From NCBI GenBank assembly GCA_013289795.1, contig JABCZH010000003.1:62001-126000 (forward strand): DNA of 64,000 nt, read 5' to 3'. The translations under genes were made by a program, and so were the position numbers. The first letter of the stretch is position 1. Each line of letters starts with the position of its first letter. Of the stretch, positions 1-64,000 are shown in pieces. The notes under the pieces are model-generated. The model saw only the letters and a program-made list of their open reading frames with translations, ran no database searches and was not told the DNA's origin. Origin of the DNA: Acidobacteriota bacterium. GTDB lineage: Bacteria; Acidobacteriota; Terriglobia; Terriglobales; Acidobacteriaceae.

Positions 1-2349
1 CTTCATGTCGAGGAAATAGCTGCTTGCCACACGCGCCATCACGAACCCGAATGCCGCGCCTGCAAAGACGCCGGCCGCAGCCATGACCACGCCTTCTCCG
101 ATCACACCGCGCAGAAGATCCCGTGGTTGCGATCCCAGCGCCAGCCGGATACCGAATTCGCGCGTCCGCGAACTGACCGAAAACGCCAGCACGCCGGCGA
201 CGCCAACCAAGGCAATCGACAACGCCACGGCCGCGAACACGCCAAACACCAGCGAGTTCAAACGGTCCGGTGTAAGCACTTCCGCGCGGATGTCTTCGAG
301 AGTGGCGGCATGCTCAATGGGCTGGTCGACTGACATGTCGCGAATAATCCGCGTGACCGGCGTGACCAGCGAATAAGGATCTACATCGGTATGGATGAAA
401 AGGCGACCGCCAAACATTGGCCCTTCTTCAAAGGAGCTATAGATGGTTACGATGGGCTCGGGAACGACGTGTTGGTCGTCAATATCGGCGGTGACGCCGA
501 TGATGCGGTGCGGTGCGGCGCTAATCCCCGGAACGAATTTCAGCACGGGATCCGTCCAATAGACATGCCGATTGATGGCATCCTGATTGGGGAACATACG
601 CTGTGCGAGCGTCTCACTGATGATGACGACGGGATCTTTATCTTTATTTTGGCCGTCGAGGTCGTTGAAATCGCGGCCAGCGACGATGGGAACGCCGAGC
701 GCGGCAAAGAATCCGGGAGAGATGACACGCCACTGCGCGCGAGGATCCTCTTCGCCCACAGCATGAGCATGACCGTCGGCGGAGAATTGCAGCCCGACGC
801 CTGCAGCGGCATCGCGCCAGGGAACCATCAGACCGAAAGCGGTCTTTTGCACGCCGGGTAGCGCATCCACGCGGCGAATCGATTCCTTGTAGAAGTCGAG
901 CACTTGCTGCGGTGTTTTTCCGTAGGACATCGCGGGGACGTTGATGGCAAGGACGTGGCGGGTATCGAGGCCTGTCCGCGCGTTTTGCAGTGCGATCAGC
1001 GTAGTGATCAACATGCTGGCGCCGGCCAGCAGCACGAAGGATGCAGCGATTTGTGTTATGGCAAAGACCCGCTGGCGGCGGCTCGTGCTGCCGGTAATCC
1101 GTACACTGCCGCTCGCCAGGCTAAGGCCACTGGCGGTATCAGCCGACGGCAGCCGCGGGACGAACGCCAGAATCACTGCCGCCACGAGGGCCAGCGCGGC
1201 TCCGAGCCACAGCAGGCTGGAATCGACTGTCAGGTCGAGTGCGCGGACGGAAAAGCGTGAGGCGTAGCGGGCCAGGATCGCCACCATCGGGTACGCGCTG
1301 ATTACGCCCAGAGCAGCGCCGGCGCTGCAAAGCAGAAGGCTTTCGGCCAGCAGCATGCGGCGTAGCGCTCCGTTGCTGGCGCCAAGCGCCGCACGGATGG
1401 TCAGCTCGCCTTCTCGACGAACTGTGCGTGTGAGAATCAGGTTGGCGACGTTGCAACACGCGATGACGAAGACCAGTACTGAAGCCGCGAGCAGCACCAG
1501 CAATACGGTCCGGGCACCCGAAGTTATCTCCTCGTGGAACAGCTTTGCCCCGATCTGGAAGTTCGCTTTGGGCGAATAGTCTGCGGGATGTTCCTTCACC
1601 ATGGCTCCGTAGACGGAGCGCAACTCAGCGCGAGCTTGATCGAGCGTGGCGCCGGGAGCGAGGCGACCGAAGAGTTCCGTCATGCGATGGACACGGCCGG
1701 TCACCATGGTGGCGGACATGTGGTGCGGGCTGGTGACGACATTGGCGATGATTTCGGTGTCTTGGGGATAGGGGACGCAGGGTTCGAGCACGCCGATGAC
1801 CGTGGCAGACCGATTGCCAAGGACACCGACATCAAGGCGAACAGACTTGCCGACGACCGAAGGGTCTTTCTTAAAAGTGGTGGTCCAGAAACGATATGTG
1901 AGAACGACGACGCCGGCAGCGCTGGGGCCATCGTCTTGCGGTCCAATGAGACGACCGAGGACTGGGTGAAGGCCCATAACATCGAAGTAGTTGCCGCCGA
2001 CGACGCCGGCTTGAACTTCGCGAGGCTGACCCAGGCCCATCATGGTGAAACCGACGGTCGAGAAATCGCCGAACGCGCTCAGGGTCTTAACCCTGCCGCG
2101 CAAATCCTGGATTTCGGGCACGGAGAAGGCTGTGTTGGCGTCACCGAGTCCAGGGGCACTCTGGCGGATATAGATCAGCCGGTCCTCATCGCGATTAACG
2201 AGCGGTTTGAGGAGCACGCCGCGCACCAGCGTGAAGATGGCAGAGTTGGCGCCGATGCCCAGCGCCAGCGTCAGCACCACGGTGAGCGCAAGCCCTTTGG
2301 TTCGACGCAGCGAGCGGAATGCAACTTTCAGATCGTTAACGAATGCCAT
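1..2349 (-). CDS. ABC transporter permease, MacB/FtsX family (3' end outside window)
   Basis: The frame is open for 783 codons from ATG at 2349 to the window edge, so the C-terminal end is missing. Directly after the start comes a first membrane segment (residues about 19-39), then a MacB periplasmic core-like region. A central cluster of FtsX transmembrane helices follows, a second periplasmic region, and a final helix block (VFGVFAAVALSIALVGVAG) near the edge. This is the duplicated MacB_PCD-FtsX layout of the large Acidobacteriota permeases (ADOP). Unlike the copy at 22737-25391 it starts directly with the MacB core, without the N-terminal helical extension, and no PadR gene is seen upstream. 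By family it should be an inner-membrane part of a MacB-like exporter or mechanotransmission complex. The substrate cannot be told. Confidence 0.9.
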   Translation of the reverse strand, partial: MAFVNDLKVAFRSLRRTKGLALTVVLTLALGIGANSAIFTLVRGVLLKPLVNRDEDRLIYIRQSAPGLGDANTAFSVPEIQDLRGRVKTLSAFGDFSTVGFTMMGLGQPREVQAGVVGGNYFDVMGLHPVLGRLIGPQDDGPSAAGVVVLTYRFWTTTFKKDPSVVGKSVRLDVGVLGNRSATVIGVLEPCVPYPQDTEIIANVVTSPHHMSATMVTGRVHRMTELFGRLAPGATLDQARAELRSVYGAMVKEHPADYSPKANFQIGAKLFHEEITSGARTVLLVLLAASVLVFVIACCNVANLILTRTVRREGELTIRAALGASNGALRRMLLAESLLLCSAGAALGVISAYPMVAILARYASRFSVRALDLTVDSSLLWLGAALALVAAVILAFVPRLPSADTASGLSLASGSVRITGSTSRRQRVFAITQIAASFVLLAGASMLITTLIALQNARTGLDTRHVLAINVPAMSYGKTPQQVLDFYKESIRRVDALPGVQKTAFGLMVPWRDAAAGVGLQFSADGHAHAVGEEDPRAQWRVISPGFFAALGVPIVAGRDFNDLDGQNKDKDPVVIISETLAQRMFPNQDAINRHVYWTDPVLKFVPGISAAPHRIIGVTADIDDQHVVPEPIVTIYSSFEEGPMFGGRLFIHTDVDPYSLVTPVTRIIRDMSVDQPIEHAATLEDIRAEVLTPDRLNSLVFGVFAAVALSIALVGVAGVLAFSVSSRTREFGIRLALGSQPRDLLRGVIGEGVVMAAAGVFAGAAFGFVMARVASSYFLDMK

Positions 2350-2461
2350 ATCTTTGCTCTTCCTTTCCGGAAGTTAGTCTCCCCAGCGATAGCGTCATTC
2401 CCTAGCTTCACATCCGTTTTGAGTCCATTCTACTTAGACGAACTTTACCCTGTGGCAGCCC

Positions 2462-2865
2462 TCATCGCGAGGTATCTTTTTGGCGTCGCCGCCGTTGGCT
2501 TGCTCTTATGATTTCGTTAAAATCCGCCGCTGGACGTATCTCGAAAACGCTGCCGTACTTCAGGGCCGGATGCTGCGCGATGAGCTGTACAGCATGATTC
2601 ATGTCCCGCGCCTCAAGGACGAGAATGCCACCGAGTTGTTCCTTGGTTTCCGCATAGGGACCGTCCGTAGTTGCGACTTTGCCGTTCTTCCAATACAGGG
2701 TCAAGGCATTTTCCGCAGGCTGAAGCGCTTCTCCCCGGCAAAATGCCCGTTGGCGCGAAGATGGTCGTCATATTCAAAGCAAGCGTCGAACATCGCGTGT
2801 TGCTCGCCCTCGGTCATGCCATCGACTTTGCCTTTGTCGTAGTACCCCAAACAAATGTATTTCAT
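2462..2865 (-). pseudogene. DGPF/YCII-domain protein, broken by a 1-base frameshift
   Basis: The ATG at 2865 has a strong AGGAGG site just upstream. The reading frame matches the intact paralogue at 7643-8044 for about 45 residues, then shifts. The paralogue reads CTCCGCCGGC on the + strand where this copy reads CTCCCCGGC (around 2731-2739), a one-base loss. After the shift the second frame continues with TDGPYAETKEQLGG and the paralogue's C terminus. Total length is 404 nt, one short of 135 codons. DGPF proteins are small cytoplasmic alpha/beta proteins of unknown reaction, typically under ECF42 sigma control. An ECF42-type promoter lies upstream at 2925-2950. The gene could be a recent pseudogene or a sequencing error. 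Confidence 0.85.
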
Positions 2866-2924
2866 CCATTCCTCCTTGTTTCCTGTGACTCAGAGGCTGT
2901 AACTCATCGTTCTGTTATCAGATA

Positions 2925-2950
2925 GTCGTTCGGGAGGGCAAAAATCGACA
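2925..2950 (-). promoter_or_regulatory. Predicted ECF42-type promoter for the DGPF gene at 2865
   Basis: Reading the minus strand, TGTCGA (2950-2945) is followed after exactly 16 bases by CGAC (2928-2925), then TATC. The same motif and spacing occur at 8619-8644 and 12065-12090, each upstream of a DGPF gene. The published ECF42 promoter consensus, as I recall it, has TGTCGA at -35 and CGA(C/T) at -10. Confidence 0.75.
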
Positions 2951-3025
2951 GCGAAAGCGAAGTATTCTTGGGAAAAACTGGGGAAGGGGCAGAACGTTCG
3001 CCAGCTCAACGCAAGTAAATAGTGC

Positions 3026-3054
3026 TTGACAATATGTAAAGTGTACTTTACTTT
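3026..3054 (+). promoter_or_regulatory. Sigma70-type promoter of the membrane protein/XRE regulator operon
   Basis: TTGACA at 3026-3031 and TACTTT at 3049-3054 are separated by 17 bases. The promoter precedes the start codon at 3101 by about 45 bases. The spacer contains a perfect inverted repeat (see 3036-3051). Confidence 0.65.
3036..3051. promoter_or_regulatory. Operator-like palindrome inside the promoter spacer
   Basis: GTAAAGT and ACTTTAC form perfect 7-base arms around a 2-base centre (GT). A related half site, CTTTACTTTAA, follows near 3071-3081. Its place between -35 and -10 suggests repression, most simply by the XRE regulator encoded second in the operon (inference). Confidence 0.55.
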
Positions 3055-3100
3055 ATGTATGTCAAGGTTGCTTTACTTTAATTGCGGAGGTGCTGAATTC

Positions 3101-3481
3101 ATGGCGAACAATCGAACATTCTCTTCCCGCTTCACTCGCCCAGTCTTCCTTTGGGCGGTTGCTGCGGCGCTAACACAACTCCTGGTGACATGGCTCGTGG
3201 ATCACGGGCAGGTTCCGAGGGTGCTGGGGCTTCTGCCGGTTCTGCCCTACATGATCTTCTTCGCGGCGATGGTGCGCAGCTTCCTGAAGATGGACGAGAT
3301 GCAAAAGCGGATCTGCCTGGAGTCGGCGTCCGTCGCGTTCTTGTTGACTCTCATCATCACTGCCTTTTTCGGCGGCGTCGAGCAAGCTGGGCTCGGCCGT
3401 CCACCGTGGGAAGAGGTAGGAGGCTTCATGTTGCTGGTGTGGGCCTTCGCCTACGGGTTTTCAGCCTGGAGGTACCGATGA
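3101..3481 (+). CDS. Small integral membrane protein, unknown function
   Basis: A 126-residue protein with about four predicted membrane segments (for example FLWAVAAALTQLLVTWLV and VLGLLPVLPYMIFFAAMV) separated by short charged loops; one loop reads KMDEMQKRICLES. The start at 3101 is preferred over the upstream in-frame codon at 3026 because GGAGG lies ten bases before it and because 3026 falls in the promoter. The pairing with a tiny XRE regulator 56 bases downstream is a recurrent arrangement in bacteria. No function is recognised. Confidence 0.8.
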   Translation: MANNRTFSSRFTRPVFLWAVAAALTQLLVTWLVDHGQVPRVLGLLPVLPYMIFFAAMVRSFLKMDEMQKRICLESASVAFLLTLIITAFFGGVEQAGLGRPPWEEVGGFMLLVWAFAYGFSAWRYR

Positions 3482-3536
3482 GCCGACGGAGCCGCAGCGA
3501 TGGCAAGAGGACGGATGGTCCACGGGCCGGTGCGCA

Positions 3537-3746
3537 ATGAAAAACCGGCTTCGAGTCTTGCGCGCGGAACACGAGTGGTCCCAGGCTGACTTGGCCGGCC
3601 AGCTCAAGGTATCGCGCCAAACGGTGAACGCAATCGAAACCGGGAAGTACGATCCGAGTCTGCCGCTGGCTTTTGCCATCGCGCGACTCTTTGAGCAACC
3701 CATTGAAGCCATCTTTGAACCCGGCGATGACAATCCAGCCGGTTAA
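3537..3746 (+). CDS. Small XRE/Cro-CI type transcriptional regulator
   Basis: The 69-residue protein is almost only a helix-turn-helix domain: LRAEHEWSQADLAGQLKVSR forms helices 1-2 and QTVNAIETGKYDPS the recognition helix with the typical NxIExGxxxPS signature, followed by LAFAIARLFEQPIEAIF. This is the YozG-like class of stand-alone XRE proteins usually encoded beside a membrane protein, as here (3101-3481). It probably represses its own operon through the palindrome at 3036-3051 (inference). Confidence 0.9.
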   Translation: MKNRLRVLRAEHEWSQADLAGQLKVSRQTVNAIETGKYDPSLPLAFAIARLFEQPIEAIFEPGDDNPAG

Positions 3747-3815
3747 ACCGCCGGCCGTTTCCGGTGGCGACCACAAAAAGTCACAATAACCTACACACAA
3801 AAAGGAGAATTACTC

Positions 3816-4217
3816 ATGAACAAGCGAACAGCGTTAAGCTTCGGATTCTTGGCGGTGCTGGTGACCATGATCGCATCAACGTTGCCGCTCGGAGCCGCGA
3901 CCGGGGCTTCCGCCTCAGCGGCGATCGGCGATTGGGAAAGAAAGATCGATGCCCGCGGTAACAGCTTACGAGTGATCGTGCACATTTCACAGGCGGCGGA
4001 CGGGAAATTGACCGGCAGCCTGGACAGCCCGGATCAGGACACCACCGGAATCGCAATCGACCTGGTCTCTTACCAGGATCCTGATCTGCACTTTGCAATC
4101 GCAAGCATCGGAAGCAGCTTCGACGGCAAGATGATCCACGACAACTCGGAGGTTAGCGGTGAATGGAAGCAGAGCGGCGTCTCTCTGCCGCTTGTGTTCA
4201 AGCGCCGTGGTAAGTAA
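3816..4217 (+). CDS. Secreted protein with a hydrolase-associated beta domain
   Basis: The 133-residue protein has a signal peptide (MNKRTALSFGFLAVLVTM, cleavage near ASA) and one small beta domain with the pattern GDWER...LRVIVHISQAADGKLTGSLDSPDQ...GIAIDLVSY...GEWKQSGVSLPLVFKR. In many Acidobacteriota and Bacteroidota this domain precedes secreted serine hydrolases; here it stands alone. AAGGAG lies seven bases before the ATG. It may be the third gene of the operon starting at 3101, with a 69-base gap. Its role is unknown. Confidence 0.8.
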   Translation: MNKRTALSFGFLAVLVTMIASTLPLGAATGASASAAIGDWERKIDARGNSLRVIVHISQAADGKLTGSLDSPDQDTTGIAIDLVSYQDPDLHFAIASIGSSFDGKMIHDNSEVSGEWKQSGVSLPLVFKRRGK

Positions 4218-4386
4218 GCGCGGGGCAAAACCGGGGGGAAAACTGGGGACAGCCGGGACCTTCACCAATTTCCATTCGTCGAACGAGTGGGGAACGTTCC
4301 GTCTGGCCCCGTTTTGCCCGACGTGGTGATCGATGTCATCCGTGCCGCTGCAAATGCGGTTCACAAAGCAACCGCAGCAGCGTAAA

Positions 4387-4453
4387 GGGGGCTGGCCCAA
4401 ACAACGGCGTGAATCCCGCAAAATCAACTCGAGGGTGCCCCGTCCAAGCTCAG
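4387..4453. repeat. Dispersed repeat, copy A (partner at 5746-5815)
   Basis: About 67 bases starting GGGGCTGGCCCAA and running through TCAACTCGAGGGT to CCCCGTCCAAGCT are nearly the same as 5746-5815, differing at only a few positions. The copies sit on either side of the GloVer-repeat gene. The 273-base gap 4218-4490 also carries a G-rich GGGGACAG-type motif (near 4245 and 4470) and inverted GGGCAAAAC/GTTTTGCCC segments about 90 bases apart. No gene is seen in the gap. Confidence 0.7.
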
Positions 4454-4490
4454 CCCGGGCGGGAAATGTGGGGACAGGGGAGTATGGGGG

Positions 4491-5651
4491 TCAGGGGACC
4501 AGCTTAAATACGACTCCGCAGCCGTTGAACAGCCCGTCATAGCAATCACCTTCCCCTCCTCCGATGGTGGTGCCGTACAAGGTGCCTGACGAATCGCGAG
4601 CAAGCCCCGCGCCAGGCGCATACCCTGAAGACCCGTTGGTGAACTTATACAAAGCCTCAAAATCTCGTCCGGCGGCCAGCTCGAAAACCAAACCTCCGTC
4701 GAAGTCGCCGGTGCCAAACGTCGTGCCATAGAGGTTGCCCTCCGGGTCAGCAACCAGTCCGCCATTTGGGAACCCACCGTCCCCTTCGAATGTGTAGAGT
4801 ACAGTTTCGGTTCCGCCCTTGTCGAACTGGAAGATCAATCCTTCTCCCGGATAGCTGCTGCCCGCTACGCCGTAGGCCTCCCCATTTGCTCCGAAAAGCA
4901 GCGGGCCGAGTGGATATCCACCATCAGTTCCTCCAGTGAAGGAGTAAAGGACGGTAAACTTGCCGGCCTTATCCAAACTGAAAATCGTGCCCCCGCCAAA
5001 AACACCACCGTTGCCATTGGTGCCATAAAGCCTATCGGAGGGACCCATCGTCAGGCTTGTCGGAAAGTAGCCGTCCATCGGGGGGGAGAAGGAGTAAAGC
5101 AGAGAGTATTTGCCCTCTGGAGTTAGTTCGAATATTCCTCCCGCGCCAGAGGCGCCTCCTAGTGTCATCGTTCCATACAAGTTGCCCTCCGCGTCAAGTA
5201 CGACGCCAGTGACCGGTTCTCCTCCACTGCCAAAGCTGAAAAACAATATCCTTCTAGCTTGGGTGTCGGCCTCAAATATTGTTCCGAGGTTAGAGACGCC
5301 TCCCATGTATGCAGTACCGAAGAGGTCTCCTTTTGCGTTGCGAGCTAGAGGGCCATTAATGCCGTTGCCGTTGGTGCCTTGAAAGTTGACCGCTGAAAAC
5401 TCCTTTGAGGACGCCGCAATGCGAAAGATGTTGCCGCATCCGCCCCCGCAAATACTGATATTTCCACCGGCTGGGGTTTCGCCATAAATGTTTCCAGCAG
5501 CATCCAGAATGACTGCGCCAGGATTTTGGCCATCAGCACCCTGAAAGTAGTGGAGTACTGTGAGGGTTTGAGCGGAACTCAGGACGGCTGACGCTACGAT
5601 AAAACCAAGAACCGCTGGCGTGCACTTGAGGAGTCTTGCGCGGGCGGACAT
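4491..5651 (-). CDS. Secreted GloVer tandem-repeat protein
   Basis: A 386-residue protein with a signal peptide (cleavage after SSAQ near residue 28), followed by at least six repeats of about 45 residues built on G-IFELD..GK-TVLYSFTGG-DG-YP-G-L..D--GN-YGTT--GG. This is the Gloeobacter/Verrucomicrobia (GloVer, TIGR03803) repeat, common in Acidobacteriota surface proteins and probably forming a beta-propeller-like fold. The start is supported by AGGAGGT seven bases upstream. No catalytic residues or anchoring motif are seen. It ends with a cysteine-containing tail (DCYDGLFNGCGVVFKLVP), which may form a disulfide. Function is unknown. Confidence 0.9.
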   Translation of the reverse strand: MSARARLLKCTPAVLGFIVASAVLSSAQTLTVLHYFQGADGQNPGAVILDAAGNIYGETPAGGNISICGGGCGNIFRIAASSKEFSAVNFQGTNGNGINGPLARNAKGDLFGTAYMGGVSNLGTIFEADTQARRILFFSFGSGGEPVTGVVLDAEGNLYGTMTLGGASGAGGIFELTPEGKYSLLYSFSPPMDGYFPTSLTMGPSDRLYGTNGNGGVFGGGTIFSLDKAGKFTVLYSFTGGTDGGYPLGPLLFGANGEAYGVAGSSYPGEGLIFQFDKGGTETVLYTFEGDGGFPNGGLVADPEGNLYGTTFGTGDFDGGLVFELAAGRDFEALYKFTNGSSGYAPGAGLARDSSGTLYGTTIGGGEGDCYDGLFNGCGVVFKLVP

Positions 5652-5745
5652 AAAGACCTCCTAACCCCAAGTTTCCTTATCTAACTTCGAAAGCGTCTTC
5701 CAGCTTACATCCATTGCTAAGTTTTGTCACAGGGAATACTCCGTG

Positions 5746-5830
5746 CGGGGCTGGCCCAAGCTACGGCGTGAATCCCTCAAAATCAACTCGAGGGTGGCCC
5801 CGTCCAAGCTGAGCTTGGACGGGGCACCCT
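5746..5830. repeat. Dispersed repeat copy B ending in a long palindrome
   Basis: 5746-5815 matches the repeat at 4387-4453. It runs into a near-perfect hairpin at 5791-5830: arms GCCCCGTCCAAGCT and AGCTTGGACGGGGC (14/14) around one base, extended by AGGGT/ACCCT with one bulged G. GGGGCACCCTC is then repeated once more at 5834-5844. No T-run follows, so it is more like a REP or small mobile repeat than an intrinsic terminator. The rest of 5652-5905 shows no gene. Confidence 0.7.
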
Positions 5831-5905
5831 CACGGGGCACCCTCAAGAGTAAGTTGTTGGAATAGTTTAATTTGAGCCAGCAGCACAGTCTTGCGGGTTT
5901 GTCTG

Positions 5906-6460
5906 TCACTGTTTCAAGTAACGAAGCGCAACACTTCCTGACTTAAAAGTTTTCGATTCAACAAGTTTTAATTGCAATTTCTCCGGCAGGTTGACACCTT
6001 CCATCAACCGTTTCCCTGCGCCAGCAATGATTGGCATAATGACAAGACGATATTCGTCAACCAGGCCAAGCTTTATAAGCTGTGAAGGAATATCTACACC
6101 ACCGACCAGAATATCTTTGCCTGGTTCTTGCTTCAGTTTAAGTATTTCATCGTGAAGGTTGGTACGAACAATTCTCGTCTTTTTTCCTTCGACGCTATCC
6201 AAGGATCGCGAGAAGACAAGATGTTTCTTGGAGTCAAATGCTTGACCAAATTCTTTGTCTGATTTTGTCGAGGAAGGGTCTTTTGCGACATCAGGCCAAT
6301 AAGGAACCATCAATTGATAGGTTTTTCGGCCACAGACGAGAAGATCAACATCTCGCAGGAGCTGCATGTAATATTCAAATGCTTCTTCATCGGGATTGAA
6401 CTTGGTATGGTCACAGCAGCCGTCCAGGGTAAGGTTGATTGCGTAGATTACATTTCTCAT
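5906..6460 (-). CDS. Dihydrofolate reductase/RibD C-terminal family protein
   Basis: A 184-residue protein beginning MRNVIYAINLTLDGCCDH, typical of the YwjB/YyaP branch of the RibD C-terminal fold. It has DLLVCGRKTYQLM (cofactor-contacting GRxTY motif), HLVFSRSL, and DILVGGVDIPSQLIKLGLVDEYRL before the terminal strands. A longer in-frame extension to 6865 exists but is antisense to the esterase gene and has no domain, so ATG 6460 was chosen. It likely reduces a pteridine or flavin-like substrate with NADPH, substrate unknown. It lies 68 bases after the esterase gene and may be the last gene of the DGPF operon. It looks AT-richer than its neighbours. Confidence 0.88.
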   Translation of the reverse strand: MRNVIYAINLTLDGCCDHTKFNPDEEAFEYYMQLLRDVDLLVCGRKTYQLMVPYWPDVAKDPSSTKSDKEFGQAFDSKKHLVFSRSLDSVEGKKTRIVRTNLHDEILKLKQEPGKDILVGGVDIPSQLIKLGLVDEYRLVIMPIIAGAGKRLMEGVNLPEKLQLKLVESKTFKSGSVALRYLKQ

Positions 6461-6528
6461 TGGATTGTTTTTTTTATGCTTGTCCTTTCTTACGTGCCAG
6501 CGCCTATGCGCCCTTTGGACGATTCGGT

Positions 6529-7614
6529 CTAGCGACCTTCCGTTCCGAATGCTTTGCGCAGCGCAGACTTCCAACTCGCGCTGAATTGTTTGGAGACTTC
6601 GGCGTCCGGCACGAGGAGATCGAATCCGTGGAAAGCACCGCGCACGACCAGGAGTTCGATTGCGACTCCGGCGTGGACGAGCCGGCGCGCGTACTCCATG
6701 TCTTCTTCGGCGAACAGGTCGAGAGCACCGACGCCGATCCAGGCAGGCGGCAGGCCGGCCACGCTGGCTACCCGGGCGGGTACAGCGGCTACCGGCACCT
6801 TGGACGAACCCGCTGGAACACCGAGCAGCGAGCTCCAGGCAAAACGATTGGCACTCGGAGTCCACATAAAGTGGCCAACGGCGGGCGGCGCTGGGTGGGA
6901 GCTGCCCGTTCGGTCGTCTAGCGCGGGGTAGATGAGCAGCTGGAAGCAGATGGGAACGTCGTCTTTATTGCGGTCGCGCGCGTGAATGGCAAGGCTCGCG
7001 GCGTGGGTGCCGCCCGCGCTCTCACCGCCCACGGCAATCCGGGAGCGATCAATGCCGAGCTCCGCTGCATGGGCATGGACCCATTTGAGCGCGGCGTAAT
7101 TGTCCTCAAGCGCGCCGGGATAGCGCGTCTCCGGAGCCAGCCGGTAGTCAACCGAGACGACGACGCAATGGCAATCCGTCGCGATCCCCTGCAGCATGGG
7201 CATCCACCCGGGACCGATCATCATGAAGCCGCCGCCATGCATGTGAAGCAACAACGGCTTGTTCTTCTCCGACGGCGCAGGATCAACCACCCACAGACGA
7301 ACCTCGGGTGCTCCTGGCGGCCCGGGGATATGCCGCTCCACGGGCTGCGGCGCGGGCGCAGGTAACGGGGGCGTGCCGGGCAATTGCCGAAACTTGCCGA
7401 CCATCTCCGCTGAGAGGTCAAAGGCGGGGAACTGCTTGAGCATAGGAAGAAGTTCCGGATCGACGAGGGAATACGGATCTGCAATCGCCGGCGAAGGTTC
7501 TGAGCGCGAGGCTTGCTTAGCCCCGGCCAGCGTAGCAGCAGGCGCGAGCCCCATAGCCAGACCAAGGCCCGCGGTGCGGATAGCGAAGTCGCGACGAGTA
7601 AGTTGATTGCTCAC
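6529..7614 (-). CDS. Tat-exported alpha/beta hydrolase (hormone-sensitive lipase family)
   Basis: A 361-residue protein. The N terminus (TRRDFAIRTAGLGLAMGLAP) is a twin-arginine signal. The mature part has the HGGG oxyanion motif (HMHGGGFMM, about residue 124), the nucleophile elbow GESAGG (about residue 193), the acid in GALDLFAEED and the histidine in GAFHGFD. These are hallmarks of HSL/GDXG esterases, which act on short acyl esters. The gene follows the DGPF gene at 7643 by only 28 bases in the same direction. It is therefore probably transcribed from the ECF42-type promoter at 8619-8644. Exact substrate unknown. Confidence 0.92.
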   Translation of the reverse strand: MSNQLTRRDFAIRTAGLGLAMGLAPAATLAGAKQASRSEPSPAIADPYSLVDPELLPMLKQFPAFDLSAEMVGKFRQLPGTPPLPAPAPQPVERHIPGPPGAPEVRLWVVDPAPSEKNKPLLLHMHGGGFMMIGPGWMPMLQGIATDCHCVVVSVDYRLAPETRYPGALEDNYAALKWVHAHAAELGIDRSRIAVGGESAGGTHAASLAIHARDRNKDDVPICFQLLIYPALDDRTGSSHPAPPAVGHFMWTPSANRFAWSSLLGVPAGSSKVPVAAVPARVASVAGLPPAWIGVGALDLFAEEDMEYARRLVHAGVAIELLVVRGAFHGFDLLVPDAEVSKQFSASWKSALRKAFGTEGR

Positions 7615-7642
7615 GTCTCCTCCTCTTTCTGTTACGCCGTGT

Positions 7643-8044
7643 TCAGCGTGCAGTTTTCTGTCGCCGTCGCTGCTCGCTTGCCTTCATGATTTCGTTCATG
7701 TCCCCGGCGGGCCGAATCTCCCAAAGGGTGCCGTACTTCAGGGCCGGATGCTGGCTGATGAGCTGTACAGCATGATTCACGTCCCTCGCCTCAAGGACGA
7801 GAATACCGCCGAGCTGTTCTTTGGTTTCGGCATAGGGGCCATCGGTCGTTGCCACCTTGCCGTTCTTCCAATAGAGCGTCAGGGCGGTTTCCGGTCCCTG
7901 AAGCGCTTCTCCGCCGGCCCAGTGCCCGCTTGCGCGAAGGTGGTCGTCATATTCAAAGCATTTATCGAACATGGCGTTTCGCTCAGCCTCAGCCATGCCA
8001 TCGAATTTGCCTTTGTCGTAGTAGCCAAAACAGATGTATTTCAT
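7643..8044 (-). CDS. DGPF/YCII-domain protein (intact paralogue)
   Basis: 133 residues starting MKYICFGYYDKGKFDGM, with the signature TDGPYAETKEQLGG near residue 70 that gives the DGPF family its name. The ATG at 8044 is chosen over the upstream in-frame start because AGGAGAG lies six bases before it. It is a close homologue of the frameshifted gene at 2462-2865. DGPF proteins are small cytoplasmic proteins co-occurring with ECF42 sigma factors; no reaction has been assigned. It is the second gene of a likely operon behind 8172-8528. Confidence 0.93.
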   Translation of the reverse strand: MKYICFGYYDKGKFDGMAEAERNAMFDKCFEYDDHLRASGHWAGGEALQGPETALTLYWKNGKVATTDGPYAETKEQLGGILVLEARDVNHAVQLISQHPALKYGTLWEIRPAGDMNEIMKASEQRRRQKTAR

Positions 8045-8171
8045 TGTTCTCTCCTCATAGCGGATTGAACGAACCGGCAACACAGCGTTGCACCCGTTCG
8101 GTCATCTCGTCACCAGGGCGCGTGTTCCGAGGCCGCGGTGGCCAGGCTGTCTACTTGCTTGCGCCGGGCCC

Positions 8172-8528
8172 TTATTCCGGAGCCGGGTAGAAAAGAAGCT
8201 CGCGCACCTCGCCCACCGCATCGCAGGAGACGGCGCCCTTGGTCGCCCACGCCAGTGCCTCGTCCATATTGGCGGCTTCCAGTATCCAAAAACCGCCCAT
8301 GTGCTCCTTGGTCTCGGTGTATGGCCCGTCGGTGACGAGCACCTTGCCGTTGGATTGCTTCCGCACCGTCTTTGCGTTGGCGGCCGGGGAAATGCCGCAG
8401 GCGAACTTTCTTATGCCGGCAGCAATCATTTCGCGGTTGAGCGCGTGGATCTCTTCCATCATCGCTTCGGTTACGGTGGACGGGTCGAAGTCGTCGGGGA
8501 GGTAGTTACAAACTAGATATTGTGACAT
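8172..8528 (-). CDS. DGPF/YCII-domain protein
   Basis: 118 residues with TDGPYTETKEHMGG in the middle and the flanking pattern GKVLV...GFWILEAANMDEALAWA typical of the family. AAGGAG lies eight bases before the ATG at 8528. It is the promoter-proximal gene of the run 8528 to 5906 (DGPF, DGPF, esterase, RibD-like reductase). The ECF42-type promoter at 8619-8644 lies about 90 bases upstream. It diverges clearly from the paralogue at 7643-8044, so this is not a recent tandem copy. Confidence 0.93.
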   Translation of the reverse strand: MSQYLVCNYLPDDFDPSTVTEAMMEEIHALNREMIAAGIRKFACGISPAANAKTVRKQSNGKVLVTDGPYTETKEHMGGFWILEAANMDEALAWATKGAVSCDAVGEVRELLFYPAPE

Positions 8529-8618
8529 GACTTTTTCTCCTTGGTTTCTGTGGTTTGTTCCCGATGACTCGTTTCCTGTTCACTCAGGAACCGTAGCGCA
8601 TCGTTCTTTTGTCCTATA

Positions 8619-8644
8619 GTCGTCGGGGAGAGGGAAACTCGACA
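8619..8644 (-). promoter_or_regulatory. Predicted ECF42-type promoter of the DGPF-esterase-RibD operon
   Basis: On the minus strand TGTCGA (8644-8639) is followed after 16 bases by CGAC (8622-8619) and TATAGG. Motif and spacing equal those at 2925-2950 and 12065-12090. Confidence 0.75.
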
Positions 8645-8657
8645 GCTATTCCAATTT

Positions 8658-8728
8658 TTATTTTAGCTGCCGAGTCCGCGCTTGCAGCAACTGCCGCCCT
8701 GGTTCCCGTTGGGTCAGCGCCAGCGCTT
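8658..8728 (-). pseudogene. 3' relic of an ECF42 sigma factor gene
   Basis: The minus strand encodes ALALTQREPGRQLLQARTRQLK followed by TAA. This aligns with the last residues of the intact sigma factor at 19291-20604 (ALALTQQEPERQFLQERIRQLK), 16 of 22 identical. Upstream of it the similarity stops and a DUF5615 gene ends 15 bases away. The rest of the sigma gene is gone. Its position just upstream of the ECF42-type promoter at 8619 suggests that this DGPF locus once had its own sigma factor. Confidence 0.8.
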
Positions 8729-8742
8729 GGGAAACCGGCACT

Positions 8743-9123
8743 CTAGCCGGGAGGAAGTGTTCGAACGTCAAAACGCCCAACTCCATTGATCTCAATAAGC
8801 TTATTGAGCAAGAAATCCTGTTCTCCCGAACTCCTCACGTGTTCAACGACCGGCCTGATCCGATCCCACTGCTCATCGCGAGTCAGGCCGCTTTCGCGCA
8901 ACACGATCAATCCCGGATGCGCTTCGACATCGAGCAACGGAATGAAGTCTCGCGCATTCGTGGTGACAACTGCAAAATCGTGATCCAGCGCGTACTTCCA
9001 GATCTCGCGATCAGAGCGCCCCAACAAACCGACGTGCGGCACCGACTGAGCGTACACACCCATGCCGGCAAGTCTGCCGACCAACGCCGGCGAGACATTC
9101 TCGTCCAGCAGTAGATGGGTCAC
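8743..9123 (-). CDS. DUF5615 PIN-like toxin
   Basis: 126 residues starting THLLLDENVSPALVGRL after a GTG start, with HVGLLGRSDREIWKYALDHDFAVVTTNARDF following. This is the pattern of DUF5615 (Mut7-C/PIN-like RNase) proteins, with conserved acidic residues DEN, D in SDREIW, and N/D in TTNARDF. The GTG overlaps the TAG stop of the upstream DUF433 gene by one base, implying translational coupling. By family the protein is the presumed toxic RNase of a type II toxin-antitoxin pair. Confidence 0.88.
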   Translation of the reverse strand: MTHLLLDENVSPALVGRLAGMGVYAQSVPHVGLLGRSDREIWKYALDHDFAVVTTNARDFIPLLDVEAHPGLIVLRESGLTRDEQWDRIRPVVEHVRSSGEQDFLLNKLIEINGVGRFDVRTLPPG

Positions 9124-9737
9124 TATGCAACCCCATGCTCCCTCTTGAACGCGAGGCGCTTCCTGGGTCGTCCTGGCTTCTCTCCAAAGCGCGCCACCAG
9201 CCGGGCGTACGCGAAATCACGATCACCGAGAGCCGGAAAATCTTCAGCGATCTCACTCTCGGGAACACCCTTCCGATACAGCGACGCCACGAGTTGAAGG
9301 GGAACTCGCGTTCCACGAAAAATCGGTTCTCCACCTAGGATTTCTGGGGACGACACAATACGGCGCCTGCCCCATCGATAGGCCGCCAGATTTCGAGCCA
9401 CGGTCTGCCGAAACGACTTGCACTCGACCGAAACCTGCATATCCCCCGACCGATAGACTAAATCCGATCCCTTTCTGGACCATCGCGCCGCCTTACGGTC
9501 TCCACGCGACAAAATCTTCGCCAGAGACTGCTTGTCTTCCTTGCTGAGCGGGAAGGGGAACTCGACCAGCACCTTCACAAAGAGTACGTCGCCAACGGAA
9601 AACCGATAACGCACCGCATTGCCGGTCTTCCGTTTGAATGACGGAGCCATCGACTTCTTTTCCAGCGCGGTACGAATGGTGTCGGGGGGCACCTCAGCGA
9701 TCGCCGCCGCCTCGTTTACTGAGAACGCTTCCAGCAT
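9123..9737 (-). CDS. DUF433 antitoxin with N-terminal helix-turn-helix
   Basis: A 204-residue protein. Residues about 1-35 (FSVNEAAAIAEVPPDTIRTALEKK) look like a MerR-type winged helix-turn-helix. A middle domain of unknown type follows (FPFPLSKEDKQSLAKIL, VSVECKSFRQTVARNLAAY). The C-terminal DUF433 domain has SSPEILGGEPIFRGTRVPLQLVASLYRKGVPESEIAEDFPAL, with the classic GxP-I-GTR-P motif. The start at 9737 is preferred to the upstream GTG (9809), which would lie across the palindrome. This VapB45-like architecture should neutralise the DUF5615 partner and autoregulate through the palindrome at 9751-9781. Confidence 0.85.
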   Translation of the reverse strand: MLEAFSVNEAAAIAEVPPDTIRTALEKKSMAPSFKRKTGNAVRYRFSVGDVLFVKVLVEFPFPLSKEDKQSLAKILSRGDRKAARWSRKGSDLVYRSGDMQVSVECKSFRQTVARNLAAYRWGRRRIVSSPEILGGEPIFRGTRVPLQLVASLYRKGVPESEIAEDFPALGDRDFAYARLVARFGEKPGRPRKRLAFKREHGVA

Positions 9738-9750
9738 AGCTACCTCTGGC

Positions 9751-9781
9751 GTAAATATACCACCATAGGTGGCGTATTTAC
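9751..9781. promoter_or_regulatory. Palindromic operator of the DUF433/DUF5615 pair
   Basis: Arms GTAAATATACCACC and GGTGGCGTATTTAC match at 12 of 14 positions around the centre ATA, ending 13 bases before the antitoxin start. Size and place fit an autoregulatory antitoxin operator (inference). Confidence 0.6.
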
Positions 9782-9827
9782 AAGCGGGGTGCGTCCCGTC
9801 TGTCCCCACATCCGCTCGGTTTTCGTC

Positions 9828-10577
9828 CTAGTCTTCGAGTGGCCCAAGCCACCATTCAGGCTGGCTGACATCGAATCCGAAGTCCATGACTGTTCTGTAC
9901 CGCTCGACAAAAGACACTGTGCTCCCAAGAACGTCATAGCCCGTCGAGGAAGAAACGTCCCGAAAGAAAACCCACCTGTCTTTTTGCTCTTCGTTCCCGA
10001 GGCTCTCCATCAGGCGTACCTGCGCGTCTGCGAATGCATTCACCGCTTCCTCCCCGCACACAGCCTCCGCCACCCGTTTCGAGACAATGTTGGCTTCACG
10101 CTCGGTGGGGATGTCGCTTGCTGTCGCGTTTGGCTCGAACTGTTTCAAATTGAAATACAGGACGTTGTTTGCGCGCAGCAACCGCGCCGAACGGCGATGC
10201 TGAATGAAGTGCTGCAGCTCGTGCGCATAGGTCGCAACCAAACCAGTCGGATCGGCACAAGTCGTGTGCCGGATGTAAATCAAATCGTCAAAAGCAACTT
10301 TCTCCCGAAAGGTGTCGCCTGTGAAGTTAGGAGGTTACAGGCACCAAAGAAGATATGAGGGCAGCTCGGTCTTCTCAGACACGTGGCAGTAGAAACCTCG
10401 ATAATGTTCTCCGTTCGCTTGCAGCAGAACCGGGTCCTCTGTGCGGGCAAAGTAGCGATACAACCTCGGCTCTTTCGGAATCTGCAAATGCTGTTCCACT
10501 CGTTCACAGAGCGGTTTCAGTACCGATTCATTCTCTATCGACGTGTTGAAGTTCCAGCCATCTGCGTAGAAGGTCAT
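9828..10577 (-). pseudogene. Putative zinc metallopeptidase gene with an in-frame stop
   Basis: ATG 10577 opens a frame of 80 codons ending LPSYLLWCL, then TAA at 10337-10335. The same frame then continues without further stops for about 169 codons (PPNFTGDTFREKVAF...) to 9828. The second part has HELQHFIQH (HExxH-like with Gln) followed by a PTEREAN segment, the arrangement of gluzincin-type peptidases such as ImmA/IrrE. Together the two parts give a 250-codon gene, so a single nonsense change (for example CAA to TAA) is the simplest reading. An internal start in the second half is possible but has no clear ribosome site. The family is not recognised. It is divergent from the broken DUF2971 gene at 10697. 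Confidence 0.7.
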
Positions 10578-10696
10578 CGCGGGTTACTGGCATACACGAA
10601 CCTTAAGGATATCGGTGCGTGTTGCCATACTGCAACAATCGACACCAATTAGACGAGTTTTTGATTTCTCGCAAACGATGCCGTATTGTCGTCGTC

Positions 10697-11369
10697 ATGA
10701 TGGAGAAAGCAGGGTTTCCGGGGCCGCGTCGTGCCTATCACTTTCTTCCGGCGCACTATGCGCTGGAAGACTTACGCCACCGTCGCATGAAGATTGCACT
10801 GCTCGACGACCTGAACGATCCCTTCGATCTTTGGGCCGTTGCCCAACCGGACCCGACTCTACGGAAGGCGATGAGAGCGTTCAAACTTCATGTCGCGCAA
10901 AGGTTTGGAATGGTCTGTTTCAGTCTAGCTTGGCACAACCCGCTCCTATGGAGCCATTACGCAGACAAGCATCGCGGGGTGGCGCTAGGATGACATTCCG
11001 GCGGAGAAACTCAAGGAAGTCTCTTATGCCTCGGAGCGCCCAATCGTAAGAGCAGCCAACGATGAGTTCGTGCAACACCTGCTTTTCACAAAGTACGCCG
11101 ACTGGCAATATGAGGGAGAGGCACGGGTCTACACATCGGCGGAAGACAAGGATGCGGAATCAGGGCTCTACTTCGCACCCTTCAATAACGATTGCGTGCT
11201 GCGCGAAATTATTGTCGGGCCGCTCAGCAACGTCACTGAACGTGACTTGAGGGACGCTCTCGGAGAATCGAATGCCGAACAGGTGAGCTTCACGAAGGCT
11301 AGGTTGGCGTTCAACAGTTTCAAGGTCGTTGAGAATCAGCAAGGTTTTGGCGACAATTCACAGTCTTGA
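10697..11369 (+). pseudogene. DUF2971 family protein, frameshifted
   Basis: From ATG 10697 the frame reads AYHFLPAHYALEDLRHRRMK...NDPFDLWAVAQ...VCFSLAWHNPLLWSHYADKHRGVALG and then TGA at 10991-10993. The continuation DIPAEKLKEVSY...YADWQYEGEARVY...LREIIVGPLSN is in another frame and ends at 11369. The expected sequence at the joint is GVALGFDIP, so two bases are missing (or one is extra); total length is 673 nt. CFS.....WSHYA...GVALGF and EGEARV are hallmark DUF2971 blocks, as in the intact gene at 17737-18705. DUF2971 proteins are of unknown activity and are often found in defence or accessory islands. Confidence 0.85.
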
Positions 11370-11480
11370 CAGAAGCCGGGGACAGGTCGGACGTTCACCC
11401 CGGTGATGAAGTAATAGAGCGCCCTTGATCACATCGGGGCCAGCCCCGGTCGCGGAAATCGACAAAGCGCGGACAGTTTC

Positions 11481-11921
11481 TTACTTCCTGCCCACCTCGC
11501 CGCCCATCTCGACGTAGACGTCGTCGCCGAACTTCTCTTGGATATACTTTTGAGTCTCAGGATCGAAGTCGGTTAGGTCAAACATGCGGCGAACTTCGAC
11601 CATTTCGTCATCTTTTCCGGGGATGCGCGCGGCCCATTCGAGCGCCTCTTCGCGCGACTTCACCTGGATGATCCAGTAGCCGCCGACCACTTCCTTGGTT
11701 TCGGTAAACGGACCGTCGGTCACTTTCGATTTTCCGTTCTTGAAGGTGACGCGCGCGCTCATGGTCGCGGGCGGGGTCAGCCCGTCGAGCGCGACCAGCA
11801 GGCCGGCTTTCCCTAGTTCCTCGTTGTACTTGCCCATTGCCTCCATGTTTATGAGGTCGGGTACCCAGCCGGGTTTGGCGGTTTTGTAGATTTTCGGAAA
11901 CATGATCATCATGAAGCGCAT
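11481..11921 (-). CDS. DGPF/YCII-domain protein
   Basis: A 146-residue protein starting MRFMMIMFPKIYK, with the signature TDGPFTETKEVVGG and then YWIIQVKSREEALEWAARIP. The ATG at 11921 is chosen because AAGGAG lies seven bases upstream; the much longer open frame to 12704 crosses the divergent MBL gene and its promoter. It is longer than the other DGPF proteins by a C-terminal tail (DPETQKYIQEKFGDDVY). It is under a predicted ECF42-type promoter at 12065-12090. The gap 11370-11480 holds another GGGGACAG-type repeat and no gene. Confidence 0.92.
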   Translation of the reverse strand: MRFMMIMFPKIYKTAKPGWVPDLINMEAMGKYNEELGKAGLLVALDGLTPPATMSARVTFKNGKSKVTDGPFTETKEVVGGYWIIQVKSREEALEWAARIPGKDDEMVEVRRMFDLTDFDPETQKYIQEKFGDDVYVEMGGEVGRK

Positions 11922-12064
11922 GGTGTTCTCCTTGTGTAATGAGTATGAGTGTTTTGCGGACACCGTAGCAGGGCCGCTACTCTTATATACGAGCTTGGAT
12001 CGCGCTGGGCACAGAAAGTTGCCAGTTGCGGGGCGCCCGGTGCGCGGTGCGGCTCCACTCACTA

Positions 12065-12090
12065 GTCGAACGGAGTGGCGGAAATCGACA
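12065..12090 (-). promoter_or_regulatory. Predicted ECF42-type promoter of the DGPF gene at 11921
   Basis: On the minus strand TGTCGA (12090-12085) is followed after 16 bases by CGAC (12068-12065) and TAG. This is the third occurrence of the same motif and spacing upstream of a DGPF gene in this window. Confidence 0.72.
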
Positions 12091-12185
12091 CGCGATTTGC
12101 AGATTTTTCGAGGCGCCCCGGGTTCAGGTATAGACCAGTTCAGGCATAGAAGGATTATCATAATGAACTTTAGGAGAGCACGCAC

Positions 12186-13040
12186 ATGACCGCCCCCATC
12201 GCGTCGAACACGCTTGGTGTCAACGTCTTTACCGCACCGGGAAAGGCCATGGTCGGCGAGCGGCCAAAGCCCTTCGGCGAAGCGTTCGGCTTTGACCCGA
12301 TCACGTCGACTTTGATCTTCGGCGAGTACGACGCGGTGCTGGTGGACGCAATGGGAACGGTGGCTGAGGCCGAGGCGCTCGCGGATTGGGTCGCTCTGCA
12401 CAACCGCAACCTGGAGACCATCTATATAACGCACGCCCATTTCGACCACTTCTACGGTCTGAGCATTCTGCTCGACCGTTTCCCCGGCGCTCGGGCGATA
12501 GCGACGCCCAAGACGGTGAACGCCATGCAGATGTCTTTCACTCCCACGGTGGAGCGGTTGGCCCGCCGGCTGTTTCCTGGGCAAGTGGCCACCAAGTTGG
12601 TCCCGCCTGAGCCCTATGAGCGCGACACGTTCACTCTCGAGGGCCAGGAATTGCGCATCATTGAGCAGGGCCGCACCGATAGTCCCGATTCGACGTCTTT
12701 GCACGTTCCGTCAATCGACCTGGTCGTCGCTGGCGACGTGGTGTACAACCAGTGCCACATGTACGTCGGCGACACCACCCCGGAGAGCCGGAAGAACTGG
12801 ATCGCGGCGCTGGACCGGTTAGCGGCGCTGAAGCCGGCGATGGTTGTCGCCGGTCACAAGAAGCCGGGCGCGCCGGATTCACCGTCGACCATCAAGGACA
12901 CCAAGCGTTACCTCGAGGACTTCGATCGGTTGCAGAAAACAGCGACGTCCGACCGGGAGCTGTTCGATAAAATGACGGAGCTGTACCCGCATTGGGTAGC
13001 CAATCAGTCGTGGCTCCTATTCGGATTCCCGCAGCCATAA
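12186..13040 (+). CDS. MBL-fold metallo-hydrolase
   Basis: A 284-residue protein with the metallo-beta-lactamase motif THAHFDHFYG (HxHxDH, about residue 83), a later metal ligand region DLVVAGDVVYNQCHMY, and AGHKKPG near residue 225. No signal peptide is seen, so it is cytoplasmic. AGGAG lies ten bases before the ATG. The family includes glyoxalase II-like hydrolases and lactonases; the substrate cannot be told. It opens a same-strand run with an SDR, a dehalogenase-like hydrolase and a DJ-1 protein, possibly one detoxification operon. A degraded copy of its 3' end lies at 16581-16653. Confidence 0.93.
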   Translation: MTAPIASNTLGVNVFTAPGKAMVGERPKPFGEAFGFDPITSTLIFGEYDAVLVDAMGTVAEAEALADWVALHNRNLETIYITHAHFDHFYGLSILLDRFPGARAIATPKTVNAMQMSFTPTVERLARRLFPGQVATKLVPPEPYERDTFTLEGQELRIIEQGRTDSPDSTSLHVPSIDLVVAGDVVYNQCHMYVGDTTPESRKNWIAALDRLAALKPAMVVAGHKKPGAPDSPSTIKDTKRYLEDFDRLQKTATSDRELFDKMTELYPHWVANQSWLLFGFPQP

Positions 13041-13100
13041 GCCACATCAATCAGATGGGCTTATGAGTGTCAGCTGGTTACGATACAGGAGGAAAGAAAC

Positions 13101-13946
13101 ATGGCCACCAATAAAGTTTGGCTCATCACCGGTGCCGGGCGCGGCCTGGGCGTGGATATCGCCAAGGCGGCCATTGCCGCCCGCCACAACGTTGTCGCTA
13201 CCGGACGCAATACTGCCAAGGTGGCCAAGGCCCTCGGAGAATCTTCGAATCTCTTGGTCGTAAAATTGGACATTACTAAACCTGCCGACGCGGAGTCCGC
13301 GGTTAAGGCAACCGTTGACCGGTTTGGCCGCATAGACGTGCTGGTCAACAATGCTGCAAACTTTTACGCGGGCTTCTTTGAAGAATTGACGCCGGAGCAG
13401 ATGGAGCGGCAGTTGTCGACCAGTCTCGTCGGCCCCATGAACGTAACCCGCGCCGTCCTGCCGGTTATGCGCAAGCAGCGTTCAGGGCTAATAATCACGA
13501 TCTCATCTACGGCAGGCCTCATGGGCTTTGAGTTCGGCACCGCCTACGCTGCGTCGAAATTCGGCCTTGAGGGCTGGATGCAATCGCTGCAGGCTGAAGT
13601 CGAACCGTTTGGCATTAATACCATCACCGTCAATCCTGGCTTCTTCCGCACTGAGCTTCTCACTGAGGAGTCTACGAATTTCGCAGAGCGGACTATCGAG
13701 GACTATAACGAGCGGAGAGCGAAACAAATGGAATTTTGGAAAGGCTACAACGGTCAGCAGTCCGGAGATCCTGCCAAGCTCGCCCAAGCGCTGATAACGA
13801 TCTCCAGTCAGGAAAGGCCGCCACGGCGCTTCATTGCAGGCGCAGACGCCGTTGGCACTGCAGAGCAGGTGGCGGCAACGCTTCTGCAGCAGACCGAAGC
13901 CTACCGCAAGCTGTCATCGTCTCTCGCGTACGGAGACGCTGCATAA
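13101..13946 (+). CDS. Short-chain dehydrogenase/reductase
   Basis: A 281-residue classical SDR: TGAGRGLG cofactor motif (residues about 10-17), LDITKPAD, NNAA at about 90, the catalytic serine in ISSTAG and YAASK (Tyr and Lys) at about 150-155. NPGFFRTEL follows. The Arg after the nucleotide strand (ATGRN) favours NADP(H). AGGAGG lies nine bases before the ATG. Proteins of this length are often annotated as oxidoreductases of unknown substrate. It is 60 bases behind the MBL gene. Confidence 0.93.
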   Translation: MATNKVWLITGAGRGLGVDIAKAAIAARHNVVATGRNTAKVAKALGESSNLLVVKLDITKPADAESAVKATVDRFGRIDVLVNNAANFYAGFFEELTPEQMERQLSTSLVGPMNVTRAVLPVMRKQRSGLIITISSTAGLMGFEFGTAYAASKFGLEGWMQSLQAEVEPFGINTITVNPGFFRTELLTEESTNFAERTIEDYNERRAKQMEFWKGYNGQQSGDPAKLAQALITISSQERPPRRFIAGADAVGTAEQVAATLLQQTEAYRKLSSSLAYGDAA

Positions 13947-14059
13947 GCACACAGCGCGCCGCCAATGGCCCACACTCCAAAGTGATAATGTTCATTACGG
14001 AAAATGAAACCGCTGATGCGAATGTTTCCTCGCACATGATGAAGGGAAAACAATCACCG

Positions 14060-14947
14060 ATGAATCCCACACTCTATCGCACCACACAGATCGATGGGCT
14101 CTCCATTTTCTACCGAGAGGCTGGTCCGAAAGACGCGCCCACACTCCTTCTGCTGCACGGACTTCCCTCATCGTCGCGCATGTTCGAGCCGCTCTTCGCC
14201 CGGCTGTCCGATCGCTATCATCTGGTCGCTCCTGATTACCCTGGCTTCGGACACAGCGACTGGCCGGATGCGAAGAAATTCCCGTACACCTTCGACCACA
14301 TCGCCGAGACGATGAGTCATTTCACTGAAGCGCTCGGGCTGTCCCGTTACACGCTCTACATGCAGGATTATGGCGGCCCGGTCGGTTTCCGAATGGCATT
14401 GCTACATCCCGAGCGCATTGAGGCGCTGATTGTGCAGGATGCGGTGGCACACAACGAGGGGTTGGGTGTGAATTGGAAGATGCGCAGAGCCTTTTGGGAA
14501 GACCGCGCTGCCAATGAAAGCGCATTGCGGACGAATCTTCTTTCTCTGCAAACCACCCGCACGCGCCATGTAGGAAACGATCCGAACCTGGAACGCTACG
14601 ATCCCGATCTGTGGACGGACGAGTTTGCGTTCCTGAGCCAGCCGGGGCAGGCCGAGATTCAAAGCGACTTGTTCTACGACTATCGAACGAATGTGGATGC
14701 CTACCCGAAATGGCAAGCCTGGATGCGTGAAAAGCAGCCGCGCCTGCTGGTGATTTGGGGCAAGTACGAGTTATCGTTTGACTCCTCGGAGCCGGAATCC
14801 TACCGGCGAGATGTGCCCAATGCTGAAGTTCACATTGTCGATGGTGGTCATTTCGCACTGGATACGGCGGCAGATCGGATTGCCGCGTTGGTGCAAGGAT
14901 TCGCCGGTGCTTCACGCGAAGGCGGCGTGGCGCGGCGGGCGGGATGA
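14060..14947 (+). CDS. Alpha/beta hydrolase, haloalkane dehalogenase/epoxide hydrolase-like
   Basis: The 295-residue product has the LLHGLPSSS oxyanion region, DYPGFGHSDWP, and the nucleophile elbow MQDYGGPVG. There the nucleophile is aspartate, as in haloalkane dehalogenases and epoxide hydrolases rather than serine esterases. VIWGKYE and a catalytic His in VDGGHFALD follow. Starts at 14038 and further upstream are possible; 14060 was chosen because homologues begin close to this point and AAGGGA lies 12 bases before it. Substrate unknown. It is third in the 12186-15808 run. Confidence 0.88.
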   Translation: MNPTLYRTTQIDGLSIFYREAGPKDAPTLLLLHGLPSSSRMFEPLFARLSDRYHLVAPDYPGFGHSDWPDAKKFPYTFDHIAETMSHFTEALGLSRYTLYMQDYGGPVGFRMALLHPERIEALIVQDAVAHNEGLGVNWKMRRAFWEDRAANESALRTNLLSLQTTRTRHVGNDPNLERYDPDLWTDEFAFLSQPGQAEIQSDLFYDYRTNVDAYPKWQAWMREKQPRLLVIWGKYELSFDSSEPESYRRDVPNAEVHIVDGGHFALDTAADRIAALVQGFAGASREGGVARRAG

Positions 14948-15010
14948 AGGCGCTTTGATCGACTAGCTTAATTTCGGAAAAACAGATTCGATTTCAGAAA
15001 GGAGAACAAA

Positions 15011-15808
15011 ATGGCTGCAAAAGGAAAAGTCCTGGTACTGGTCTCGAGCGGTCGCGGCTTGCCTTTGAAAGATGGCAAGGTTTATGCCGGCGCTGGCTAC
15101 TACCTCAACGAACTGACGGTTCCGGTTCGCGCCCTGATGAAGGAGGGCTACGAAATCACCTTCGCCAACCCCAAAGGCAACGCGCCCCAAGTGGATGTGC
15201 ATTCAGAGGTCGCCGATTTCTTCGGCGGGGACGCAGCCAAGCTTCAGGACTATATGTTATTCCGCGACGGCCTGACTGGGCTCAGAGATCCAACCCGCAT
15301 CTCGGATGTTATCGCCTCCGGCCTGGATCAATATGACGCGGTATTCGTCCCCGGCGGCCATGGCCCGATGATCGACCTTCTCGATGATCCCGATGCTGGC
15401 ACCGTGATGAGACACTTTCATCAAACATCGAAGCCGACGGCGGTGCTCTGCCATGGCCCGATTTCACTTCTCTCGGCTCTTCCGAATTCGGTGGAGTTCG
15501 TCGCCGCGCTGGCCGCGGGCGATGCCGCTGGAGCGCGGGCAAAAGCTCAAGGCTGGATCTATGCCGGATATAAGATGACCATCTTTTCGACAGCCGAAGA
15601 GCAGCAGCGGGAGCCGCTTGAGATTGGTGGTAGGGTTCTCTTCTACCCGGACTTCGCTTTGCGTACGGCGGGCGGTGACGTGAGTGTGGTCGCTCCATGG
15701 GGGAGCTACGTCCTGCAAGATCGCGAGCTGATCTCAGGTCAGAACCCGTTCTCCGATCAAGCGCTTCTGAAACTTCTTATACCGGCGCTCAGCAAGAGGA
15801 AGAAGTGA
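15011..15808 (+). CDS. DJ-1/PfpI family protein (Hsp31-like)
   Basis: A 265-residue protein of the type 1 glutamine amidotransferase-like fold. The pattern DAVFVPGGHGPMIDL and the nucleophile elbow AVLCHGPISLL (Cys about residue 152) are characteristic of the Hsp31/YhbO-like branch, whose members act as glyoxalase III-type enzymes or protein deglycase/chaperones. AAGGAG lies seven bases before the ATG at 15011. It is the last gene of the + strand run and may serve aldehyde or oxidative stress (inference). Confidence 0.92.
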   Translation: MAAKGKVLVLVSSGRGLPLKDGKVYAGAGYYLNELTVPVRALMKEGYEITFANPKGNAPQVDVHSEVADFFGGDAAKLQDYMLFRDGLTGLRDPTRISDVIASGLDQYDAVFVPGGHGPMIDLLDDPDAGTVMRHFHQTSKPTAVLCHGPISLLSALPNSVEFVAALAAGDAAGARAKAQGWIYAGYKMTIFSTAEEQQREPLEIGGRVLFYPDFALRTAGGDVSVVAPWGSYVLQDRELISGQNPFSDQALLKLLIPALSKRKK

Positions 15809-15826
15809 GTGTGGCGACCAAGAATC

Positions 15827-16240
15827 CTAAGACCCCCAAGGATTGAGCACGGCTACTCCCGTGTGCCCAAAGTCGGCTGTATTCCGGGTCACGACGGTCA
15901 GGCCGTGCACGAGGGCGGTGGCTGCGATGAGGGCGTCACGATCGGAGCGAGGATTGGGTACGTGAAACGTCGCGCATCGCTGGGCGACGGCGGTGTCAAT
16001 CGCCAGGATACGACCGGAGAATGCGGGCAACACGTGACCATCCATCCACGCTCGCAGGATCGAGCCTTGCTCTTTGTCGCGCCGGTCGATAAGGAGGATT
16101 CCTATCTCCAATTCCAGCACCGAAATGACAGAGATGTAGAGATTCGCCGAGGGTAAGGGCTCAGCCCATTTCTTGACGTTGGGATGCGTCTTTCTGGCTT
16201 TTCTTAATTCTGAAATGACGTTGGTATCGAGCAGGTACAT
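15827..16240 (-). CDS. vapC: VapC-type PIN-domain toxin
   Basis: A 137-residue PIN protein: MYLLDTNVISELRK (first Asp), ISVISVLELEIGI (Glu), DRDALIAATALVHGLTVVTRNTADF (later Asp cluster). All four conserved acidic positions are present. The ATG overlaps the antitoxin stop (TGATG). By family it is a ribonuclease inhibiting translation when freed from its antitoxin. Confidence 0.94.
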   Translation of the reverse strand: MYLLDTNVISELRKARKTHPNVKKWAEPLPSANLYISVISVLELEIGILLIDRRDKEQGSILRAWMDGHVLPAFSGRILAIDTAVAQRCATFHVPNPRSDRDALIAATALVHGLTVVTRNTADFGHTGVAVLNPWGS

Positions 16241-16497
16241 CAGGTTAGGTCCGTTGACTCGTGCAGGTTCCCCCGCAGACGAGGCGGCTCAAATTCAATC
16301 TCAGCGGCGGCCGGCATCGCCAATAGGTCGAGAACGCTTTTTTGCCCTCCGGTGATCCGCTGATATTCCTCCACTGTGAGCAGCACGTGGGACGGGCGGC
16401 CTCGATTCGTGATGAAAACGGGGCCTCGCTTAGCGGCTCTTTTTGCCCTGCTCGTGTCCTGATTAAAGTCTCGACTCGACAGTTTTGTAATGGCCAT
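16240..16497 (-). CDS. vapB: Phd/YefM-type antitoxin
   Basis: An 85-residue protein with the Phd/YefM pattern: SSRDFNQDTSRAKRAAKRGPVFITNRGRPSHVLLTVEEYQRI, then a toxin-binding tail rich in acidic residues. It is directly coupled to the PIN toxin gene. The palindrome at 16512-16533 lies 15 bases upstream of the ATG. Confidence 0.92.
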   Translation of the reverse strand: MAITKLSSRDFNQDTSRAKRAAKRGPVFITNRGRPSHVLLTVEEYQRITGGQKSVLDLLAMPAAAEIEFEPPRLRGNLHESTDLT

Positions 16498-16511
16498 GGT
16501 CTCTGGTCCTT

Positions 16512-16533
16512 AAATGTAGCAACGTAGCTACAT
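16512..16533. promoter_or_regulatory. Palindromic operator of the vapBC pair
   Basis: Perfect 8-base arms AATGTAGC and GCTACATT around a 6-base centre (AACGTA). The position next to the antitoxin start fits autoregulation by the antitoxin (inference). Confidence 0.65.
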
Positions 16534-16580
16534 TGTATCAGGAAAGGCGTTGTTTGCAAGGCCGGGAGTTGTTGGGCCGG

Positions 16581-16653
16581 ATGACGAAGCTTTATCCGTA
16601 TGTGGGTGGCCAATCAGTCGTGGTCGCTGTTCGGATTTCAGCAACCATCGTAG
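16581..16653 (+). pseudogene. Relic of the 3' end of an MBL-fold hydrolase gene
   Basis: The stretch reads MTKLYP, then after a one-base insertion WVANQSWSLFGFQQPS and TAG. The intact gene at 12186-13040 ends MTELYPHWVANQSWLLFGFPQP. Only this 3' fragment remains, between the vapBC locus and the TIR-like gene. It marks an old duplication or recombination junction. Confidence 0.75.
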
Positions 16654-16682
16654 AGAAGAATCAAAGGCAAGTCACCCCAGCT

Positions 16683-16688
16683 TATAAT
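16683..16688 (+). promoter_or_regulatory. -10 element suggesting a leaderless TIR-like mRNA
   Basis: TATAAT ends only eight bases before the ATG at 16697, and no purine-rich ribosome site separates them. Transcription would begin at or next to the start codon. No good -35 is seen 17 bases upstream. Confidence 0.4.
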
Positions 16689-16696
16689 TTAATCCC

Positions 16697-17713
16697 ATGA
16701 AAGTCGGTGTGCTGGTACGTAGGAATTCCAGAAACGTCGATGGCGTCATCCGGGCCGCAAACATTGCCAACCGCCTCCAGCCGGATTTTGAGTTTGAGGT
16801 TAAGCAGGTCGGCTGGCTCCAAAAAGGGAACGGCGAACTCAGGCCCAAAGATGTTGTGCAGAGAGTGAAGGAGAAGCACGCTGGCAAGCACTTGATAGTC
16901 GTAATCTCTCCGCCCCTGGTGGGAGATTATCTCGACTACGCACGCCGTGGGATGAACATAGTGTCCACGGCCGATTGGGACAGCCGTTTCGCACCGCCTC
17001 CTCTCGCGATTTACGTCCTATTTCAGTTCGCCGACGCGGCGGCGTCATTTGTTGCGGACCTATCTCCGCGCCAGGTTCATAGGCGGATGCGCCACAATGG
17101 GTTCCGAGCATGCATCTTCAACTCCACAGAAGGACGGCGGAGGTTTCTGTCTGTTCTAATCGCAGGCTATATCTGTGCGGATTGTCGAGCACGACTGCGC
17201 GAAGGGGGGGTGTCGGACGCGCAATTGGACTCCATCGGACACCTACTCTCCTACGTGCGGGATTTCACCATTGACAAACCGCGTTATATGCCGAACGCAG
17301 TCTTTATTGGACATGGGAGGCGGGCGGATTGGGAGAAGATCAGGAACCACATTTCGAAGAAACACCGTCTTAAGGTGGAAGAGTTTAATGTGTCTCCGCC
17401 TGCCGGCTTCACCACGGTCGAACGACTCGCAGAGATGCTTGAGAGCGCTTCGTTTGCCATACTCGTGATGACCGCAGAAGACAGGCAAAAGAACGGTAAG
17501 CGTAACGCACGGCAGAATGTAGTTCACGAAATCGGCCTCTTTCAGGGAAGACTCGGATTCCCACGCGCAATTGTCGTAAAGGAAGACGGCGTGGAGGAGT
17601 TTTCCAACATAAGGGGATTGACCTACATACATTTCAAGGGGGGCAAGATCGATGATGCGCTCGCTGAGATCGACAGGGTTTTGATCCGCGAGCACGTGAT
17701 CCCAGCAAGCTAA
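16697..17713 (+). CDS. TIR-like nucleotide-binding protein with novel N-terminal domain
   Basis: A 338-residue protein. Residues about 195-330 match the predicted nucleotide-binding TIR-like domain (PF10137 class). NAVFIGHGRRADWEKIRNHI opens it, FTTVERLAEMLESASFAILVMTAED follows, and RQNVVHEIGLFQGRLGF carries the conserved Glu-x-Gly-x-x-x-Gly block. The N-terminal 190 residues contain NIVSTADW, then HRRMRHNGFRACIFN...GYICADCRARL, a CxxC segment recalling archaemetzincin-like proteins that lost HExxH; this part is not assigned to a family. No membrane segment is visible. TIR-like domains of this class are NAD-degrading or cyclic-nucleotide-sensing effectors in antiphage systems. A DUF2971 gene follows after 23 bases. 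Confidence 0.75.
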   Translation: MKVGVLVRRNSRNVDGVIRAANIANRLQPDFEFEVKQVGWLQKGNGELRPKDVVQRVKEKHAGKHLIVVISPPLVGDYLDYARRGMNIVSTADWDSRFAPPPLAIYVLFQFADAAASFVADLSPRQVHRRMRHNGFRACIFNSTEGRRRFLSVLIAGYICADCRARLREGGVSDAQLDSIGHLLSYVRDFTIDKPRYMPNAVFIGHGRRADWEKIRNHISKKHRLKVEEFNVSPPAGFTTVERLAEMLESASFAILVMTAEDRQKNGKRNARQNVVHEIGLFQGRLGFPRAIVVKEDGVEEFSNIRGLTYIHFKGGKIDDALAEIDRVLIREHVIPAS

Positions 17714-17736
17714 AATCACAGGGGGCTGGCCCAGCC

Positions 17737-18705
17737 ATGTACGGAGTTACGGAGATAGGTACCTGCACCTTGAATTTGAAGCACTCCATTTTGAACGACG
17801 TTTTCTCATGCAAGCCAAAGAACCCCCTATATCACTACACGACACAGGCGGGGCTTCTGGGGATCATAAAGGATCGTCAGATCTGGGCTACCCACACGCA
17901 GTACCTAAATGACCGCCGAGAATTCTTACATGCAGTAGACCTAGTCCGTGGGGAGATTCAGAGATTTCTTGACGAGCGCAACACAGGACAGGAAGCAGCG
18001 TCCGCGGTGCGCGTCGAGGCCCTCAATCGAATGCGTGAAATGTTATTGATGTCGCCCGAGCACATTAATGTATGCGTTTGCTCATTCTCCGAGGACAGCG
18101 ATTCGCTTTCTCAATGGCGCGCGTATGGTGGCTCATCTGGTTTTGCCATCGGCTTTTCTCCCGAGGTCTTAGAGGCCGCAGTTGAAAAGCAGAAGTTCTT
18201 TTTAGCACAATGCATTTACGATCCTAAAACTCAGCAAGATATCGTGCGCGCCTTGGTGGAAGAAATTCTGGAGGAGCACCTTGCAAAAAATCCGGTCACC
18301 GAGGACAAGGAATCCGACGAGGTATTCTGGAAGACAGGTGGAAACCTCTTAAATTACCTTTATCAGTACGCTCCGATATTGAAGGATCAGTCCTTTGCGG
18401 AAGAACGAGAATGGAGAATCATTTCACTGCCAATTTTCGCGCAACACCTTGACTACCGTGAGGGGCGGTCTTTGATCATTCCGTATTACCGGTTGCCACT
18501 GTGGGAAGAAGGGCAGAAAACAGAAATATCCGAGATAATAGTTGGCCCAACGCGAGATGTGGAGCGATCAATAAAGTCGGTAAGTAGATTGATCAAGGGC
18601 CGCAACGTCATCACGGGCCGACACTTGAAGGGGCTGGACTTGATCAAGGACGGATGGGGTTTTACTCCCATTAAGGCCTCGCAAGTTCCTTATCGCGATT
18701 GGTAG
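17737..18705 (+). CDS. DUF2971 family protein
   Basis: A 322-residue protein. NPLYHYTTQAGLLGIIKDRQIWATH and YLNDRREF open the domain. VCVCSFSEDSDSLSQWRAYGG, then GFAIGF near residue 145, and FAEEREWRII near residue 225 are the conserved blocks of DUF2971. The family has an ART/RNase-like look (H-Y-T, S-QWR-Y, E-EWR) but no established activity. The gene starts 23 bases after the TIR-like gene and is closed by a terminator hairpin, so the two probably form an operon. Its weak start region has no clear ribosome site; coupling to the upstream gene is likely. Confidence 0.88.
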   Translation: MYGVTEIGTCTLNLKHSILNDVFSCKPKNPLYHYTTQAGLLGIIKDRQIWATHTQYLNDRREFLHAVDLVRGEIQRFLDERNTGQEAASAVRVEALNRMREMLLMSPEHINVCVCSFSEDSDSLSQWRAYGGSSGFAIGFSPEVLEAAVEKQKFFLAQCIYDPKTQQDIVRALVEEILEEHLAKNPVTEDKESDEVFWKTGGNLLNYLYQYAPILKDQSFAEEREWRIISLPIFAQHLDYREGRSLIIPYYRLPLWEEGQKTEISEIIVGPTRDVERSIKSVSRLIKGRNVITGRHLKGLDLIKDGWGFTPIKASQVPYRDW

Positions 18706-18708
18706 GTT

Positions 18709-18727
18709 GGGGGCCAGCCCCCCTTTT
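18709..18727 (+). terminator. Intrinsic terminator after the DUF2971 gene
   Basis: GGGGG and CCCCC pair around CCAG, followed by C and TTTT. The hairpin begins four bases after the stop codon at 18705. Confidence 0.65.
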
Positions 18728-18817
18728 CTAGTCAGGCTTAACTGGTCGCAGGTATAAATAAATACAAAATAACCGGAATCAGCGGATGAGCACTGGTTAT
18801 CGGAATTGGAGACGACA

Positions 18818-19264
18818 ATGAGCAGCGTACAAATCGAACAGAAGAGCTACGAGATGCCCCCGAAGGAGGGGATCAGCATCGCGCATTTTCTTACCGTCGC
18901 CGACGTCGAGCGATCGGCTCGCTACTACGAAAAGGTTTTCGGCGCTCGCATTCTGACCATGGGTGACGGCAACGCGCCTCCGTACCTTCAGCTTGCGAAT
19001 ATCTGGATGATTCTGAACGTTGGGGGCGGGCCGACCCCGGATAAGCCGACGGTAACGCTCAGCGTCCCCGACCCGAACCACATCAACAGCTTTATGAATT
19101 TCCGCGTGGCGGATATTCAAGCGTGCTACAAATTATGGAAAAGTCGAGGGGCGGAGTTCATCACGGAGCCGATCCCCAAGTATGGCGAGATACGCTGCTA
19201 CATCCGCGACCCTGACGGCTACATTATCGAAGTCGGACAGAGCACTGACCTGACGTACGGTTAA
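18818..19264 (+). CDS. VOC family (glyoxalase/bleomycin resistance-like) protein
   Basis: 148 residues with two half-modules of the vicinal oxygen chelate fold: GISIAHFLTVADVERSARYYEKVFGA at the start and VADIQACYKLWKSRGAEF...IRDPDGYIIEVGQ at the end. The metal ligands His and Glu lie in IAHFL and IIEVG. ATG 18818 is preferred to the upstream TTG because GGAG lies seven bases before it. A weak inverted repeat (ATAACC/GGTTAT) lies at about 18770-18801. It converges with the ECF42 gene, 26 bases away; VOC proteins occur in ECF42/DGPF neighbourhoods. Substrate unknown. Confidence 0.9.
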   Translation: MSSVQIEQKSYEMPPKEGISIAHFLTVADVERSARYYEKVFGARILTMGDGNAPPYLQLANIWMILNVGGGPTPDKPTVTLSVPDPNHINSFMNFRVADIQACYKLWKSRGAEFITEPIPKYGEIRCYIRDPDGYIIEVGQSTDLTYG

Positions 19265-19290
19265 CGGTTGGCGCGGACTGGATGCGGATT

Positions 19291-20604
19291 TTATTTCAGC
19301 TGCCGAATCCGCTCTTGCAGGAATTGCCGCTCTGGTTCCTGTTGGGTCAGCGCCAGCGCCTTCTCATAAGACGCACGGGCCTCTGCCGTCCTGCCGAGCC
19401 TGCGGTACATATCCGCGCGGGCGGAATGCGCCAGGTAGTAATTTGCCAATTCGCCATGTTGCAACGCCGCGTCGATCTGCGCCAGACCGGCCTCTGGACC
19501 ATCGCACATTGCAATCGCCACGGCACGATTGAGCTGTACCACTGGCGAAGGCTGAATTCGTAGCAGTTGGTCGTAAAGCGCGACAATCTGCCGCCAGTCG
19601 GTCGCAGCGGTCGATTCCGCCCGGGCATGAACGGCCGCAATCGCAGCCTGGAGTGTGTAAGCGCCGAAGCGGCGGGACTTCAGAGCTTTCTCCAGCAGTG
19701 CCACTCCCTCGGCGATCTGCTCCTTGTTCCAGAACCCGCGGTCTTGATTCTCCAGCAAAATCATCTCTCCGGCCGGAGATGTTCTGGCGGCGCGGCGAGA
19801 TTCCTGTAGCAACATCAGGGCAAGCAGCCCCATCACTTCCGGACCCATGAGTTCCGTCTCTGGCTGGAGTTCGGCCAGCAACCGGCCCAGTCGAATCGCC
19901 TCGCCGGTTAGCTCGGCCCGGGTTACCTCCGCTCCCGCCGCAGCCGAATAACCCTCATTAAAGACGAGATAGATGACGTGAAGCACCGCGCCCAGCCGCT
20001 CCGGCAATTCCTGCGGCGTCGGCACCTCGTAGGGAATTGCCTTATCGCGGATGACAGCCTTCGCGCGCACGATGCGCTGCGCCAGCGTGCGTGGAGTGGT
20101 GAGGAAGGCCTTGGCTATCTCCTCGGTGGTCAGTCCGCACACCTCACGCAAGGTCAGCGCCACGCGCGCTTCCGGCGGCAGCGATGGATGACAGCAGGTA
20201 AAAATCAGGCGCAGCCGGTCGTCTTCAAGCGAGTCATCCTCAAGACCGTTTTCTTCATCGGACCTTTCCGCCGAAATCGATTGCGCTTCGAGATGTCGCG
20301 CGAGTTCCTCTTGAGAGGCATCAAATCTTGCCCGTCGACGCAGAGTGTCAACGGCTTTGAACCGGGCCGTTGAAATCAACCATGGCCGCGGGTTATCGGG
20401 CACTCCATTCTTCGGCCACAGGCTCAGCGCAGCCGCAAAGGCTTCGTGCATGGCCTCCTCGGCAATATCAAAATCACCGAGCAAGCGAATCAGAGTAGCC
20501 AGGATTCGTCCCGAATCCACGCGATAAAGGGAGTCGAGCAATTCGCGTACCTGCTGGCTGGAAGGCCCGGACATGGCACGCCCGGACATGACGCGCTCAG
20601 ACAT
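19291..20604 (-). CDS. ECF42-type RNA polymerase sigma factor with C-terminal TPR extension
   Basis: A 437-residue protein. Region 2 is LGDFDIAEEAMHEAFAAAL (about residues 43-61) with NPRPWLISTARFKAVD, region 4 is LTLREVCGLTTEEIAKAFL. A long extension follows: IYLVFNEGYSA (DUF6596 signature), then helical TPR-like repeats ending NYYLAHSARADMYRRLGRTAEARASYEKALAL. This architecture defines ECF42 (formerly SigJ-like or RpoE-like 'sigma factor with C-terminal SnoaL/TPR'). No anti-sigma factor is encoded nearby, as usual for this group, in which the extension is thought to control activity. AAGG lies eight bases before the ATG. Its likely targets are the TGTCGA-N16-CGAC promoters at 2925, 8619 and 12065. 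Confidence 0.93.
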   Translation of the reverse strand: MSERVMSGRAMSGPSSQQVRELLDSLYRVDSGRILATLIRLLGDFDIAEEAMHEAFAAALSLWPKNGVPDNPRPWLISTARFKAVDTLRRRARFDASQEELARHLEAQSISAERSDEENGLEDDSLEDDRLRLIFTCCHPSLPPEARVALTLREVCGLTTEEIAKAFLTTPRTLAQRIVRAKAVIRDKAIPYEVPTPQELPERLGAVLHVIYLVFNEGYSAAAGAEVTRAELTGEAIRLGRLLAELQPETELMGPEVMGLLALMLLQESRRAARTSPAGEMILLENQDRGFWNKEQIAEGVALLEKALKSRRFGAYTLQAAIAAVHARAESTAATDWRQIVALYDQLLRIQPSPVVQLNRAVAIAMCDGPEAGLAQIDAALQHGELANYYLAHSARADMYRRLGRTAEARASYEKALALTQQEPERQFLQERIRQLK

Positions 20605-20822
20605 GATGACGACCTTAGCAAACCAGCTACCTCAAATCAATTTGGCAAAATCCGGGGTTGAACGACAAGAGCAAGACCGTCAGAATCAGGCTTCGGGGAC
20701 TCGAGGCATTTATGAGATGGGTTGTAGCCTTCGGATAACCAAAGATAGACGGGAATCCAAGTATCGAGCCTAGGTTTCCCGGAATCGGTGTAAAATCTTC
20801 GGGGACCGTAAGGTGCGTATTT

Positions 20823-21158
20823 ATGTCGCCTGGAGGGCGTTTTCGGAGCGGCGGATGTCGAACGGTCTGGATTCGCGCCGTGCTTGCGTCAGTTGCTGTC
20901 TTCTCCCTTGCAGCGGCGCGGAATGTCCCACCACATTTCCCTGGAACACCCGGGGTTCCCTCCGCCGTTAGCCTCGGCTCCCGCCACGAGCAAAGACCAC
21001 GTTTTGACCGCGTCGGTTCGCAATGGAGCACGCCAGCCGATAGCTTTCTGGCGAACCCGCGCGTTCCGGAATCTGAACCCTTAACACCGCCGCCACGGCT
21101 GTTTTCCGCGCTTCAAACTAAAGGCTTTCGCTTCAATCGCCCGCCCCCGCCAGGCTAA
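20823..21158 (+). CDS. Small secreted proline-rich protein, hypothetical
   Basis: 111 residues: a basic start, a hydrophobic segment IRAVLASVAVFSLAAA resembling a signal peptide, then a low-complexity region rich in Pro, Arg and Ser ending FNRPPPPG. Small proteins with an RPPP terminus recur in Acidobacteriota annotations, as far as I recall. No ribosome site stands out. It may be spurious; the signal-like segment is the main support. Confidence 0.4.
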   Translation: MSPGGRFRSGGCRTVWIRAVLASVAVFSLAAARNVPPHFPGTPGVPSAVSLGSRHEQRPRFDRVGSQWSTPADSFLANPRVPESEPLTPPPRLFSALQTKGFRFNRPPPPG

Positions 21159-21230
21159 CTGGCCCGGCTCATGCATCAAATCAACAGAAGCTTTTCAAGT
21201 TCCAAAGGGTTACAACTATTGGAGGGCACG

Positions 21231-21287
21231 ATGGTTTTTCTGCGGCAGGACACGCAACCAGGCTTCGCACCGGGAGGAATGCTATGA
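21231..21287 (+). CDS. Possible 18-residue leader peptide coupled to the next gene
   Basis: ATG 21231 has GGAGGG five bases upstream and encodes 18 codons ending CTA TGA. The stop overlaps the ATG of the following gene at 21284 (ATGA). The gene's own GGAGG lies within this small frame. Such an overlap suggests translational coupling, but no regulatory role is known. Confidence 0.3.
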   Translation: MVFLRQDTQPGFAPGGML

Positions 21288-21892
21288 ACCCGGTCCGTGC
21301 GACACGTTGCTTCATGTGCGCGGTGCTAGCCCTCAGCGCGCTTTTCTTGACGAAGCGAGCTAACGCGTCTGCGGCCGATTTCTATCAGTCTTCCAAGCAG
21401 GCAAAGGTGCTGGCTCGCCTGCCACTATCCAGTGGTGGGTCGGCGCGGATGTTCTTGCGGCAAGAGGGCAAGACACGGTACCTGTACGTGCAACGAGCTT
21501 CCCAGCAAGGAGTTACAGTTATTGACGTCACCAAGGCGCGACGCCCCAAGGTAGTCCATCGCGCACCGCTGGAGACACTGACCGTAATGGGCTCAGGCCT
21601 TGTGGTCACAGAAACGCTTGATCATTCGGCGACCCTAAGCGCTTCCGGAGCTAGAAATGGGGATGGCGATCACAGAGGCGATGTTGTTCCCGAGTCGGTC
21701 CACGTGCTCGATGTGAGAGATCCCGCGCATTCGCGGACGGTCGGGAGCACCAGTGTGTTGGAGGATCCTGCACGCAACTTAGTCTACGTGGTCAATGACG
21801 ATGGCATCTGGATCTTGTCCCGCCAACAAGGTTTGCGCGGGCATAAGTGCAGTTCTTCGGATGCGATATCGCCGATTCCCAACTGCAACTAG
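21284..21892 (+). CDS. Secreted LVIVD-like repeat protein, hypothetical
   Basis: 202 residues with a signal peptide (CFMCAVLALSALFLTKRANA). The mature part has repeat-like strands TRYLYVQRASQQGVTVIDVT..RRPKVVHRAP and SVHVLDVRDPAHSRTVGS, resembling LVIVD or YVTN-type beta-propeller repeats of cell-surface proteins. It is short for such a propeller, with two or three blades. It ends GLRGHKCSSSDAISPIPNCN, offering a disulfide. GGAGG lies six bases before the ATG. Function unknown. Confidence 0.8.
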   Translation: MNPVRATRCFMCAVLALSALFLTKRANASAADFYQSSKQAKVLARLPLSSGGSARMFLRQEGKTRYLYVQRASQQGVTVIDVTKARRPKVVHRAPLETLTVMGSGLVVTETLDHSATLSASGARNGDGDHRGDVVPESVHVLDVRDPAHSRTVGSTSVLEDPARNLVYVVNDDGIWILSRQQGLRGHKCSSSDAISPIPNCN

Positions 21893-21939
21893 CGCTGATG
21901 TCGCCCTGGCAATGACGCAGCTTTTGAGAGGTTATTTCC

Positions 21940-22695
21940 ATGAAACGCTTACTATGGATCAGTCTCATCATATTTCCGGCACAGTTGTTCGCCCAAAGCG
22001 AGATTCCAGGCGGTACGATCCTTCCTGTCGCCTTCAACGCTTCCCTGAATTCAAGAAAAGTGAAGCCTGGGCAAGTCATTACTGCACGAGTTATGCAGGA
22101 TGTTCCGTTGTCGCCAGGATCGACGATTCATGCTGGTGCTGAGGTTACCGGTCACGTGATCGACGTTAAACCAGCGACCGGCACGGCTGGAGCGCAACTA
22201 TCTCTCCGTTTCGACACGCTCCTGGTTTCCAAGCGGCGGGTTCCGATCATTACCAATGTGAGGGCATTGGCGTCTGCCATGGCGGTCGAGGATGCACAAG
22301 TTCCAGAGAGCGGCCCCGACCGGGGGACCTCCAAGGCGGCATGGACCACAAATCAGATTGGAGGCGAGGTGGTCTACCGCGGGGGTGGGCCGGTTGCAAA
22401 TGGACTGCAGTCTGTGGGGGAACCAACTTACGACGGCGTGCTAGTCCACATCTCTGGCAAGCCCGGTACAGAATGTAGGGGCGAGATCGAGGATAATGAT
22501 CGGCTACAAGCTCTTTGGGTGTTTTCCTCCGATGCCTGCGGAATATATGGTTTCGCGGACCTGGTGATCGTCCATGCGGGGCGGAGTAATCCAGCGGGGG
22601 AGATTACGCTGGCGTCGGAGCGCGGCGACGTGAACGTCAAGGCTGGCAGCGGAATGCTCTTGCGGGTAAGCAAGATGCCAGAGTTCCCAAAATGA
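21940..22695 (+). CDS. Secreted protein, conserved hypothetical
   Basis: 251 residues with a signal peptide (MKRLLWISLIIFPAQLFAQ). The pattern ILPVAFNASLNSRKVKPGQVITARVMQDVPL...GAEVTGHVIDV is seen in acidobacterial secreted proteins and recalls the beta region of TrbI/VirB10-like or capsid-like barrel proteins, but assignment is not possible. Two cysteines (GTECRGEIEDND, SSDACGIY) may pair. It follows the previous gene by 47 bases. Confidence 0.8.
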   Translation: MKRLLWISLIIFPAQLFAQSEIPGGTILPVAFNASLNSRKVKPGQVITARVMQDVPLSPGSTIHAGAEVTGHVIDVKPATGTAGAQLSLRFDTLLVSKRRVPIITNVRALASAMAVEDAQVPESGPDRGTSKAAWTTNQIGGEVVYRGGGPVANGLQSVGEPTYDGVLVHISGKPGTECRGEIEDNDRLQALWVFSSDACGIYGFADLVIVHAGRSNPAGEITLASERGDVNVKAGSGMLLRVSKMPEFPK

Positions 22696-22736
22696 TTCTT
22701 CAGCAGCCCTCGCGGTTCACAGACTTACTAGCCAAT

Positions 22737-25391
22737 TCACTCCTCGCGCAGCAACATCATAGGATCAACCGATAGCGCACGTTGCGCCGGAATCCACGCA
22801 GCCAGCAAACCCAGCAATGACATCGCTAGTACGACGCCGCCCAACACCAGCGGGTCGCGCGGAGTTGCCTGATAGACAATGAAAGCCAGCACCCGGCTCG
22901 CCAGAATTCCGAGGAGCAATCCTGCAGCGGAACCAATAGCCAGCAACTTGAATGCTCGTCCCAACGCCGTCTGTAACACTTCCTTTGGACGCGCGCCGAG
23001 AGCCATACGAATTCCCAATTCCTTCAACCGCTTGCTGACCGAGTACGCGGCCATCCCAAAGATGCCGGTTATCGAAAGCATCGCACCCATCACTCCCAGC
23101 ACACCCAGCGACAGGGTGGCCATACGCGAAGGAAACAGAGCGCTCTCCAGTTCCTGGTTCCACGTGCGGATGGTAAAGGGCAGCCCTGCATCCAGGTTGT
23201 GCACAGTGGTCTTGATCGCTGCCGTCAGTTGTTGCGGATCGCGATTCGAGCGCACCACCAGGCCCATATCTATCGCGGGGGATTGCGGGATGGGGAGAAA
23301 TACCGCAGGCTGTGGAGCTTCGGCGAGGCCTGAGTACTTGCCGTCTTCTACAATGCCCACCACCTGGGTGCGAGTTCCATCGCGCATTTTGAAGTAGCTG
23401 CCGATTGCGTTCGTGGCCGAGCCAAAGAGTTTGCGCGCAAACTCCTGATTGACGATGGCTACACGCGGCGAGTTCTTGTCGTCATGCCAGGTGAAAGTCC
23501 TGCCCGCCAACAAGGTGGTGCGGGCGGCATCAAAGTATGCGGGAGATATCTTGTACGTCATGGCGTCCGCGGCGGCGTTCGACGCCCCCAGATCTGAGGT
23601 TTTGTCGCTGAAGACATACGAGTCGTTCGCGCCGTAATACAGCGGTAGCCGATCGACCGAGCCGACCGACTGTACGCCGGGAATTGCCCGCAAGGAATCA
23701 ATCAGGCGCTTCTGCATGGTGAGTGCATCGTCGCCACTGTAGCCGGCCATGCTCAGGGCGGTTTCCACCAACATTGCATTCTGCGGTTCAAAACCGAAAT
23801 TGCTGTGGAGCGAGCGCATAAGTCCACGCACAGCGACCAGCGAAGAAGTCACCAGCACCGCGCAGATTGCAATCTGTATCACCAGCAACAGGTCTCGGGC
23901 AGTCATCCGCCGCCCCACCGTGCCGGTTGATCCCGATTTGATGACTTGATAGGGATCGGTGTGAAGTACCTGCCTCACCGGAACCGCGCCAAAGAGGAAC
24001 CCGCTGGCCAAGCTCAACAGCAAAGCTACTACGTAAACATTTGCGTCCGGGTGTATGGGGATCTGGATGGGTGCTGTCGGAAGTGGCCTCCACACGCTCA
24101 GCCCACGCAACAACATTATGCTGCCCCATAGACCGACAAGGCCCCCGATCAGGGAGATCAGCACGGTTTCGGTGAAGAGTTGCCGCAAAATGCGCGTGGG
24201 GCGCGATCCCAACGCCAGTCGCAGGGCGATCTCCCGGGAACGGTCGGAGGCGCGTGCGGCAAACAGACTGCCCAGGTTGGCACAGGCGGCCAGCAGAATG
24301 AGTCCCGCCAGCAGCATCAGTCCTGTAAGGAACTCCCGCATTGGACCACCCAGCCAATCGCCGGTAAGACCTGGGCGCATCAACGTAAAGGTCATTTGGC
24401 CGTCGTCTTTGGGGTAGTTCCTTTCCAGATAGGTGCCAACAGAATTCAGGTCGGAAGCAGCCTGCGCCGGAGTAACTCCTGCCTTCAGATGTCCCAGCAC
24501 CATCAAGAGGCCACGATGCCCGCGCTGGTTCAGCACATTCGTCCCCTCAATCTGTTCCTGGTTGACGATCGGCACCCAGAAATCGGGGAAGACAAACGAA
24601 ATCGTTCCCCGAAACTCAGGCGGCGCTACACCGAGGATGGTAAAAGGACGCTTGTTCAGCTGAACCACCCGGCCCACCACGCCGCGATCATCCTGAAAAT
24701 GGGCGTGCCAAAATGCGTGGGTGAGCACGATATAGGGAGCGCTGTTCGGGCCACGCTCGTCGGCGCCGTGAAAGTAACGCCCGAGATACGGCTGAACGCC
24801 TAATGCGTCGAAGTAGTTCCCGGTCACTTCCATGGTCCATGCGCCGGACGGATTGTTGCCGGTGTCGAGGCCGACTGGAGCAACGTTGTAAGCTGCCAGA
24901 TCCTCGAAGCTGCGGTTGCGATCGCGGAGATCGAGATAATCGGCATAGGATTCCGTGACGTCCTTATCTTTACCGCGCTCGATTCCGTAGAGGCTTTGGG
25001 CCTGAGGTACATCGAGCGGGCGCAGGATCAACGAATTCAATACGGCGAAAACTACGGCGTTTGCTCCGATGGCCAGGGCCAGGGTCGCAACCGCGACCAC
25101 AGTAAAGCCGGGTGATTTGCGCAAAATGCGGAAAGCAAAGCGTAAATCTTGGAAGACCGATTCGAGGAAGGTTCCACCAGCGGCTTCGTGGCACTCCTCC
25201 TTGACGCGCTGATAGCCACCGAACTCGATGCGCGCCTGGCGCTCGGCTGCCGCACGGGCAAGACCGGAACGCTCCAGATCATCGGCGCGGTGCTGGACAT
25301 GGGAGCGAAGCTCATCCTCCATGTCAGCGCTCATCTGCGACCGCTGGAAAAGGGTGGCGATGCGGAAGCGAAGCGAGTCGAGGAGTTTCAT
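22737..25391 (-). CDS. ADOP-type ABC transporter permease (MacB/FtsX)
   Basis: An 884-residue permease. Residues 1-80 are the helical extension specific to acidobacterial permeases (MEDELRSHVQHRADDLERSG...ARIEFGGYQRVKEECHEA). A first helix and MacB periplasmic core follow, a middle FtsX block (LTGLMLLAGLILLAACANLGSLFAARASDRSREIALR split over about residues 365-395), a second periplasmic core, and the C-terminal FtsX block ending RALSVDPMMLLREE. Full length for the family. It overlaps the PadR gene by four bases (ATGA), so both form an operon. No ATPase gene is beside it, as usual for these orphan permeases. Confidence 0.94.
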   Translation of the reverse strand: MKLLDSLRFRIATLFQRSQMSADMEDELRSHVQHRADDLERSGLARAAAERQARIEFGGYQRVKEECHEAAGGTFLESVFQDLRFAFRILRKSPGFTVVAVATLALAIGANAVVFAVLNSLILRPLDVPQAQSLYGIERGKDKDVTESYADYLDLRDRNRSFEDLAAYNVAPVGLDTGNNPSGAWTMEVTGNYFDALGVQPYLGRYFHGADERGPNSAPYIVLTHAFWHAHFQDDRGVVGRVVQLNKRPFTILGVAPPEFRGTISFVFPDFWVPIVNQEQIEGTNVLNQRGHRGLLMVLGHLKAGVTPAQAASDLNSVGTYLERNYPKDDGQMTFTLMRPGLTGDWLGGPMREFLTGLMLLAGLILLAACANLGSLFAARASDRSREIALRLALGSRPTRILRQLFTETVLISLIGGLVGLWGSIMLLRGLSVWRPLPTAPIQIPIHPDANVYVVALLLSLASGFLFGAVPVRQVLHTDPYQVIKSGSTGTVGRRMTARDLLLVIQIAICAVLVTSSLVAVRGLMRSLHSNFGFEPQNAMLVETALSMAGYSGDDALTMQKRLIDSLRAIPGVQSVGSVDRLPLYYGANDSYVFSDKTSDLGASNAAADAMTYKISPAYFDAARTTLLAGRTFTWHDDKNSPRVAIVNQEFARKLFGSATNAIGSYFKMRDGTRTQVVGIVEDGKYSGLAEAPQPAVFLPIPQSPAIDMGLVVRSNRDPQQLTAAIKTTVHNLDAGLPFTIRTWNQELESALFPSRMATLSLGVLGVMGAMLSITGIFGMAAYSVSKRLKELGIRMALGARPKEVLQTALGRAFKLLAIGSAAGLLLGILASRVLAFIVYQATPRDPLVLGGVVLAMSLLGLLAAWIPAQRALSVDPMMLLREE

Positions 25392-25729
25392 ACTTCCTCC
25401 GGCTGCACGGCAAGGGCAGAACCGATGGCAGTCGCGAGCCGATTCCAGCTGGCGGTCTCTTCGCGCAGACGCTTGCGGCCGGCGGCGGTGAGTTCGTAAA
25501 ACTTGGCCCGGCGATTGTTGTCCGAGGTGCCCCAGCTCGCCTTGAGCAACCCCTGACGTACGAGGCGAAACAGCCCGGGATAGAGCGCACCCTGTTCGAT
25601 CAGCAGGGCATTGCCTGAGATCTGTCCGATACGCAGAAGGATGCCGTATCCATGCAAAGGGCCGAGCGAGACCGTCCTCAGGATGAGGAGATCGAGAGTG
25701 CCAGGAAGCAACTGAGCTTGGTCGGTCAC
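25388..25729 (-). CDS. PadR family transcriptional regulator
   Basis: 113 residues: LLPGTLDLLILRTVSLGPLHGYGI, then ISGNALLIEQGALYPGLFRLVRQGLL and RRAKFYELTAAGRKRL, the winged-helix signature of short PadR proteins. It is encoded directly upstream of, and overlaps, the ADOP permease, the constant pairing in Acidobacteriota. It probably represses this operon. Confidence 0.95.
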   Translation of the reverse strand: MTDQAQLLPGTLDLLILRTVSLGPLHGYGILLRIGQISGNALLIEQGALYPGLFRLVRQGLLKASWGTSDNNRRAKFYELTAAGRKRLREETASWNRLATAIGSALAVQPEEV

Positions 25730-25879
25730 TAGCCCTCCTAAGGTGATTAGGAGTGTAGCGCGAGCTCCCCTAAGCTGTCAAGGAGAAACAAAACCGGCGA
25801 TCAACCGGCCCGAGCATGATTAAAGTGCGAGATTAAGAACACTTGAAGCGTGGTAGAAGCGACGGGAGTCGGATCACAC

Positions 25880-26827
25880 TCACCCTGCTTTTTTGGCGGG
25901 CTCGACAGGAGTCCAAACAGGGCCTTGGTTTGTGGCGCCAGTAACTTCTTCTTCCATTCGGCGTAACACCGCGGAGAAGTCCTCGTCGTCACCGCCAGCC
26001 AATTCCTGTGAGTTCACGTTAAATGCCGCTTCCGTCGCCGGCATGGGAATATGCTCTTTTGCCGCGGCCCTCAGGATCAACTCAAAATCCTTGTTCATCA
26101 GGCGCAGCGGAAACTGCGGGCTGTAGTCGTTGATCGCTACCCTCGCCAGCTTTCCTATATGGGCCGGAGCAACCACAGCCGTTCTTGATAACACTTCGAG
26201 CAAGCACCCGCGATCGAGGCCGATTTTCTCCCCAAGCGCCACACCCTCAGCGATCGCTTGCATTCCAACACCGAGCAGCGTGTTGACGACCAACTTCATC
26301 GCAGTTCCGGACCCGGGACCTCCTAGGAGAAAATATTGTCTTGCGATTGCCTGGAATATTGGCTCAGCGGCGGCGAACAAGTCCGGGTTTCCGCCAGCCA
26401 GCAGTGTCAGAGTCCCTTGCTCGACGGCAGGAGTGCTGCCCGAGATGGCGACATCCAGCACATCGATGCCAACTCTGGCACCAAGCCTATGCAGTTCGCG
26501 TGAGGTTTCTGGCGGAATCGTGCTCATCTCAAGCACTACGGTCCCTGGTCGTGCGCCGGCAAAGACTCCATCCACCCCCGTATACACGCTCCGAACTGCT
26601 TCATCATTCGTCAAGCACGACAGAACCACGTCAGCTGTCCGTGCCAGTTCAACAATGTTCTTCGCAACTGCGCCACCGCGTGCGGCGATATTTTTCGCCT
26701 TGGCTGGATCCAGATCGTACACTTCGAGTTGGTATCCGTGATCAAGGAGACGTTCTGCGATGCGGCTTCCCATATTCCCCAGGCCAATGAAGCCCAGTTT
26801 CACTTGATTTGCAGTAAGACGTTTCAT
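25880..26827 (-). CDS. NAD(P)-dependent beta-hydroxyacid dehydrogenase family protein
   Basis: 315 residues: KLGFIGLGNMGSRIAERLL (Rossmann GxGxMG), LSCLTNDEAVRSVY, the substrate-site motif DVAISGSTPAVEQGTL, and GSGTAMKLVVNTLLG with the catalytic Lys, then DFELILRAA. These are the 3-hydroxyisobutyrate dehydrogenase/glyoxylate reductase signatures. ATG 26827 follows AGGAGAGG by four bases and is preferred to the upstream 26860 start. Substrate unknown. Confidence 0.92.
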   Translation of the reverse strand: MKRLTANQVKLGFIGLGNMGSRIAERLLDHGYQLEVYDLDPAKAKNIAARGGAVAKNIVELARTADVVLSCLTNDEAVRSVYTGVDGVFAGARPGTVVLEMSTIPPETSRELHRLGARVGIDVLDVAISGSTPAVEQGTLTLLAGGNPDLFAAAEPIFQAIARQYFLLGGPGSGTAMKLVVNTLLGVGMQAIAEGVALGEKIGLDRGCLLEVLSRTAVVAPAHIGKLARVAINDYSPQFPLRLMNKDFELILRAAAKEHIPMPATEAAFNVNSQELAGGDDEDFSAVLRRMEEEVTGATNQGPVWTPVEPAKKAG

Positions 26828-27199
26828 AACCTCTCCTGTTGAATCAAAGAATGGAGCCAACGCTGGACCCTTGAGGGACTTTAGATAAGTGACAATCTCC
26901 CATCGTTTTGGCTCGTGCTGAGCAAGAGCAGGTTAGTTGCCATCCGTGACGGGATGTCTTTTCAACGAGGTGCTCGTTTGCAATGCGGACCGAGGCACTT
27001 TGAAATCCGACGCGCGTCGACATTTGGACAATGCGTCAGCGGCAGGACACCTTATTCCAAGGGATCGACTGCACAGCCAACTCATGCCTCTGAAAGGATG
27101 AGCTGCCTTACCCAGCGGTGGATTGGCAAGCGGCGTGCATTTGCGGAGGGAGCGGGAAGCTAGTTGGCACATTGTGGGTAAGTCACCTGGGAGGAGAAG
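26828..27199. other. Intergenic region, no gene recognised
   Basis: The 372 bases between two divergent genes hold no frame with family similarity and no convincing hairpin. They presumably contain the promoters of both neighbours. Confidence 0.5.
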
Positions 27200-27769
27200 A
27201 TGATGGCAAGAACTTTTTATGTTCTGGTACTGATTGGAGTCACAACCATGATGAGCTTTTCGCAGGAGACGGCAACCGATTACGTCGCGCCGTCGCAAGC
27301 CGTTCCCAGAGGCAAAGCTCCGAAAATGCAGGTTCAATTGTTGAACCCGGAAGAACCGACGAAACGATATGCGGTCATCTTCTACCAGGGAGACGAGGCT
27401 TTCTCCGGACTTCTGGAGTTCGCGGAGAAGTATCACGTTACCAGTGCGCATTTCACTGCGATTGGAGCTCTGAACGGAGCAGCGGTGGGGTGGTTCGATC
27501 TTCAGCGCAAGATGTACAAAAAGATTCCCATCGAAGGTCAGGTCGAAGTGCTGTCGATGATCGGAGACATCGCAGTTTATCAGGGAGAACCGGTAGTCCA
27601 TACGCACGTGGTCGTGGGAACTTCAGACGGAACAACGCGCGGCGGCCACGTTCTCGGTGCGTACGTATCGCCGACGCTGGAAGTCACGGTGACAGTCGAT
27701 CCGCTGACGATGCAAAAGCGGTTTGATCCGGCAACTGATCTAACGTTGATCGATCCAGCTATCAAGTAG
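27200..27769 (+). CDS. Exported PPC/DUF296 domain protein
   Basis: 189 residues. The start MMARTFYVLVLIGVTTMMSFSQ looks like a signal peptide. The PPC (PCC) domain follows: YAVIFYQGDEAFSGLLEFA, SAHFTAIGALNGAAVGWFD, VVHTHVVVGTSDGTTRGGHVLGAYVSPTLEV. The HTHVV and GGHV His residues are the conserved metal-site residues of bacterial DUF296 proteins. Most bacterial members are cytoplasmic; export here is unusual. GGAGGAG lies six bases before the ATG. Activity unknown. Confidence 0.9.
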   Translation: MMARTFYVLVLIGVTTMMSFSQETATDYVAPSQAVPRGKAPKMQVQLLNPEEPTKRYAVIFYQGDEAFSGLLEFAEKYHVTSAHFTAIGALNGAAVGWFDLQRKMYKKIPIEGQVEVLSMIGDIAVYQGEPVVHTHVVVGTSDGTTRGGHVLGAYVSPTLEVTVTVDPLTMQKRFDPATDLTLIDPAIK

Positions 27770-27868
27770 CGGCTTAAGACATTCCCTGTTTTCGGGAGGT
27801 CGGAGCCGGTTTTAGAATCAGGATTACATCTGTGCGACAGCAATTTTCGCAGACGCGAGGACTTCTAT

Positions 27869-28951
27869 ATGACGCTCAACCATAGTGACTCGAATCAATC
27901 CCACTCCGAGTGTAACGATCTTTCCCCGTTGCCAGACAGAATCCTCACGAATCAGGATTCGACTGTGAATAGGCGCGAGTTTATCGGCATGACGGCCGCA
28001 TCTCTGTTGATGGCCGGCGGCCTCGGCGCTTCCGCGAAGTCAGATAGTCAGAATGAAATTCCGTATCGAACTCTGGGCCGCACCGGGGAGAAAGTTTCAC
28101 TGATCGGGCTTGGGGGCTATCACCTGGGCAGCCAAAGCGATCCCCAAGAGAGCATTCGCATTATCCGTGCAGGAATCGATGAAGGAATCAATTTCCTCGA
28201 TAACTGTTGGGACTACAACGGCGGAGAGAGCGAGATTCGAATGGGCAAAGCGCTGCGCGACGGCTATCGCCAGAAAGCCCTTCTGATGACCAAGATCGAC
28301 GGCCGAAACAAAGCTGCCGCTACCGCCCAGCTCAATGAATCGTTACGACGGTTACAGACAGACCGCATTGATTTACTCCAATTCCATGAAGTGATTCGCG
28401 ATTCCGATCCGGACCGCATCTTTGCTGAAGGGGCAATGGAGGTCGTCCAGGAGGCTCAAAAAGCGGGTAAGGTCCGTTTTATCGGCTTCACCGGCCACAA
28501 GAGCCCAGACATTCATTTGAAAATGCTGGCCACCGCCTCAAAGCACGGATTCAAGTTCGATGCCGTGCAGATGCCCCTGAACGTAATGGACGCACACTTC
28601 AACAGTTTCGAAAAGAAGGTGCTACCGATTCTGACCAGGGACGGCATCGGAGTTCTCGGCATGAAATCCATGGGTGACCACTTCATTCTTGGAAGCAAGA
28701 CGGTCACAGCGGTCGAGTGCTTACACTACGCGATGAATCTGCCCACCAGCGTCGTCATTACCGGCTGCGATTCGCTTCCAATCCTTGAGCAGGCCCTTCA
28801 CGCCGCCCGTAGTTTTCAGCCGATGGACGGGGCCCAAGTTGCAACGCTGTTGGCAAGAACGGCAAAGGCTGCAGAAGTTGGCCAGTTCGAACTGTACAAG
28901 ACGAGCCACCATTTTGATGGTACCTTCGCCAACCCGCAGTGGCTCGGGTAG
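27869..28951 (+). CDS. Tat-exported aldo/keto reductase
   Basis: A 360-residue protein with a long N-terminal region containing NRREFIGMTAASLLMAGGLG, a twin-arginine signal. The AKR barrel follows: YRTLGRTGEKVSLIGLGG, NFLDNCWDYNGGESE (Asp, Tyr), LLMTKIDGR (Lys), DLLQFHEV (His). This is the catalytic tetrad of aldo/keto reductases. VVITGCDSLPILEQAL near the end fits the NADP site of the AKR fold. Being Tat-exported implies folding with cofactor in the cytoplasm. Substrate unknown. Confidence 0.92.
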   Translation: MTLNHSDSNQSHSECNDLSPLPDRILTNQDSTVNRREFIGMTAASLLMAGGLGASAKSDSQNEIPYRTLGRTGEKVSLIGLGGYHLGSQSDPQESIRIIRAGIDEGINFLDNCWDYNGGESEIRMGKALRDGYRQKALLMTKIDGRNKAAATAQLNESLRRLQTDRIDLLQFHEVIRDSDPDRIFAEGAMEVVQEAQKAGKVRFIGFTGHKSPDIHLKMLATASKHGFKFDAVQMPLNVMDAHFNSFEKKVLPILTRDGIGVLGMKSMGDHFILGSKTVTAVECLHYAMNLPTSVVITGCDSLPILEQALHAARSFQPMDGAQVATLLARTAKAAEVGQFELYKTSHHFDGTFANPQWLG

Positions 28952-28995
28952 AAAGAGGAGGGCGCTTAGGACAAACCCGAAAACATTCGACCCTA

Positions 28996-30054
28996 CTAAA
29001 GTTGTGAGAGGGGGTTGTGAGGTGTTCGCGTCGTCATATCCGAACTGTTCTGGAGGGCAGGCCGGGAAATCCCGAGCTTCTGCATCTTATGGATCAGCGT
29101 AGTCCTTTTCAATCCGAGTTTGGCCGCTGCGCCTTTCGGGCCGCCGATCACCCACCCGACTTTTTCAAGCGTGCTTAGGATCAGAGTGCGCTCGGAGTCC
29201 CTCAGAGTGGTAGCAGGTGTAGTGGTCGCTGTCGAAGCAACGGTGACACCCCGAGTCCCTGTCGGCGGCAAAGGATTGGGCAGCACACCATCATTCGAAA
29301 GAATCACGGCACGTTCGATCACGTTCTGCAGTTCGCGGATATTTCCCGGCCAATTGTAGGAGCAGAGCGCAGACATAGTTTCAGAGGAAATGTGTTCAAT
29401 TTCTCGACTCATCCGTCGGCCGAAAATCTCGGCGAAATGGGTTACGAGGGCGGGAATGTCCCCGCGACGCTCCCGCAACGGTGGCAGCTGTACGGGAAAT
29501 ACATTCAGACGATAGTAGAGATCGCTGCGGAATTCGCCTCGATTCACCATCTCTGTCAGGTCCCGATTGGTAGCGGCGACCAGCCGGACATCTACCTGGT
29601 GAGTCCGCGTGCTGCCTAGACGCTCAAACTCCTGTTCTTGCAGGATGCGCAGCAGTTTGGGCTGCAGTGCGGGTGGAATATCACCCACTTCATCCAGAAA
29701 AAGTGTGCCTTTGTCGGCGAGCTCGAAACGACCAATCTTTTGCGCGATGGCTCCTGTGAAGGCGCCTTTCTCGTGGCCAAACAGTTCGCTCTCCAGCAAA
29801 TCCAGCGGAATGGCGGCACAATTCAGCCGCACAAACGAGCGTCCGCAGCGCGAACTGAGGTTGTGAATCGCGTGCGCAATGAGCTCTTTGCCGGTACCAG
29901 TTTCTCCCTGGATAAGGACGGTGGAATCCGTAGGTGCGACGCGTTCGACTTGTTCGAGCACGGTTTCGAGAGCGGGGCTGTTGCCTATGATTTGCTCGAA
30001 ACGGCGGTCATAAGAAACTTGATCACGATTGCTCAATACTTGGGTAGCTGCCAC
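28996..30054 (-). CDS. Sigma-54 dependent activator without receiver domain
   Basis: 352 residues. After only about 20 residues the AAA+ domain starts ([19 protein letters not shown]), with Walker A GETGTGKE, the sigma54-contacting GAFTGA loop, Walker [12 protein letters not shown], and [18 protein letters not shown]. The C terminus has a Fis-like helix-turn-helix ([22 protein letters not shown]). It lacks any N-terminal sensory domain. The preceding gene (30094-30471) encodes a lone receiver, 39 bases upstream, suggesting a split NtrC-like regulator or control by protein-protein contact. Confidence 0.94.
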
Positions 30055-30093
30055 AAAACCCCCTTGGTGCCGCTCTTAAGCTTCCGATCGGGC

Positions 30094-30471
30094 TCAACTC
30101 TCCAGAGCCGCTCGAACACTCCCGAGCAGGGCTTCGTCGTCGAACGGCTTTGCCAGGAACTCCACGGCGCCGGCCCTCAATGCCTGCATCCGCATTCTGG
30201 TGTCGCCATGTGCCGTTATGAAGATGGTTGGAATCCTGCAATGTTCGGCATTCAGCCTGGCCTGCAGTTCCAGGCCGGACATTCCCGACATTCGAATGTC
30301 CGTAATCAGACATGCAGTCTGGTGCTGCTGACCGGACTCAAGGAATTCCTCCGCCGACGCGAACGCTTGCGACGACAGTCCGACCGATTTCAGCATGCCT
30401 TGCAAGGCTCCGCGCATCAAGTCATCGTCGTCGACGATCGCCACTAAGTTCGTCTTTGTTTGGATGGCCAT
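30094..30471 (-). CDS. Receiver-only response regulator
   Basis: 125 residues forming only a CheY-like receiver: AIVDDDDLMR (acid pocket), LITDIRMSG (phospho-Asp), FITAHGD (Thr) and FLAKPF (Lys). It resembles the receiver of the FixJ-like protein at 32164 ([20 protein letters not shown] blocks), so a duplication with loss of the output domain is likely. It sits between the histidine kinase and the receiver-less sigma-54 activator. Confidence 0.93.
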   Translation of the reverse strand: MAIQTKTNLVAIVDDDDLMRGALQGMLKSVGLSSQAFASAEEFLESGQQHQTACLITDIRMSGMSGLELQARLNAEHCRIPTIFITAHGDTRMRMQALRAGAVEFLAKPFDDEALLGSVRAALES

Positions 30472-30507
30472 GTGAGCAAACTAGCAGTGTCGTCGGAGTT
30501 GCGCAAT

Positions 30508-30521
30508 CATACTTTGGTATG
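30508..30521. promoter_or_regulatory. Small palindrome upstream of the receiver gene
   Basis: CATAC and GTATG flank TTTG in the 128-base gap between the kinase and receiver genes, 36 bases before the receiver ATG. It may be a LuxR-type regulator site for the FixJ-like protein, giving the last two genes their own promoter (inference). Confidence 0.35.
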
Positions 30522-30599
30522 CAGGTTGTCATGCGCCCCGACTGCTTGGAATGCCTCGGAGAGCCGCATCAGGCCTACGAGTGCCGTGAGTGCGCGGTG

Positions 30600-32147
30600 T
30601 TATTCGTTAGTTTCAGCTTTGGTGGGTAGGGTGAGATGAAAACTTGCTCCTCGCAGAGAATTGTCCGATGCCCACAAGCGGCCGCCATGTGACTCAACGA
30701 TGGTACGGCTGATCCGAAGTCCCATGCCGGTGCCGTGAACTTTGGTGGTAAAGAACGCGTTGAAGATTTGATCCGCCTGCTGCGGCGGGAGCCCTACACC
30801 GGTATCGCTGACCGAGACCATCAGTTGGCCATCTTCGGTTCGAGAACGAATGACTAGCTCGCGGGGGTCATCCGCGTCTTTCATCGCTTCGATGCTGTTC
30901 ATCACGAGATTCATCAGTACCTGTTGCAGTTGCACGCGATCTCCCGTGACCTGCGGAAGTTCTGCACCGAGTTCCGCCCAGAGCGATATGGAGTACCGCG
31001 CTGCTTCACCGCTCATGAGGGCCACCATCTCTTGAATGATCTCGTGCACATCGACCGACTCCCATTGCGGAGTAACCTTTTTGAAAAGCAGCCGAGTTCG
31101 GCTGATGATCTCGGCCGCTCGAGTTGCGTCTTTGACCACTCTTGATGCCGCCTGCCGCGCCTCCTCCACATCGGGCTGATCGCGCGTAAGCCATCGCAAG
31201 CAGGTGTTGGCGTCGGTGACGGCAGCGGCAATCGGCTGATTCACTTCGTGTGCCAGCGAGGCGGTCAGTTCGCCCATGGTAGTCGCTCGACTGATGCGCG
31301 CAAGATCCGACTGCGCCTCGCGCAGTCTCTCGCGCTCTTCCTCCGCCTGCTTGCGCTCCGTTACGTCAATCACGGTCCCGACGAATTCAACGAGATCACC
31401 GGATGGACTGAAAGCGGGATGACCTATGACATGGATGTCTCTGACCTCGCCGCCGGGATGAAGGATTCGGTAGTCCAGTTCGAACTCAGCGTTCTCGCGC
31501 CCTGCGGTCTCGACCGCTTCCTTAACCTTGGCTTGATCATCGGGATGGATGCGATTAAAGAAAGTTTCGTATCGCGGTAGGCCATCGTGCGGATCAAAAC
31601 CCACCACGCGGTAGCATTCCTCGGAGAAGTACCTGATCTCGCCCATGGCGGGTTTCGATGCCCAGCTGCCGGTGTGGCTGAGCCTCTGCGCTTCCGCCAA
31701 GTATGCCTCGCTCGTCCGGAGTTCTGCCTCCGCCCGCTTTCGCTCGATAATCTCAAGTTTCAGATTCTCACTGACGCGAGTCAGTTCCCGTGTTCGCTCT
31801 GCGACTCTCACTTCAAGCTCATCTCGAGCTCGCGTAGCGGCGGTCATTAAGAGCGCAAAGACCAAGAATACAAGGTCATAAAGGACGCGAGACGTGCTGG
31901 TCATGTCGGTATCGAAGACATAGCTGCGGACGAGCGCGGAAAGCACAGCAGCGAGAATGCCCGGCCTGGTGCCGCCGTACCAAAATGTGATCGCAATTGC
32001 AGATAGCGCAAATGCACTAAACGCCAAAGGTAAATGGAAGTGTAGAAACAGCTGCGTCAGGCCGGCAGAAACCGCGACCGAGACCAAAGCCAGGCCATAG
32101 CCCACGGCTGGCCGCCCACTCCATTTCGCCTTATCCTGATATCCCAT
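30600..32147 (-). CDS. PAS-containing membrane sensor histidine kinase
   Basis: 515 residues. The N-terminal 100 residues form four membrane helices of DUF4118 type (AFSAFALSAIAITFWYGG). A coiled coil follows (ARDELEVRVAERTRELTRV), then one PAS_3 domain (LSHTGSWASKP...GTVIDVTERKQA), HisKA with SLAHEVNQPIAA (phospho-His) and HATPase_c with NLVMNSIEAM, DTGVGLPP and GTGMGLRIS. ATG 32147 is preferred to an upstream TTG overlapping the FixJ-like gene. It probably phosphorylates the receivers at 32164 and 30094. Confidence 0.94.
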   Translation of the reverse strand: MGYQDKAKWSGRPAVGYGLALVSVAVSAGLTQLFLHFHLPLAFSAFALSAIAITFWYGGTRPGILAAVLSALVRSYVFDTDMTSTSRVLYDLVFLVFALLMTAATRARDELEVRVAERTRELTRVSENLKLEIIERKRAEAELRTSEAYLAEAQRLSHTGSWASKPAMGEIRYFSEECYRVVGFDPHDGLPRYETFFNRIHPDDQAKVKEAVETAGRENAEFELDYRILHPGGEVRDIHVIGHPAFSPSGDLVEFVGTVIDVTERKQAEEERERLREAQSDLARISRATTMGELTASLAHEVNQPIAAAVTDANTCLRWLTRDQPDVEEARQAASRVVKDATRAAEIISRTRLLFKKVTPQWESVDVHEIIQEMVALMSGEAARYSISLWAELGAELPQVTGDRVQLQQVLMNLVMNSIEAMKDADDPRELVIRSRTEDGQLMVSVSDTGVGLPPQQADQIFNAFFTTKVHGTGMGLRISRTIVESHGGRLWASDNSLRGASFHLTLPTKAETNE

Positions 32148-32163
32148 CGGTCCAGTCTCTCGA

Positions 32164-32793
32164 CTATTTCTTGGCGGGCGGAAGCTCAAGCTTCGCCGCC
32201 ATTCTCACCAGTTCCGCCAGCGATTCAGCCTTCATCTTCCGCATGACGTGCCCACGTTGGATCTTCACCGTAATTTCGCTGGTCCCCAGATCAAAGCCTA
32301 TTTGCTTATTAAGCATGCCTGAAACCACCAGACCCATGACCTCGCGCTCGCGTGCGGTCAGCAACTCATAGCGCTTTCGCAACTCGTCAAGCTCGCTCTG
32401 CTGTTGTCGCAACACCCGGTCGCGATCCAAAGCCTGTTGAACTGCATCCAGCAAGTCCTGGTCCCGGAATGGCTTGGTCAGGAACTCCACTGCACCCGAT
32501 TTCATGGCCCTCACTGTCATGGGGATATCTCCATGACCGGTGACAAAGATGATGGGAATTCGAATGCCCGCGTCAGCCAACTCGCGTTGAAAATCCAGAC
32601 CGCTGACTCCCGGAAGCCGGACGTCGAGAACCAGGCAACTTGGGCCATCCGCCCGCTTGTTCCGGAGAAATTCTTGCGCCGTTCCAAAAGTCTCGGATCG
32701 CAAACCAACCGATTTCAGCATGCCTTGGATGGCGGCACGCACCAAGTCATCATCGTCGACAACGAAGACAGTGGGGGCGGCTGTGGGTGTCAT
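32164..32793 (-). CDS. FixJ/NarL-type response regulator
   Basis: 209 residues: receiver with [20 protein letters not shown] (phospho-Asp), FVTGHGD, FLTKPF; a linker coiled coil; then the LuxR-type helix-turn-helix [43 protein letters not shown] written in blocks from about residue 145. First gene of the operon 32793 to 28996. Confidence 0.95.
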
Positions 32794-33088
32794 TCACGCG
32801 ACTCGATCGTCACTGCGAGCTCGATGCCAGACCATGGCCTGCCTCGCCTCGCTCTCGCCAAACGAGTTCCCAGCGAAAACTAATCGGAGAACATGATAGC
32901 GCAGCCAACGTGGTACCGCGGCGTTAAGAGCGTCCACATGCGGACAGAGCTATCAGCCGGGGGACACTGCTGACGTTCTTTTTTCGTCGTCATGGCTATC
33001 GAAGGCATTGAGAGGCCGTGGCTTAGCGCGAAGGCCAGGTTTGGAAATCTGCCTGCAATTACCGGCATGGCCGACAGGAGGGAATGCA

Positions 33089-33283
33089 ATGGCAAGTCAA
33101 AACAAGAAATGCGCACATATACCGTGTCTTTGCGATCTACCCCAAGGAGAAGAATACTGCGGGGAATCGTGTCGTGACGCGGGAAGTGAAGACGTGGAAA
33201 TCGCGTGTCAATGCGACCATCCGGCGTGTCCGCTAACAGGTCGCCAGTTCGTGCCTCGGAGCGCGGCTGCTCTTATCAACTGA
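33089..33283 (+). CDS. Small cysteine-rich metallothionein-like protein
   Basis: 64 residues with the cysteine pattern KCAHIPCLCDLPQGEEYC, ESC, then IACQCDHPACPLTG: nine Cys and two His in the first 50 residues. The arrangement resembles bacterial (BmtA-like) metallothioneins that bind Zn, Cd or Cu. AGGAGG lies six bases before the ATG. The preceding 295 bases (32794-33088) hold no gene that I recognise. Confidence 0.78.
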   Translation: MASQNKKCAHIPCLCDLPQGEEYCGESCRDAGSEDVEIACQCDHPACPLTGRQFVPRSAAALIN

Positions 33284-33342
33284 GAACGACAGATCTGGCG
33301 GAGATGTGGGTCGTGATGCCACCCGCCGCAGGAGGATTGATT

Positions 33343-34395
33343 ATGAAGTTCCTAAAACAGAGCTTATCCATTTTGCTTTCGTATTGCCTCGTATTAGTCA
33401 CTGCGCCGGGAGCGCTCGCTGCTCCGGCAGACCAGGCCGCCGCGCAAGCGCCGGTTCAGGCCGCGCAACAGCCTCCAGAACAACTGCAGCAACTGGTGGC
33501 GCCGATCGCATTGTATCCGGATGCGTTGGTGGCACAGATACTTGCTGCCGCTACCTATCCCGACCAGGTGGTGGAAGCGGATCGTTGGCTGCAGCAGCAC
33601 ACCGATCTCAAGGGCGAACAACTCGGCCAGGAAGTCGATAAACAGCCTTGGGATCCCAGTGTGAAGGCGCTCGTGGAGTTTCCTTCCGTGCTCGCCAACA
33701 TGGACAAGAATCTCTCATGGACCTCGTCGCTTGGCGATGCTTACGTCAACCAACAGCAGGACGTGATGAACGCTGTTCAGGTAATGCGCGACCGTGCTGA
33801 GAAAGCGGGCAATTTAAAAAGCACATCGCAAGAAACGGTGAGCAAAAAGAAGAAAACCATCGTAATCGAACCAGCCGACCCCGAGGTTGTTTACGTGCCT
33901 GAGTATGACCCATGGCTGGTGTACGGAGCGCCCATCGGCATTTGGCCAGGTTGGTATTGGTATCCGGGGCTGTTCTTTGATGGTCCTGGAATTGCGTTTG
34001 GGCTCGGATTTGGTGTTGGCTTCTTCGGCGGCTTTGGATGGGGTTGGCACAGCTGGGGATATGACTGGCACCACCACGGCATCATTTACAACCACAACAC
34101 CTACATATCGCACAGCAGAGTCTTCGTCAACCGCAACAACTTCAGTCACGCCCGTGGATTTCATGGAGCCAGCGGATTTCATGGCGGATCAGCGAGAGGA
34201 TTTGCCGGCGGCCAACATGGATTTGCGTCGTCGCACGGATTTTCCGGCACCCACTCAGGCGCGTTCAGCGGCTTTAATCACGGCGGAATGGCGAGAGGAT
34301 TCTCCGCTCGCGGAGAGTCGAGCTTTGGCGGAGGCTTCCATGGCGGTGGAGGGTTCCACGGCGGAGGAGGTTTCCACGGCGGCGGTCGCAGGTAA
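33343..34395 (+). CDS. DUF3300 domain secreted protein
   Basis: 350 residues with a signal peptide (LSILLSYCLVLVTAPGALAA). The DUF3300 domain has LQQLVAPIALYPDALVAQIL, ATYPDQVVEADRWLQQH, WDPSVKALVEFPSVLANM and VVYVPEYDPWLVYGA. The C-terminal 150 residues are Gly/Phe/His-rich, ending in repeated FHGGGG units, and include a hydrophobic glycine stretch (IAFGLGFGVGFFGGFGWGW). AGGAGG lies seven bases before the ATG at 33343. It pairs with DUF2950 next door, as in many Proteobacteria and Acidobacteriota. Function unknown. Confidence 0.93.
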   Translation: MKFLKQSLSILLSYCLVLVTAPGALAAPADQAAAQAPVQAAQQPPEQLQQLVAPIALYPDALVAQILAAATYPDQVVEADRWLQQHTDLKGEQLGQEVDKQPWDPSVKALVEFPSVLANMDKNLSWTSSLGDAYVNQQQDVMNAVQVMRDRAEKAGNLKSTSQETVSKKKKTIVIEPADPEVVYVPEYDPWLVYGAPIGIWPGWYWYPGLFFDGPGIAFGLGFGVGFFGGFGWGWHSWGYDWHHHGIIYNHNTYISHSRVFVNRNNFSHARGFHGASGFHGGSARGFAGGQHGFASSHGFSGTHSGAFSGFNHGGMARGFSARGESSFGGGFHGGGGFHGGGGFHGGGRR

Positions 34396-34436
34396 CTCGG
34401 TTCAACTATCAAAAGTGACGACAAGGAGAAAAGCTC

Positions 34437-35309
34437 ATGCGCACAAAGAATATGACACTCGAAACCTTTGAAACATTTACCGTTAAATTTGCCTGCGGGT
34501 TCGCATCCATGGCCTTTCTGCTACTAGTTGGCCTGATGCTGCTGGTCGCAGGCTTCGCCGAATCGGGCTATGCTCAAGAGCTGCAACCGAAGACCTTCTC
34601 TTCTCCGGCCGAGGCTAGCGCCGCGCTTTTCCAGGCTGCGCAAAATGAAGATGAGCAGGCTCTGGAAGCGATTCTCGGAGCAGGGAAAGAAGTCACTTCG
34701 TCGAGCGACGAAGTCGAGGACAAGCTCGAACGTGAGCAGTTCGCCAAGAAATATCAGGAGATGCACCGTCTGGTTCGAGAGCCCGATGGAAGCACAGTAC
34801 TGTACATCGGCGCAGAAAACTGGCCTTTTCCGGTCCCACTGATCTCAAAGGATGGTGTGTGGTACTTCGATTCCGAAACCGGTAAGCGGGAAATCACATT
34901 CCGCAGACTCGGAGAGAACGAAGCGACAGCGATCGAAGTCTGCACAGCATCCACGATGGCAAAGAATCAAGGTGAGACAAGGGCTATGAGCGACGATGAC
35001 TCGATCAGCCAGTACGCGCAGAGGCTCATCGCCGGCGGTGCTGAGAATGAGTCCTCTCCCTTCCATGGGTACTACTTTCGAATTGCGAAGGAAAAGTCTG
35101 CGATGGGAAATAATAGTCATGTTTCCGGCGACAAGAAGAAAGACGGCCTGGCCTTGGTAGCGTATCCAGCTGAGTATCGCTCATCTGGGGTCAAGACTTT
35201 CGTAGTCTCGCAGGATGGTACCGTTTACGAAAAAGATCTCGGGCCTGATACCACGAAGGTCGCTCCAAGCATTAAAGCGCGCGATTCTAGTTGGCGTCCT
35301 GCGGAATGA
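34437..35309 (+). CDS. DUF2950 domain exported protein
   Basis: 290 residues. A hydrophobic segment FASMAFLLLVGLMLLVAGFA forms the signal region, preceded by a longer basic start. The DUF2950 domain has KTFSSPAEASAALFQAAQNED, LYIGAENWPFPVPLIS, GVWYFDSETGKREI, SPFHGYYFRI and GLALVAYPAEYRSSGVKTF. It lies 41 bases after the DUF3300 gene with AAGGAG before the ATG, so both are likely cotranscribed and act in the envelope. Confidence 0.93.
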   Translation: MRTKNMTLETFETFTVKFACGFASMAFLLLVGLMLLVAGFAESGYAQELQPKTFSSPAEASAALFQAAQNEDEQALEAILGAGKEVTSSSDEVEDKLEREQFAKKYQEMHRLVREPDGSTVLYIGAENWPFPVPLISKDGVWYFDSETGKREITFRRLGENEATAIEVCTASTMAKNQGETRAMSDDDSISQYAQRLIAGGAENESSPFHGYYFRIAKEKSAMGNNSHVSGDKKKDGLALVAYPAEYRSSGVKTFVVSQDGTVYEKDLGPDTTKVAPSIKARDSSWRPAE

Positions 35310-35405
35310 GGTGGTTGAGCATGAAGCTCACTCCCTGGGTCGAATATTTAATTAGATAGGAACCAGCAGTCATCTAACGAAAACCGAATATCTTGGAGGA
35401 TGAAT

Positions 35406-36293
35406 ATGAAAGAGAAAAGCAACAAAGCAACGAGCCTGTCGGCCGCTAACGGCGGAACTCTCTCACTCCGTGGTGAACTCACTGTCAACCGTCTTGGCTT
35501 CGGGGCCATGCGCCTGACCGGCGACGGAATCTGGGGGCCTCCGAAGGATCGTGCGGCGGCAATTGCGGTTCTTCGCCGAGCCGTGGAACTTGGGGTCAAC
35601 TTCATAGACACCGCTGATTCGTACGGTCCCAACGTAAGCGAAGAGCTGATCGCCGAGGCGCTGTCGCCCTACCCAGCGGACCTTGTCATCGCAACCAAAG
35701 GTGGATGGAATCGCCCGGGGCCGAACCAGTGGACCCACGATGCCAGCCCAGCCCATTTGCGTCAGGCGGTGGAAGGCAGCCTGAAGCGATTGCGCCTCGA
35801 TCGGATCGACGTTTACCAGCTGCACGTGCCGGATCCGATGATACCTCTCGACGCGTCGATGGAAACCCTGGCGAACATGCAATCGGAAGGGAAGATACGG
35901 TTGGTCGCGTTGTCCAATGTCACGGTGGAACACATCGAGCGAGCGCGGAAGATAGTGCCGATTGTGTCGGTCCAGAACCGGTACAGTTTTGCCGACCGTG
36001 AATGGGACTATGTGGTGGATTATTGCGAGCGCAACGGAATCGCGTTCATCCCGTGGTTTCCGTTAGGAGCAGGAACTGTGGCCGGCAGACTGCTGGAAAG
36101 GATCGCGAAGGCACGCCACATGAAACCTATCCAGGTCGCATTGGCGTGGTTGCTGGAGAGGTCGACGGTTATGCTGCCTATTCCTGGAACCTCCTCAATT
36201 GCGCATCTTGAGGAAAATGTGCAGGCGGCATCGCTGCAGTTGGCCGAGGAAGAATATCTGGAACTCAACGGGGTTGCCACCCTAGTTTCTTGA
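35406..36293 (+). CDS. Aldo/keto reductase
   Basis: 295 residues with VNRLGFGAMRLTGDGIWG, FIDTADSYGPNVSEELI (Asp, Tyr), LVIATKGGW (Lys), and VYQLHVPD (His), the AKR tetrad. The C-terminal cofactor part has LPIPGTSSIAHLEENV. No export signal is seen, unlike the Tat-exported AKR at 27869. ATG 35406 is preferred to 35400 because GGAGG ends six bases before it. Closest in style to YdhF/oxidoreductase AKRs of unknown substrate. Confidence 0.93.
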   Translation: MKEKSNKATSLSAANGGTLSLRGELTVNRLGFGAMRLTGDGIWGPPKDRAAAIAVLRRAVELGVNFIDTADSYGPNVSEELIAEALSPYPADLVIATKGGWNRPGPNQWTHDASPAHLRQAVEGSLKRLRLDRIDVYQLHVPDPMIPLDASMETLANMQSEGKIRLVALSNVTVEHIERARKIVPIVSVQNRYSFADREWDYVVDYCERNGIAFIPWFPLGAGTVAGRLLERIAKARHMKPIQVALAWLLERSTVMLPIPGTSSIAHLEENVQAASLQLAEEEYLELNGVATLVS

Positions 36294-36703
36294 GTGAAGC
36301 CGTACGGAAGTAGCTGACAACACAGCGCCCCGGTAACCCCTCCGGGCCGGGTGCGCTGCATGGTCGGCACAGTTCGATGTCATCCTGGACGTCGCCAACC
36401 CCGCCATCAAGGGCACGTCCCAATTTCACGCCATCTGTCGAATCACGAAGACAAAGGGATGATGGCCTAGACCCTCCTGAAATGCCATGAATCGCTACCG
36501 GCACCGCCACATGCGGCCGAGCCGAAACAACGCTGATATTCACAAATTCCGTGACCGCGCTTGAGCGCGATGTCCGCAGAAGTGTCGATGTGCCGACAGC
36601 GGCGTCCGATTGGTTCCGCGTGCAGCAGTCATTTCACGCAGCGCTGCTGGCAGTTGGATTGCAAACGGCGCAGTTGTTCTTCTCTCGAACTGGCAGAAGG
36701 TGA
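36294..36703. other. Intergenic region, no gene recognised
   Basis: In these 410 bases minus-strand open frames exist (36265-36543, 36540-36839) but both run into flanking genes antisense and show no family pattern. A GC-rich inverted segment (GCGCCCCGGTAACC near 36325, GGCCGGGTGCGC near 36347) may be the terminator of the AKR gene. Confidence 0.4.
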
Positions 36704-37600
36704 ATGACAATGAAACAGCCTCCTTTGGTTCAATCGACTTTCTTTGGTGGCCGGGCGAATTCAACTCGAGTGGTCCTGGTGGCAGTTTTGATTGCGATGA
36801 CGCATCCGCTCGGCCATGCACAGACGTCATCTGCTCCACCAGAAGTGGTGTCCACGTCTTCGATTACCACCAACGACGGGTTCGGTGGCACCCAAACATC
36901 ATCAATCCGAGGAGGGGCGGACCAGGAGAGAACCAGTCCGTGCACCTTGCGACTACCCGAGGTACTTCCCGAGTCCCCGGCGAAAGCCGACGATGCAATA
37001 ACGATGAACGCACCCGGGCCCTATACACCTTTGTCGGCCCGTTGCAAGTTCAACCTGTTTCTCAAGCAAACGTATTCGCCGTACACGTTCGTGTCTGCGG
37101 GTTTTCAGGCAACAATCGACCAAGCCCAGGGGCAGTGGCCCCACTATGGCGGAGGAATGCAAGGTTGGGGGAAGCGATTTGGAGCGACACTAGCGGATAC
37201 GGAATCGCGCAGGCTCATCCAGACCTTTGCCCTATCAACGATCTTGCATCAGGATCCTCGATATTTCCCATCGCATCAGAGAACCTTCATTTCCCGCGCA
37301 TTGTATGCCGCCACCCGGGTCACGATAACAATGGACGATAGCGGCAATGAGACGTTCAACAGCTCCGAGTTTCTGGGTGCTCTGTTCGCCAGTTCGCTCC
37401 AAAACAGCTACTACCCTAGACAAGACCGAAATCTCAGGGAAACCATGAACCGTTTTGGCGGTGCTCTGGGCTCGGATGCAATTGGAAACCTTCTACGCGA
37501 ATTCACCCCTGACATGAAGCGTCTCTTCCGCAAACATGCACCGAAGAGAATCCTCAGAATCTGCGACAGACTTCCCATCCCAGCCGAAGATAAGCCGTAG
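36704..37600 (+). CDS. Secreted conserved protein of unknown function
   Basis: 298 residues with a signal peptide (VVLVAVLIAMTHPLGHAQ). A conserved core follows: FNLFLKQTYSPYTFVSAGFQ, QWPHYGGGMQGWGKRFGATLAD, QTFALSTILHQDPRYFPS and FNSSEFLGALFASSLQNSYYP. This core recurs in Acidobacteriota secreted proteins, in my recollection, and may be an outer-membrane associated beta protein. An ATG six bases later (36710) is equally possible. It lies 200 bases before the RND operon. Confidence 0.85.
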   Translation: MTMKQPPLVQSTFFGGRANSTRVVLVAVLIAMTHPLGHAQTSSAPPEVVSTSSITTNDGFGGTQTSSIRGGADQERTSPCTLRLPEVLPESPAKADDAITMNAPGPYTPLSARCKFNLFLKQTYSPYTFVSAGFQATIDQAQGQWPHYGGGMQGWGKRFGATLADTESRRLIQTFALSTILHQDPRYFPSHQRTFISRALYAATRVTITMDDSGNETFNSSEFLGALFASSLQNSYYPRQDRNLRETMNRFGGALGSDAIGNLLREFTPDMKRLFRKHAPKRILRICDRLPIPAEDKP

Positions 37601-37797
37601 TCCGCTAGTCTCCCGCGATGCCAACACGAATCTGTCGAAATGCGGACGCCGTGTGTCCGCCACGGGACTCTCTACCTGAGCCTCAGGAGACGTCCCCACT
37701 ACCAGTTGATCCCAGCTTGCTGAAAACAAATACCTAAGCCGCCGGTGGCCGATTGGAGAGCGGCGTGCTTTTTCCTCTCGAGCAGAGAGAAACTTTT

Positions 37798-40700
37798 ATG
37801 TGGATTGTTCGACTTGCATTACGACGCCCTTACACTTTCGTGGTTTTATCAATCCTGATCCTGATCATGGGGGGACTGGCGATTCTCCGCACGCCCACCG
37901 ACATTTTTCCGAATATCGATATTCCGGTCGTCAGCATTATCTGGAACTACAACGGTCTCGTCCCCCAGGACATGAGCGACCGTATCGTGACCATCACGGA
38001 GCGAAACCTTACTACCACGGTTGACAATATCGAGCACATTGAGTCGCAGTCGCTCTATGGAATCGCAGTGGTTAAGGTGTTCCTGCAGCCGACCGCGAAC
38101 TTGCAACAGGGTATTGCGCAGATTACTGCAGTTTCGCAAACGCAACTCAGGCAGTTGCCTGCCGGCTCGACGCCGCCGCTCATCATTGCATATAGCGCGT
38201 CGAGTGTTCCGGTCCTACAGTTGGCCCTGTCCGGGCAAAACTTGTCAGAGCAAGAACTCAATGACTATGGCCTGAATTTCATCCGGACGCAGATCATTAC
38301 TGTACCTGGCGTCTCAGTGCCTTATCCCTATGGCGGCAAGCAACGCCAGGTGCAAGTGGATCTGAACACGACCGCGTTGCAATCGAAAGGATTATCTGCG
38401 CTGGACGTGGTAAACGCGATCAGCGTGCAAAACCTGATCCTACCCACAGGAACCTCTAAGATCGGCTCCAGGGAATACGACGTCTCCATTCCCAACGCAG
38501 CACCGCAGACGATTGCTGATCTGAACCGGATCCCGATCAAGACGATTGGCAGCACCACCATCTACATGAAAGACGTCGCCTGGGTGCGCGATGGCTTTCC
38601 CCCGCAGACGAATATCGTGAAGGTCAACGGGCAGCGCTCGGTGCTGCTGACGATCCAAAAAGCCGGGAATGCGTCAACCCTCGATGTGATTTCGGGTATC
38701 AAGTCTCTTCTGCCTCAAATTGCTACCACGGTTCCGCCCCAGTTGAAGATAACCCCGCTGGCGGACCAGTCAATTTTTGTTCGCGGAGCCATCAGCGGAG
38801 TCGTCAGGGAAACATTGATTGCCGCGTGCCTCACTTCTTTCATGATTCTCACCTTCCTGGGCAGTTGGCGAAGCACAGTGATCATCGCGACCTCGATCCC
38901 GTTGGCAATCCTCACCTCCATCATTGTGCTCAGTGCAATCGGACAAACCATCAACATCATGACTCTCGGCGGACTAGCTCTCGCGGTCGGCATTCTGGTG
39001 GACGATGCCACGGTCGAGGTCGAGAACATAAATCGGAATCGCGAGGCAGAGCCGGAGAAAGACATGGACGAAGTTGTGCTCGACAGTGCCTCGCAAATAG
39101 CGACACCCGCATTCGTCTCGACGCTCTCGATCTGCATCGTATTTGCTCCGATGTTTCTGCTTTCCGGTGTAGCACGATACCTGTTTGTGCCGCTCGCGGA
39201 AGCGGTGGTCTTCGCCATGTTGGCTTCGTATTTCCTTTCACGGACCATCGTTCCAACCATGGCGAAGTATCTGCTGCGAAGGGAGAAAAAGGAAGGCACA
39301 GATTCTGCCGCTGGTAATCCGCTCGTACGCCTGCAAAAGCGCTTTGAGGCGGCCTTCGAGAGATTCCGTGGCAGCTATCGCAGGGTACTTGAAACTTGTC
39401 TTCATCATCGGCGTGCGTTCCTGATTGCGTTCTTTGCTGCTTGTCTTGGGTCTCTGGCGATTTTGCTCCCCTGGCTCGGCCAGGACTTCTTCCCTAGCGT
39501 TGATAGCGGTTCTTTCAAGCTTCATATGCGCGCTCCCACGGGAATGCGCATTGAAGAAACCGCCAATCTTAGCGATCTGGTCGAGCAATCGATTCGAAAG
39601 CAGATTCCGGCTGCGGAGGTCCAGAGCGTCATCGACAACATCGGTCTGCCCTACAGCGGCATCAATCTTTCTTACAGCAATTCGGCTCCGGTGGGAACCT
39701 CGGATGCTGATATTCTTGTGACTCTGTCTCCCAAGCACCATCCCACCGACAACTACATTCACCAGCTTCGTCTCACGCTGCCGAAACAGTTTCCTGGTGT
39801 GTCATTCGCTTTCCTACCCGCCGACATGGTCGGGCAGATTCTCAACTTTGGGTTGCCCGCTCCTATCGACGTTCAGGTCGTCGGGAACGACCTGCAAGGG
39901 AACCGTGTGTACGCAGACGAATTGCTAGCAAAAATCAGATATGTTTCCGGAACGACCGACTTGCGGATTCAGCAGCCCTTCGATGAGCCTTATCTCCGGC
40001 TGAGAGTCGAACGGACCAAAGCGGAACAGCTTGGTTTCACTGCCCACGACGTTGCGCAAAATCTTCTGGTGTCTTTGAGTGGCAGCTTTCAAACGTCGCC
40101 GTCGTTCTGGCTCGACCCAATGAATCATGTCAGCTATCAGATCGCCACCCAGACTCCGCAATATCGCACAGACACGCTGCAGGGGGTAGAGAACATCCCG
40201 ATCACGGGCACGGATCCAGCGGCTCCCCCGTCGCTATTGGCCAGTCTTGTGTCGACTCAGCGTGGAGCAGGGATGGCGGTGGTTTCCGACTATAACGTTG
40301 CACCGGCGATTGATATTTACGGTTCGGTTGCAGGCCGCGATCTGGGTGGCGTGTCGGGGGACATCAACAAGATCATTACCGCCACGCACCAGCAGCTGCC
40401 GCGCGGCTCTCGAGTGGTTGTCCGGGGTCAGGTCCAGACGATGAGGGCTTCCTACATAGGTCTTTTGAGCGGGTTGGCGTTTTCGATCGTACTCGTGTAT
40501 CTGCTGATCGTCGTTAACTTCCAATCCTGGCTCGATCCTTTCATCATGATTTCCGCGCTGCCCGCAGCGCTGGCCGGGATCGCGTGGTTCCTGTTTTTGA
40601 CGCACACCACCCTGAGTGTGCCGGCGCTCATGGGAGCGATCATGTGCATGGGCGTCGCGACTTCAAACAGCATCCTGGTTGTGAGCTTTGCGACAGAAAA

Positions 40701-40971
40701 AATGGCCGAAGGAATGGATTCCGTCAGCGCCGCACTGGAAGCAGGATTCACGCGTTTCCGCCCAGTGCTGATGACCGCTCTGGCCATGATTATCGGCATG
40801 GTGCCAATGGCCCTCGGACTCGGAGATGGCGGTGAGCAAAATGCGCCGCTTGGCCGGGCGGTCATCGGGGGACTGATTTTCGCAACGGTTTCAACGCTAC
40901 TCTTTGTGCCGGCATTTTTCAGCGTTCTCCAGGGTTCACGCCGGCATGCAGCACAAATGGAACAAAAATAA
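37798..40971 (+). CDS. RND efflux transporter, inner-membrane pump subunit
   Basis: 1,057 residues. LRRPYTFVVLSILILIMGGLAIL is TM1, the periplasmic porter domain follows, then TM helices 2-6 with GLALAVGILVDDATVEVENINR (the conserved TM4 Asp pair) and a symmetric second half ending LIFATVSTLLFVPAFFSVL. This is the AcrB/MexB family; the aligned half-repeat length is normal. The start at 37798 is chosen over 37753 because TM1 begins directly after it. It works with the adaptor and outer-membrane genes downstream. The substrate is unknown. Confidence 0.95.
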   Translation: MWIVRLALRRPYTFVVLSILILIMGGLAILRTPTDIFPNIDIPVVSIIWNYNGLVPQDMSDRIVTITERNLTTTVDNIEHIESQSLYGIAVVKVFLQPTANLQQGIAQITAVSQTQLRQLPAGSTPPLIIAYSASSVPVLQLALSGQNLSEQELNDYGLNFIRTQIITVPGVSVPYPYGGKQRQVQVDLNTTALQSKGLSALDVVNAISVQNLILPTGTSKIGSREYDVSIPNAAPQTIADLNRIPIKTIGSTTIYMKDVAWVRDGFPPQTNIVKVNGQRSVLLTIQKAGNASTLDVISGIKSLLPQIATTVPPQLKITPLADQSIFVRGAISGVVRETLIAACLTSFMILTFLGSWRSTVIIATSIPLAILTSIIVLSAIGQTINIMTLGGLALAVGILVDDATVEVENINRNREAEPEKDMDEVVLDSASQIATPAFVSTLSICIVFAPMFLLSGVARYLFVPLAEAVVFAMLASYFLSRTIVPTMAKYLLRREKKEGTDSAAGNPLVRLQKRFEAAFERFRGSYRRVLETCLHHRRAFLIAFFAACLGSLAILLPWLGQDFFPSVDSGSFKLHMRAPTGMRIEETANLSDLVEQSIRKQIPAAEVQSVIDNIGLPYSGINLSYSNSAPVGTSDADILVTLSPKHHPTDNYIHQLRLTLPKQFPGVSFAFLPADMVGQILNFGLPAPIDVQVVGNDLQGNRVYADELLAKIRYVSGTTDLRIQQPFDEPYLRLRVERTKAEQLGFTAHDVAQNLLVSLSGSFQTSPSFWLDPMNHVSYQIATQTPQYRTDTLQGVENIPITGTDPAAPPSLLASLVSTQRGAGMAVVSDYNVAPAIDIYGSVAGRDLGGVSGDINKIITATHQQLPRGSRVVVRGQVQTMRASYIGLLSGLAFSIVLVYLLIVVNFQSWLDPFIMISALPAALAGIAWFLFLTHTTLSVPALMGAIMCMGVATSNSILVVSFATEKMAEGMDSVSAALEAGFTRFRPVLMTALAMIIGMVPMALGLGDGGEQNAPLGRAVIGGLIFATVSTLLFVPAFFSVLQGSRRHAAQMEQK

Positions 40972-40990
40972 TAGTTGTAGGGAGTTATTT

Positions 40991-42208
40991 ATGCCTCAAA
41001 CTGATGAGATAAAACAGATTGGCGGACCGACGCTTCTTCCAAATAACGCGGCAGCAGCAAAGCGTTCGCCCAAACATTGGCTGGGCCTGACGATTGCTGT
41101 GGTAGTGGTTGCCGGTCTCCTGGCCTCAGGCATCTGGTCCCGCGTAAGAGCCCGTACCGCTCTAAATGCGGAGACGGCGCAAGCGGCTTTGCCAGCAGTG
41201 TCGGTGGTTTCACCCAAACAAACTGCACCCGCCGACGAAATCATCCTTCCGGGCAATGTGCAGCCCTTCATCACTTCACCTATCTACGCCCGCACCAATG
41301 GTTACCTGAAGAAGTGGTACTTCGATATTGGAGCGCATGTGAAGCAGGGGCAGTTGTTGGCTGTGATCGAGACGCCAGAAGTCGATCAGCAGCTTCAACA
41401 GGCCCGAAGCAACCTGTTAACTGCACAGGCGAATCTCGAGCTCGCCTCCATTACCAAGGCTCGGTATCAGCGACTCTTGAAAAGCAACGCTGTCGCGCAG
41501 CAGGACGTTGACAATGCCGTCGGTACCTACAATGCGAATAAAGCGATTGTCGAAGCAGACAAGGCAGCCGTAGAGCAGTACTCGGCGCTGGTCTCTTTCG
41601 AAAAAATCTACGCGCCCTTCGATGGTGTGATTACAGCGCGCAACACCGATATTGGCGACCTGATCAACTCCGGTAGCGCCAGCGGAGCAAGAACCGACCT
41701 TTTTCATATCTCTCAACCCGGAAAATTGCGGGTTTACGTAAACGTCCCAGAGGAATACTCGCAAGGAGTCAAAGTGGGCATGACGGCCGATCTCAGCCTG
41801 GCTGAGTTTTCGGGCCGCGAGTTCCAAGGAAAACTGGTGCGCACGGCCGATGACATCAATCTGACAACCCGCACCTTGCTTATTGAAATCGACGTGGACA
41901 ATCCTACCGGTACGCTGCTCACGGGTTCTTACGCGGAGGTTCACTTGGCGGTCCCGACGCAGGCCTCGGCCTTGCTGCTTCCGGTGAATACTTTGCTATT
42001 TCGCTCGGAGGGCCTGCGTGTCGGCGTTGTGCGTGATGGGAAAGTTGCGCTGACTTCCGTGACTCCAGGGCACGATTTCGGCAACCAAATAGAGATCGTT
42101 GCCGGGCTCAAGCCGGAGGATCAGGTCATCGTTAATCCGCCCGACTCAATCATTTCCGGACAAGCAGTACAAATCGTTCAGGCAACATTGCCGGGAGACA
42201 TCAAATGA
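40991..42208 (+). CDS. RND efflux periplasmic adaptor (membrane fusion protein)
   Basis: 405 residues with one N-terminal membrane helix (HWLGLTIAVVVVAGLLASGIW), a lipoyl-like hairpin (IYARTNGYLKKWYFDIGAHVKQGQLLAVIETP), a coiled coil (QQLQQARSNLLTAQANLELAS) and beta-barrel (YAPFDGVITARNTDIGDLIN). These are the HlyD/AcrA-type domains. It starts 19 bases after the pump gene and its stop overlaps the next ATG. Confidence 0.95.
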   Translation: MPQTDEIKQIGGPTLLPNNAAAAKRSPKHWLGLTIAVVVVAGLLASGIWSRVRARTALNAETAQAALPAVSVVSPKQTAPADEIILPGNVQPFITSPIYARTNGYLKKWYFDIGAHVKQGQLLAVIETPEVDQQLQQARSNLLTAQANLELASITKARYQRLLKSNAVAQQDVDNAVGTYNANKAIVEADKAAVEQYSALVSFEKIYAPFDGVITARNTDIGDLINSGSASGARTDLFHISQPGKLRVYVNVPEEYSQGVKVGMTADLSLAEFSGREFQGKLVRTADDINLTTRTLLIEIDVDNPTGTLLTGSYAEVHLAVPTQASALLLPVNTLLFRSEGLRVGVVRDGKVALTSVTPGHDFGNQIEIVAGLKPEDQVIVNPPDSIISGQAVQIVQATLPGDIK

Positions 42209-43698
42209 AACTATCTCGAAAAATGACGTTCTCTGAAAACCCGCAAGTTCGACTGATGCTGCTTGCGCTCACGCTCGGAGTGACTGGATGCGCGGTTGGT
42301 CCCAAGTACCGCCCTCCCGTGATAGAGGCTCCGCCCGGTTACAAAGAGGTAGGAGACTGGAAGCCCGCCCAACCCAATGATCAGAATCTCGGCGGTGATT
42401 GGTGGACTGTTTTTCAAGATCCGCAGCTTGATGCGCTCGAGCAACAGATCAATGTAGGCAATCAAAACCTCAAAGCAGCGGAGGCGCAGTTTCAGCAGGC
42501 GCGAGCAGCTGTACGCTACAACCGGGCTGACTACTATCCGACCGTGACCGCCGGACCTTCAGCGACGCGGACCCGCATCTCTGGCAACAGTCCCACCAGT
42601 TCAATCTTGCGTGGAGCCACTTACAACGACTTTGTATTGCCGGTCGACGTTTCCTACCAGGCGGACGTCTGGGGACGAGTTCGAAAGAATGTGGAATCTT
42701 ATAGAGAACAAGCACAAGCCAGTGCGGCAGACCTGGCCACAATCAATTTGAGCATGCACGCGGATTTGGCCATTGATTACTTTCAGGCCCGCAGCCTGGA
42801 CGCCGAGGAACAGCTTTTGAATTCCACCGTCACCCAATACGAGCAAGCCCTCCAACTGACTCAGAGTCGCTTCGAGGGAGGGATTGCGTCGGAAGTAGAA
42901 GTCGAGCAGGCAAAGACTCAGCTGCAAACCACCCGGGCAGCGGCGATTGATGTGGGAGTGGCGCGAGCGCAGTTCGAGCACGCGGTCGCGATTCTGATCG
43001 GGAAGCCTCCTGCGGAATTCAGCCTTCCGCCGCTGCCTCTGACTGCACCGCCTCCACACATTCCGGTTTCAGTGCCGTCAGAATTGCTGGAACGACGCCC
43101 CGATATCGCAGCCGCAGAAAGGCGAGTAGCGTCCGCCAACGCCCAGATCGGCGTTGCGAAGTCGGCGTACTACCCTACTATCAGTTTGGGTGCCTCGGGA
43201 GGATTTGAAAGCTCCAGCATTACCACGCTACTCAATGGGCCGAGCGGGCTATGGTCTTTTGGACTGTCGGCCGTCGGAACACTGTTCGACGGAGGGAGAC
43301 GCCACGCGCTTACCGACCAGGCCCGTGCGGCTTATGACTTTCAAGTCTCGACCTACCGTCAGAGCGTGCTGTCTGGATTCCAGCAGGTGGAAGACAACTT
43401 GGCGGCCGTGAGAATTCTGGAAAATGAGGCCAAAGTTCAGAATGAGGCGGTGATCGCGGCACAGAACTCGCTAAATCTTTCGATCACTCGATACAAGGGT
43501 GGGGTGACAAGTTACCTCGAGGTGATCACTGCACAAAGTGCCGCGCTTACCGACGAAGTCACGGCGGTCAATATCTTGGGGCGTCGCATGGCAAACACAG
43601 TATTGCTGATTCAGGCTCTCGGCGGCGGATGGGACCGGTCGAGTTTGCCGGAACGGCCAGAATGTTGTGGCAAACTGGCGAGCAGCAGCGGCAATTAA
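42205..43698 (+). CDS. RND efflux outer-membrane lipoprotein (NodT/OprM family)
   Basis: 497 residues. The N-terminal signal has the lipobox LGVTGC followed by AVGPKYRPP, the hallmark of NodT-family outer-membrane factors. Two OEP repeats follow (GDWWTVFQDPQLDALEQQI...; LLERRPDIAAAERRVASANAQIGVAKSAYYP split over about residues 292-322), and the end contains YLEVITAQSA. The ATG overlaps the adaptor stop by four bases (ATGA), completing a three-gene pump operon. Confidence 0.95.
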   Translation: MKLSRKMTFSENPQVRLMLLALTLGVTGCAVGPKYRPPVIEAPPGYKEVGDWKPAQPNDQNLGGDWWTVFQDPQLDALEQQINVGNQNLKAAEAQFQQARAAVRYNRADYYPTVTAGPSATRTRISGNSPTSSILRGATYNDFVLPVDVSYQADVWGRVRKNVESYREQAQASAADLATINLSMHADLAIDYFQARSLDAEEQLLNSTVTQYEQALQLTQSRFEGGIASEVEVEQAKTQLQTTRAAAIDVGVARAQFEHAVAILIGKPPAEFSLPPLPLTAPPPHIPVSVPSELLERRPDIAAAERRVASANAQIGVAKSAYYPTISLGASGGFESSSITTLLNGPSGLWSFGLSAVGTLFDGGRRHALTDQARAAYDFQVSTYRQSVLSGFQQVEDNLAAVRILENEAKVQNEAVIAAQNSLNLSITRYKGGVTSYLEVITAQSAALTDEVTAVNILGRRMANTVLLIQALGGGWDRSSLPERPECCGKLASSSGN

Positions 43699-43717
43699 GT
43701 AAGCCACTGATAAAAGA

Positions 43718-44086
43718 TGGTGGAGGCGGCGGGAGTCGAACCCGCGTCCGAAAATGTTACTGGTCAAGAGCCTACATGCTTATTCCAGTTCATGCCCCAG
43801 GCATTACCCTGGGACGTTCGCGGCCCCCGCTCAGAACGGACAAGAAACGGTTGCCGCTAGCCTGATGATCTCATCCGCCCTACTCAGACGTGGCAGGGAA
43901 GACCAGCCCGCTGTGTGACGTCCGCTCGCAGCCCACGGGCGAAGCTGCGGAAGACGGCAACTTAATTAATTAAGCTGCGTATGCCATCTGTTGATTGGCA
44001 ATTATCATTTTGTCCACGATTACGGGTGTGAACACCCCGGCATGCCTCTTGGCCGTAAGCATCTCCGTCGAAGCCGTGACGCCCCC
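43718..44086 (-). ncRNA. ssrA: Transfer-messenger RNA (tmRNA)
   Basis: The minus strand begins GGGGGCGTCACGGCTTCGAC at 44086, the universal tmRNA 5' end, and ends with the T-arm and acceptor GGTTCGACTCCCGCC...CCTCCACCA at 43718. The tag frame (43999-43970) reads ANQQMAYAA followed by TAA, inside the expected position downstream of the first pseudoknot. The 3' CCA is encoded. It rescues stalled ribosomes and adds a degradation tag. A sigma70-type promoter lies upstream (44121-44149). Confidence 0.97.
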
Positions 44087-44120
44087 AACCGGTGGGATTG
44101 GCCTGTAAAGAACTGATCTT

Positions 44121-44149
44121 AGAATAGGTTACGGACGATTGGAAGTCAA
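44121..44149 (-). promoter_or_regulatory. Promoter of ssrA
   Basis: On the minus strand TTGACT (44149-44144) is followed after 17 bases by TATTCT (44126-44121). Transcription would start about 25-30 bases before the mature tmRNA 5' end, leaving a short leader removed by RNase P. Confidence 0.65.
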
Positions 44150-44185
44150 ACGCCGTGGGATGCCGCGAAGGCCTTAGTTATTCTG

Positions 44186-44213
44186 TTGCATGTAGTTCCA
44201 TTCATGCTATTCT
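44186..44213 (+). promoter_or_regulatory. Promoter of the putative antitoxin-PIN operon
   Basis: TTGCAT (44186-44191) and TATTCT (44208-44213) are separated by 16 bases. GCATG repeats overlap the -35 and follow the -10 (GCATGT at 44188, TGCATGC at 44215), possible half sites for autoregulation. Confidence 0.45.
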
Positions 44214-44252
44214 ATGCATGCCTAAGAAAACTCTGTCTCAAGGAGAGGCGCC

Positions 44253-44660
44253 GTGAGAGCCGCAGATCGAATTCGAATACTTGGCAGAGAAAAGTACGTA
44301 ATTCCCGCTCGCGCCCGCAAGGAGGACCGGTTTTCAATCAGAGCTGGGGATCTGAGTCGGGAGCTGAGACTCAGCGGCGTTAACCAGGTTTGCAGCGCAC
44401 TGAAGACTCGGCAATTCCTGCAGGACAATAACCTGCGACTAGTAGAAATCAGTGGTCCTCCCTCCGGCCAAAGTACCACCGTGACTTACACCTACGAATT
44501 CGTCGACTCGAAGAAAGCAGGCGAAAATAGGGCTGATCGCCAGGATGCTTGGAACCGGCTTCGCGGCGCTCTTAAAGATGTTTTCGCGGAGTTGGGCGGA
44601 GGAGAGAATTATCTTCGCAATGAGCGGGCTAACTTCTACGGTCCTGGGGAAGACCGATGA
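44253..44660 (+). CDS. Unknown protein, likely antitoxin of a PIN toxin
   Basis: 135 residues from a GTG start with AGGAGAGG five bases upstream. The protein is basic at the start (RIRILGREKYVIPARARKED), has a central FSIRAGDLSRELRLSGVNQVCSALKT segment that could be a helical DNA-binding or RNA-binding unit, and a C-terminal helical part with DRQDAWNRLRGALKDVF. It overlaps the PIN gene by four bases (ATGA). It does not look like VapB, Phd, RelB or MazE. Role as antitoxin is inferred from position only. Confidence 0.65.
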   Translation: MRAADRIRILGREKYVIPARARKEDRFSIRAGDLSRELRLSGVNQVCSALKTRQFLQDNNLRLVEISGPPSGQSTTVTYTYEFVDSKKAGENRADRQDAWNRLRGALKDVFAELGGGENYLRNERANFYGPGEDR

Positions 44661-45085
44661 GCCGTGTCTATTGGGATACGATGCTGTTCATCTACTGGCT
44701 GGAAGAAAACCCAGATTTTGGCAAGAGGGTGAATGCGATTTGGTCGCGAATGCGAGAGCGAGATGACCAACTCATTACCGGGGCTTTGGCTTTAGGTGAA
44801 GTACTAGCCGGTGCCTATAAGCGCGGAGCTGATAGACAACGCATCCACAATGTGCGAGCGACATTTGAGAGCGCGGTTTCGGAGGTAGTCCCGTTCACGG
44901 CCGAGGCTGCCGATTTATTTGGGCAAATCAAAGGCTCACGGAAAATACCTTCTGCCGATGCAATTCATCTCGCCTGCGCTGCCACCGCCGGCACCGATCT
45001 TTTTCTGACCAATGACAAGAATCTCGTGGGACTGGTGGTCCCCGGGATCCAGTTTATCGCGGGCATTGATTCAAACATTCTCTGA
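44657..45085 (+). CDS. PIN-domain protein (VapC-like toxin)
   Basis: 142 residues: VYWDTMLFIYWLEENPDF (first Asp), ITGALALGEVLAG (Glu), KIPSADAIHLACAATAGTDLFLTNDKNL (Asp cluster). All PIN acidic residues are present. Translation is coupled to the preceding unknown gene. The 3' end overlaps the convergent GNAT gene by 15 bases. Confidence 0.92.
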   Translation: MSRVYWDTMLFIYWLEENPDFGKRVNAIWSRMRERDDQLITGALALGEVLAGAYKRGADRQRIHNVRATFESAVSEVVPFTAEAADLFGQIKGSRKIPSADAIHLACAATAGTDLFLTNDKNLVGLVVPGIQFIAGIDSNIL

Positions 45086-45667
45086 AAGCCTCTCCTCCAG
45101 CCTCGCCTTCATCTTGGGCCACTCGCTATCCAGAATGCTGAAATAGACCGTATCGCGGACACGTCCTGTCGACGTCACCAGGTGCCTGCGCAGGGTGCCT
45201 TCTTCCTTCGCTCCGATCCGCAAGATGGCGTTGCGCGACTTGTGATTCAGAGCGTCGGTCTTCAGCTCGACTCGGATGCATTTCCACGCTTCGAACGCGT
45301 GTCGCAGCATCAGATATTTGGCCTCGGTGTTGATAGCGCTACGCTGCCACGCCGGAGCAATCCATGTGGATCCAATCTCGACACGCCGGTTCGCTCGATC
45401 GATATTCATGAACCGCGTGCTTCCGATCAACCGGCCAGAAGCGCGTTCCACGGTCACAAACACCAGCGACTCACCGCGCAGCTGCTCCGCCAACGCCTTG
45501 TCCGCCCATCGTTCAAAGTCCTCCGGAGTTCGCAAGGGATAAGGAATCCAGCGGAAGATGTCTTCCGCCGCATCCCGAGCCACTTCCCACAGGTCTTTCC
45601 AATGTTCCCTCCGGATCGGCTCCAGCCGAACCGCGTTTCCTTCCAGGGTTACGGTTTGAATGTTCAT
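45071..45667 (-). CDS. GNAT family N-acetyltransferase (RimJ/RimL-like)
   Basis: 198 residues: VRLEPIRREHWKDLWEVA, GRLIGSTRFMNIDRANRRVEIGSTWIAP and AINTEAKYLMLRHAFE (acetyl-CoA loop region), with ALNHKSRNAILRIGAKEEGTLR, typical of the Acetyltransf_3 branch acting on amino groups of proteins or small molecules. No ribosome site of note. Confidence 0.93.
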   Translation of the reverse strand: MNIQTVTLEGNAVRLEPIRREHWKDLWEVARDAAEDIFRWIPYPLRTPEDFERWADKALAEQLRGESLVFVTVERASGRLIGSTRFMNIDRANRRVEIGSTWIAPAWQRSAINTEAKYLMLRHAFEAWKCIRVELKTDALNHKSRNAILRIGAKEEGTLRRHLVTSTGRVRDTVYFSILDSEWPKMKARLEERLSENV

Positions 45668-45743
45668 TGCGTTGTTTGCTGAGCCCTCTGCGTTTTTCTC
45701 CGCAGACTCTGCGTCTGGCGTTGCCTATCCAGCATAATAACCT

Positions 45744-47063
45744 GTGGCTCATTTCCTAAGACTTCTGGGGCTCGTTCCAGCGATCCTGCTTATAGCTTCG
45801 CTGCCGCAAAGCCAGCCTCTCCGCACTCCAACTTTCTATCGCGACGTGCTCCCCATCTTGCAGCAACATTGCCAGAGCTGCCATCGCCCCGGCGAAATCG
45901 GCCCCATGCCGCTGGTCACGTACCCACAGACCCGCTCCTGGGCCGCGCAGATTCGCGATACTGTCCGCTCCAGATCCATGCCTCCCTGGTTCGCCGATCC
46001 TTGCTGCGGCCGCTTTGCCGGCGATCCCTCACTCACCGCCGAGGAGATTGCCATACTTTCAGCCTGGGCCGATGCACATGCTCCAGCCGGCGATCCTCAC
46101 GATGCTCCCGCGCCTCCGCAATGGACGCAAGGCTGGAACATTCCGCAGCCCGACGCCATCATGACCATGCCGAAAGCCGTAAGCATTCCGGCTCACGGGG
46201 ACGTGGAATACACCTACGAAATCGTCCCCACAGATTTCACCGAAGGCAAGTGGGTGCAGATGTCGGAGATTCGTCCGTCGAGCCGCGCCCATGTTCATCA
46301 CGGGGTTGTCTACGTTCGTCCGCCCGATTCAGATTGGCTTCGTGCCGCTCCCCTGAACCAGCCGTTCACGGCATCCAGCCTGCACGACGAGCATCTCCGC
46401 CACCAGGCCCACGAAACCACGAGCGACCTGCTTCTGGTCTACGCGCCGGGTAGTTCGCCCGACCGCTGGCCTGACGGCATGGCGAAATTCGTTCCCGCAC
46501 ACTCCGATCTCGTGTTCCAAATGCACTACACCACCAACGGCCACGCCACGACCGATCGCACCAGCATCGGCCTGGTTTTCGCCAAACAACCGCCAACGCA
46601 GCGGGTCATTACGCTGCAACTTGCCAACGATCACGACACTATCCCCATTCCGCCGAACGCCGACAACTATCGCGTCGAAGTCCACGGCACGTTGCCCAAC
46701 GACTGTGTTCTGCTCAGCTTCTTTCCCCACATGCACCTCCGCGGAAAACGTTTCGAATACAACCTGGTTCACTCTGACAAGACTGGCCTCAACGGGACCG
46801 TCGAAACCCTACTGCGCGTAAACTACGACTTCTACTGGCAACTCAGCTACCGCTTAGCAGAGCCGCGTGCGCTCAAAGCTGGAACCGAGTTACAGGCCAT
46901 CGCCTGGTATGACAACTCCCGCCACAACCGCCACAATCCCGATCCCGACAGCGCCGTCACGTGGGGCGACCAGACCTACAACGAAATGATGGTGGGATTT
47001 TTCGACGTAGCCGTCCCCGCGGGCATGAGTAAAGCGGATTTCTTCGTTCGTACGGGAAAATAG
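45744..47063 (+). CDS. Cytochrome c-like plus PHM-like copper monooxygenase protein
   Basis: 439 residues from a GTG start with a signal peptide (LGLVPAILLIASLPQ). Residues about 30-110 are a c-type haem domain of DUF1549/PSCyt type: FYRDVLPILQQHCQSCHRPG with CxxCH. A copper type II ascorbate-dependent monooxygenase-like region follows: SRAHVHHGVVYVRP, VFQMHYTTNG, FFPHMHLRGKRFEY and YNEMMVGFFDV, giving the His-His, His-x-His and Met ligands expected of PHM domains. It is an exported oxidoreductase of unknown substrate. Confidence 0.85.
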   Translation: MAHFLRLLGLVPAILLIASLPQSQPLRTPTFYRDVLPILQQHCQSCHRPGEIGPMPLVTYPQTRSWAAQIRDTVRSRSMPPWFADPCCGRFAGDPSLTAEEIAILSAWADAHAPAGDPHDAPAPPQWTQGWNIPQPDAIMTMPKAVSIPAHGDVEYTYEIVPTDFTEGKWVQMSEIRPSSRAHVHHGVVYVRPPDSDWLRAAPLNQPFTASSLHDEHLRHQAHETTSDLLLVYAPGSSPDRWPDGMAKFVPAHSDLVFQMHYTTNGHATTDRTSIGLVFAKQPPTQRVITLQLANDHDTIPIPPNADNYRVEVHGTLPNDCVLLSFFPHMHLRGKRFEYNLVHSDKTGLNGTVETLLRVNYDFYWQLSYRLAEPRALKAGTELQAIAWYDNSRHNRHNPDPDSAVTWGDQTYNEMMVGFFDVAVPAGMSKADFFVRTGK

Positions 47064-47108
47064 CGTGACAATGGTAAGCTGCTTGGAGGATCAGGATATA
47101 ATCCTGGT

Positions 47109-47978
47109 GTGAAACATCGTTGTGCAGGGCCGCTCAGCTTGCTTCTCGCGTGCCTATGTCAGGTTCCGCTGGCGGCGGCTCAACTCCCGATCGCTCTTGC
47201 TACCCTGCAATGTCCCCCGCCGACTGTATCTCGTGAAGACAACACCCACATCCGCATTGTTGACGTAATGTTCGAGGGCTCACAGCGTTCCTCTCTGGGT
47301 CGGATTGCCGACTCGCTTAAGGAACGAACGTATACCGGCTCGGTTGAGGGGATCACGAGCGAATTGGAGGAACGAGTCAGGCGCGCATTGCAAGAGCGAG
47401 GATTTTTCACGCCGCAAGTTTCAGGCAACACGCGGGTCCTTACCAGCAGTCCGATTGAAACACAAGTGGCCGTCGCCTTCCATGTGGTCGAAGGGAAGCA
47501 ATACCACTTGGCTGGAATCGGGATTAGGAACAACCACGCCATTAGCGACGCCCAGGCTTTGCGCGACCTAATTCCCGTAAAAGACGGGGAACTATTCAAT
47601 CGTACTCATATCGAGGAGGGTCTCGAAAGGCTGAAAAACGCTTACTCGCAGCAAGGATACATCAATTTTACGGTTGTTCCCGAGACGAAGATCAACGAAG
47701 ACGACAACTCAGTCTGGCTTGAACTTGACTTGGATGAAGGCAAGGTATTCTACGTTAGCAACATTGATATTCTCGGTGTAGATGAGCAGGCAGAGCACCA
47801 GATGTTGCAGGATTTCCTGCTCAAGCCCGGGGATATTTACAGCCAGGCGCGATTTGATCTGTCGATTCAACGTCTTTCGCCTCATAAAGCGATTCCGGTC
47901 AGCGAGAGGCGCGTGGACGAACGAGCAGGAACGGTCGCGTTAACGATCAGCTTGGGCCGCTGCCCAGATTCGCCGTAG
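47109..47978 (+). CDS. POTRA-domain secreted protein
   Basis: 289 residues with a signal peptide (LSLLLACLCQVPLAAAQ). POTRA-like repeats follow: IRIVDVMFEGSQRSSLGRI, YHLAGIGIRNNHAISDAQALRDLIPVKDGELFNR and VFYVSNIDILGVDEQAEHQMLQDFLLKPGDIYSQARFD, as in BamA/TamA N-termini, each with the conserved G and the LKPG motif. There is no beta-barrel domain: the protein ends after the third POTRA. GTG start at 47109. It may assist BAM-like complexes or be a remnant of a barrel protein; no barrel gene is adjacent. Confidence 0.88.
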   Translation: MKHRCAGPLSLLLACLCQVPLAAAQLPIALATLQCPPPTVSREDNTHIRIVDVMFEGSQRSSLGRIADSLKERTYTGSVEGITSELEERVRRALQERGFFTPQVSGNTRVLTSSPIETQVAVAFHVVEGKQYHLAGIGIRNNHAISDAQALRDLIPVKDGELFNRTHIEEGLERLKNAYSQQGYINFTVVPETKINEDDNSVWLELDLDEGKVFYVSNIDILGVDEQAEHQMLQDFLLKPGDIYSQARFDLSIQRLSPHKAIPVSERRVDERAGTVALTISLGRCPDSP

Positions 47979-48050
47979 GTGTCCTGGTTTACCTCTTCCT
48001 CTGTTCGTCTGCCCTTGGTCTGCTACACTCGGTTTTCTTCGAGGTTCATC

Positions 48051-49439
48051 ATGCGCAAACTGATCACTTTCTTCTTCATCCTGCTCGGCTGCCTGCCCGC
48101 CTTTAACCAAACCCTCTCCCCCGATCTCCGCCAGAAAATCGACGCCGTAGCCACCGACGCTCTCGCCAAAACCGGAGTCCCCAGCGCCTCCATCGCCATC
48201 GTTCAGGACGGCAAGATTGCCTATCTGCAAGCCTACGGCGACGCCCGGCTCGATCCCCGCACCCCCGCCCGTCCTGACATGCGCTACAGCATCGGCTCCG
48301 TCAGCAAGCAGTTCACTGTTGCGGCGCTCCTGCTTCTGCAGGAACAAGGCAAGCTTTCGCTCGACGACAAAGTTGGCAAATTTATCCCCAACCTCACTCG
48401 CGCCAACGAAGTCAGCATTCGCCAACTGCTTTCCCATACTTCCGGTTATCAGGACTACTGGCCGCAGGACTACGTGATGCCCATGATGCTGCAGCCGGTG
48501 ACGGCAGAGAAGATCATGGATGGGTGGGCGCGCAAGCCGCTTGACTTCGATCCCGGCACAGAATGGCAATACAGCAACACCAACTATGTCATTGCGGGCG
48601 CGATTGTTGAAAAGGTCAGCGGCATGCCGCTGCTTCAATTTCTACGTGAGAAGATTTTCACTCCGCTGGGCATGAAGAGCGTCGCCAATATTGATCAGGA
48701 TAACCTCGCCGCCACCGATCCGGTCGGCTACATGCGGTATGCCCTGGGGCCGCTGCGGCCCGCGCCCAAAGAAGGGAAGGGCTGGCTATTCGCAGCCGGA
48801 GAACTGGCCATGCCCGCCGAAGATTTGGCGCGCTGGGATATTTCCATCATCGACCAAAAGCTGTTGAAACCGTCCTCTTATCGGCAGTTTGAAACCGAGG
48901 TGGTATTGAACAATGGAGTGGGCACGCGATACGCTCTGGGGGTAGATATAGGTACCGAAGACGGCCACCGTACAGTCGGGCACTCCGGCGAGGTCTCAGG
49001 CTTCACCGCGCAGAATACCGTCTTTCCAGATGACCACGCCGCCATCGTCGTACTTACCAATCAGGACGCGGTGAATGCCTCTGGGCAAATCGCTCGCGGT
49101 ATTGCACCGTTGCTTTTCCCAACCGCCGATTCCGCTACTACCCAAAAGCTCGCTCAAGCACGCAAAATCTTCGACGGCCTGCAGCACGGCGCCATCGATC
49201 GTTTACTGTTCACCGCCAATGCCAACTTTTATTTCAGCGACGAGGCTCTGAAGGACTTTGCGGCCGGATTAGCTCCTTTGGGAACACCCGAGGAATTCAC
49301 CCAGACCGGGCAGGAACTCCGCGGTGGAATGATCTTGCGCAGATATCGCGTGAAATTTGCTCAGAGGACCTTGCGGGCGTGGACTTTCGAAATGCCAGAC
49401 GGCAAGCTCGAGCAGTATCAGATCGCGGTACAGCAATGA
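48051..49439 (+). CDS. Secreted serine hydrolase, beta-lactamase/class C family
   Basis: 462 residues with a signal peptide (LITFFFILLGCLPAFNQ). The class C core has SIGSVSKQFT (SxxK, nucleophile Ser), the YSNTNY tyrosine motif and HSGEVSG (replacing KTG). A C-terminal extension of about 100 residues follows, ending EMPDGKLEQYQIAVQQ. Enzymes of this family act as esterases, D-amino peptidases or carboxypeptidases. ATG 48051 is preferred to the 47979 start, as the signal peptide starts there. Confidence 0.93.
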   Translation: MRKLITFFFILLGCLPAFNQTLSPDLRQKIDAVATDALAKTGVPSASIAIVQDGKIAYLQAYGDARLDPRTPARPDMRYSIGSVSKQFTVAALLLLQEQGKLSLDDKVGKFIPNLTRANEVSIRQLLSHTSGYQDYWPQDYVMPMMLQPVTAEKIMDGWARKPLDFDPGTEWQYSNTNYVIAGAIVEKVSGMPLLQFLREKIFTPLGMKSVANIDQDNLAATDPVGYMRYALGPLRPAPKEGKGWLFAAGELAMPAEDLARWDISIIDQKLLKPSSYRQFETEVVLNNGVGTRYALGVDIGTEDGHRTVGHSGEVSGFTAQNTVFPDDHAAIVVLTNQDAVNASGQIARGIAPLLFPTADSATTQKLAQARKIFDGLQHGAIDRLLFTANANFYFSDEALKDFAAGLAPLGTPEEFTQTGQELRGGMILRRYRVKFAQRTLRAWTFEMPDGKLEQYQIAVQQ

Positions 49440-49461
49440 CGGCCCGGAGAAATCAGCTGAC

Positions 49462-50532
49462 CTACGCGGTCTTTTGCCCTGTCGCAGTCGATTCCCCAAT
49501 CGGCAGCGGGCGCGTCCAGCGGGGATGCTCCCGATAACCCCGCCGCAATTTCCCAACCACCGAGCCGATTGCAACACTACCCCGCGCCAAATGTTCGATC
49601 TTAACGAATCCTAACTGCATCGTCTTCACCCAATGCAAACCGCTGCTGACCGCGCATCCACAGTGCGAACAATCGGGGTTTCCGCCAAAGATGCAGGGTT
49701 CCACCCGGGTCTTGAGATCAGCGGAAAAGTTCGTTGACATACGGGCGAACATGCAGTCGCCGGGGTCTCTCGGGGGTCTGCGAATGGCTTCGGCAATCCC
49801 AGGATTCATCAGCAGTTTGGGATGACGAGCTCTCGCTTTCAGCAGCTCTTCCGCCACCACCTCGCGATCCCGGTCGGACAGCATTTCGGCGCTGGTCTCG
49901 CCTTTTTGCGGAGTGTAGAGGCTGACCCAAATCCTGGCCACCTCCTCCCGCGCGCTCCAAAAAGCGATGTATTCCTCGATATACCCGGGCCGCTCCAGCA
50001 TGGGCCGCGTGATGGTCCCATGGATGTTCACCCGGCATTCTGCGATGTTTTTCAGGATGCGCTCATAGGTCGCGGGTTTGCGCCGCACGTCGTGATGCTC
50101 TGGTAACCCATCTACCGACACCGCCACCGTTGCTCGCCGGATCTTTGTCCACGCCGCGGGGACTGGAATCACCGCACTGGTCACCACCATGGCGTGTACT
50201 CCCATCTCGCTCAGTATCGGCAGCACGCGGCTGAGCTCACGATGACGAACCAGGGGCTCCCCGCCAACCAACGAGACGTGTAAGGGCCGGTGTTGCCGCA
50301 CCAGCGCGAGAATGCCATCGACCAGAGCATCTCCACGGTAGTCGCTGAGGCTGCGCAGCGTGACTGCTCCCCCCAGATGCTCTTTTCCGTAGGCGTAACA
50401 ACCGGGACAGGTCAGCGGGCACTCCCGCGTGATCTCGATCGACATCATGGGCGTGCTTCCGCCAAGAATCGACTTCCATGCGGACAACAATTCCACAACC
50501 CGCATTCCAGGGTTGCCCTTCGTTTCACTCAC
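49462..50532 (-). CDS. Radical SAM protein with C-terminal Cys cluster
   Basis: 356 residues. ITRECPLTCPGCYAYG holds the CxxxCxxC cluster for the SAM-binding 4Fe-4S centre. LVGGEPLVRH and VAVSVDGLPEHHDVRR follow. The end carries CMFARMSTNFSADLKTRVEPC and GNPDCSHCGCAVSSG, a SPASM/twitch-like set for further clusters. GTG 50532 is chosen because GAGG lies six bases upstream (TTG 50544 and ATG 50505 are alternatives). It is an orphan: no peptide substrate or transporter gene is near, so the substrate cannot be told. Confidence 0.9.
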   Translation of the reverse strand: MSETKGNPGMRVVELLSAWKSILGGSTPMMSIEITRECPLTCPGCYAYGKEHLGGAVTLRSLSDYRGDALVDGILALVRQHRPLHVSLVGGEPLVRHRELSRVLPILSEMGVHAMVVTSAVIPVPAAWTKIRRATVAVSVDGLPEHHDVRRKPATYERILKNIAECRVNIHGTITRPMLERPGYIEEYIAFWSAREEVARIWVSLYTPQKGETSAEMLSDRDREVVAEELLKARARHPKLLMNPGIAEAIRRPPRDPGDCMFARMSTNFSADLKTRVEPCIFGGNPDCSHCGCAVSSGLHWVKTMQLGFVKIEHLARGSVAIGSVVGKLRRGYREHPRWTRPLPIGESTATGQKTA

Positions 50533-50841
50533 AAAACACCTCAAATTACTGACAACGACAAAGAGATCTCTGCCACCGAAAATGTGATGAAAAAATGAGT
50601 TAGATGCGGAAGCGTGGTGGGAAGTTCATACCGCGCCGGGGTGGTCAGCACCATGCAGACCGCAAGTGTGATCAGGATTCCAATCGCGCACTTTGTCGGC
50701 CGGCCCACTAAGACTCTCACAGAACTGCATCCAACTACATAGATGCGGCGCGAAACAACTGGTTGCATTGGTAGTCTACACCTGCGACGGTCATGGGTAA
50801 CGACCGGTTGGGACTCTGTCGCACCGGAAGCTGCATCGGCC
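50533..50841. other. Intergenic region, no gene recognised
   Basis: About 310 bases between the radical SAM and YdeI-like genes, both on the minus strand. A minus-strand frame 50541-50768 with one hydrophobic stretch exists but has no ribosome site and no family pattern. Confidence 0.5.
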
Positions 50842-51384
50842 TCACATGAATTTGATTCTCTTGTTCTTCGAAGAAAACTCCAGCAACTTCTCCAGCCGCT
50901 TCATCTGCGTTTCAGCCTTCTTCGCACTGGCGACCCAAGCGATGGTCATGCGCCGGTAGAACGTTGGGAAGGTCTGAAAATTCTGCCAGGCGGTCGCTCG
51001 CTGTTGAAACATTTCCTGCAGGTTCTTGGGGAGTTTCGTGGGATGCGCCTCGGCCTTCCGCTCAGGCCGGAAAGCCTGCATACCGACCGCTGTCATCCTT
51101 CCCGCCGCAATCAGCTTACGTGCTCTCCGTATGTTGATCGCGGACCAGCGGCTGGTGAGGCGCCGCGGCGTAAATCTTTGCAGGTAACGATCGGCGTCCA
51201 GTTTCCCGGTTATGCCGTCGATCCAGCCGAAGCACAAGGCCTCTTCGACCGCGTGGTCATAGGGGATTCGCACTTTGCCGGAATGCTTCTTGGGATAGAT
51301 GAGCCAGATTTCTTTGACGCACTGGCCATTCTTTGCAAGCCAGGAGCGCCATCGTTTGCGATCCTTAACGTAAAGGGTTCTCAT
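50842..51384 (-). CDS. YdeI/OmpD-associated family protein
   Basis: 180 residues: YVKDRKRWRSWLAKNG, EIWLIYPKKHSGK, EEALCFGWIDGITGKLDADRYLQRFTPRRLTSRWSAIN in blocks, and NFQTFPTFYRRMTIAWVASAKKAETQ at the end. This is the YdeI family, linked in some bacteria to bacteriocin or peptide resistance and DUF1905-like partners. A GTG at 51399 overlapping the preceding TPR stop (GTGA) is an alternative start. Confidence 0.9.
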   Translation of the reverse strand: MRTLYVKDRKRWRSWLAKNGQCVKEIWLIYPKKHSGKVRIPYDHAVEEALCFGWIDGITGKLDADRYLQRFTPRRLTSRWSAINIRRARKLIAAGRMTAVGMQAFRPERKAEAHPTKLPKNLQEMFQQRATAWQNFQTFPTFYRRMTIAWVASAKKAETQMKRLEKLLEFSSKNKRIKFM

Positions 51385-51395
51385 GTCGCAAACAA

Positions 51396-53009
51396 TCACT
51401 TCTGGGAGGTCATCACCAGTTTCTTGCGCGCTGCCACCAGTTCTGGCCGTTCATCGCCCACCGCCGTCTCTAGCAGCTTATGAAAGTATTCGCCGGCTAC
51501 GATTGGGTCGCCGCTCGCCTCCGCAGCGCCAGCTGCTCCATAGACGGCATTAAAGCGCTTGGGTGCGATCCTCAAGACGGCTTCGTATTCCAGCAACGCT
51601 TCCTTCGGATGCTTCTCTTCCATCAGCAACTGCGCCAGCATTTCCCTCGCCGGGGTCACCGCTCCCGGCGTGACCGCGTTCTTGTCCATGCTCTCTTCGA
51701 ATTCGGCTGCAGATCGCATGGCGGTAACGGCGTCATCCACTTTCCCGCTTTTGTCCGTGATCCAAGCCGCCACTTCGCGCCTCTGCACCTCAATCTGATT
51801 GGCCCAATAAGTGTTGCCGAGTTTGCTTGTCGCGTCGCGTAGTCCAGCCAGCGTTTCTTCCGCCTGGCCAGCACGCTTCAGATCTCCCGAGCGCGCACTG
51901 CCCACACCGACCGCCATCCACGTAATCGCCTGGGCCCAAGGAACAGCGTCCTGCCTGGCTTTGAGTTCACTTGCTTCCTGCCATTTGCTGAGTTCGAGGC
52001 AGTAACGCGCGGGAACCGCGGCCAGCGAGTAATCGCCGGTCAGGGTCAAGCCGGTAAGCGGGGGCAGGGAAGCCACTTCATCGAGGACCGCCTTTGCCTC
52101 TTTCTCCCGTCCACTCTGCAGGTCGGCGTACAGCAGATAGTCGAAAGCATGAAGGCGCTGGTCCCGAGCTTCGCCGTTGACGGAGGTTTTCTCGGCGAGG
52201 GCCGCCAGTTGCGCAGACTTAGTGTTCGACGCAATCGATTCGTCCCACGATCCCACTCGCGTGAAAATGTGCGAAGGCATATGGTTGGCGTGCGCCGAAG
52301 CCGGCGCAATCTTGGTGTACATGCGTGCTGCGGTGAGCCCCTGCTCGGCCAGCACCGGGTTGTCGTAGCAGTGAATAATGTAGTGCGCCACTCCGGGATG
52401 GTGTGGCTGTTTGGCGAAAATTGGCTGCAGAATCTCCCCGCACTTCTTCTGATTGGCAAAGGTTTTGTCCGTCTTGGGGGCGGTGATGGCCAAAGAAAGC
52501 GCATGAAAGATCGCAGCCTCAGTGTCGTCTGGGTAGGCTGCTTGCAGAGCACCCATCTTTTGCTCAAAAAACACGCCATGCGCCGTCTTGTCCTTGCCAT
52601 CCTCGTGATAGATCTCCGCCAGCGCCTGTATGTAGTCCTTTTCCCGGCTGGAAGTGTTGGGGTTGGCTGCGGCGATGTTCTCGGCCCGTTGCAGCGCTTC
52701 CCGTCCCGCCGCCATATCGCCGTTGTCCCAGAGCCCGTGATAGTGGCTCATGGCGACGCCCCAATGCGCCATCGCACAGTCGGCATCATGTGCGGAAACT
52801 TCGGTGAAGGCCGCGCGCGCTTGCTCGTATTGGAACGAGTGTAACAACGCGACCGCGCGATTGAAGTTCACCCTAACCGCCGAAGAGCAAGAGGTCATAA
52901 AATGAACCGCGCCAACCTCTTGTTCGGTCAGCGAGTGCTGATGTCCCTCATCGCACCACAGGGGAAACGCGAACAGTGTCAGAAAACTGCATAGCAGGAG
53001 TCGTCGCAT
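51396..53009 (-). CDS. Secreted TPR-repeat protein
   Basis: 537 residues with a signal peptide (LLLCSFLTLFAFPLWC). At least eight helix pairs follow (FNRAVALLHSFQYEQARAAF; AMAHWGVAMSHYHGLW; HHPGVAHYIIHCYDNP; ANHMPSHIFTRVGSWDESI), the pattern of acidobacterial proteins annotated as TPR or hypothetical. Several conserved His (HWGVAMSHYHG, HIFTR) might bind metal. Its stop overlaps the GTG of the YdeI-like gene. Confidence 0.9.
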   Translation of the reverse strand: MRRLLLCSFLTLFAFPLWCDEGHQHSLTEQEVGAVHFMTSCSSAVRVNFNRAVALLHSFQYEQARAAFTEVSAHDADCAMAHWGVAMSHYHGLWDNGDMAAGREALQRAENIAAANPNTSSREKDYIQALAEIYHEDGKDKTAHGVFFEQKMGALQAAYPDDTEAAIFHALSLAITAPKTDKTFANQKKCGEILQPIFAKQPHHPGVAHYIIHCYDNPVLAEQGLTAARMYTKIAPASAHANHMPSHIFTRVGSWDESIASNTKSAQLAALAEKTSVNGEARDQRLHAFDYLLYADLQSGREKEAKAVLDEVASLPPLTGLTLTGDYSLAAVPARYCLELSKWQEASELKARQDAVPWAQAITWMAVGVGSARSGDLKRAGQAEETLAGLRDATSKLGNTYWANQIEVQRREVAAWITDKSGKVDDAVTAMRSAAEFEESMDKNAVTPGAVTPAREMLAQLLMEEKHPKEALLEYEAVLRIAPKRFNAVYGAAGAAEASGDPIVAGEYFHKLLETAVGDERPELVAARKKLVMTSQK

Positions 53010-53240
53010 AGGCCACCTCTGGGGATTGCCGCCCAGATTGCCAGCAATTCTACACCGGTTCTTGTCCCGCCGAGGTCCGCCGGAACACGTTTCGTCCGGC
53101 CATTGCCTTAAGATATCTCAAGTCCTGGAATCCGGAGAAGTTTGCCGAAGGTGTAGTCGTGGTAGCGGTTCGCGACGTGCTGCGAGCGGATGAACTAGCC
53201 CGCGTGGTGCATCAGTCCGTGTCTCTCGCTGCCTCTACCA

Positions 53241-54017
53241 TCAATGTGCACGAACTGGGACGGCAGTAACCGAGGCCTGAACGTCCGGCGACAACTTCGA
53301 TTGGATGAGAGCTTCGACCTGTGTCCAGACCTTAGGATCACATTCAATCTCGATATGGGGCCTGATGAAGAAGTGGTTGAACCACGGGTATCCGTCGCAA
53401 CTGACCGGGTTCTGACTGTAGTCGAAACGGAAATTCCCCACAATTTCCGTATGTTCCGGATCCGCCGCGCGAATCTGTGACCGCCCATGCACCAACCCGT
53501 GGGGCTGATAGAAGTTGACCGCCTGGGCGACGTTGGCAGGGATGACCGCATCGTTCTCGCCGCCCTTCGAAACGCTGTCCACCTGAATCGTGAGCAGAAC
53601 CGGAATCCCGGCCTTTTCCAGTTTGCGTGCCAGCGTCACCGTCTCGGATGCGCCCCAACTGTGGCCATAGATGATAATCCGAGCCTGCCGCTTCTCTTCC
53701 GGCGACAAGCTTCCGTCGTTATCCGCATCCAAATGCCGCAGGAGCTCGCGGTAAGCCTGATCGCCGTGGTGGTTCTCAAAGACTCTGACATACACGCCCG
53801 CGGGATATGAGCGGCGCAGATGCTCGGCCAACTGGACTGTGCTGTGAACGTGGGCATCGGGCTTTACAAAACCGCCTACAAAGCCGATCACCGTGGCCGG
53901 TCGCGACGAAACCGTGGCGGTCGCAGTGGTAGGGCTTGGCGAGTCCGCTCCTCCGCAGGCCAGGGCGGCCCCGAGGAAGAAGAAAAAAAAGCCCACCGAA
54001 ATACGCGCGCCGCGCAT
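53241..54017 (-). CDS. Lipoprotein with EF-hand loop and alpha/beta hydrolase motif
   Basis: 258 residues. The signal ends in ALAC (lipobox), so it is lipid-anchored. A glutamate-poor spacer leads to VIGFVGGFVKPDAHVHSTVQLAEHL, one EF-hand-like loop DADNDGSLSPEE (about residues 98-109), then IIIYGHSWGASETVTLARKL with a nucleophile-elbow like GHSWG, and finally PEHTEIVGNFRFDYS. This suggests a calcium-linked serine hydrolase; the acid and His are not certain. Function unknown. The stretch 53010-53240 has a + strand open frame without a start (to 53269). Confidence 0.85.
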   Translation of the reverse strand: MRGARISVGFFFFFLGAALACGGADSPSPTTATATVSSRPATVIGFVGGFVKPDAHVHSTVQLAEHLRRSYPAGVYVRVFENHHGDQAYRELLRHLDADNDGSLSPEEKRQARIIIYGHSWGASETVTLARKLEKAGIPVLLTIQVDSVSKGGENDAVIPANVAQAVNFYQPHGLVHGRSQIRAADPEHTEIVGNFRFDYSQNPVSCDGYPWFNHFFIRPHIEIECDPKVWTQVEALIQSKLSPDVQASVTAVPVRAH

Positions 54018-54099
54018 AAACGGAAGGGAATCATATCAAAAAGGCGGGTCAACAGGTAGAGTCGATCTTCTGTGTCCCGATAGGCTCTGGAGGCCCTTG

Positions 54100-54327
54100 C
54101 TAGGCCAGTTTCCGGGGTCTGGCAGGTTCAGCGACTTCCTGCGGTTCGCCTGTGTGCTCGGGACTCTCTCCGGGTTCCGGAAAGTCGGTGTCGGCAGCTT
54201 TCAGCATAGGATCCTGGTCACGGTGGCCCAGTTGGCCCTGCATGGAGGTGTTGCCCTGTTGGTCTTTCTCTTCCTGCTCCAAGGCGCCTTTGAGACGATC
54301 CTGGTCTTCGCTCGGGATATGAGTCAT
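54100..54327 (-). CDS. Small hydrophilic protein, hypothetical
   Basis: 75 residues, highly charged and Pro/Gln/Glu-rich (MTHIPSEDQDRLKGALEQEE; GNTSMQGQLGHRDQDPM). AGGAG lies nine bases before the ATG. Similar short proteins with GNTS.KGQLGHR occur in Acidobacteriota in my recollection. Probably intrinsically disordered; role unknown. Confidence 0.7.
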   Translation of the reverse strand: MTHIPSEDQDRLKGALEQEEKDQQGNTSMQGQLGHRDQDPMLKAADTDFPEPGESPEHTGEPQEVAEPARPRKLA

Positions 54328-54437
54328 CGATGAAAACTCCTGCCATTAGCCTATCGTGAAATCTGTCGAATGCAACCGGTTTTGTGTTGTATAGAGAAGG
54401 GGAAAATCCTATATTGACTCTAGGCAAGGAGCGCACT

Positions 54438-54596
54438 ATGAACCGCTGGGTTCGGGCATTGCTGGTGATTTTCGTTTTGGCGTCAGTATTGGCGCCGCAA
54501 GCCGCCTGGGCAAGGGCAGCGAAGAATAAACACCACGTGCAGCATCACAAAGTGCGCCATGTGAAACGCCACCACGCTCATCGCACCGGGGCCTAG
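54438..54596 (+). CDS. Small exported His/Lys/Arg-rich peptide
   Basis: 52 residues: signal-like ALLVIFVLASVLAPQAAWA followed by a 27-residue basic tail rich in His (KHHVQHHKVRHVKRHHAH). AAGGAG lies eight bases before the ATG. It may bind metal or nucleic acid; no family recognised. Confidence 0.65.
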   Translation: MNRWVRALLVIFVLASVLAPQAAWARAAKNKHHVQHHKVRHVKRHHAHRTGA

Positions 54597-54661
54597 TCTC
54601 CGTCCGTACAGCCACCTTGGTTTGTCCGGACCGCCAGATAACGCCCTAAAATGTCTGCAGC

Positions 54662-54994
54662 ATGAGCGCTCCGTCCACTCTCTACCGGCCGTTCACCCAC
54701 TTGGTAAGAATCACCGTGCGAGGCAAACAGTTTGAAGTTCCGGAGAACAATACGCTTTTGCGCTGTTTGCAATATCTGGCGCCGGACGACGTTTCCTACG
54801 GGCGCTTCTGCTGGAACGAGGAGTGCCAGTATTGCCGGGTCACGTTTGATTTGGGGGAAGGCACACCGGAGCGCGCAGCGCTCTCCTGCAAGCTGATGGT
54901 GCAGGAGGGCATGCGGGTGAAGGAAGTGACCACCGAAATCCGGTACTGCCTGAGGAACCTGGGGCTGGAAGAAAAAGGGCGTGGCTGTCCTTAA
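54662..54994 (+). CDS. 2Fe-2S ferredoxin-like protein
   Basis: 110 residues with a ubiquitin-like start (ITVRGKQFEVPENNTLLRCLQYLAPDDVSYG), then CWNEECQYCRVTF and ALSCKLMVQEGM. The cysteine spacing (C-x4-C-x2-C ... C) is that of plant-type 2Fe-2S proteins. A redox or structural role; partner unknown. Confidence 0.85.
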   Translation: MSAPSTLYRPFTHLVRITVRGKQFEVPENNTLLRCLQYLAPDDVSYGRFCWNEECQYCRVTFDLGEGTPERAALSCKLMVQEGMRVKEVTTEIRYCLRNLGLEEKGRGCP

Positions 54995-55025
54995 GAAAGC
55001 CAACAAAACTGTGCCCGCTGAGAAT

Positions 55026-55874
55026 CTACTGGCGTGCCCCGTCTTTAGCCGGGAACGCTATTTTGCGTAGCTTTTCCCGTGCCTGCAGGGCCTCATTGGA
55101 GTGGGGATAGCGCTGCACCACGTGTTTCAGTTCGGCGATGCCATCTTCCTTCTGCCCAAGTTCGATCAATGACAAGCCTTTTTTCAAATCAGCGGAAGGG
55201 GCTTTATTGCCGGTGGGAAAGTTCTGCAGCACCTGGTCATAGTTCTTGACTGCACCTTGAAAGTTCCCCTGCTTGTAGTTGATCTCGGCCAGATAGAAGT
55301 ATGCGTTGCCGGCCAGATCCGTCGAGGGATAGAACTTGAGGTAGTCGGAAAATTCCTGTGCCGCCAGATCGTTTTTCCCGGCGTTGTAGTCGCGCAGAGC
55401 ATTTTGGTAGAGAACGTCGGGCGGGGGCGCCTGCGCCAATGCCTGTTGCTGGGCCTGCTGCGCGGCTTGCGCGGCGGCCTGGTTTTGCTGGCCCGCCTGG
55501 ATGTCATCGAGTTGCTTGCTGATCTTCGCCAGACGGGCTTTCAGTTCGTCCACCGAGTCATTAAGGGACTGGATTTGGCCGGAGACCTGGTCGGTTCTGC
55601 CGCTGCCATCGGACTGCAACTTTTCCAGGCTGCCCTGCAAGGAGGTGATGGCGGCCGTGACTTTGTTCATGCTGTCGGTATTCTGGTCCATCAGGTTTTT
55701 CATGACACCCATGCGCTCGTTGAAAGACTGCTGCATTTGCGTCATCTGGTCCTGCAGCGCCTGCACCTGAGTCTGCAGTTGAATCATTTCCTTGCTGGCC
55801 CCGCCCACTGGCAGGACGCCAAGCGAGAGAACGATCAAGAGAACAAGAAGCACCGAATATTGCCTGATTTTCAT
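55026..55874 (-). CDS. cpoB: Tol-Pal system protein CpoB/YbgF-like
   Basis: 282 residues with a signal peptide (YSVLLVLLIVLSLGVLPVGGA), a coiled coil (MIQLQTQVQALQDQMTQMQQ..., KLQSDGSGRTDQV, DELKARLAKISKQLDD), an Ala/Gln linker, and C-terminal TPRs (YQNALRDYNAGKNDLAAQEF; AYFYLAEINYKQGNFQGAVK; KKGLSLIELGQKEDGIAELK). This is the CpoB/YbgF layout: it coordinates peptidoglycan synthesis and outer-membrane constriction with Tol-Pal. The start codon at 55874 is chosen because the signal peptide begins there. Follows pal on the same strand. Confidence 0.93.
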   Translation of the reverse strand: MKIRQYSVLLVLLIVLSLGVLPVGGASKEMIQLQTQVQALQDQMTQMQQSFNERMGVMKNLMDQNTDSMNKVTAAITSLQGSLEKLQSDGSGRTDQVSGQIQSLNDSVDELKARLAKISKQLDDIQAGQQNQAAAQAAQQAQQQALAQAPPPDVLYQNALRDYNAGKNDLAAQEFSDYLKFYPSTDLAGNAYFYLAEINYKQGNFQGAVKNYDQVLQNFPTGNKAPSADLKKGLSLIELGQKEDGIAELKHVVQRYPHSNEALQAREKLRKIAFPAKDGARQ

Positions 55875-56053
55875 GGTTAGTTCCATCTGCCTGCAGAGTT
55901 GGATGCGGGTCAGTTCGAAAAACCACATCCCAAGAAAGCTAATAGTGCAAGATAGCGCGTTCCAGACACAGCTGTCTTACGTACTTCCAGGATCATTGCC
56001 GTTGGCCAGAGTAAGTTGAGTGCGGGGCAGTTTCCCGCCCCGCACCCGCAGAA

Positions 56054-56788
56054 TTACTTCTGGTACACAAAATGACCGCGCCGGTTCTGCTGCCAGCAGG
56101 CCTCACTGGACTCGGTGCAGAACGGTTTTTCCTTGCCGTAGCTGATCGTCTTGATGTTGCCGGCGCTGACGCCGCCCTGTGTCAAGGCGTTCTTCACGGC
56201 ATTGGCGCGATTATCGCCCAAGCCCAGGTTGTATTCGGTGGATCCGCGCTCGTCGCAGTGTCCCTCTACCGTGAAGTGGATATTGGGATGCTGCTTCAGG
56301 AAGGCAATGTTTCCCTGTAGAGCCGTCTGCTGATCGGCGCGAATGTCCGCCTTGTCATAGTCGAAGTACACGTCCTGCACATTTTGTGCGAACAGTTCTT
56401 CTTCCGTGGGTCCAGCCGCAGGCGGCGGAGGCGGAGGCGGCGTGGTCACAGTGACCCGCGCAGTGGCAGTTTGACTTCCACCTGCGCCCTTCGCTGTCAG
56501 GGTGTAGGTTGTGGAGTCGGCCGGAGTCACTTGTTGAGAGCCGCTGGGTTGCACCGCTCCGATGCCGTCGATGCTTACGTCGGTGGCATTGCTGGTTTCC
56601 CAGGAGAGGGTCGTGGATTGACCCTTCTCAACTGTGTTGGGATTTGCTGACAACGAAGCCGTTGGCGCTGCCGCGGGTGGCGGCGGCGGTGGCGGTGGTG
56701 GTGGAGTTTTCTTGTGGCAGGCGCCCAGGAACAGCACGGCACCCAACGTGAACATGAGTGTGATCCACTTCAGTCGTTGCTGCTTCAC
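56054..56788 (-). CDS. pal: Peptidoglycan-associated lipoprotein Pal
   Basis: 244 residues. Lipobox LGAC, then a proline run (PPPPPPPPPP), an Ig-like/Big domain (NPNTVEKGQSTTLSWETSN), a second proline run, and the OmpA C-terminal domain (VYFDYDKADIRADQQTALQ; FTVEGHCDERGSTEYNLGLG; NRANAVKNAL) with the conserved Asp and Arg of peptidoglycan binding. The extra Ig-like domain between lipid anchor and OmpA domain is longer than in Proteobacteria. Part of the Tol-Pal cluster. Confidence 0.95.
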   Translation of the reverse strand: MKQQRLKWITLMFTLGAVLFLGACHKKTPPPPPPPPPPAAAPTASLSANPNTVEKGQSTTLSWETSNATDVSIDGIGAVQPSGSQQVTPADSTTYTLTAKGAGGSQTATARVTVTTPPPPPPPAAGPTEEELFAQNVQDVYFDYDKADIRADQQTALQGNIAFLKQHPNIHFTVEGHCDERGSTEYNLGLGDNRANAVKNALTQGGVSAGNIKTISYGKEKPFCTESSEACWQQNRRGHFVYQK

Positions 56789-56913
56789 TTTTCCTCCCTG
56801 CGTTGTCGCGCACTGTGGCGCGCGTTGAATCCGAGCGGGCGGTCTTCGCCGCCTCCCCTTGTAACCATTACAGAAAACAGCGTTAAAACGAAGAATCCTA
56901 TGCTACTAATCTA

Positions 56914-58275
56914 CTACTTCCAGCTCCAATTCGGTTGCGTATTGCTGCCCCCAGATGTTAACTCCTTTTGGTTGCTACCGTCCGCCAGCATGGTCCAGAT
57001 TTGCTCACCACCGGAACGGCTGGATTGAAAAACAATATGCCGTCCGTCCGGCGACCACGATGGAAAGTCGTTGCGGCCGCCGTCGTGGGTCAGCTGTACC
57101 CACTGTTTGCTGGCGATGTCCATAATGTAGATGTCCTCGGCTCCCGGGGCGCCCGGCCCATAATGGCGAATCCAGGAAAATACCAGAAACTGCCCGTTGG
57201 GCGACCACGCCGGAGAAACGGCATATCCCTGGTCCGTCATTTTCTGGATGTTGGTGCCATCGCTTTCCATGGTGTAGATCTGCGGCAGATCAGTACGGCC
57301 GCTGACCCAGGCAATCTGCGCGCCGGTCTTGCGATTCCACACCGGTGACACGTCGGGCATTTTGGAAACAGTCAGGCGCTTCAGATTCGCGCCCGATTGG
57401 TCGACGATGTAGATTTCGGGGTCGCCGCTACGAGAAGAGGAAAACGCCAATCTGGCTCCGTCGGGTGACCATGACGGCGAAAGATTGGTACCGCCGTATC
57501 TCGGAAATGAGAGCAGGCGGTTCAAGTCCATGGAATACATCAGGATGTCCCAGCCCGACTTGGTCAGCGAACTGAAAGCCAGTCGTGTGCCGTCGGGGGA
57601 TATGCGAGGCGAAAGCGAAATGGTGCCCAAGTGCGTAATCTGATGCTGATTGGCGCCGTCGTAGTCCATGGCCCAGATTTCCTTGTTGCCTCTTCCGCCC
57701 GCTCTGACGAAGAAGATCTGGCTCTCGGCAATTCCCGCGATGCCACCGCCCAGGCGGAAGATGATCTCATCGGCGAATTTGTGAGCCGTGCGGCGAGCTG
57801 CATCAGCGGTAGCCGCGTCGGTGTACTGCTTGCCCAGGACCTGTGGCGACGTGATGTTCTTCACGTCATACAGCCAGCCCTGCACCGTCAGGTTGTTGCC
57901 GGAAGCGCCCAGGTTTCCAAAAGCCAGCATCGACGCGTTCGGCGGTGGCGAATTCCAGGCGTCAAAGCGCACGTCAGGAGGATTCCCGGGGACAGCTAAC
58001 GGATAGAAACTCTTCGAGACCATGTCGAAGATCCCGGCGCTATCGAGGTCGTTCCACAGGGTGTCATTGAAAACCTTGAGCAGATCGGGGTTCTGGGGAT
58101 CTTTGGTGGAGGCCGCGAAATCAGGCGCCGCAAGGCGCACTCGCTCTATGCCCAGGCCGGTACCGGTGCGGATCCAGTCCTGCGCGCTGGCTGAAATCGC
58201 CAGCGACAACAAAACAGTGAATAATCGGCTCGCCCAACGCGCCGGACTAAAGTTATTTGCCTGCATGATTCTCAT
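56914..58275 (-). CDS. tolB: Tol-Pal system protein TolB
   Basis: 453 residues with a signal peptide (FTVLLSLAISASAQ). An N-terminal domain (VRLAAPDFAAS...TLWNDLDSAGIFDMVSKSFY) precedes a six-bladed propeller with the repeated SPDGTRLAFSS / SWSPDGARLAFSSSRSG motif. It binds Pal and TolA in the periplasm. ATG 58275 was chosen; ATG 58266 is also possible. Confidence 0.95.
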   Translation of the reverse strand: MRIMQANNFSPARWASRLFTVLLSLAISASAQDWIRTGTGLGIERVRLAAPDFAASTKDPQNPDLLKVFNDTLWNDLDSAGIFDMVSKSFYPLAVPGNPPDVRFDAWNSPPPNASMLAFGNLGASGNNLTVQGWLYDVKNITSPQVLGKQYTDAATADAARRTAHKFADEIIFRLGGGIAGIAESQIFFVRAGGRGNKEIWAMDYDGANQHQITHLGTISLSPRISPDGTRLAFSSLTKSGWDILMYSMDLNRLLSFPRYGGTNLSPSWSPDGARLAFSSSRSGDPEIYIVDQSGANLKRLTVSKMPDVSPVWNRKTGAQIAWVSGRTDLPQIYTMESDGTNIQKMTDQGYAVSPAWSPNGQFLVFSWIRHYGPGAPGAEDIYIMDIASKQWVQLTHDGGRNDFPSWSPDGRHIVFQSSRSGGEQIWTMLADGSNQKELTSGGSNTQPNWSWK

Positions 58276-58288
58276 TTCTGGCCAGAAG

Positions 58289-59071
58289 CTATCTCTTGTA
58301 ATCGAACCAGAACTCCACCGCCACCTTATTGCCGGAATAATCCGAGGGCAAGGGGCCGAACGTATCGATGCGCTGCAAAGCCCGCACTGCCGACTGATCG
58401 AGCGAAGGGACGCCGCTGGATTGCTCGACAACTTCGTTACTAGGCCGGCCATCACGCGTGATGTCAAACGTAAGATAGACGCGGCGGGCTTCGGTCACTC
58501 CGGGATCCACTTCGTACTTGAGCCAATTTTCTGAAACCTTCTGTTGGACCACGCGCACATACCACGCGAAGCGAGTGCCGAAATCTCCTCCGCCGCCGGT
58601 GAAACCGAATCCGCCCTTCGCTCCGCCCGCGCTGAAGATTCCGTATGGCCCGCTGACCGGTCCGCCCTCTCCAAAGGGAACCACGTTGTTGGCTTCCTCC
58701 ACTGGCTGAGCCTGCGGCTTGCGGCGAGTAGAGCTGGTTCGTGTCTTTTGCTTGGTGTCTTTGTCCGGAATGGCGATCGCATCCGGTTCTTTTTCTTCCG
58801 TCTTTGGGAGCGACTGGCTGATTCCCTTGGACTCGTTGGCCAACACGTTTTGCGTCTCAGTCGGATTGGCGGGAAGGGGAACGGTACTGACCAGCGTTAC
58901 ACCCATCGCTTCCCCCGTGCCGCCGATTCCCCAGGTTTCACGCCGCCCGCCACTGGCCACGGCGGCATAGAGAACGATGCAGCCCGCCACTACGAAGTGC
59001 AGCCCCACCGACCAGGCCACGTTGTGACCCCAGCGGTCGTGTTCAAAGAAAATCTCAGCGTTGGTTGCCAT
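58289..59071 (-). CDS. TolA/TonB-like energy transducer
   Basis: 260 residues: one membrane helix (WSVGLHFVVAGCIVLYAAV), a Pro/Thr/Glu linker, a glycine-rich stretch (GGAKGGFGFTGGGGDFG), and a TonB C-terminal domain (VYLTFDITRDGRPSNEVVEQSSGVPSLDQSAVRALQRI in blocks). Sits between tolR and tolB, so it acts as TolA. It overlaps tolR by 17 bases. Confidence 0.93.
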   Translation of the reverse strand: MATNAEIFFEHDRWGHNVAWSVGLHFVVAGCIVLYAAVASGGRRETWGIGGTGEAMGVTLVSTVPLPANPTETQNVLANESKGISQSLPKTEEKEPDAIAIPDKDTKQKTRTSSTRRKPQAQPVEEANNVVPFGEGGPVSGPYGIFSAGGAKGGFGFTGGGGDFGTRFAWYVRVVQQKVSENWLKYEVDPGVTEARRVYLTFDITRDGRPSNEVVEQSSGVPSLDQSAVRALQRIDTFGPLPSDYSGNKVAVEFWFDYKR

Positions 59072-59483
59072 GGCTTACCAGCGGTTGGGTCACGATACTG
59101 ACATTCGTGATTCCCGACTGTTTGACTGAATCCATCACCGTGGCGAAGGCGCCAAAGGGCACGTCTTCGTCGGCGCGGATAAAAATTGGTTGATGTTGTG
59201 GATCGCGAATTTTCGCCCGCAATTGAGTGGCGATTTCGTTAATGTTGATGGGGCTGTTACCCAGGAAAACGCGCTGCTGCTTGTCAATACTGAGGACCAG
59301 GCGTTCTTCCGTGATTTCTTTCACTGTGCGGGTCTTCGGCACGTTGACTTCAATTCCTGACTGCAAGACCGGCGCCGTAACCATGAAAATGATCAGCAAT
59401 ACCAGGACTACGTCCACCAACGGGGTAATGTTGATCTCGGAGAGGGAGGTCTGGGTGCGTCCGTTGGCGGCAGTGAAAGCCAT
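59055..59483 (-). CDS. tolR: TolR/ExbD family protein
   Basis: 142 residues: SLSEINITPLVDVVLVLLIIF (single helix with the conserved Asp in PLVDV) and a periplasmic domain. Forms the proton channel with TolQ. The ATG overlaps the tolQ stop. Confidence 0.95.
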   Translation of the reverse strand: MAFTAANGRTQTSLSEINITPLVDVVLVLLIIFMVTAPVLQSGIEVNVPKTRTVKEITEERLVLSIDKQQRVFLGNSPININEIATQLRAKIRDPQHQPIFIRADEDVPFGAFATVMDSVKQSGITNVSIVTQPLVSHGNQR

Positions 59484-60187
59484 TACCGGCGCACCTCGAC
59501 AGCCTGTGCTGGCCGCTCGACTGCGTTCAGCATCTCCAACGAGAAATCATCTCCGCGCGCAGCGAATTCGCGAATCGAGCTGCCGATGAGGTTATAGGCG
59601 ATCACGGCTGGAATGGCGGCGACCAAGCCGGCGGCGGTGGTGATCAGGGCCTCCGAAATGCCCGGCGCCACGGCCCGCAAAGTGGCTGCTCCCGCCGTGC
59701 CCAAACCGTGAAATGCGTCAATGATGCCCCAGACGGTTCCGAACAGACCTATAAAGGGCGTAACCGCCCCGGTGATGGCAAGCCACGGCAGGTTGCGCTC
59801 AAAGCGAGTGAGTTCTTCCGAAGCGGCGATTTGCATGGCGCGCTGAACAGCCGTGGGATTCTTCAACGCTCCGCCGGAGGCGCCACCCTGCCGCCGGTAT
59901 TCATCGAAGCCTCCGCTGAAAACCGCCACCAGCGGACTGGGTTTGAACTGCTCGGCGACGGTAGCGACGTCTTGCAGGCGCTGGGCTTTGCGAAACGCCC
60001 GCAGAAAACGCCCGCTTTGTACGCGCGCGCGCCGCAGCAAGCTCCACTTGGAGAGAATGATGGCCCAGGAAACCACGCTGAATAGTAGAAGAAGAAGCAG
60101 AACCACCTTGGCGACCGGACCGGTTTGCCCCACAAGGTCAACGATGTCACCGCCGATCAACGCTGCCAGCAGTAAAGAGAATTGCAT
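59483..60187 (-). CDS. tolQ: TolQ/ExbB family proton channel protein
   Basis: 234 residues with three membrane helices (VVLLLLLLFSVVSWAIIL; LPWLAITGAVTPFIGLFGTVWGI; LITTAAGLVAAIPAVIAYNL) and the GLFGTVWGI signature. First gene of the tolQ-tolR-tolA-tolB-pal-cpoB operon, divergent from recN across 142 bases. Confidence 0.95.
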   Translation of the reverse strand: MQFSLLLAALIGGDIVDLVGQTGPVAKVVLLLLLLFSVVSWAIILSKWSLLRRARVQSGRFLRAFRKAQRLQDVATVAEQFKPSPLVAVFSGGFDEYRRQGGASGGALKNPTAVQRAMQIAASEELTRFERNLPWLAITGAVTPFIGLFGTVWGIIDAFHGLGTAGAATLRAVAPGISEALITTAAGLVAAIPAVIAYNLIGSSIREFAARGDDFSLEMLNAVERPAQAVEVRR

Positions 60188-60329
60188 TTTTTCTTTATGA
60201 GAATAGCTGCCCCGAATTATAAACGAACCGCAACGCCCAACCCGTTGGCAAACTGGGAACCGAGAACTGACTACCAGCAGCGGCTTTTCATGCTATGCTG
60301 CGCTCAAACTTCTGCATCCCGGGACTGAC

Positions 60330-62027
60330 GTGCTCGCCGAACTGCGGCTCGAAAATTACGCCGTGATCGATAACGTGGCGGTGGAGTTCGCCGCCGGCCT
60401 CAACCTGCTCACGGGCGAAACTGGAGCAGGGAAATCCATCCTGATTGATGCACTGGCGTTGCTTCTGGGCGATAAGGCTTCCACCGACGTGATCCGCACG
60501 GGAGCCGAGCGCGCCGTGATCTCGGCAGTGTTTGAAATCGAGGGCGGGACGGAGAAGGCTGTCGCACGCATCCTGGAAACTAATGGGATCGATGCCGAGG
60601 ATGGCCCGGTCATTTTGAGGCGGGAGATTGCGGCCGGGGGGAAGGGCCGCGTCTTCGTCAACAATCAACCCGCCACGGTGGGAGTGCTGCGGCAACTCGC
60701 GCCCTATCTGGCGACCATCCATGCGCAGAATGAATCGATCCATTCTTTCGACGCGGCTGCGCGCCTCGAATTGCTGGATGCCTACGCTGGGAGTCAGCTC
60801 GCGCCGACGGCAGAGGCATTTGCCCGCTGGAAAGGAATTGGTGCACGAATTGACGAACTGGAACACGGCGAGCAGGACCGCTTGCGACTGCTTGATCTCT
60901 GGACATTTCAGAAGTGTGAGATTGAGGAAGCCAGGCTGCAACCCAGCGAGGACGAACGGCTGGAAGCAGAGAAACGGGTGTTGGCCAACGCAGAAAAAAT
61001 ATACGGCGCGGCCATGAACGCCTTTGACTTGCTCTACGAGGGGCCAGCTTCCACGTCTTCCTCTTTGCGGACGGCGCAGAAGCACATCGAGGAACTGTCG
61101 CGCTACGAGCCGAAGTTCCGCGAGTCGCTGGCGGCAATTGAGACGGCCCGCATCAGCGTGGAAGACGTGGGCGCTACGCTGCGAGACTACGCTGGGGGCA
61201 TTCAGGCATCGCCCGAGCGGTTGGCTGAGATCGAAGATCGGCTTGCGATGCTGGATCGGCTGAAGCGCAAATATGGACCCGCGCTCGAAGACGTAGTTCG
61301 GAACGGCGAGGAAGTCAGCCGCAAGCTTTCCGAGATGGAGAACAAAGACGAAATCCTGGGCCATCTTCGTCGGGAGCTGGCACAAGCTGCGCAGGAATAT
61401 TTGCAGGCGGCGCGTGCTATTTCAAAGAAGCGCTACAACGCCGCCCGCAAGCTGGAGAAACTCGTCGAAGCCGAGATTAACGATCTGGCGATGAAATCCA
61501 GCTTTCAGATTGAGATCAACGGAAGCGATGAAGAAGGGAATTGGACCGGGTCAGGCTTCGACCAAGTCGTGTATTTGATCACCACGAATCCTGGCGAGCC
61601 GATGCGGCCGCTGGAGCAGATTGCGTCCGGCGGTGAGTTGTCGCGCGTGATGCTGGCTCTGAAGGCAAGCGTTGAGACTGGAGCCGCGGGCAAAAAGGCG
61701 AAGACACTTGCTGCCCAAAGGACGATGGTCTTCGACGAAATTGACACTGGTATCGGCGGCAGTGCTGCGGAAGCTGTCGGCAAGAAGCTGAAAGCTTTGT
61801 CGAGAACGAATCAGGTTCTATGCGTAACCCATCTGCCGCAGATCGCGACCTTTGCGGATCATCATTACGTGATCGCGAAGCGGGCCTCCGGCGAGCGGAC
61901 GAAGACTACCGTGCGACTTATCACGGGCGACGAGCGTACCGAAGAAGTGGCGCGCATGCTGAGCGGGGCCAAGCTGACGGAGACTTCGCGGAAGCATGCT
62001 GAACAGATGCTGAAGGCGAATGCTTGA
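60330..62027 (+). CDS. recN: DNA repair protein RecN
   Basis: 565 residues: LRLENYAVIDNVAVEFAAGLN, Walker A GETGAGKSILIDAL, RVFVNNQPATVGVLRQL, long coiled coils, then LSRVMLALKA (signature) and MVFDEIDTGIGGSAAEAVG (Walker B). SMC-like ATPase of double-strand break repair. GTG start at 60330. Full length for the family. Confidence 0.96.
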   Translation: MLAELRLENYAVIDNVAVEFAAGLNLLTGETGAGKSILIDALALLLGDKASTDVIRTGAERAVISAVFEIEGGTEKAVARILETNGIDAEDGPVILRREIAAGGKGRVFVNNQPATVGVLRQLAPYLATIHAQNESIHSFDAAARLELLDAYAGSQLAPTAEAFARWKGIGARIDELEHGEQDRLRLLDLWTFQKCEIEEARLQPSEDERLEAEKRVLANAEKIYGAAMNAFDLLYEGPASTSSSLRTAQKHIEELSRYEPKFRESLAAIETARISVEDVGATLRDYAGGIQASPERLAEIEDRLAMLDRLKRKYGPALEDVVRNGEEVSRKLSEMENKDEILGHLRRELAQAAQEYLQAARAISKKRYNAARKLEKLVEAEINDLAMKSSFQIEINGSDEEGNWTGSGFDQVVYLITTNPGEPMRPLEQIASGGELSRVMLALKASVETGAAGKKAKTLAAQRTMVFDEIDTGIGGSAAEAVGKKLKALSRTNQVLCVTHLPQIATFADHHYVIAKRASGERTKTTVRLITGDERTEEVARMLSGAKLTETSRKHAEQMLKANA

Positions 62028-62054
62028 AGTGGCGTCGCCTCCAATCGCCCAGGT

Positions 62055-62351
62055 CTAAATGGACGGTTGTTGCTCGGCAACGTGCGGGAACGGACGCACC
62101 ATCGGCTGCCGATTCTTCTTTGCCCGCCAGAGGTCGTACTGGGCCTGCATGTTCATCCAGAGGTCTGGAGAGGTGCCCAGGGCGGCCGCCAGCCGAAGCG
62201 CCATGTTGGCAGAGATCCCGGACTTGCCATTGAGCACTCGTGACAGCGTCACGCGGGTGACACGCAAGTGCTCTGCTGCCGCCGATACGGCCATACCGCC
62301 GAGGTACTCTCGAAGTACCAAGCCGGGGGCAGGTGGATTGTGCATGCGCAT
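62055..62351 (-). CDS. higA: HigA-type antitoxin (XRE)
   Basis: 98 residues: HNPPAPGLVLREYLGGMAVS, AAAEHLRVTRVTLSRVLNGKSGISANMALRLAAALGTSPDLWMNMQAQYDL in blocks, the HigA addiction-module helix-turn-helix signature. Encoded after the toxin, the usual higBA order; the 9-base gap and direction make them one operon. Confidence 0.95.
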   Translation of the reverse strand: MRMHNPPAPGLVLREYLGGMAVSAAAEHLRVTRVTLSRVLNGKSGISANMALRLAAALGTSPDLWMNMQAQYDLWRAKKNRQPMVRPFPHVAEQQPSI

Positions 62352-62360
62352 AAAAGACTC

Positions 62361-62639
62361 CTAGTGATAGTCCAAGTAATCAACGAGGATCGCGTCCTCG
62401 CCTTCGAACTTGAAAGTTAGCCGCCAGTTTCCGCTGACGCCGATCGACCTGTGATCCCTGAGGGTCCCAGTTAAAGGATGAAGTCTCCATCCGGGCGCGT
62501 TCAAATCGCCGGGGCCTTTGGCGTTGTCGAGGGCAAACAATTGCAAGCGTATTTTTTCTGCATGCTTTGCTTGTATCCCTGCCTTCGATCCGGTGCGAAA
62601 AAACCTTTCGATGCCCCGGTGTCGGAAGCTCTTGATCAC
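62361..62639 (-). CDS. higB: HigB-type toxin (RelE/ParE superfamily)
   Basis: 92 residues from GTG 62639: IKSFRHRGIERFFRTGSKAG, RLQLFALDNAKGPGDLNAPGWRLHPLTG and GVSGNWRLTFKFEGEDAILVDYLDYH, with the NWRLTF/DYLDYH ends typical of HigB mRNA interferases. The longer open frame to 62675 crosses the operator-like repeat and gives no added domain. Confidence 0.93.
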   Translation of the reverse strand: MIKSFRHRGIERFFRTGSKAGIQAKHAEKIRLQLFALDNAKGPGDLNAPGWRLHPLTGTLRDHRSIGVSGNWRLTFKFEGEDAILVDYLDYH

Positions 62640-62647
62640 TACGTATA

Positions 62648-62661
62648 GTGTAACGATACAC
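62648..62661. promoter_or_regulatory. Inverted repeat between higB and the divergent antitoxin gene
   Basis: GTGTA and TACAC arms around ACGA, nine bases upstream of the higB GTG. Likely part of the HigA operator (inference). Confidence 0.45.
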
Positions 62662-62684
62662 GCTACACAGGTCAAGGGAGTACA

Positions 62685-62934
62685 ATGTGGTTAGCCATGG
62701 AAACCATCAACATCAGCCGTGCAAAGGCCCGACTCTTGCAATTGATTGCGAAGGCGTGCCGCGGCGAGGAGATTGTCATCACCCGCGGCTCAAAGCCCGT
62801 CGTGCGTCTGGTCGCCGTCTCTCCAAGGAACCGGCCCCCGCAAACCCGGGGCCCTGAAGGGCAAACTCTTCTTTGCGCCCGATGCGTTCGCTCCGCTAAC
62901 AGACGCGGAAATGGAAGATCTCGGGTTCGAGTGA
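62685..62934 (+). pseudogene. Phd/YefM-type antitoxin, broken by a +1 frameshift
   Basis: From ATG 62685 (AGGGAG four bases upstream; 62697 also possible) the frame reads METINISRAKARLLQLIAKA, then CRGEEIVITRGSKPVVRLVAV, an antitoxin start. It leaves frame at a CCCCC run (62835-62839). Removing one C gives the expected tail RKPGALKGKLFFAPDAFAPL followed by EMEDLGFE and TGA at 62934. Length 250 nt agrees with one extra base. No VapC toxin gene follows; the antitoxin is an orphan, divergent from higBA. Confidence 0.85.
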
Positions 62935-63095
62935 ACACGGTCGCCGTGACCCTCGCCCCGTTCGCCCTCCGAATTTCCCCAATCGCCGCTAATCCTAAGC
63001 CTTTCTACGGCTTACGTTGACCAAGATGGTTCTTTCGGGTAAGCTTTAGCAATACAAACATAGTGGGAAAAGTGTACCCTTACAGGAACTTTATC

Positions 63096-64000
63096 GTGCC
63101 TAATCAAGACGGCAAAACGCTGCTTTTATTGAAACCCCGGGGGTTCTGCGCCGGGGTGGTTCGAGCCATTGATATCGTCCGCATTGCCCTGGAAGCCTTC
63201 GGGCCGCCGATTTACGTGCGTAAGGAGATCGTCCACAACCGGTTCGTGGTGGAAGAACTTCAAGCCAAGGGCGCCATTTTTGTGGATAGCGTGGACGAAG
63301 TCCCGAACGGCGAACGCGTGATTTATAGCGCCCATGGGGTTTCACCCGAAGTGCGCGAAGCCAGCCAGACCCGCGGGCTGCGGGTGATCGATGCGACTTG
63401 CCCGCTGGTGACCAAGGTCCACGTGGAAGCCGTGAAGTTCGCGAAGGAGGGGTATTCGCTTATCCTCATCGGCCACCGCGACCACGACGAGGTGATTGGC
63501 ACCTTGGGTGAGGCTCCTCTGGTTACTCAGGTCGTGGGGTCGCCGGAGCAGGTGGAATCGCTGACCCTGCCCGATCCCGATCGGGTGGCTTATCTCACCC
63601 AAACAACGCTAAGTTTGGACGAGACTAAAGACATCATTGCCGCGCTGCGCCGCAAGTTCCCCAATATTCAGGGGCCACACGCGCAGGACATCTGCTATGC
63701 GACGGAAAACCGTCAGGTGGCGGTGAAACACGTGGCTTCCGATGCTGACTTGCTGCTGGTCGTCGGCTCCGACAACAGTTCGAATTCCAACCGGCTGGTG
63801 GAAGTCGCGCGCAACTTGGGCACCAGCTCACATCTCATCGATAGTTACCGAAACATTCAACCCGACTGGCTGGAAGGGGTAAAGACCATTGCCCTGACCG
63901 CCGGCGCCTCTGCGCCCGAGTGCTTGGTGGAGGAAGTGGTCAAGTTCCTGGCGACCAAGGGCTTCAACAATGTGAATGAAGTGGAAGTGATGCCTGAAAA
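63096..64000 (+). CDS. ispH: 4-hydroxy-3-methylbut-2-enyl diphosphate reductase (3' end outside window)
   Basis: 301 codons are seen. LLLLKPRGFCAGVVRAIDIV holds the first cluster Cys, VIYSAHGVSP a substrate His, DATCPLVTKVHVEAVKF the second Cys, LIGHRDHDEV the next His, and QDICYATENRQ the third Cys. NSSNSNRL and LTAGASAPE are substrate-binding blocks. This is the 4Fe-4S enzyme of the last step of the MEP isoprenoid pathway. GTG 63096 has AGGA eight bases upstream; a GTG at 63072 in frame is an alternative. Confidence 0.96.
   Translation, partial: MPNQDGKTLLLLKPRGFCAGVVRAIDIVRIALEAFGPPIYVRKEIVHNRFVVEELQAKGAIFVDSVDEVPNGERVIYSAHGVSPEVREASQTRGLRVIDATCPLVTKVHVEAVKFAKEGYSLILIGHRDHDEVIGTLGEAPLVTQVVGSPEQVESLTLPDPDRVAYLTQTTLSLDETKDIIAALRRKFPNIQGPHAQDICYATENRQVAVKHVASDADLLLVVGSDNSSNSNRLVEVARNLGTSSHLIDSYRNIQPDWLEGVKTIALTAGASAPECLVEEVVKFLATKGFNNVNEVEVMPE

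Follow-up and report, generated by a model that had tools for sequence, protein, structure and literature searches.

Three TGTCGA-N16-CGAC sites ahead of DGPF genes in an Acidobacteriota genome are very likely promoters of an ECF42 sigma factor

The question raised by this locus is whether three near-identical short sequences, each ahead of a gene for a DGPF (YCII) protein, are promoters of an alternative sigma factor of the ECF42 group. ECF42 sigma factors are widespread, and we know of no established signal for them or role for the DGPF proteins. In Streptomyces venezuelae, a 2018 study by Liu, Pinto and Mascher reportedly found ECF42 to have DGPF targets, a TPR extension, and a -35 box TGTCGA with a -10 box CGA/TC; the sigma gene is said to be co-transcribed with a DGPF gene from this motif, and a sigma gene under its own target promoter was reportedly described for some ECF42 members only. 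The DNA analysed here, called the window, is a 64-kb stretch, and a preliminary description of it had proposed three promoters with the same boxes, an N16 spacing and a shared TA after CGAC, each upstream of a DGPF gene on the same strand. A pattern search recovered all three, and a same-strand DGPF gene follows each of them (Table 1). An ECF42 sigma factor, most likely the product of 19291-20604, very likely recognises the sites as promoters, with TGTCGA as the -35 and CGACTA as the -10 box, and drives three separate units from them.

Table 1. Features of the window discussed in the text, in positional order.
Feature	Position	Strand	Evidence	Remark
MacB/FtsX-type permease gene	1..2349	-	783-codon open frame; Pfam MacB_PCD 2.3e-30, FtsX 1.2e-20	follows DGPF gene 1; continues past the window edge
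DGPF (YCII) gene 1	2507..2865	-	paralogue of 7643-8044 with 1-nt frameshift; two overlapping HMM fragments	ATG at 2865
Site 1	2925..2950	-	TGTCGA-N16-CGAC then TA	59 nt from ATG of DGPF gene 1
RibD C-terminal-domain (reductase-like) protein	5906..6468	-	Pfam RibD_C 6.9e-15	start not fixed
Alpha/beta hydrolase	6529..7614	-	Pfam Abhydrolase_3 3.8e-53	probably also in the site-2 unit
DGPF gene 3 (type A)	7643..8044	-	Pfam YCII 1.3e-17	second gene after site 2
DGPF gene 2 (type B)	8172..8528	-	Pfam YCII 1.5e-12	ATG at 8528
Site 2	8619..8644	-	TGTCGA-N16-CGAC then TA	90 nt from ATG of DGPF gene 2
Relic of ECF42 3' end	8656..8726	-	64/71 nt identical to intact gene	just before site 2
DGPF gene 4 (type C)	11481..11921	-	Pfam YCII 6.2e-18	ATG at 11921
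Site 3	12065..12090	-	TGTCGA-N16-CGAC then TA	143 nt from ATG of DGPF gene 4
ECF42 sigma factor gene	19291..20604	-	437 aa; Pfam sigma r2, sigma r4, DUF6596, weak TPR	

A search of the whole window for TGTCGA-N16-CGAC gives exactly three matches, all on the minus strand; shuffled versions of the window contain a mean of 0.17 matches, and three were reached in none of 100 shuffles. The orientation of the sites with the genes and their short distance to the start codons fit promoters. Homology to relatives ends about 20 bp upstream of site 3 (blastn), and around site 1 it ends at the -35 box in most matches and at 2985 in locus L065.

Four DGPF genes lie within 18 kb of the window, and the three intact proteins have Pfam YCII matches. 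A one-base frameshift, seen in alignments with its paralogue (gene 3) and with L070, splits DGPF gene 1 into two HMM fragments that lie in different frames. The permease gene behind it has a homologue downstream of a DGPF gene in L064, L070, L071 and L179 (blastn, 75-85%). The gene order suggests that the unit behind site 2 consists of two DGPF genes, the hydrolase and the RibD-like protein; DGPF gene 3 has no motif of its own in the 330 nt upstream. DNA homologous to the hydrolase gene occurs in L062, L065 and L075 (blastn), and the RibD-like gene, probably the last of the unit, contains a stretch conserved in L061, L062, L063, L097, L098 and L181.

The sigma gene, reported as intact in the preliminary description, is borne out by its domains: Sigma70_r2 and Sigma70_r4_2, the sigma domains of ECF42, and DUF6596 all score above the Pfam cut-off. 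The C-terminal extension, described as required for activity in the group, holds DUF6596 at residues 203-307 (3.2e-34) and matches to TPR models at 391-426, with E-values down to 9e-6 yet below the curated cut-offs. The protein thus has the TPR-rich C-terminal extension of about 200 residues and the DGPF/YCII gene neighbourhood of the group, together with candidate target promoters that have TGTCGA and CGA(T)C-type boxes. ECF42 loci are characterised by the lack of a nearby anti-sigma gene; the searched neighbours of this gene encode a glyoxalase and a protein with no Pfam match, small unannotated genes being still possible. There is no motif in the 600 nt upstream of the gene or in the 3 kb past its stop codon, and the nearest site is 7 kb away. 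The roughly 7 kb between the sigma gene and site 3 hold other genes, for metallo-beta-lactamase fold, short-chain dehydrogenase, hydrolase, DJ-1-like, PIN, TIR-type, DUF2971 and glyoxalase proteins. Among these, the PIN-domain protein is encoded at 15827-16240 on the minus strand, and a CAP12/Pycsar-type TIR-domain protein followed by the DUF2971 protein at 16697-18705 on the plus strand, possibly a small defence module.

The preliminary description had set a genome-wide scan as the check on its claim, with random frequency of the motif counting against it. Across the 4.67 Mb of the genome (33 contigs), the bare TGTCGA-N16-CGAC motif has 12 matches and the reversed pattern 11, which is background, and the bare motif was rejected as genome-wide evidence; the claim survives the scan only when TA is added, as the extended motif has three matches, every one in the window, and TA follows none of the nine other bare sites. 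The 12 bare sites also include three within 350 nt upstream of the seven YCII matches of the genome, where 0.003 would be expected (Poisson P ~5e-9). Of the nine other bare sites, eight fall inside stop-to-stop frames that are 239 aa or longer and the ninth inside one of 136 aa, but a long surrounding frame was abandoned as a criterion for real sites: it separates poorly because site 3 itself lies inside a 409-aa stop-to-stop frame. Looser patterns gave 40 genome matches against 34 reversed for N16-17 with CGWC, and 174 against 88 for N14-18. With N16-17, CGWC and TA there are four matches against two reversed, and the fourth (L055:2696; N17, CGTC) precedes a small gene, a DGPF gene and an ECF42 gene.

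Four of the seven YCII matches are in the window, and the genome has three ECF42 genes, the two besides the window gene being located on contigs C4 and C6. In the C4 unit the site is of the form N17-CGTCTA, and upstream of the C6 DGPF gene stands, as judged by eye, a TGTCGA-N17-CGAT-like sequence; both are unlike the window sites. On contig C10, a TGTCGA-N17-CGACA site stands a short way upstream of the start of an orphan DGPF gene. The same contig (L057) carries a pair of perfect TGTCGA-N16-TCGACA inverted repeats at 2315-2342 and 2718-2745, separated by about 400 bp, the second of them shortly before the orphan gene.

For comparison with other ECF42 loci, genome contigs were scanned with the sigma protein, and the best 80 of 212 relatives were kept; these are 56-89% identical in the best segment, and 45 of the 80 are from Acidobacteriota, the others from cyanobacteria, planctomycetes, Nitrospira relatives, proteobacteria and more. 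Relatives that are 82-89% identical come nearly all from Acidobacteriota. Together with the window and three stretches of its own genome, the loci make 84 sequences, of which 72 have at least one DGPF match. Upstream of 141 DGPF domain matches in these sequences there are 48 sites at N16 and 42 at N17, and the reversed upstream sequences yield none at either spacing. Other spacings gave 13 sites at N13, one at N14 and one at N18, with five at N18 in the reversed control; the N13 'sites' were discarded, since most or all of them are the same sites read a second time via CGACGAC or an overlap like it. When CGAC or CGTC plus a TA-like pair is scored and repeated loci are removed (L170-L178, L180 and L184, which repeat DNA of earlier loci and are still in the class tallies below), a site on the same strand precedes 87 of 143 DGPF matches and one on the opposite strand a single match, that site being symmetric. 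No exact site lies upstream of the remaining 56 matches, some of which stand second in a unit.

Each window site has counterparts before orthologous genes, where types A, B and C are defined by at least 50% identity to the window gene. Those of site 1, before type A genes of relatives, end in ...CCCGAACGACTATCTGAT or similar, those of site 2, before type B genes, in ...ACGACTATAGGAC or similar, and those of site 3, before type C genes in L062, L064, L075, L084 and L181, resemble ATCGCGTGTCGATT...GTTCGACTAGTAAGT. With some repeated loci counted, a site is present upstream of 36/55 type A, 38/42 type B and 11/13 type C matches, and of 12/25 more distant A or C matches. For matches nearest the C10, C4 or C6 DGPF genes the count is 9/31, and 5/24 for the C6-like class. 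Three loci with an ECF42 gene 84-85% identical (L060, L073 and L078) have neither motif nor DGPF gene in a flank of at most 10 kb. The enrichment of the motif, its orientation with the DGPF genes and the counterparts before orthologues argue that the sites are ECF42-type promoters. As a separate observation, the type C DGPF gene is preceded in L062, L064 and L084 by two motifs in tandem, spaced about 108 bp apart, of which the window keeps only the nearer one.

The two spacings differ in the bases ahead of the -10 box: AA or GA precedes CGAC in 38/47 N16 sites and TT in 7/47, and TT precedes it in 29/44 N17 sites. Both spacings occur together in six loci, and therefore one sigma factor probably reads both. 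An automatic choice of the first ORF after 95 sites returned 74 DGPF genes, 16 others, three sites without an ORF and two at an edge; 74 is a lower bound, since the automatic choice mislabels DGPF genes in L061, L084 and L086. For eight sites with no DGPF gene directly behind, the targets were searched against Pfam and proved to be glyoxalase-fold (L107, L112 and L138), SnoaL-like (L114 and L134), DUF1579 (L110) and RibD_C (L098) proteins and a protein with no Pfam match (L062), suggesting that glyoxalase-fold, SnoaL-like, DUF1579 and RibD_C genes are wider ECF42 targets.

In 200 genomes of the order, TGTCGA-N16/17-CGACTA is present in 65 of 108 genomes with ECF42 and in 18 of 92 without (Fisher P 5e-9, uncorrected for kinship and genome size), with 131 and 23 sites respectively. 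The reversed pattern is commoner than the motif in both groups (167 sites with ECF42, 120 without) and was rejected as an order-wide background control; only the comparison of genomes with and without ECF42 is therefore informative over this set. The preliminary description had envisaged a regulon of separately promoted DGPF units rather than a single operon, a prediction that gains support from the enrichment and orientation of the motif before DGPF genes, its co-occurrence with ECF42 and the orthologous counterparts.

The position of the sigma gene relative to the motif was also compared. Among the 72 ECF42 genes with enough sequence downstream, the motif starts within 60 nt past the stop codon in 39, most often at 13 nt, within 200 nt in 51 and within 3 kb in 60; the window gene is one of the 12 with no motif in the 3 kb past the stop. 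The 600 nt upstream of the ECF42 start hold no motif in any of 76 genes, so that in this set no sigma gene was seen to be under a target promoter of its own, a trait not treated here as defining. With the motif often after the sigma stop codon and absent from the 600 nt upstream, the sigma gene of this ECF42 branch commonly stands ahead of the target unit and not within it. In three Pseudomonas loci (L123, L131 and L134), a same-strand DGPF gene lies upstream of the sigma gene and the motif further upstream. The window retains a trace of the common order: the relic before site 2 keeps the reading frame and the TAA with which the intact ECF42 gene ends, and in L059 an ECF42 gene stands directly ahead of a site-2-type promoter, with a 90% match over tail, promoter and gene. 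An ECF42 copy therefore formerly stood ahead of site 2; it may have been the present sigma gene before a relocation, or a duplicate that has disappeared.

Several other readings of the sites were weighed. That they are chance matches is extremely improbable: the background frequency of the bare motif in the genome would permit it, but the TA-extended form is confined to the window, the clustering of three of the 12 sites before YCII genes has the very low Poisson P given above, and the counterparts of all three before orthologous genes elsewhere mean that conservation already contradicts chance. The sites could also serve a dimeric repressor as operators: TGTCGA ... TTCGACTA forms a partial inverted repeat, and the TT before CGACTA at site 3 and at many N17 sites (rarely at N16), as well as the perfect repeats on C10, agree with this. 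AA or GA before CGAC at sites 1 and 2, as at most N16 sites, breaks the symmetry, however, the sites are oriented with the gene 87 times against one, and a one-base variation in spacing is usual for promoters; an operator function was rejected on orientation and asymmetry and is very unlikely.

If the sites are ECF42-type promoters, they might still be read mainly by the C4 or the C6 protein, with the targets of the window gene elsewhere. Three ECF42 genes in one genome and a sigma gene that is adjacent to no site, 7 kb from the nearest, speak for this, and either paralogue could in principle read the sites. Against it, in many relatives ECF42 genes 82-88% identical to the window gene stand ahead of, and on one strand with, promoters of these types and DGPF orthologues, and the sites of the C4 and C6 units differ from those of the window, which makes this alternative quite unlikely. 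With two other ECF42 genes present, the assignment of the sites to the product of 19291-20604 rests on the gene order in relatives, and this protein is most likely the one that would read them.

The observed positions, conservation, orientation, co-occurrence, gene order and relic suggest a scheme of which binding, transcription start, unit extents and signal are the predicted parts. The sigma factor would become active, probably through its C-terminal TPR extension as can be inferred from the literature, and RNA polymerase carrying it would start at all three sites. Transcription from site 1 would reach the frameshifted DGPF gene 1 and perhaps the permease gene behind it, that from site 2 the DGPF 2 - DGPF 3 - hydrolase - RibD-like unit, and that from site 3 DGPF gene 4. 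Many related loci have the sigma gene directly upstream of such a promoter and not driven by it; in the window, rearrangements have separated the two, leaving an ECF42 3'-end fragment before site 2. One alternative sigma factor very probably turns on several small DGPF-protein units simultaneously, and the four DGPF genes behind three near-identical promoters, with a hydrolase, a RibD-like enzyme and a permease, form a compact predicted regulon. Overall, the locus very probably represents a familiar type of bacterial regulation in which the gene order has been rearranged locally.

The system resembles ECF42 as reported for S. venezuelae in its DGPF targets, TPR-extended sigma protein, and TGTCGA and CGA/TC boxes. 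It differs in that the Streptomyces sigma gene is reportedly co-transcribed with a DGPF gene, whereas at many loci here the motif follows the sigma gene; the order sigma gene - promoter - DGPF, with the sigma gene outside the target unit, suggests a control logic unlike that of the reportedly autoregulated Streptomyces operons. The Pseudomonas loci share an ECF42 gene with a DGPF gene nearby but differ in that the latter precedes the sigma gene in the same orientation. According to PMC6180224, RpoE10 of S. meliloti, an ECF42 protein, acts at TGTCGG...CGTC promoters and has glyoxalase-like genes among its targets, which is similar to the system here, and did not activate its own operon. In the same study, its target operon SMc01149-SMc01148 is numbered next to rpoE10 (SMc01150), and the YCII-related neighbour SMc01151 lies upstream, is expected to share a transcript with the sigma gene and showed no induction, whereas DGPF genes are the main predicted targets here. 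In PMC8999054, ECF42 proteins with a TPR extension are described as thought to act through protein interaction, and S. venezuelae ECF42 members are named there; ECF-10 of Pseudomonas putida is mentioned in PMC8999054 and PMC6180224, and the ECF42 group in PMC8103513 and PMC10880074. A literature search, whose coverage missed most subscription papers, returned no title on ECF42 arrays in Acidobacteriota.

Sigma-gene tails were also sought at other loci. Of 118 sites, 46 follow an ECF42 gene matching to its end and 72 do not, and a tail was found at eight of these 72. The tails in L103 and L107 were rejected, as the ECF42 match there merely ended short of the cut, leaving six; the match is only 26-43 nt in three of them (L070, L127 and L181), and longer tails of 83-87 nt precede sites in L072 and L084. 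As background, a tail was matched by 20 of 3000 random stretches drawn from these loci, a count in which true ECF42 ends are included. What the displaced sigma gene and the tail relic add to the known regulation is modest. It is conceivable, though rather doubtful, that arrays grow by duplication or splitting off of a unit of sigma 3' end, promoter and DGPF gene, so that new DGPF genes carry a promoter and a scrap of sigma gene; the tails before sites in the window, L072, L084, L070, L127 and L181 would then be scars, and the sigma factor the hub of a growing set of small target units with no autoregulation. Directly upstream of the ECF42 relic, at 8743-9809 on the minus strand, the window also carries a toxin-antitoxin-like DUF5615/DUF433 pair.
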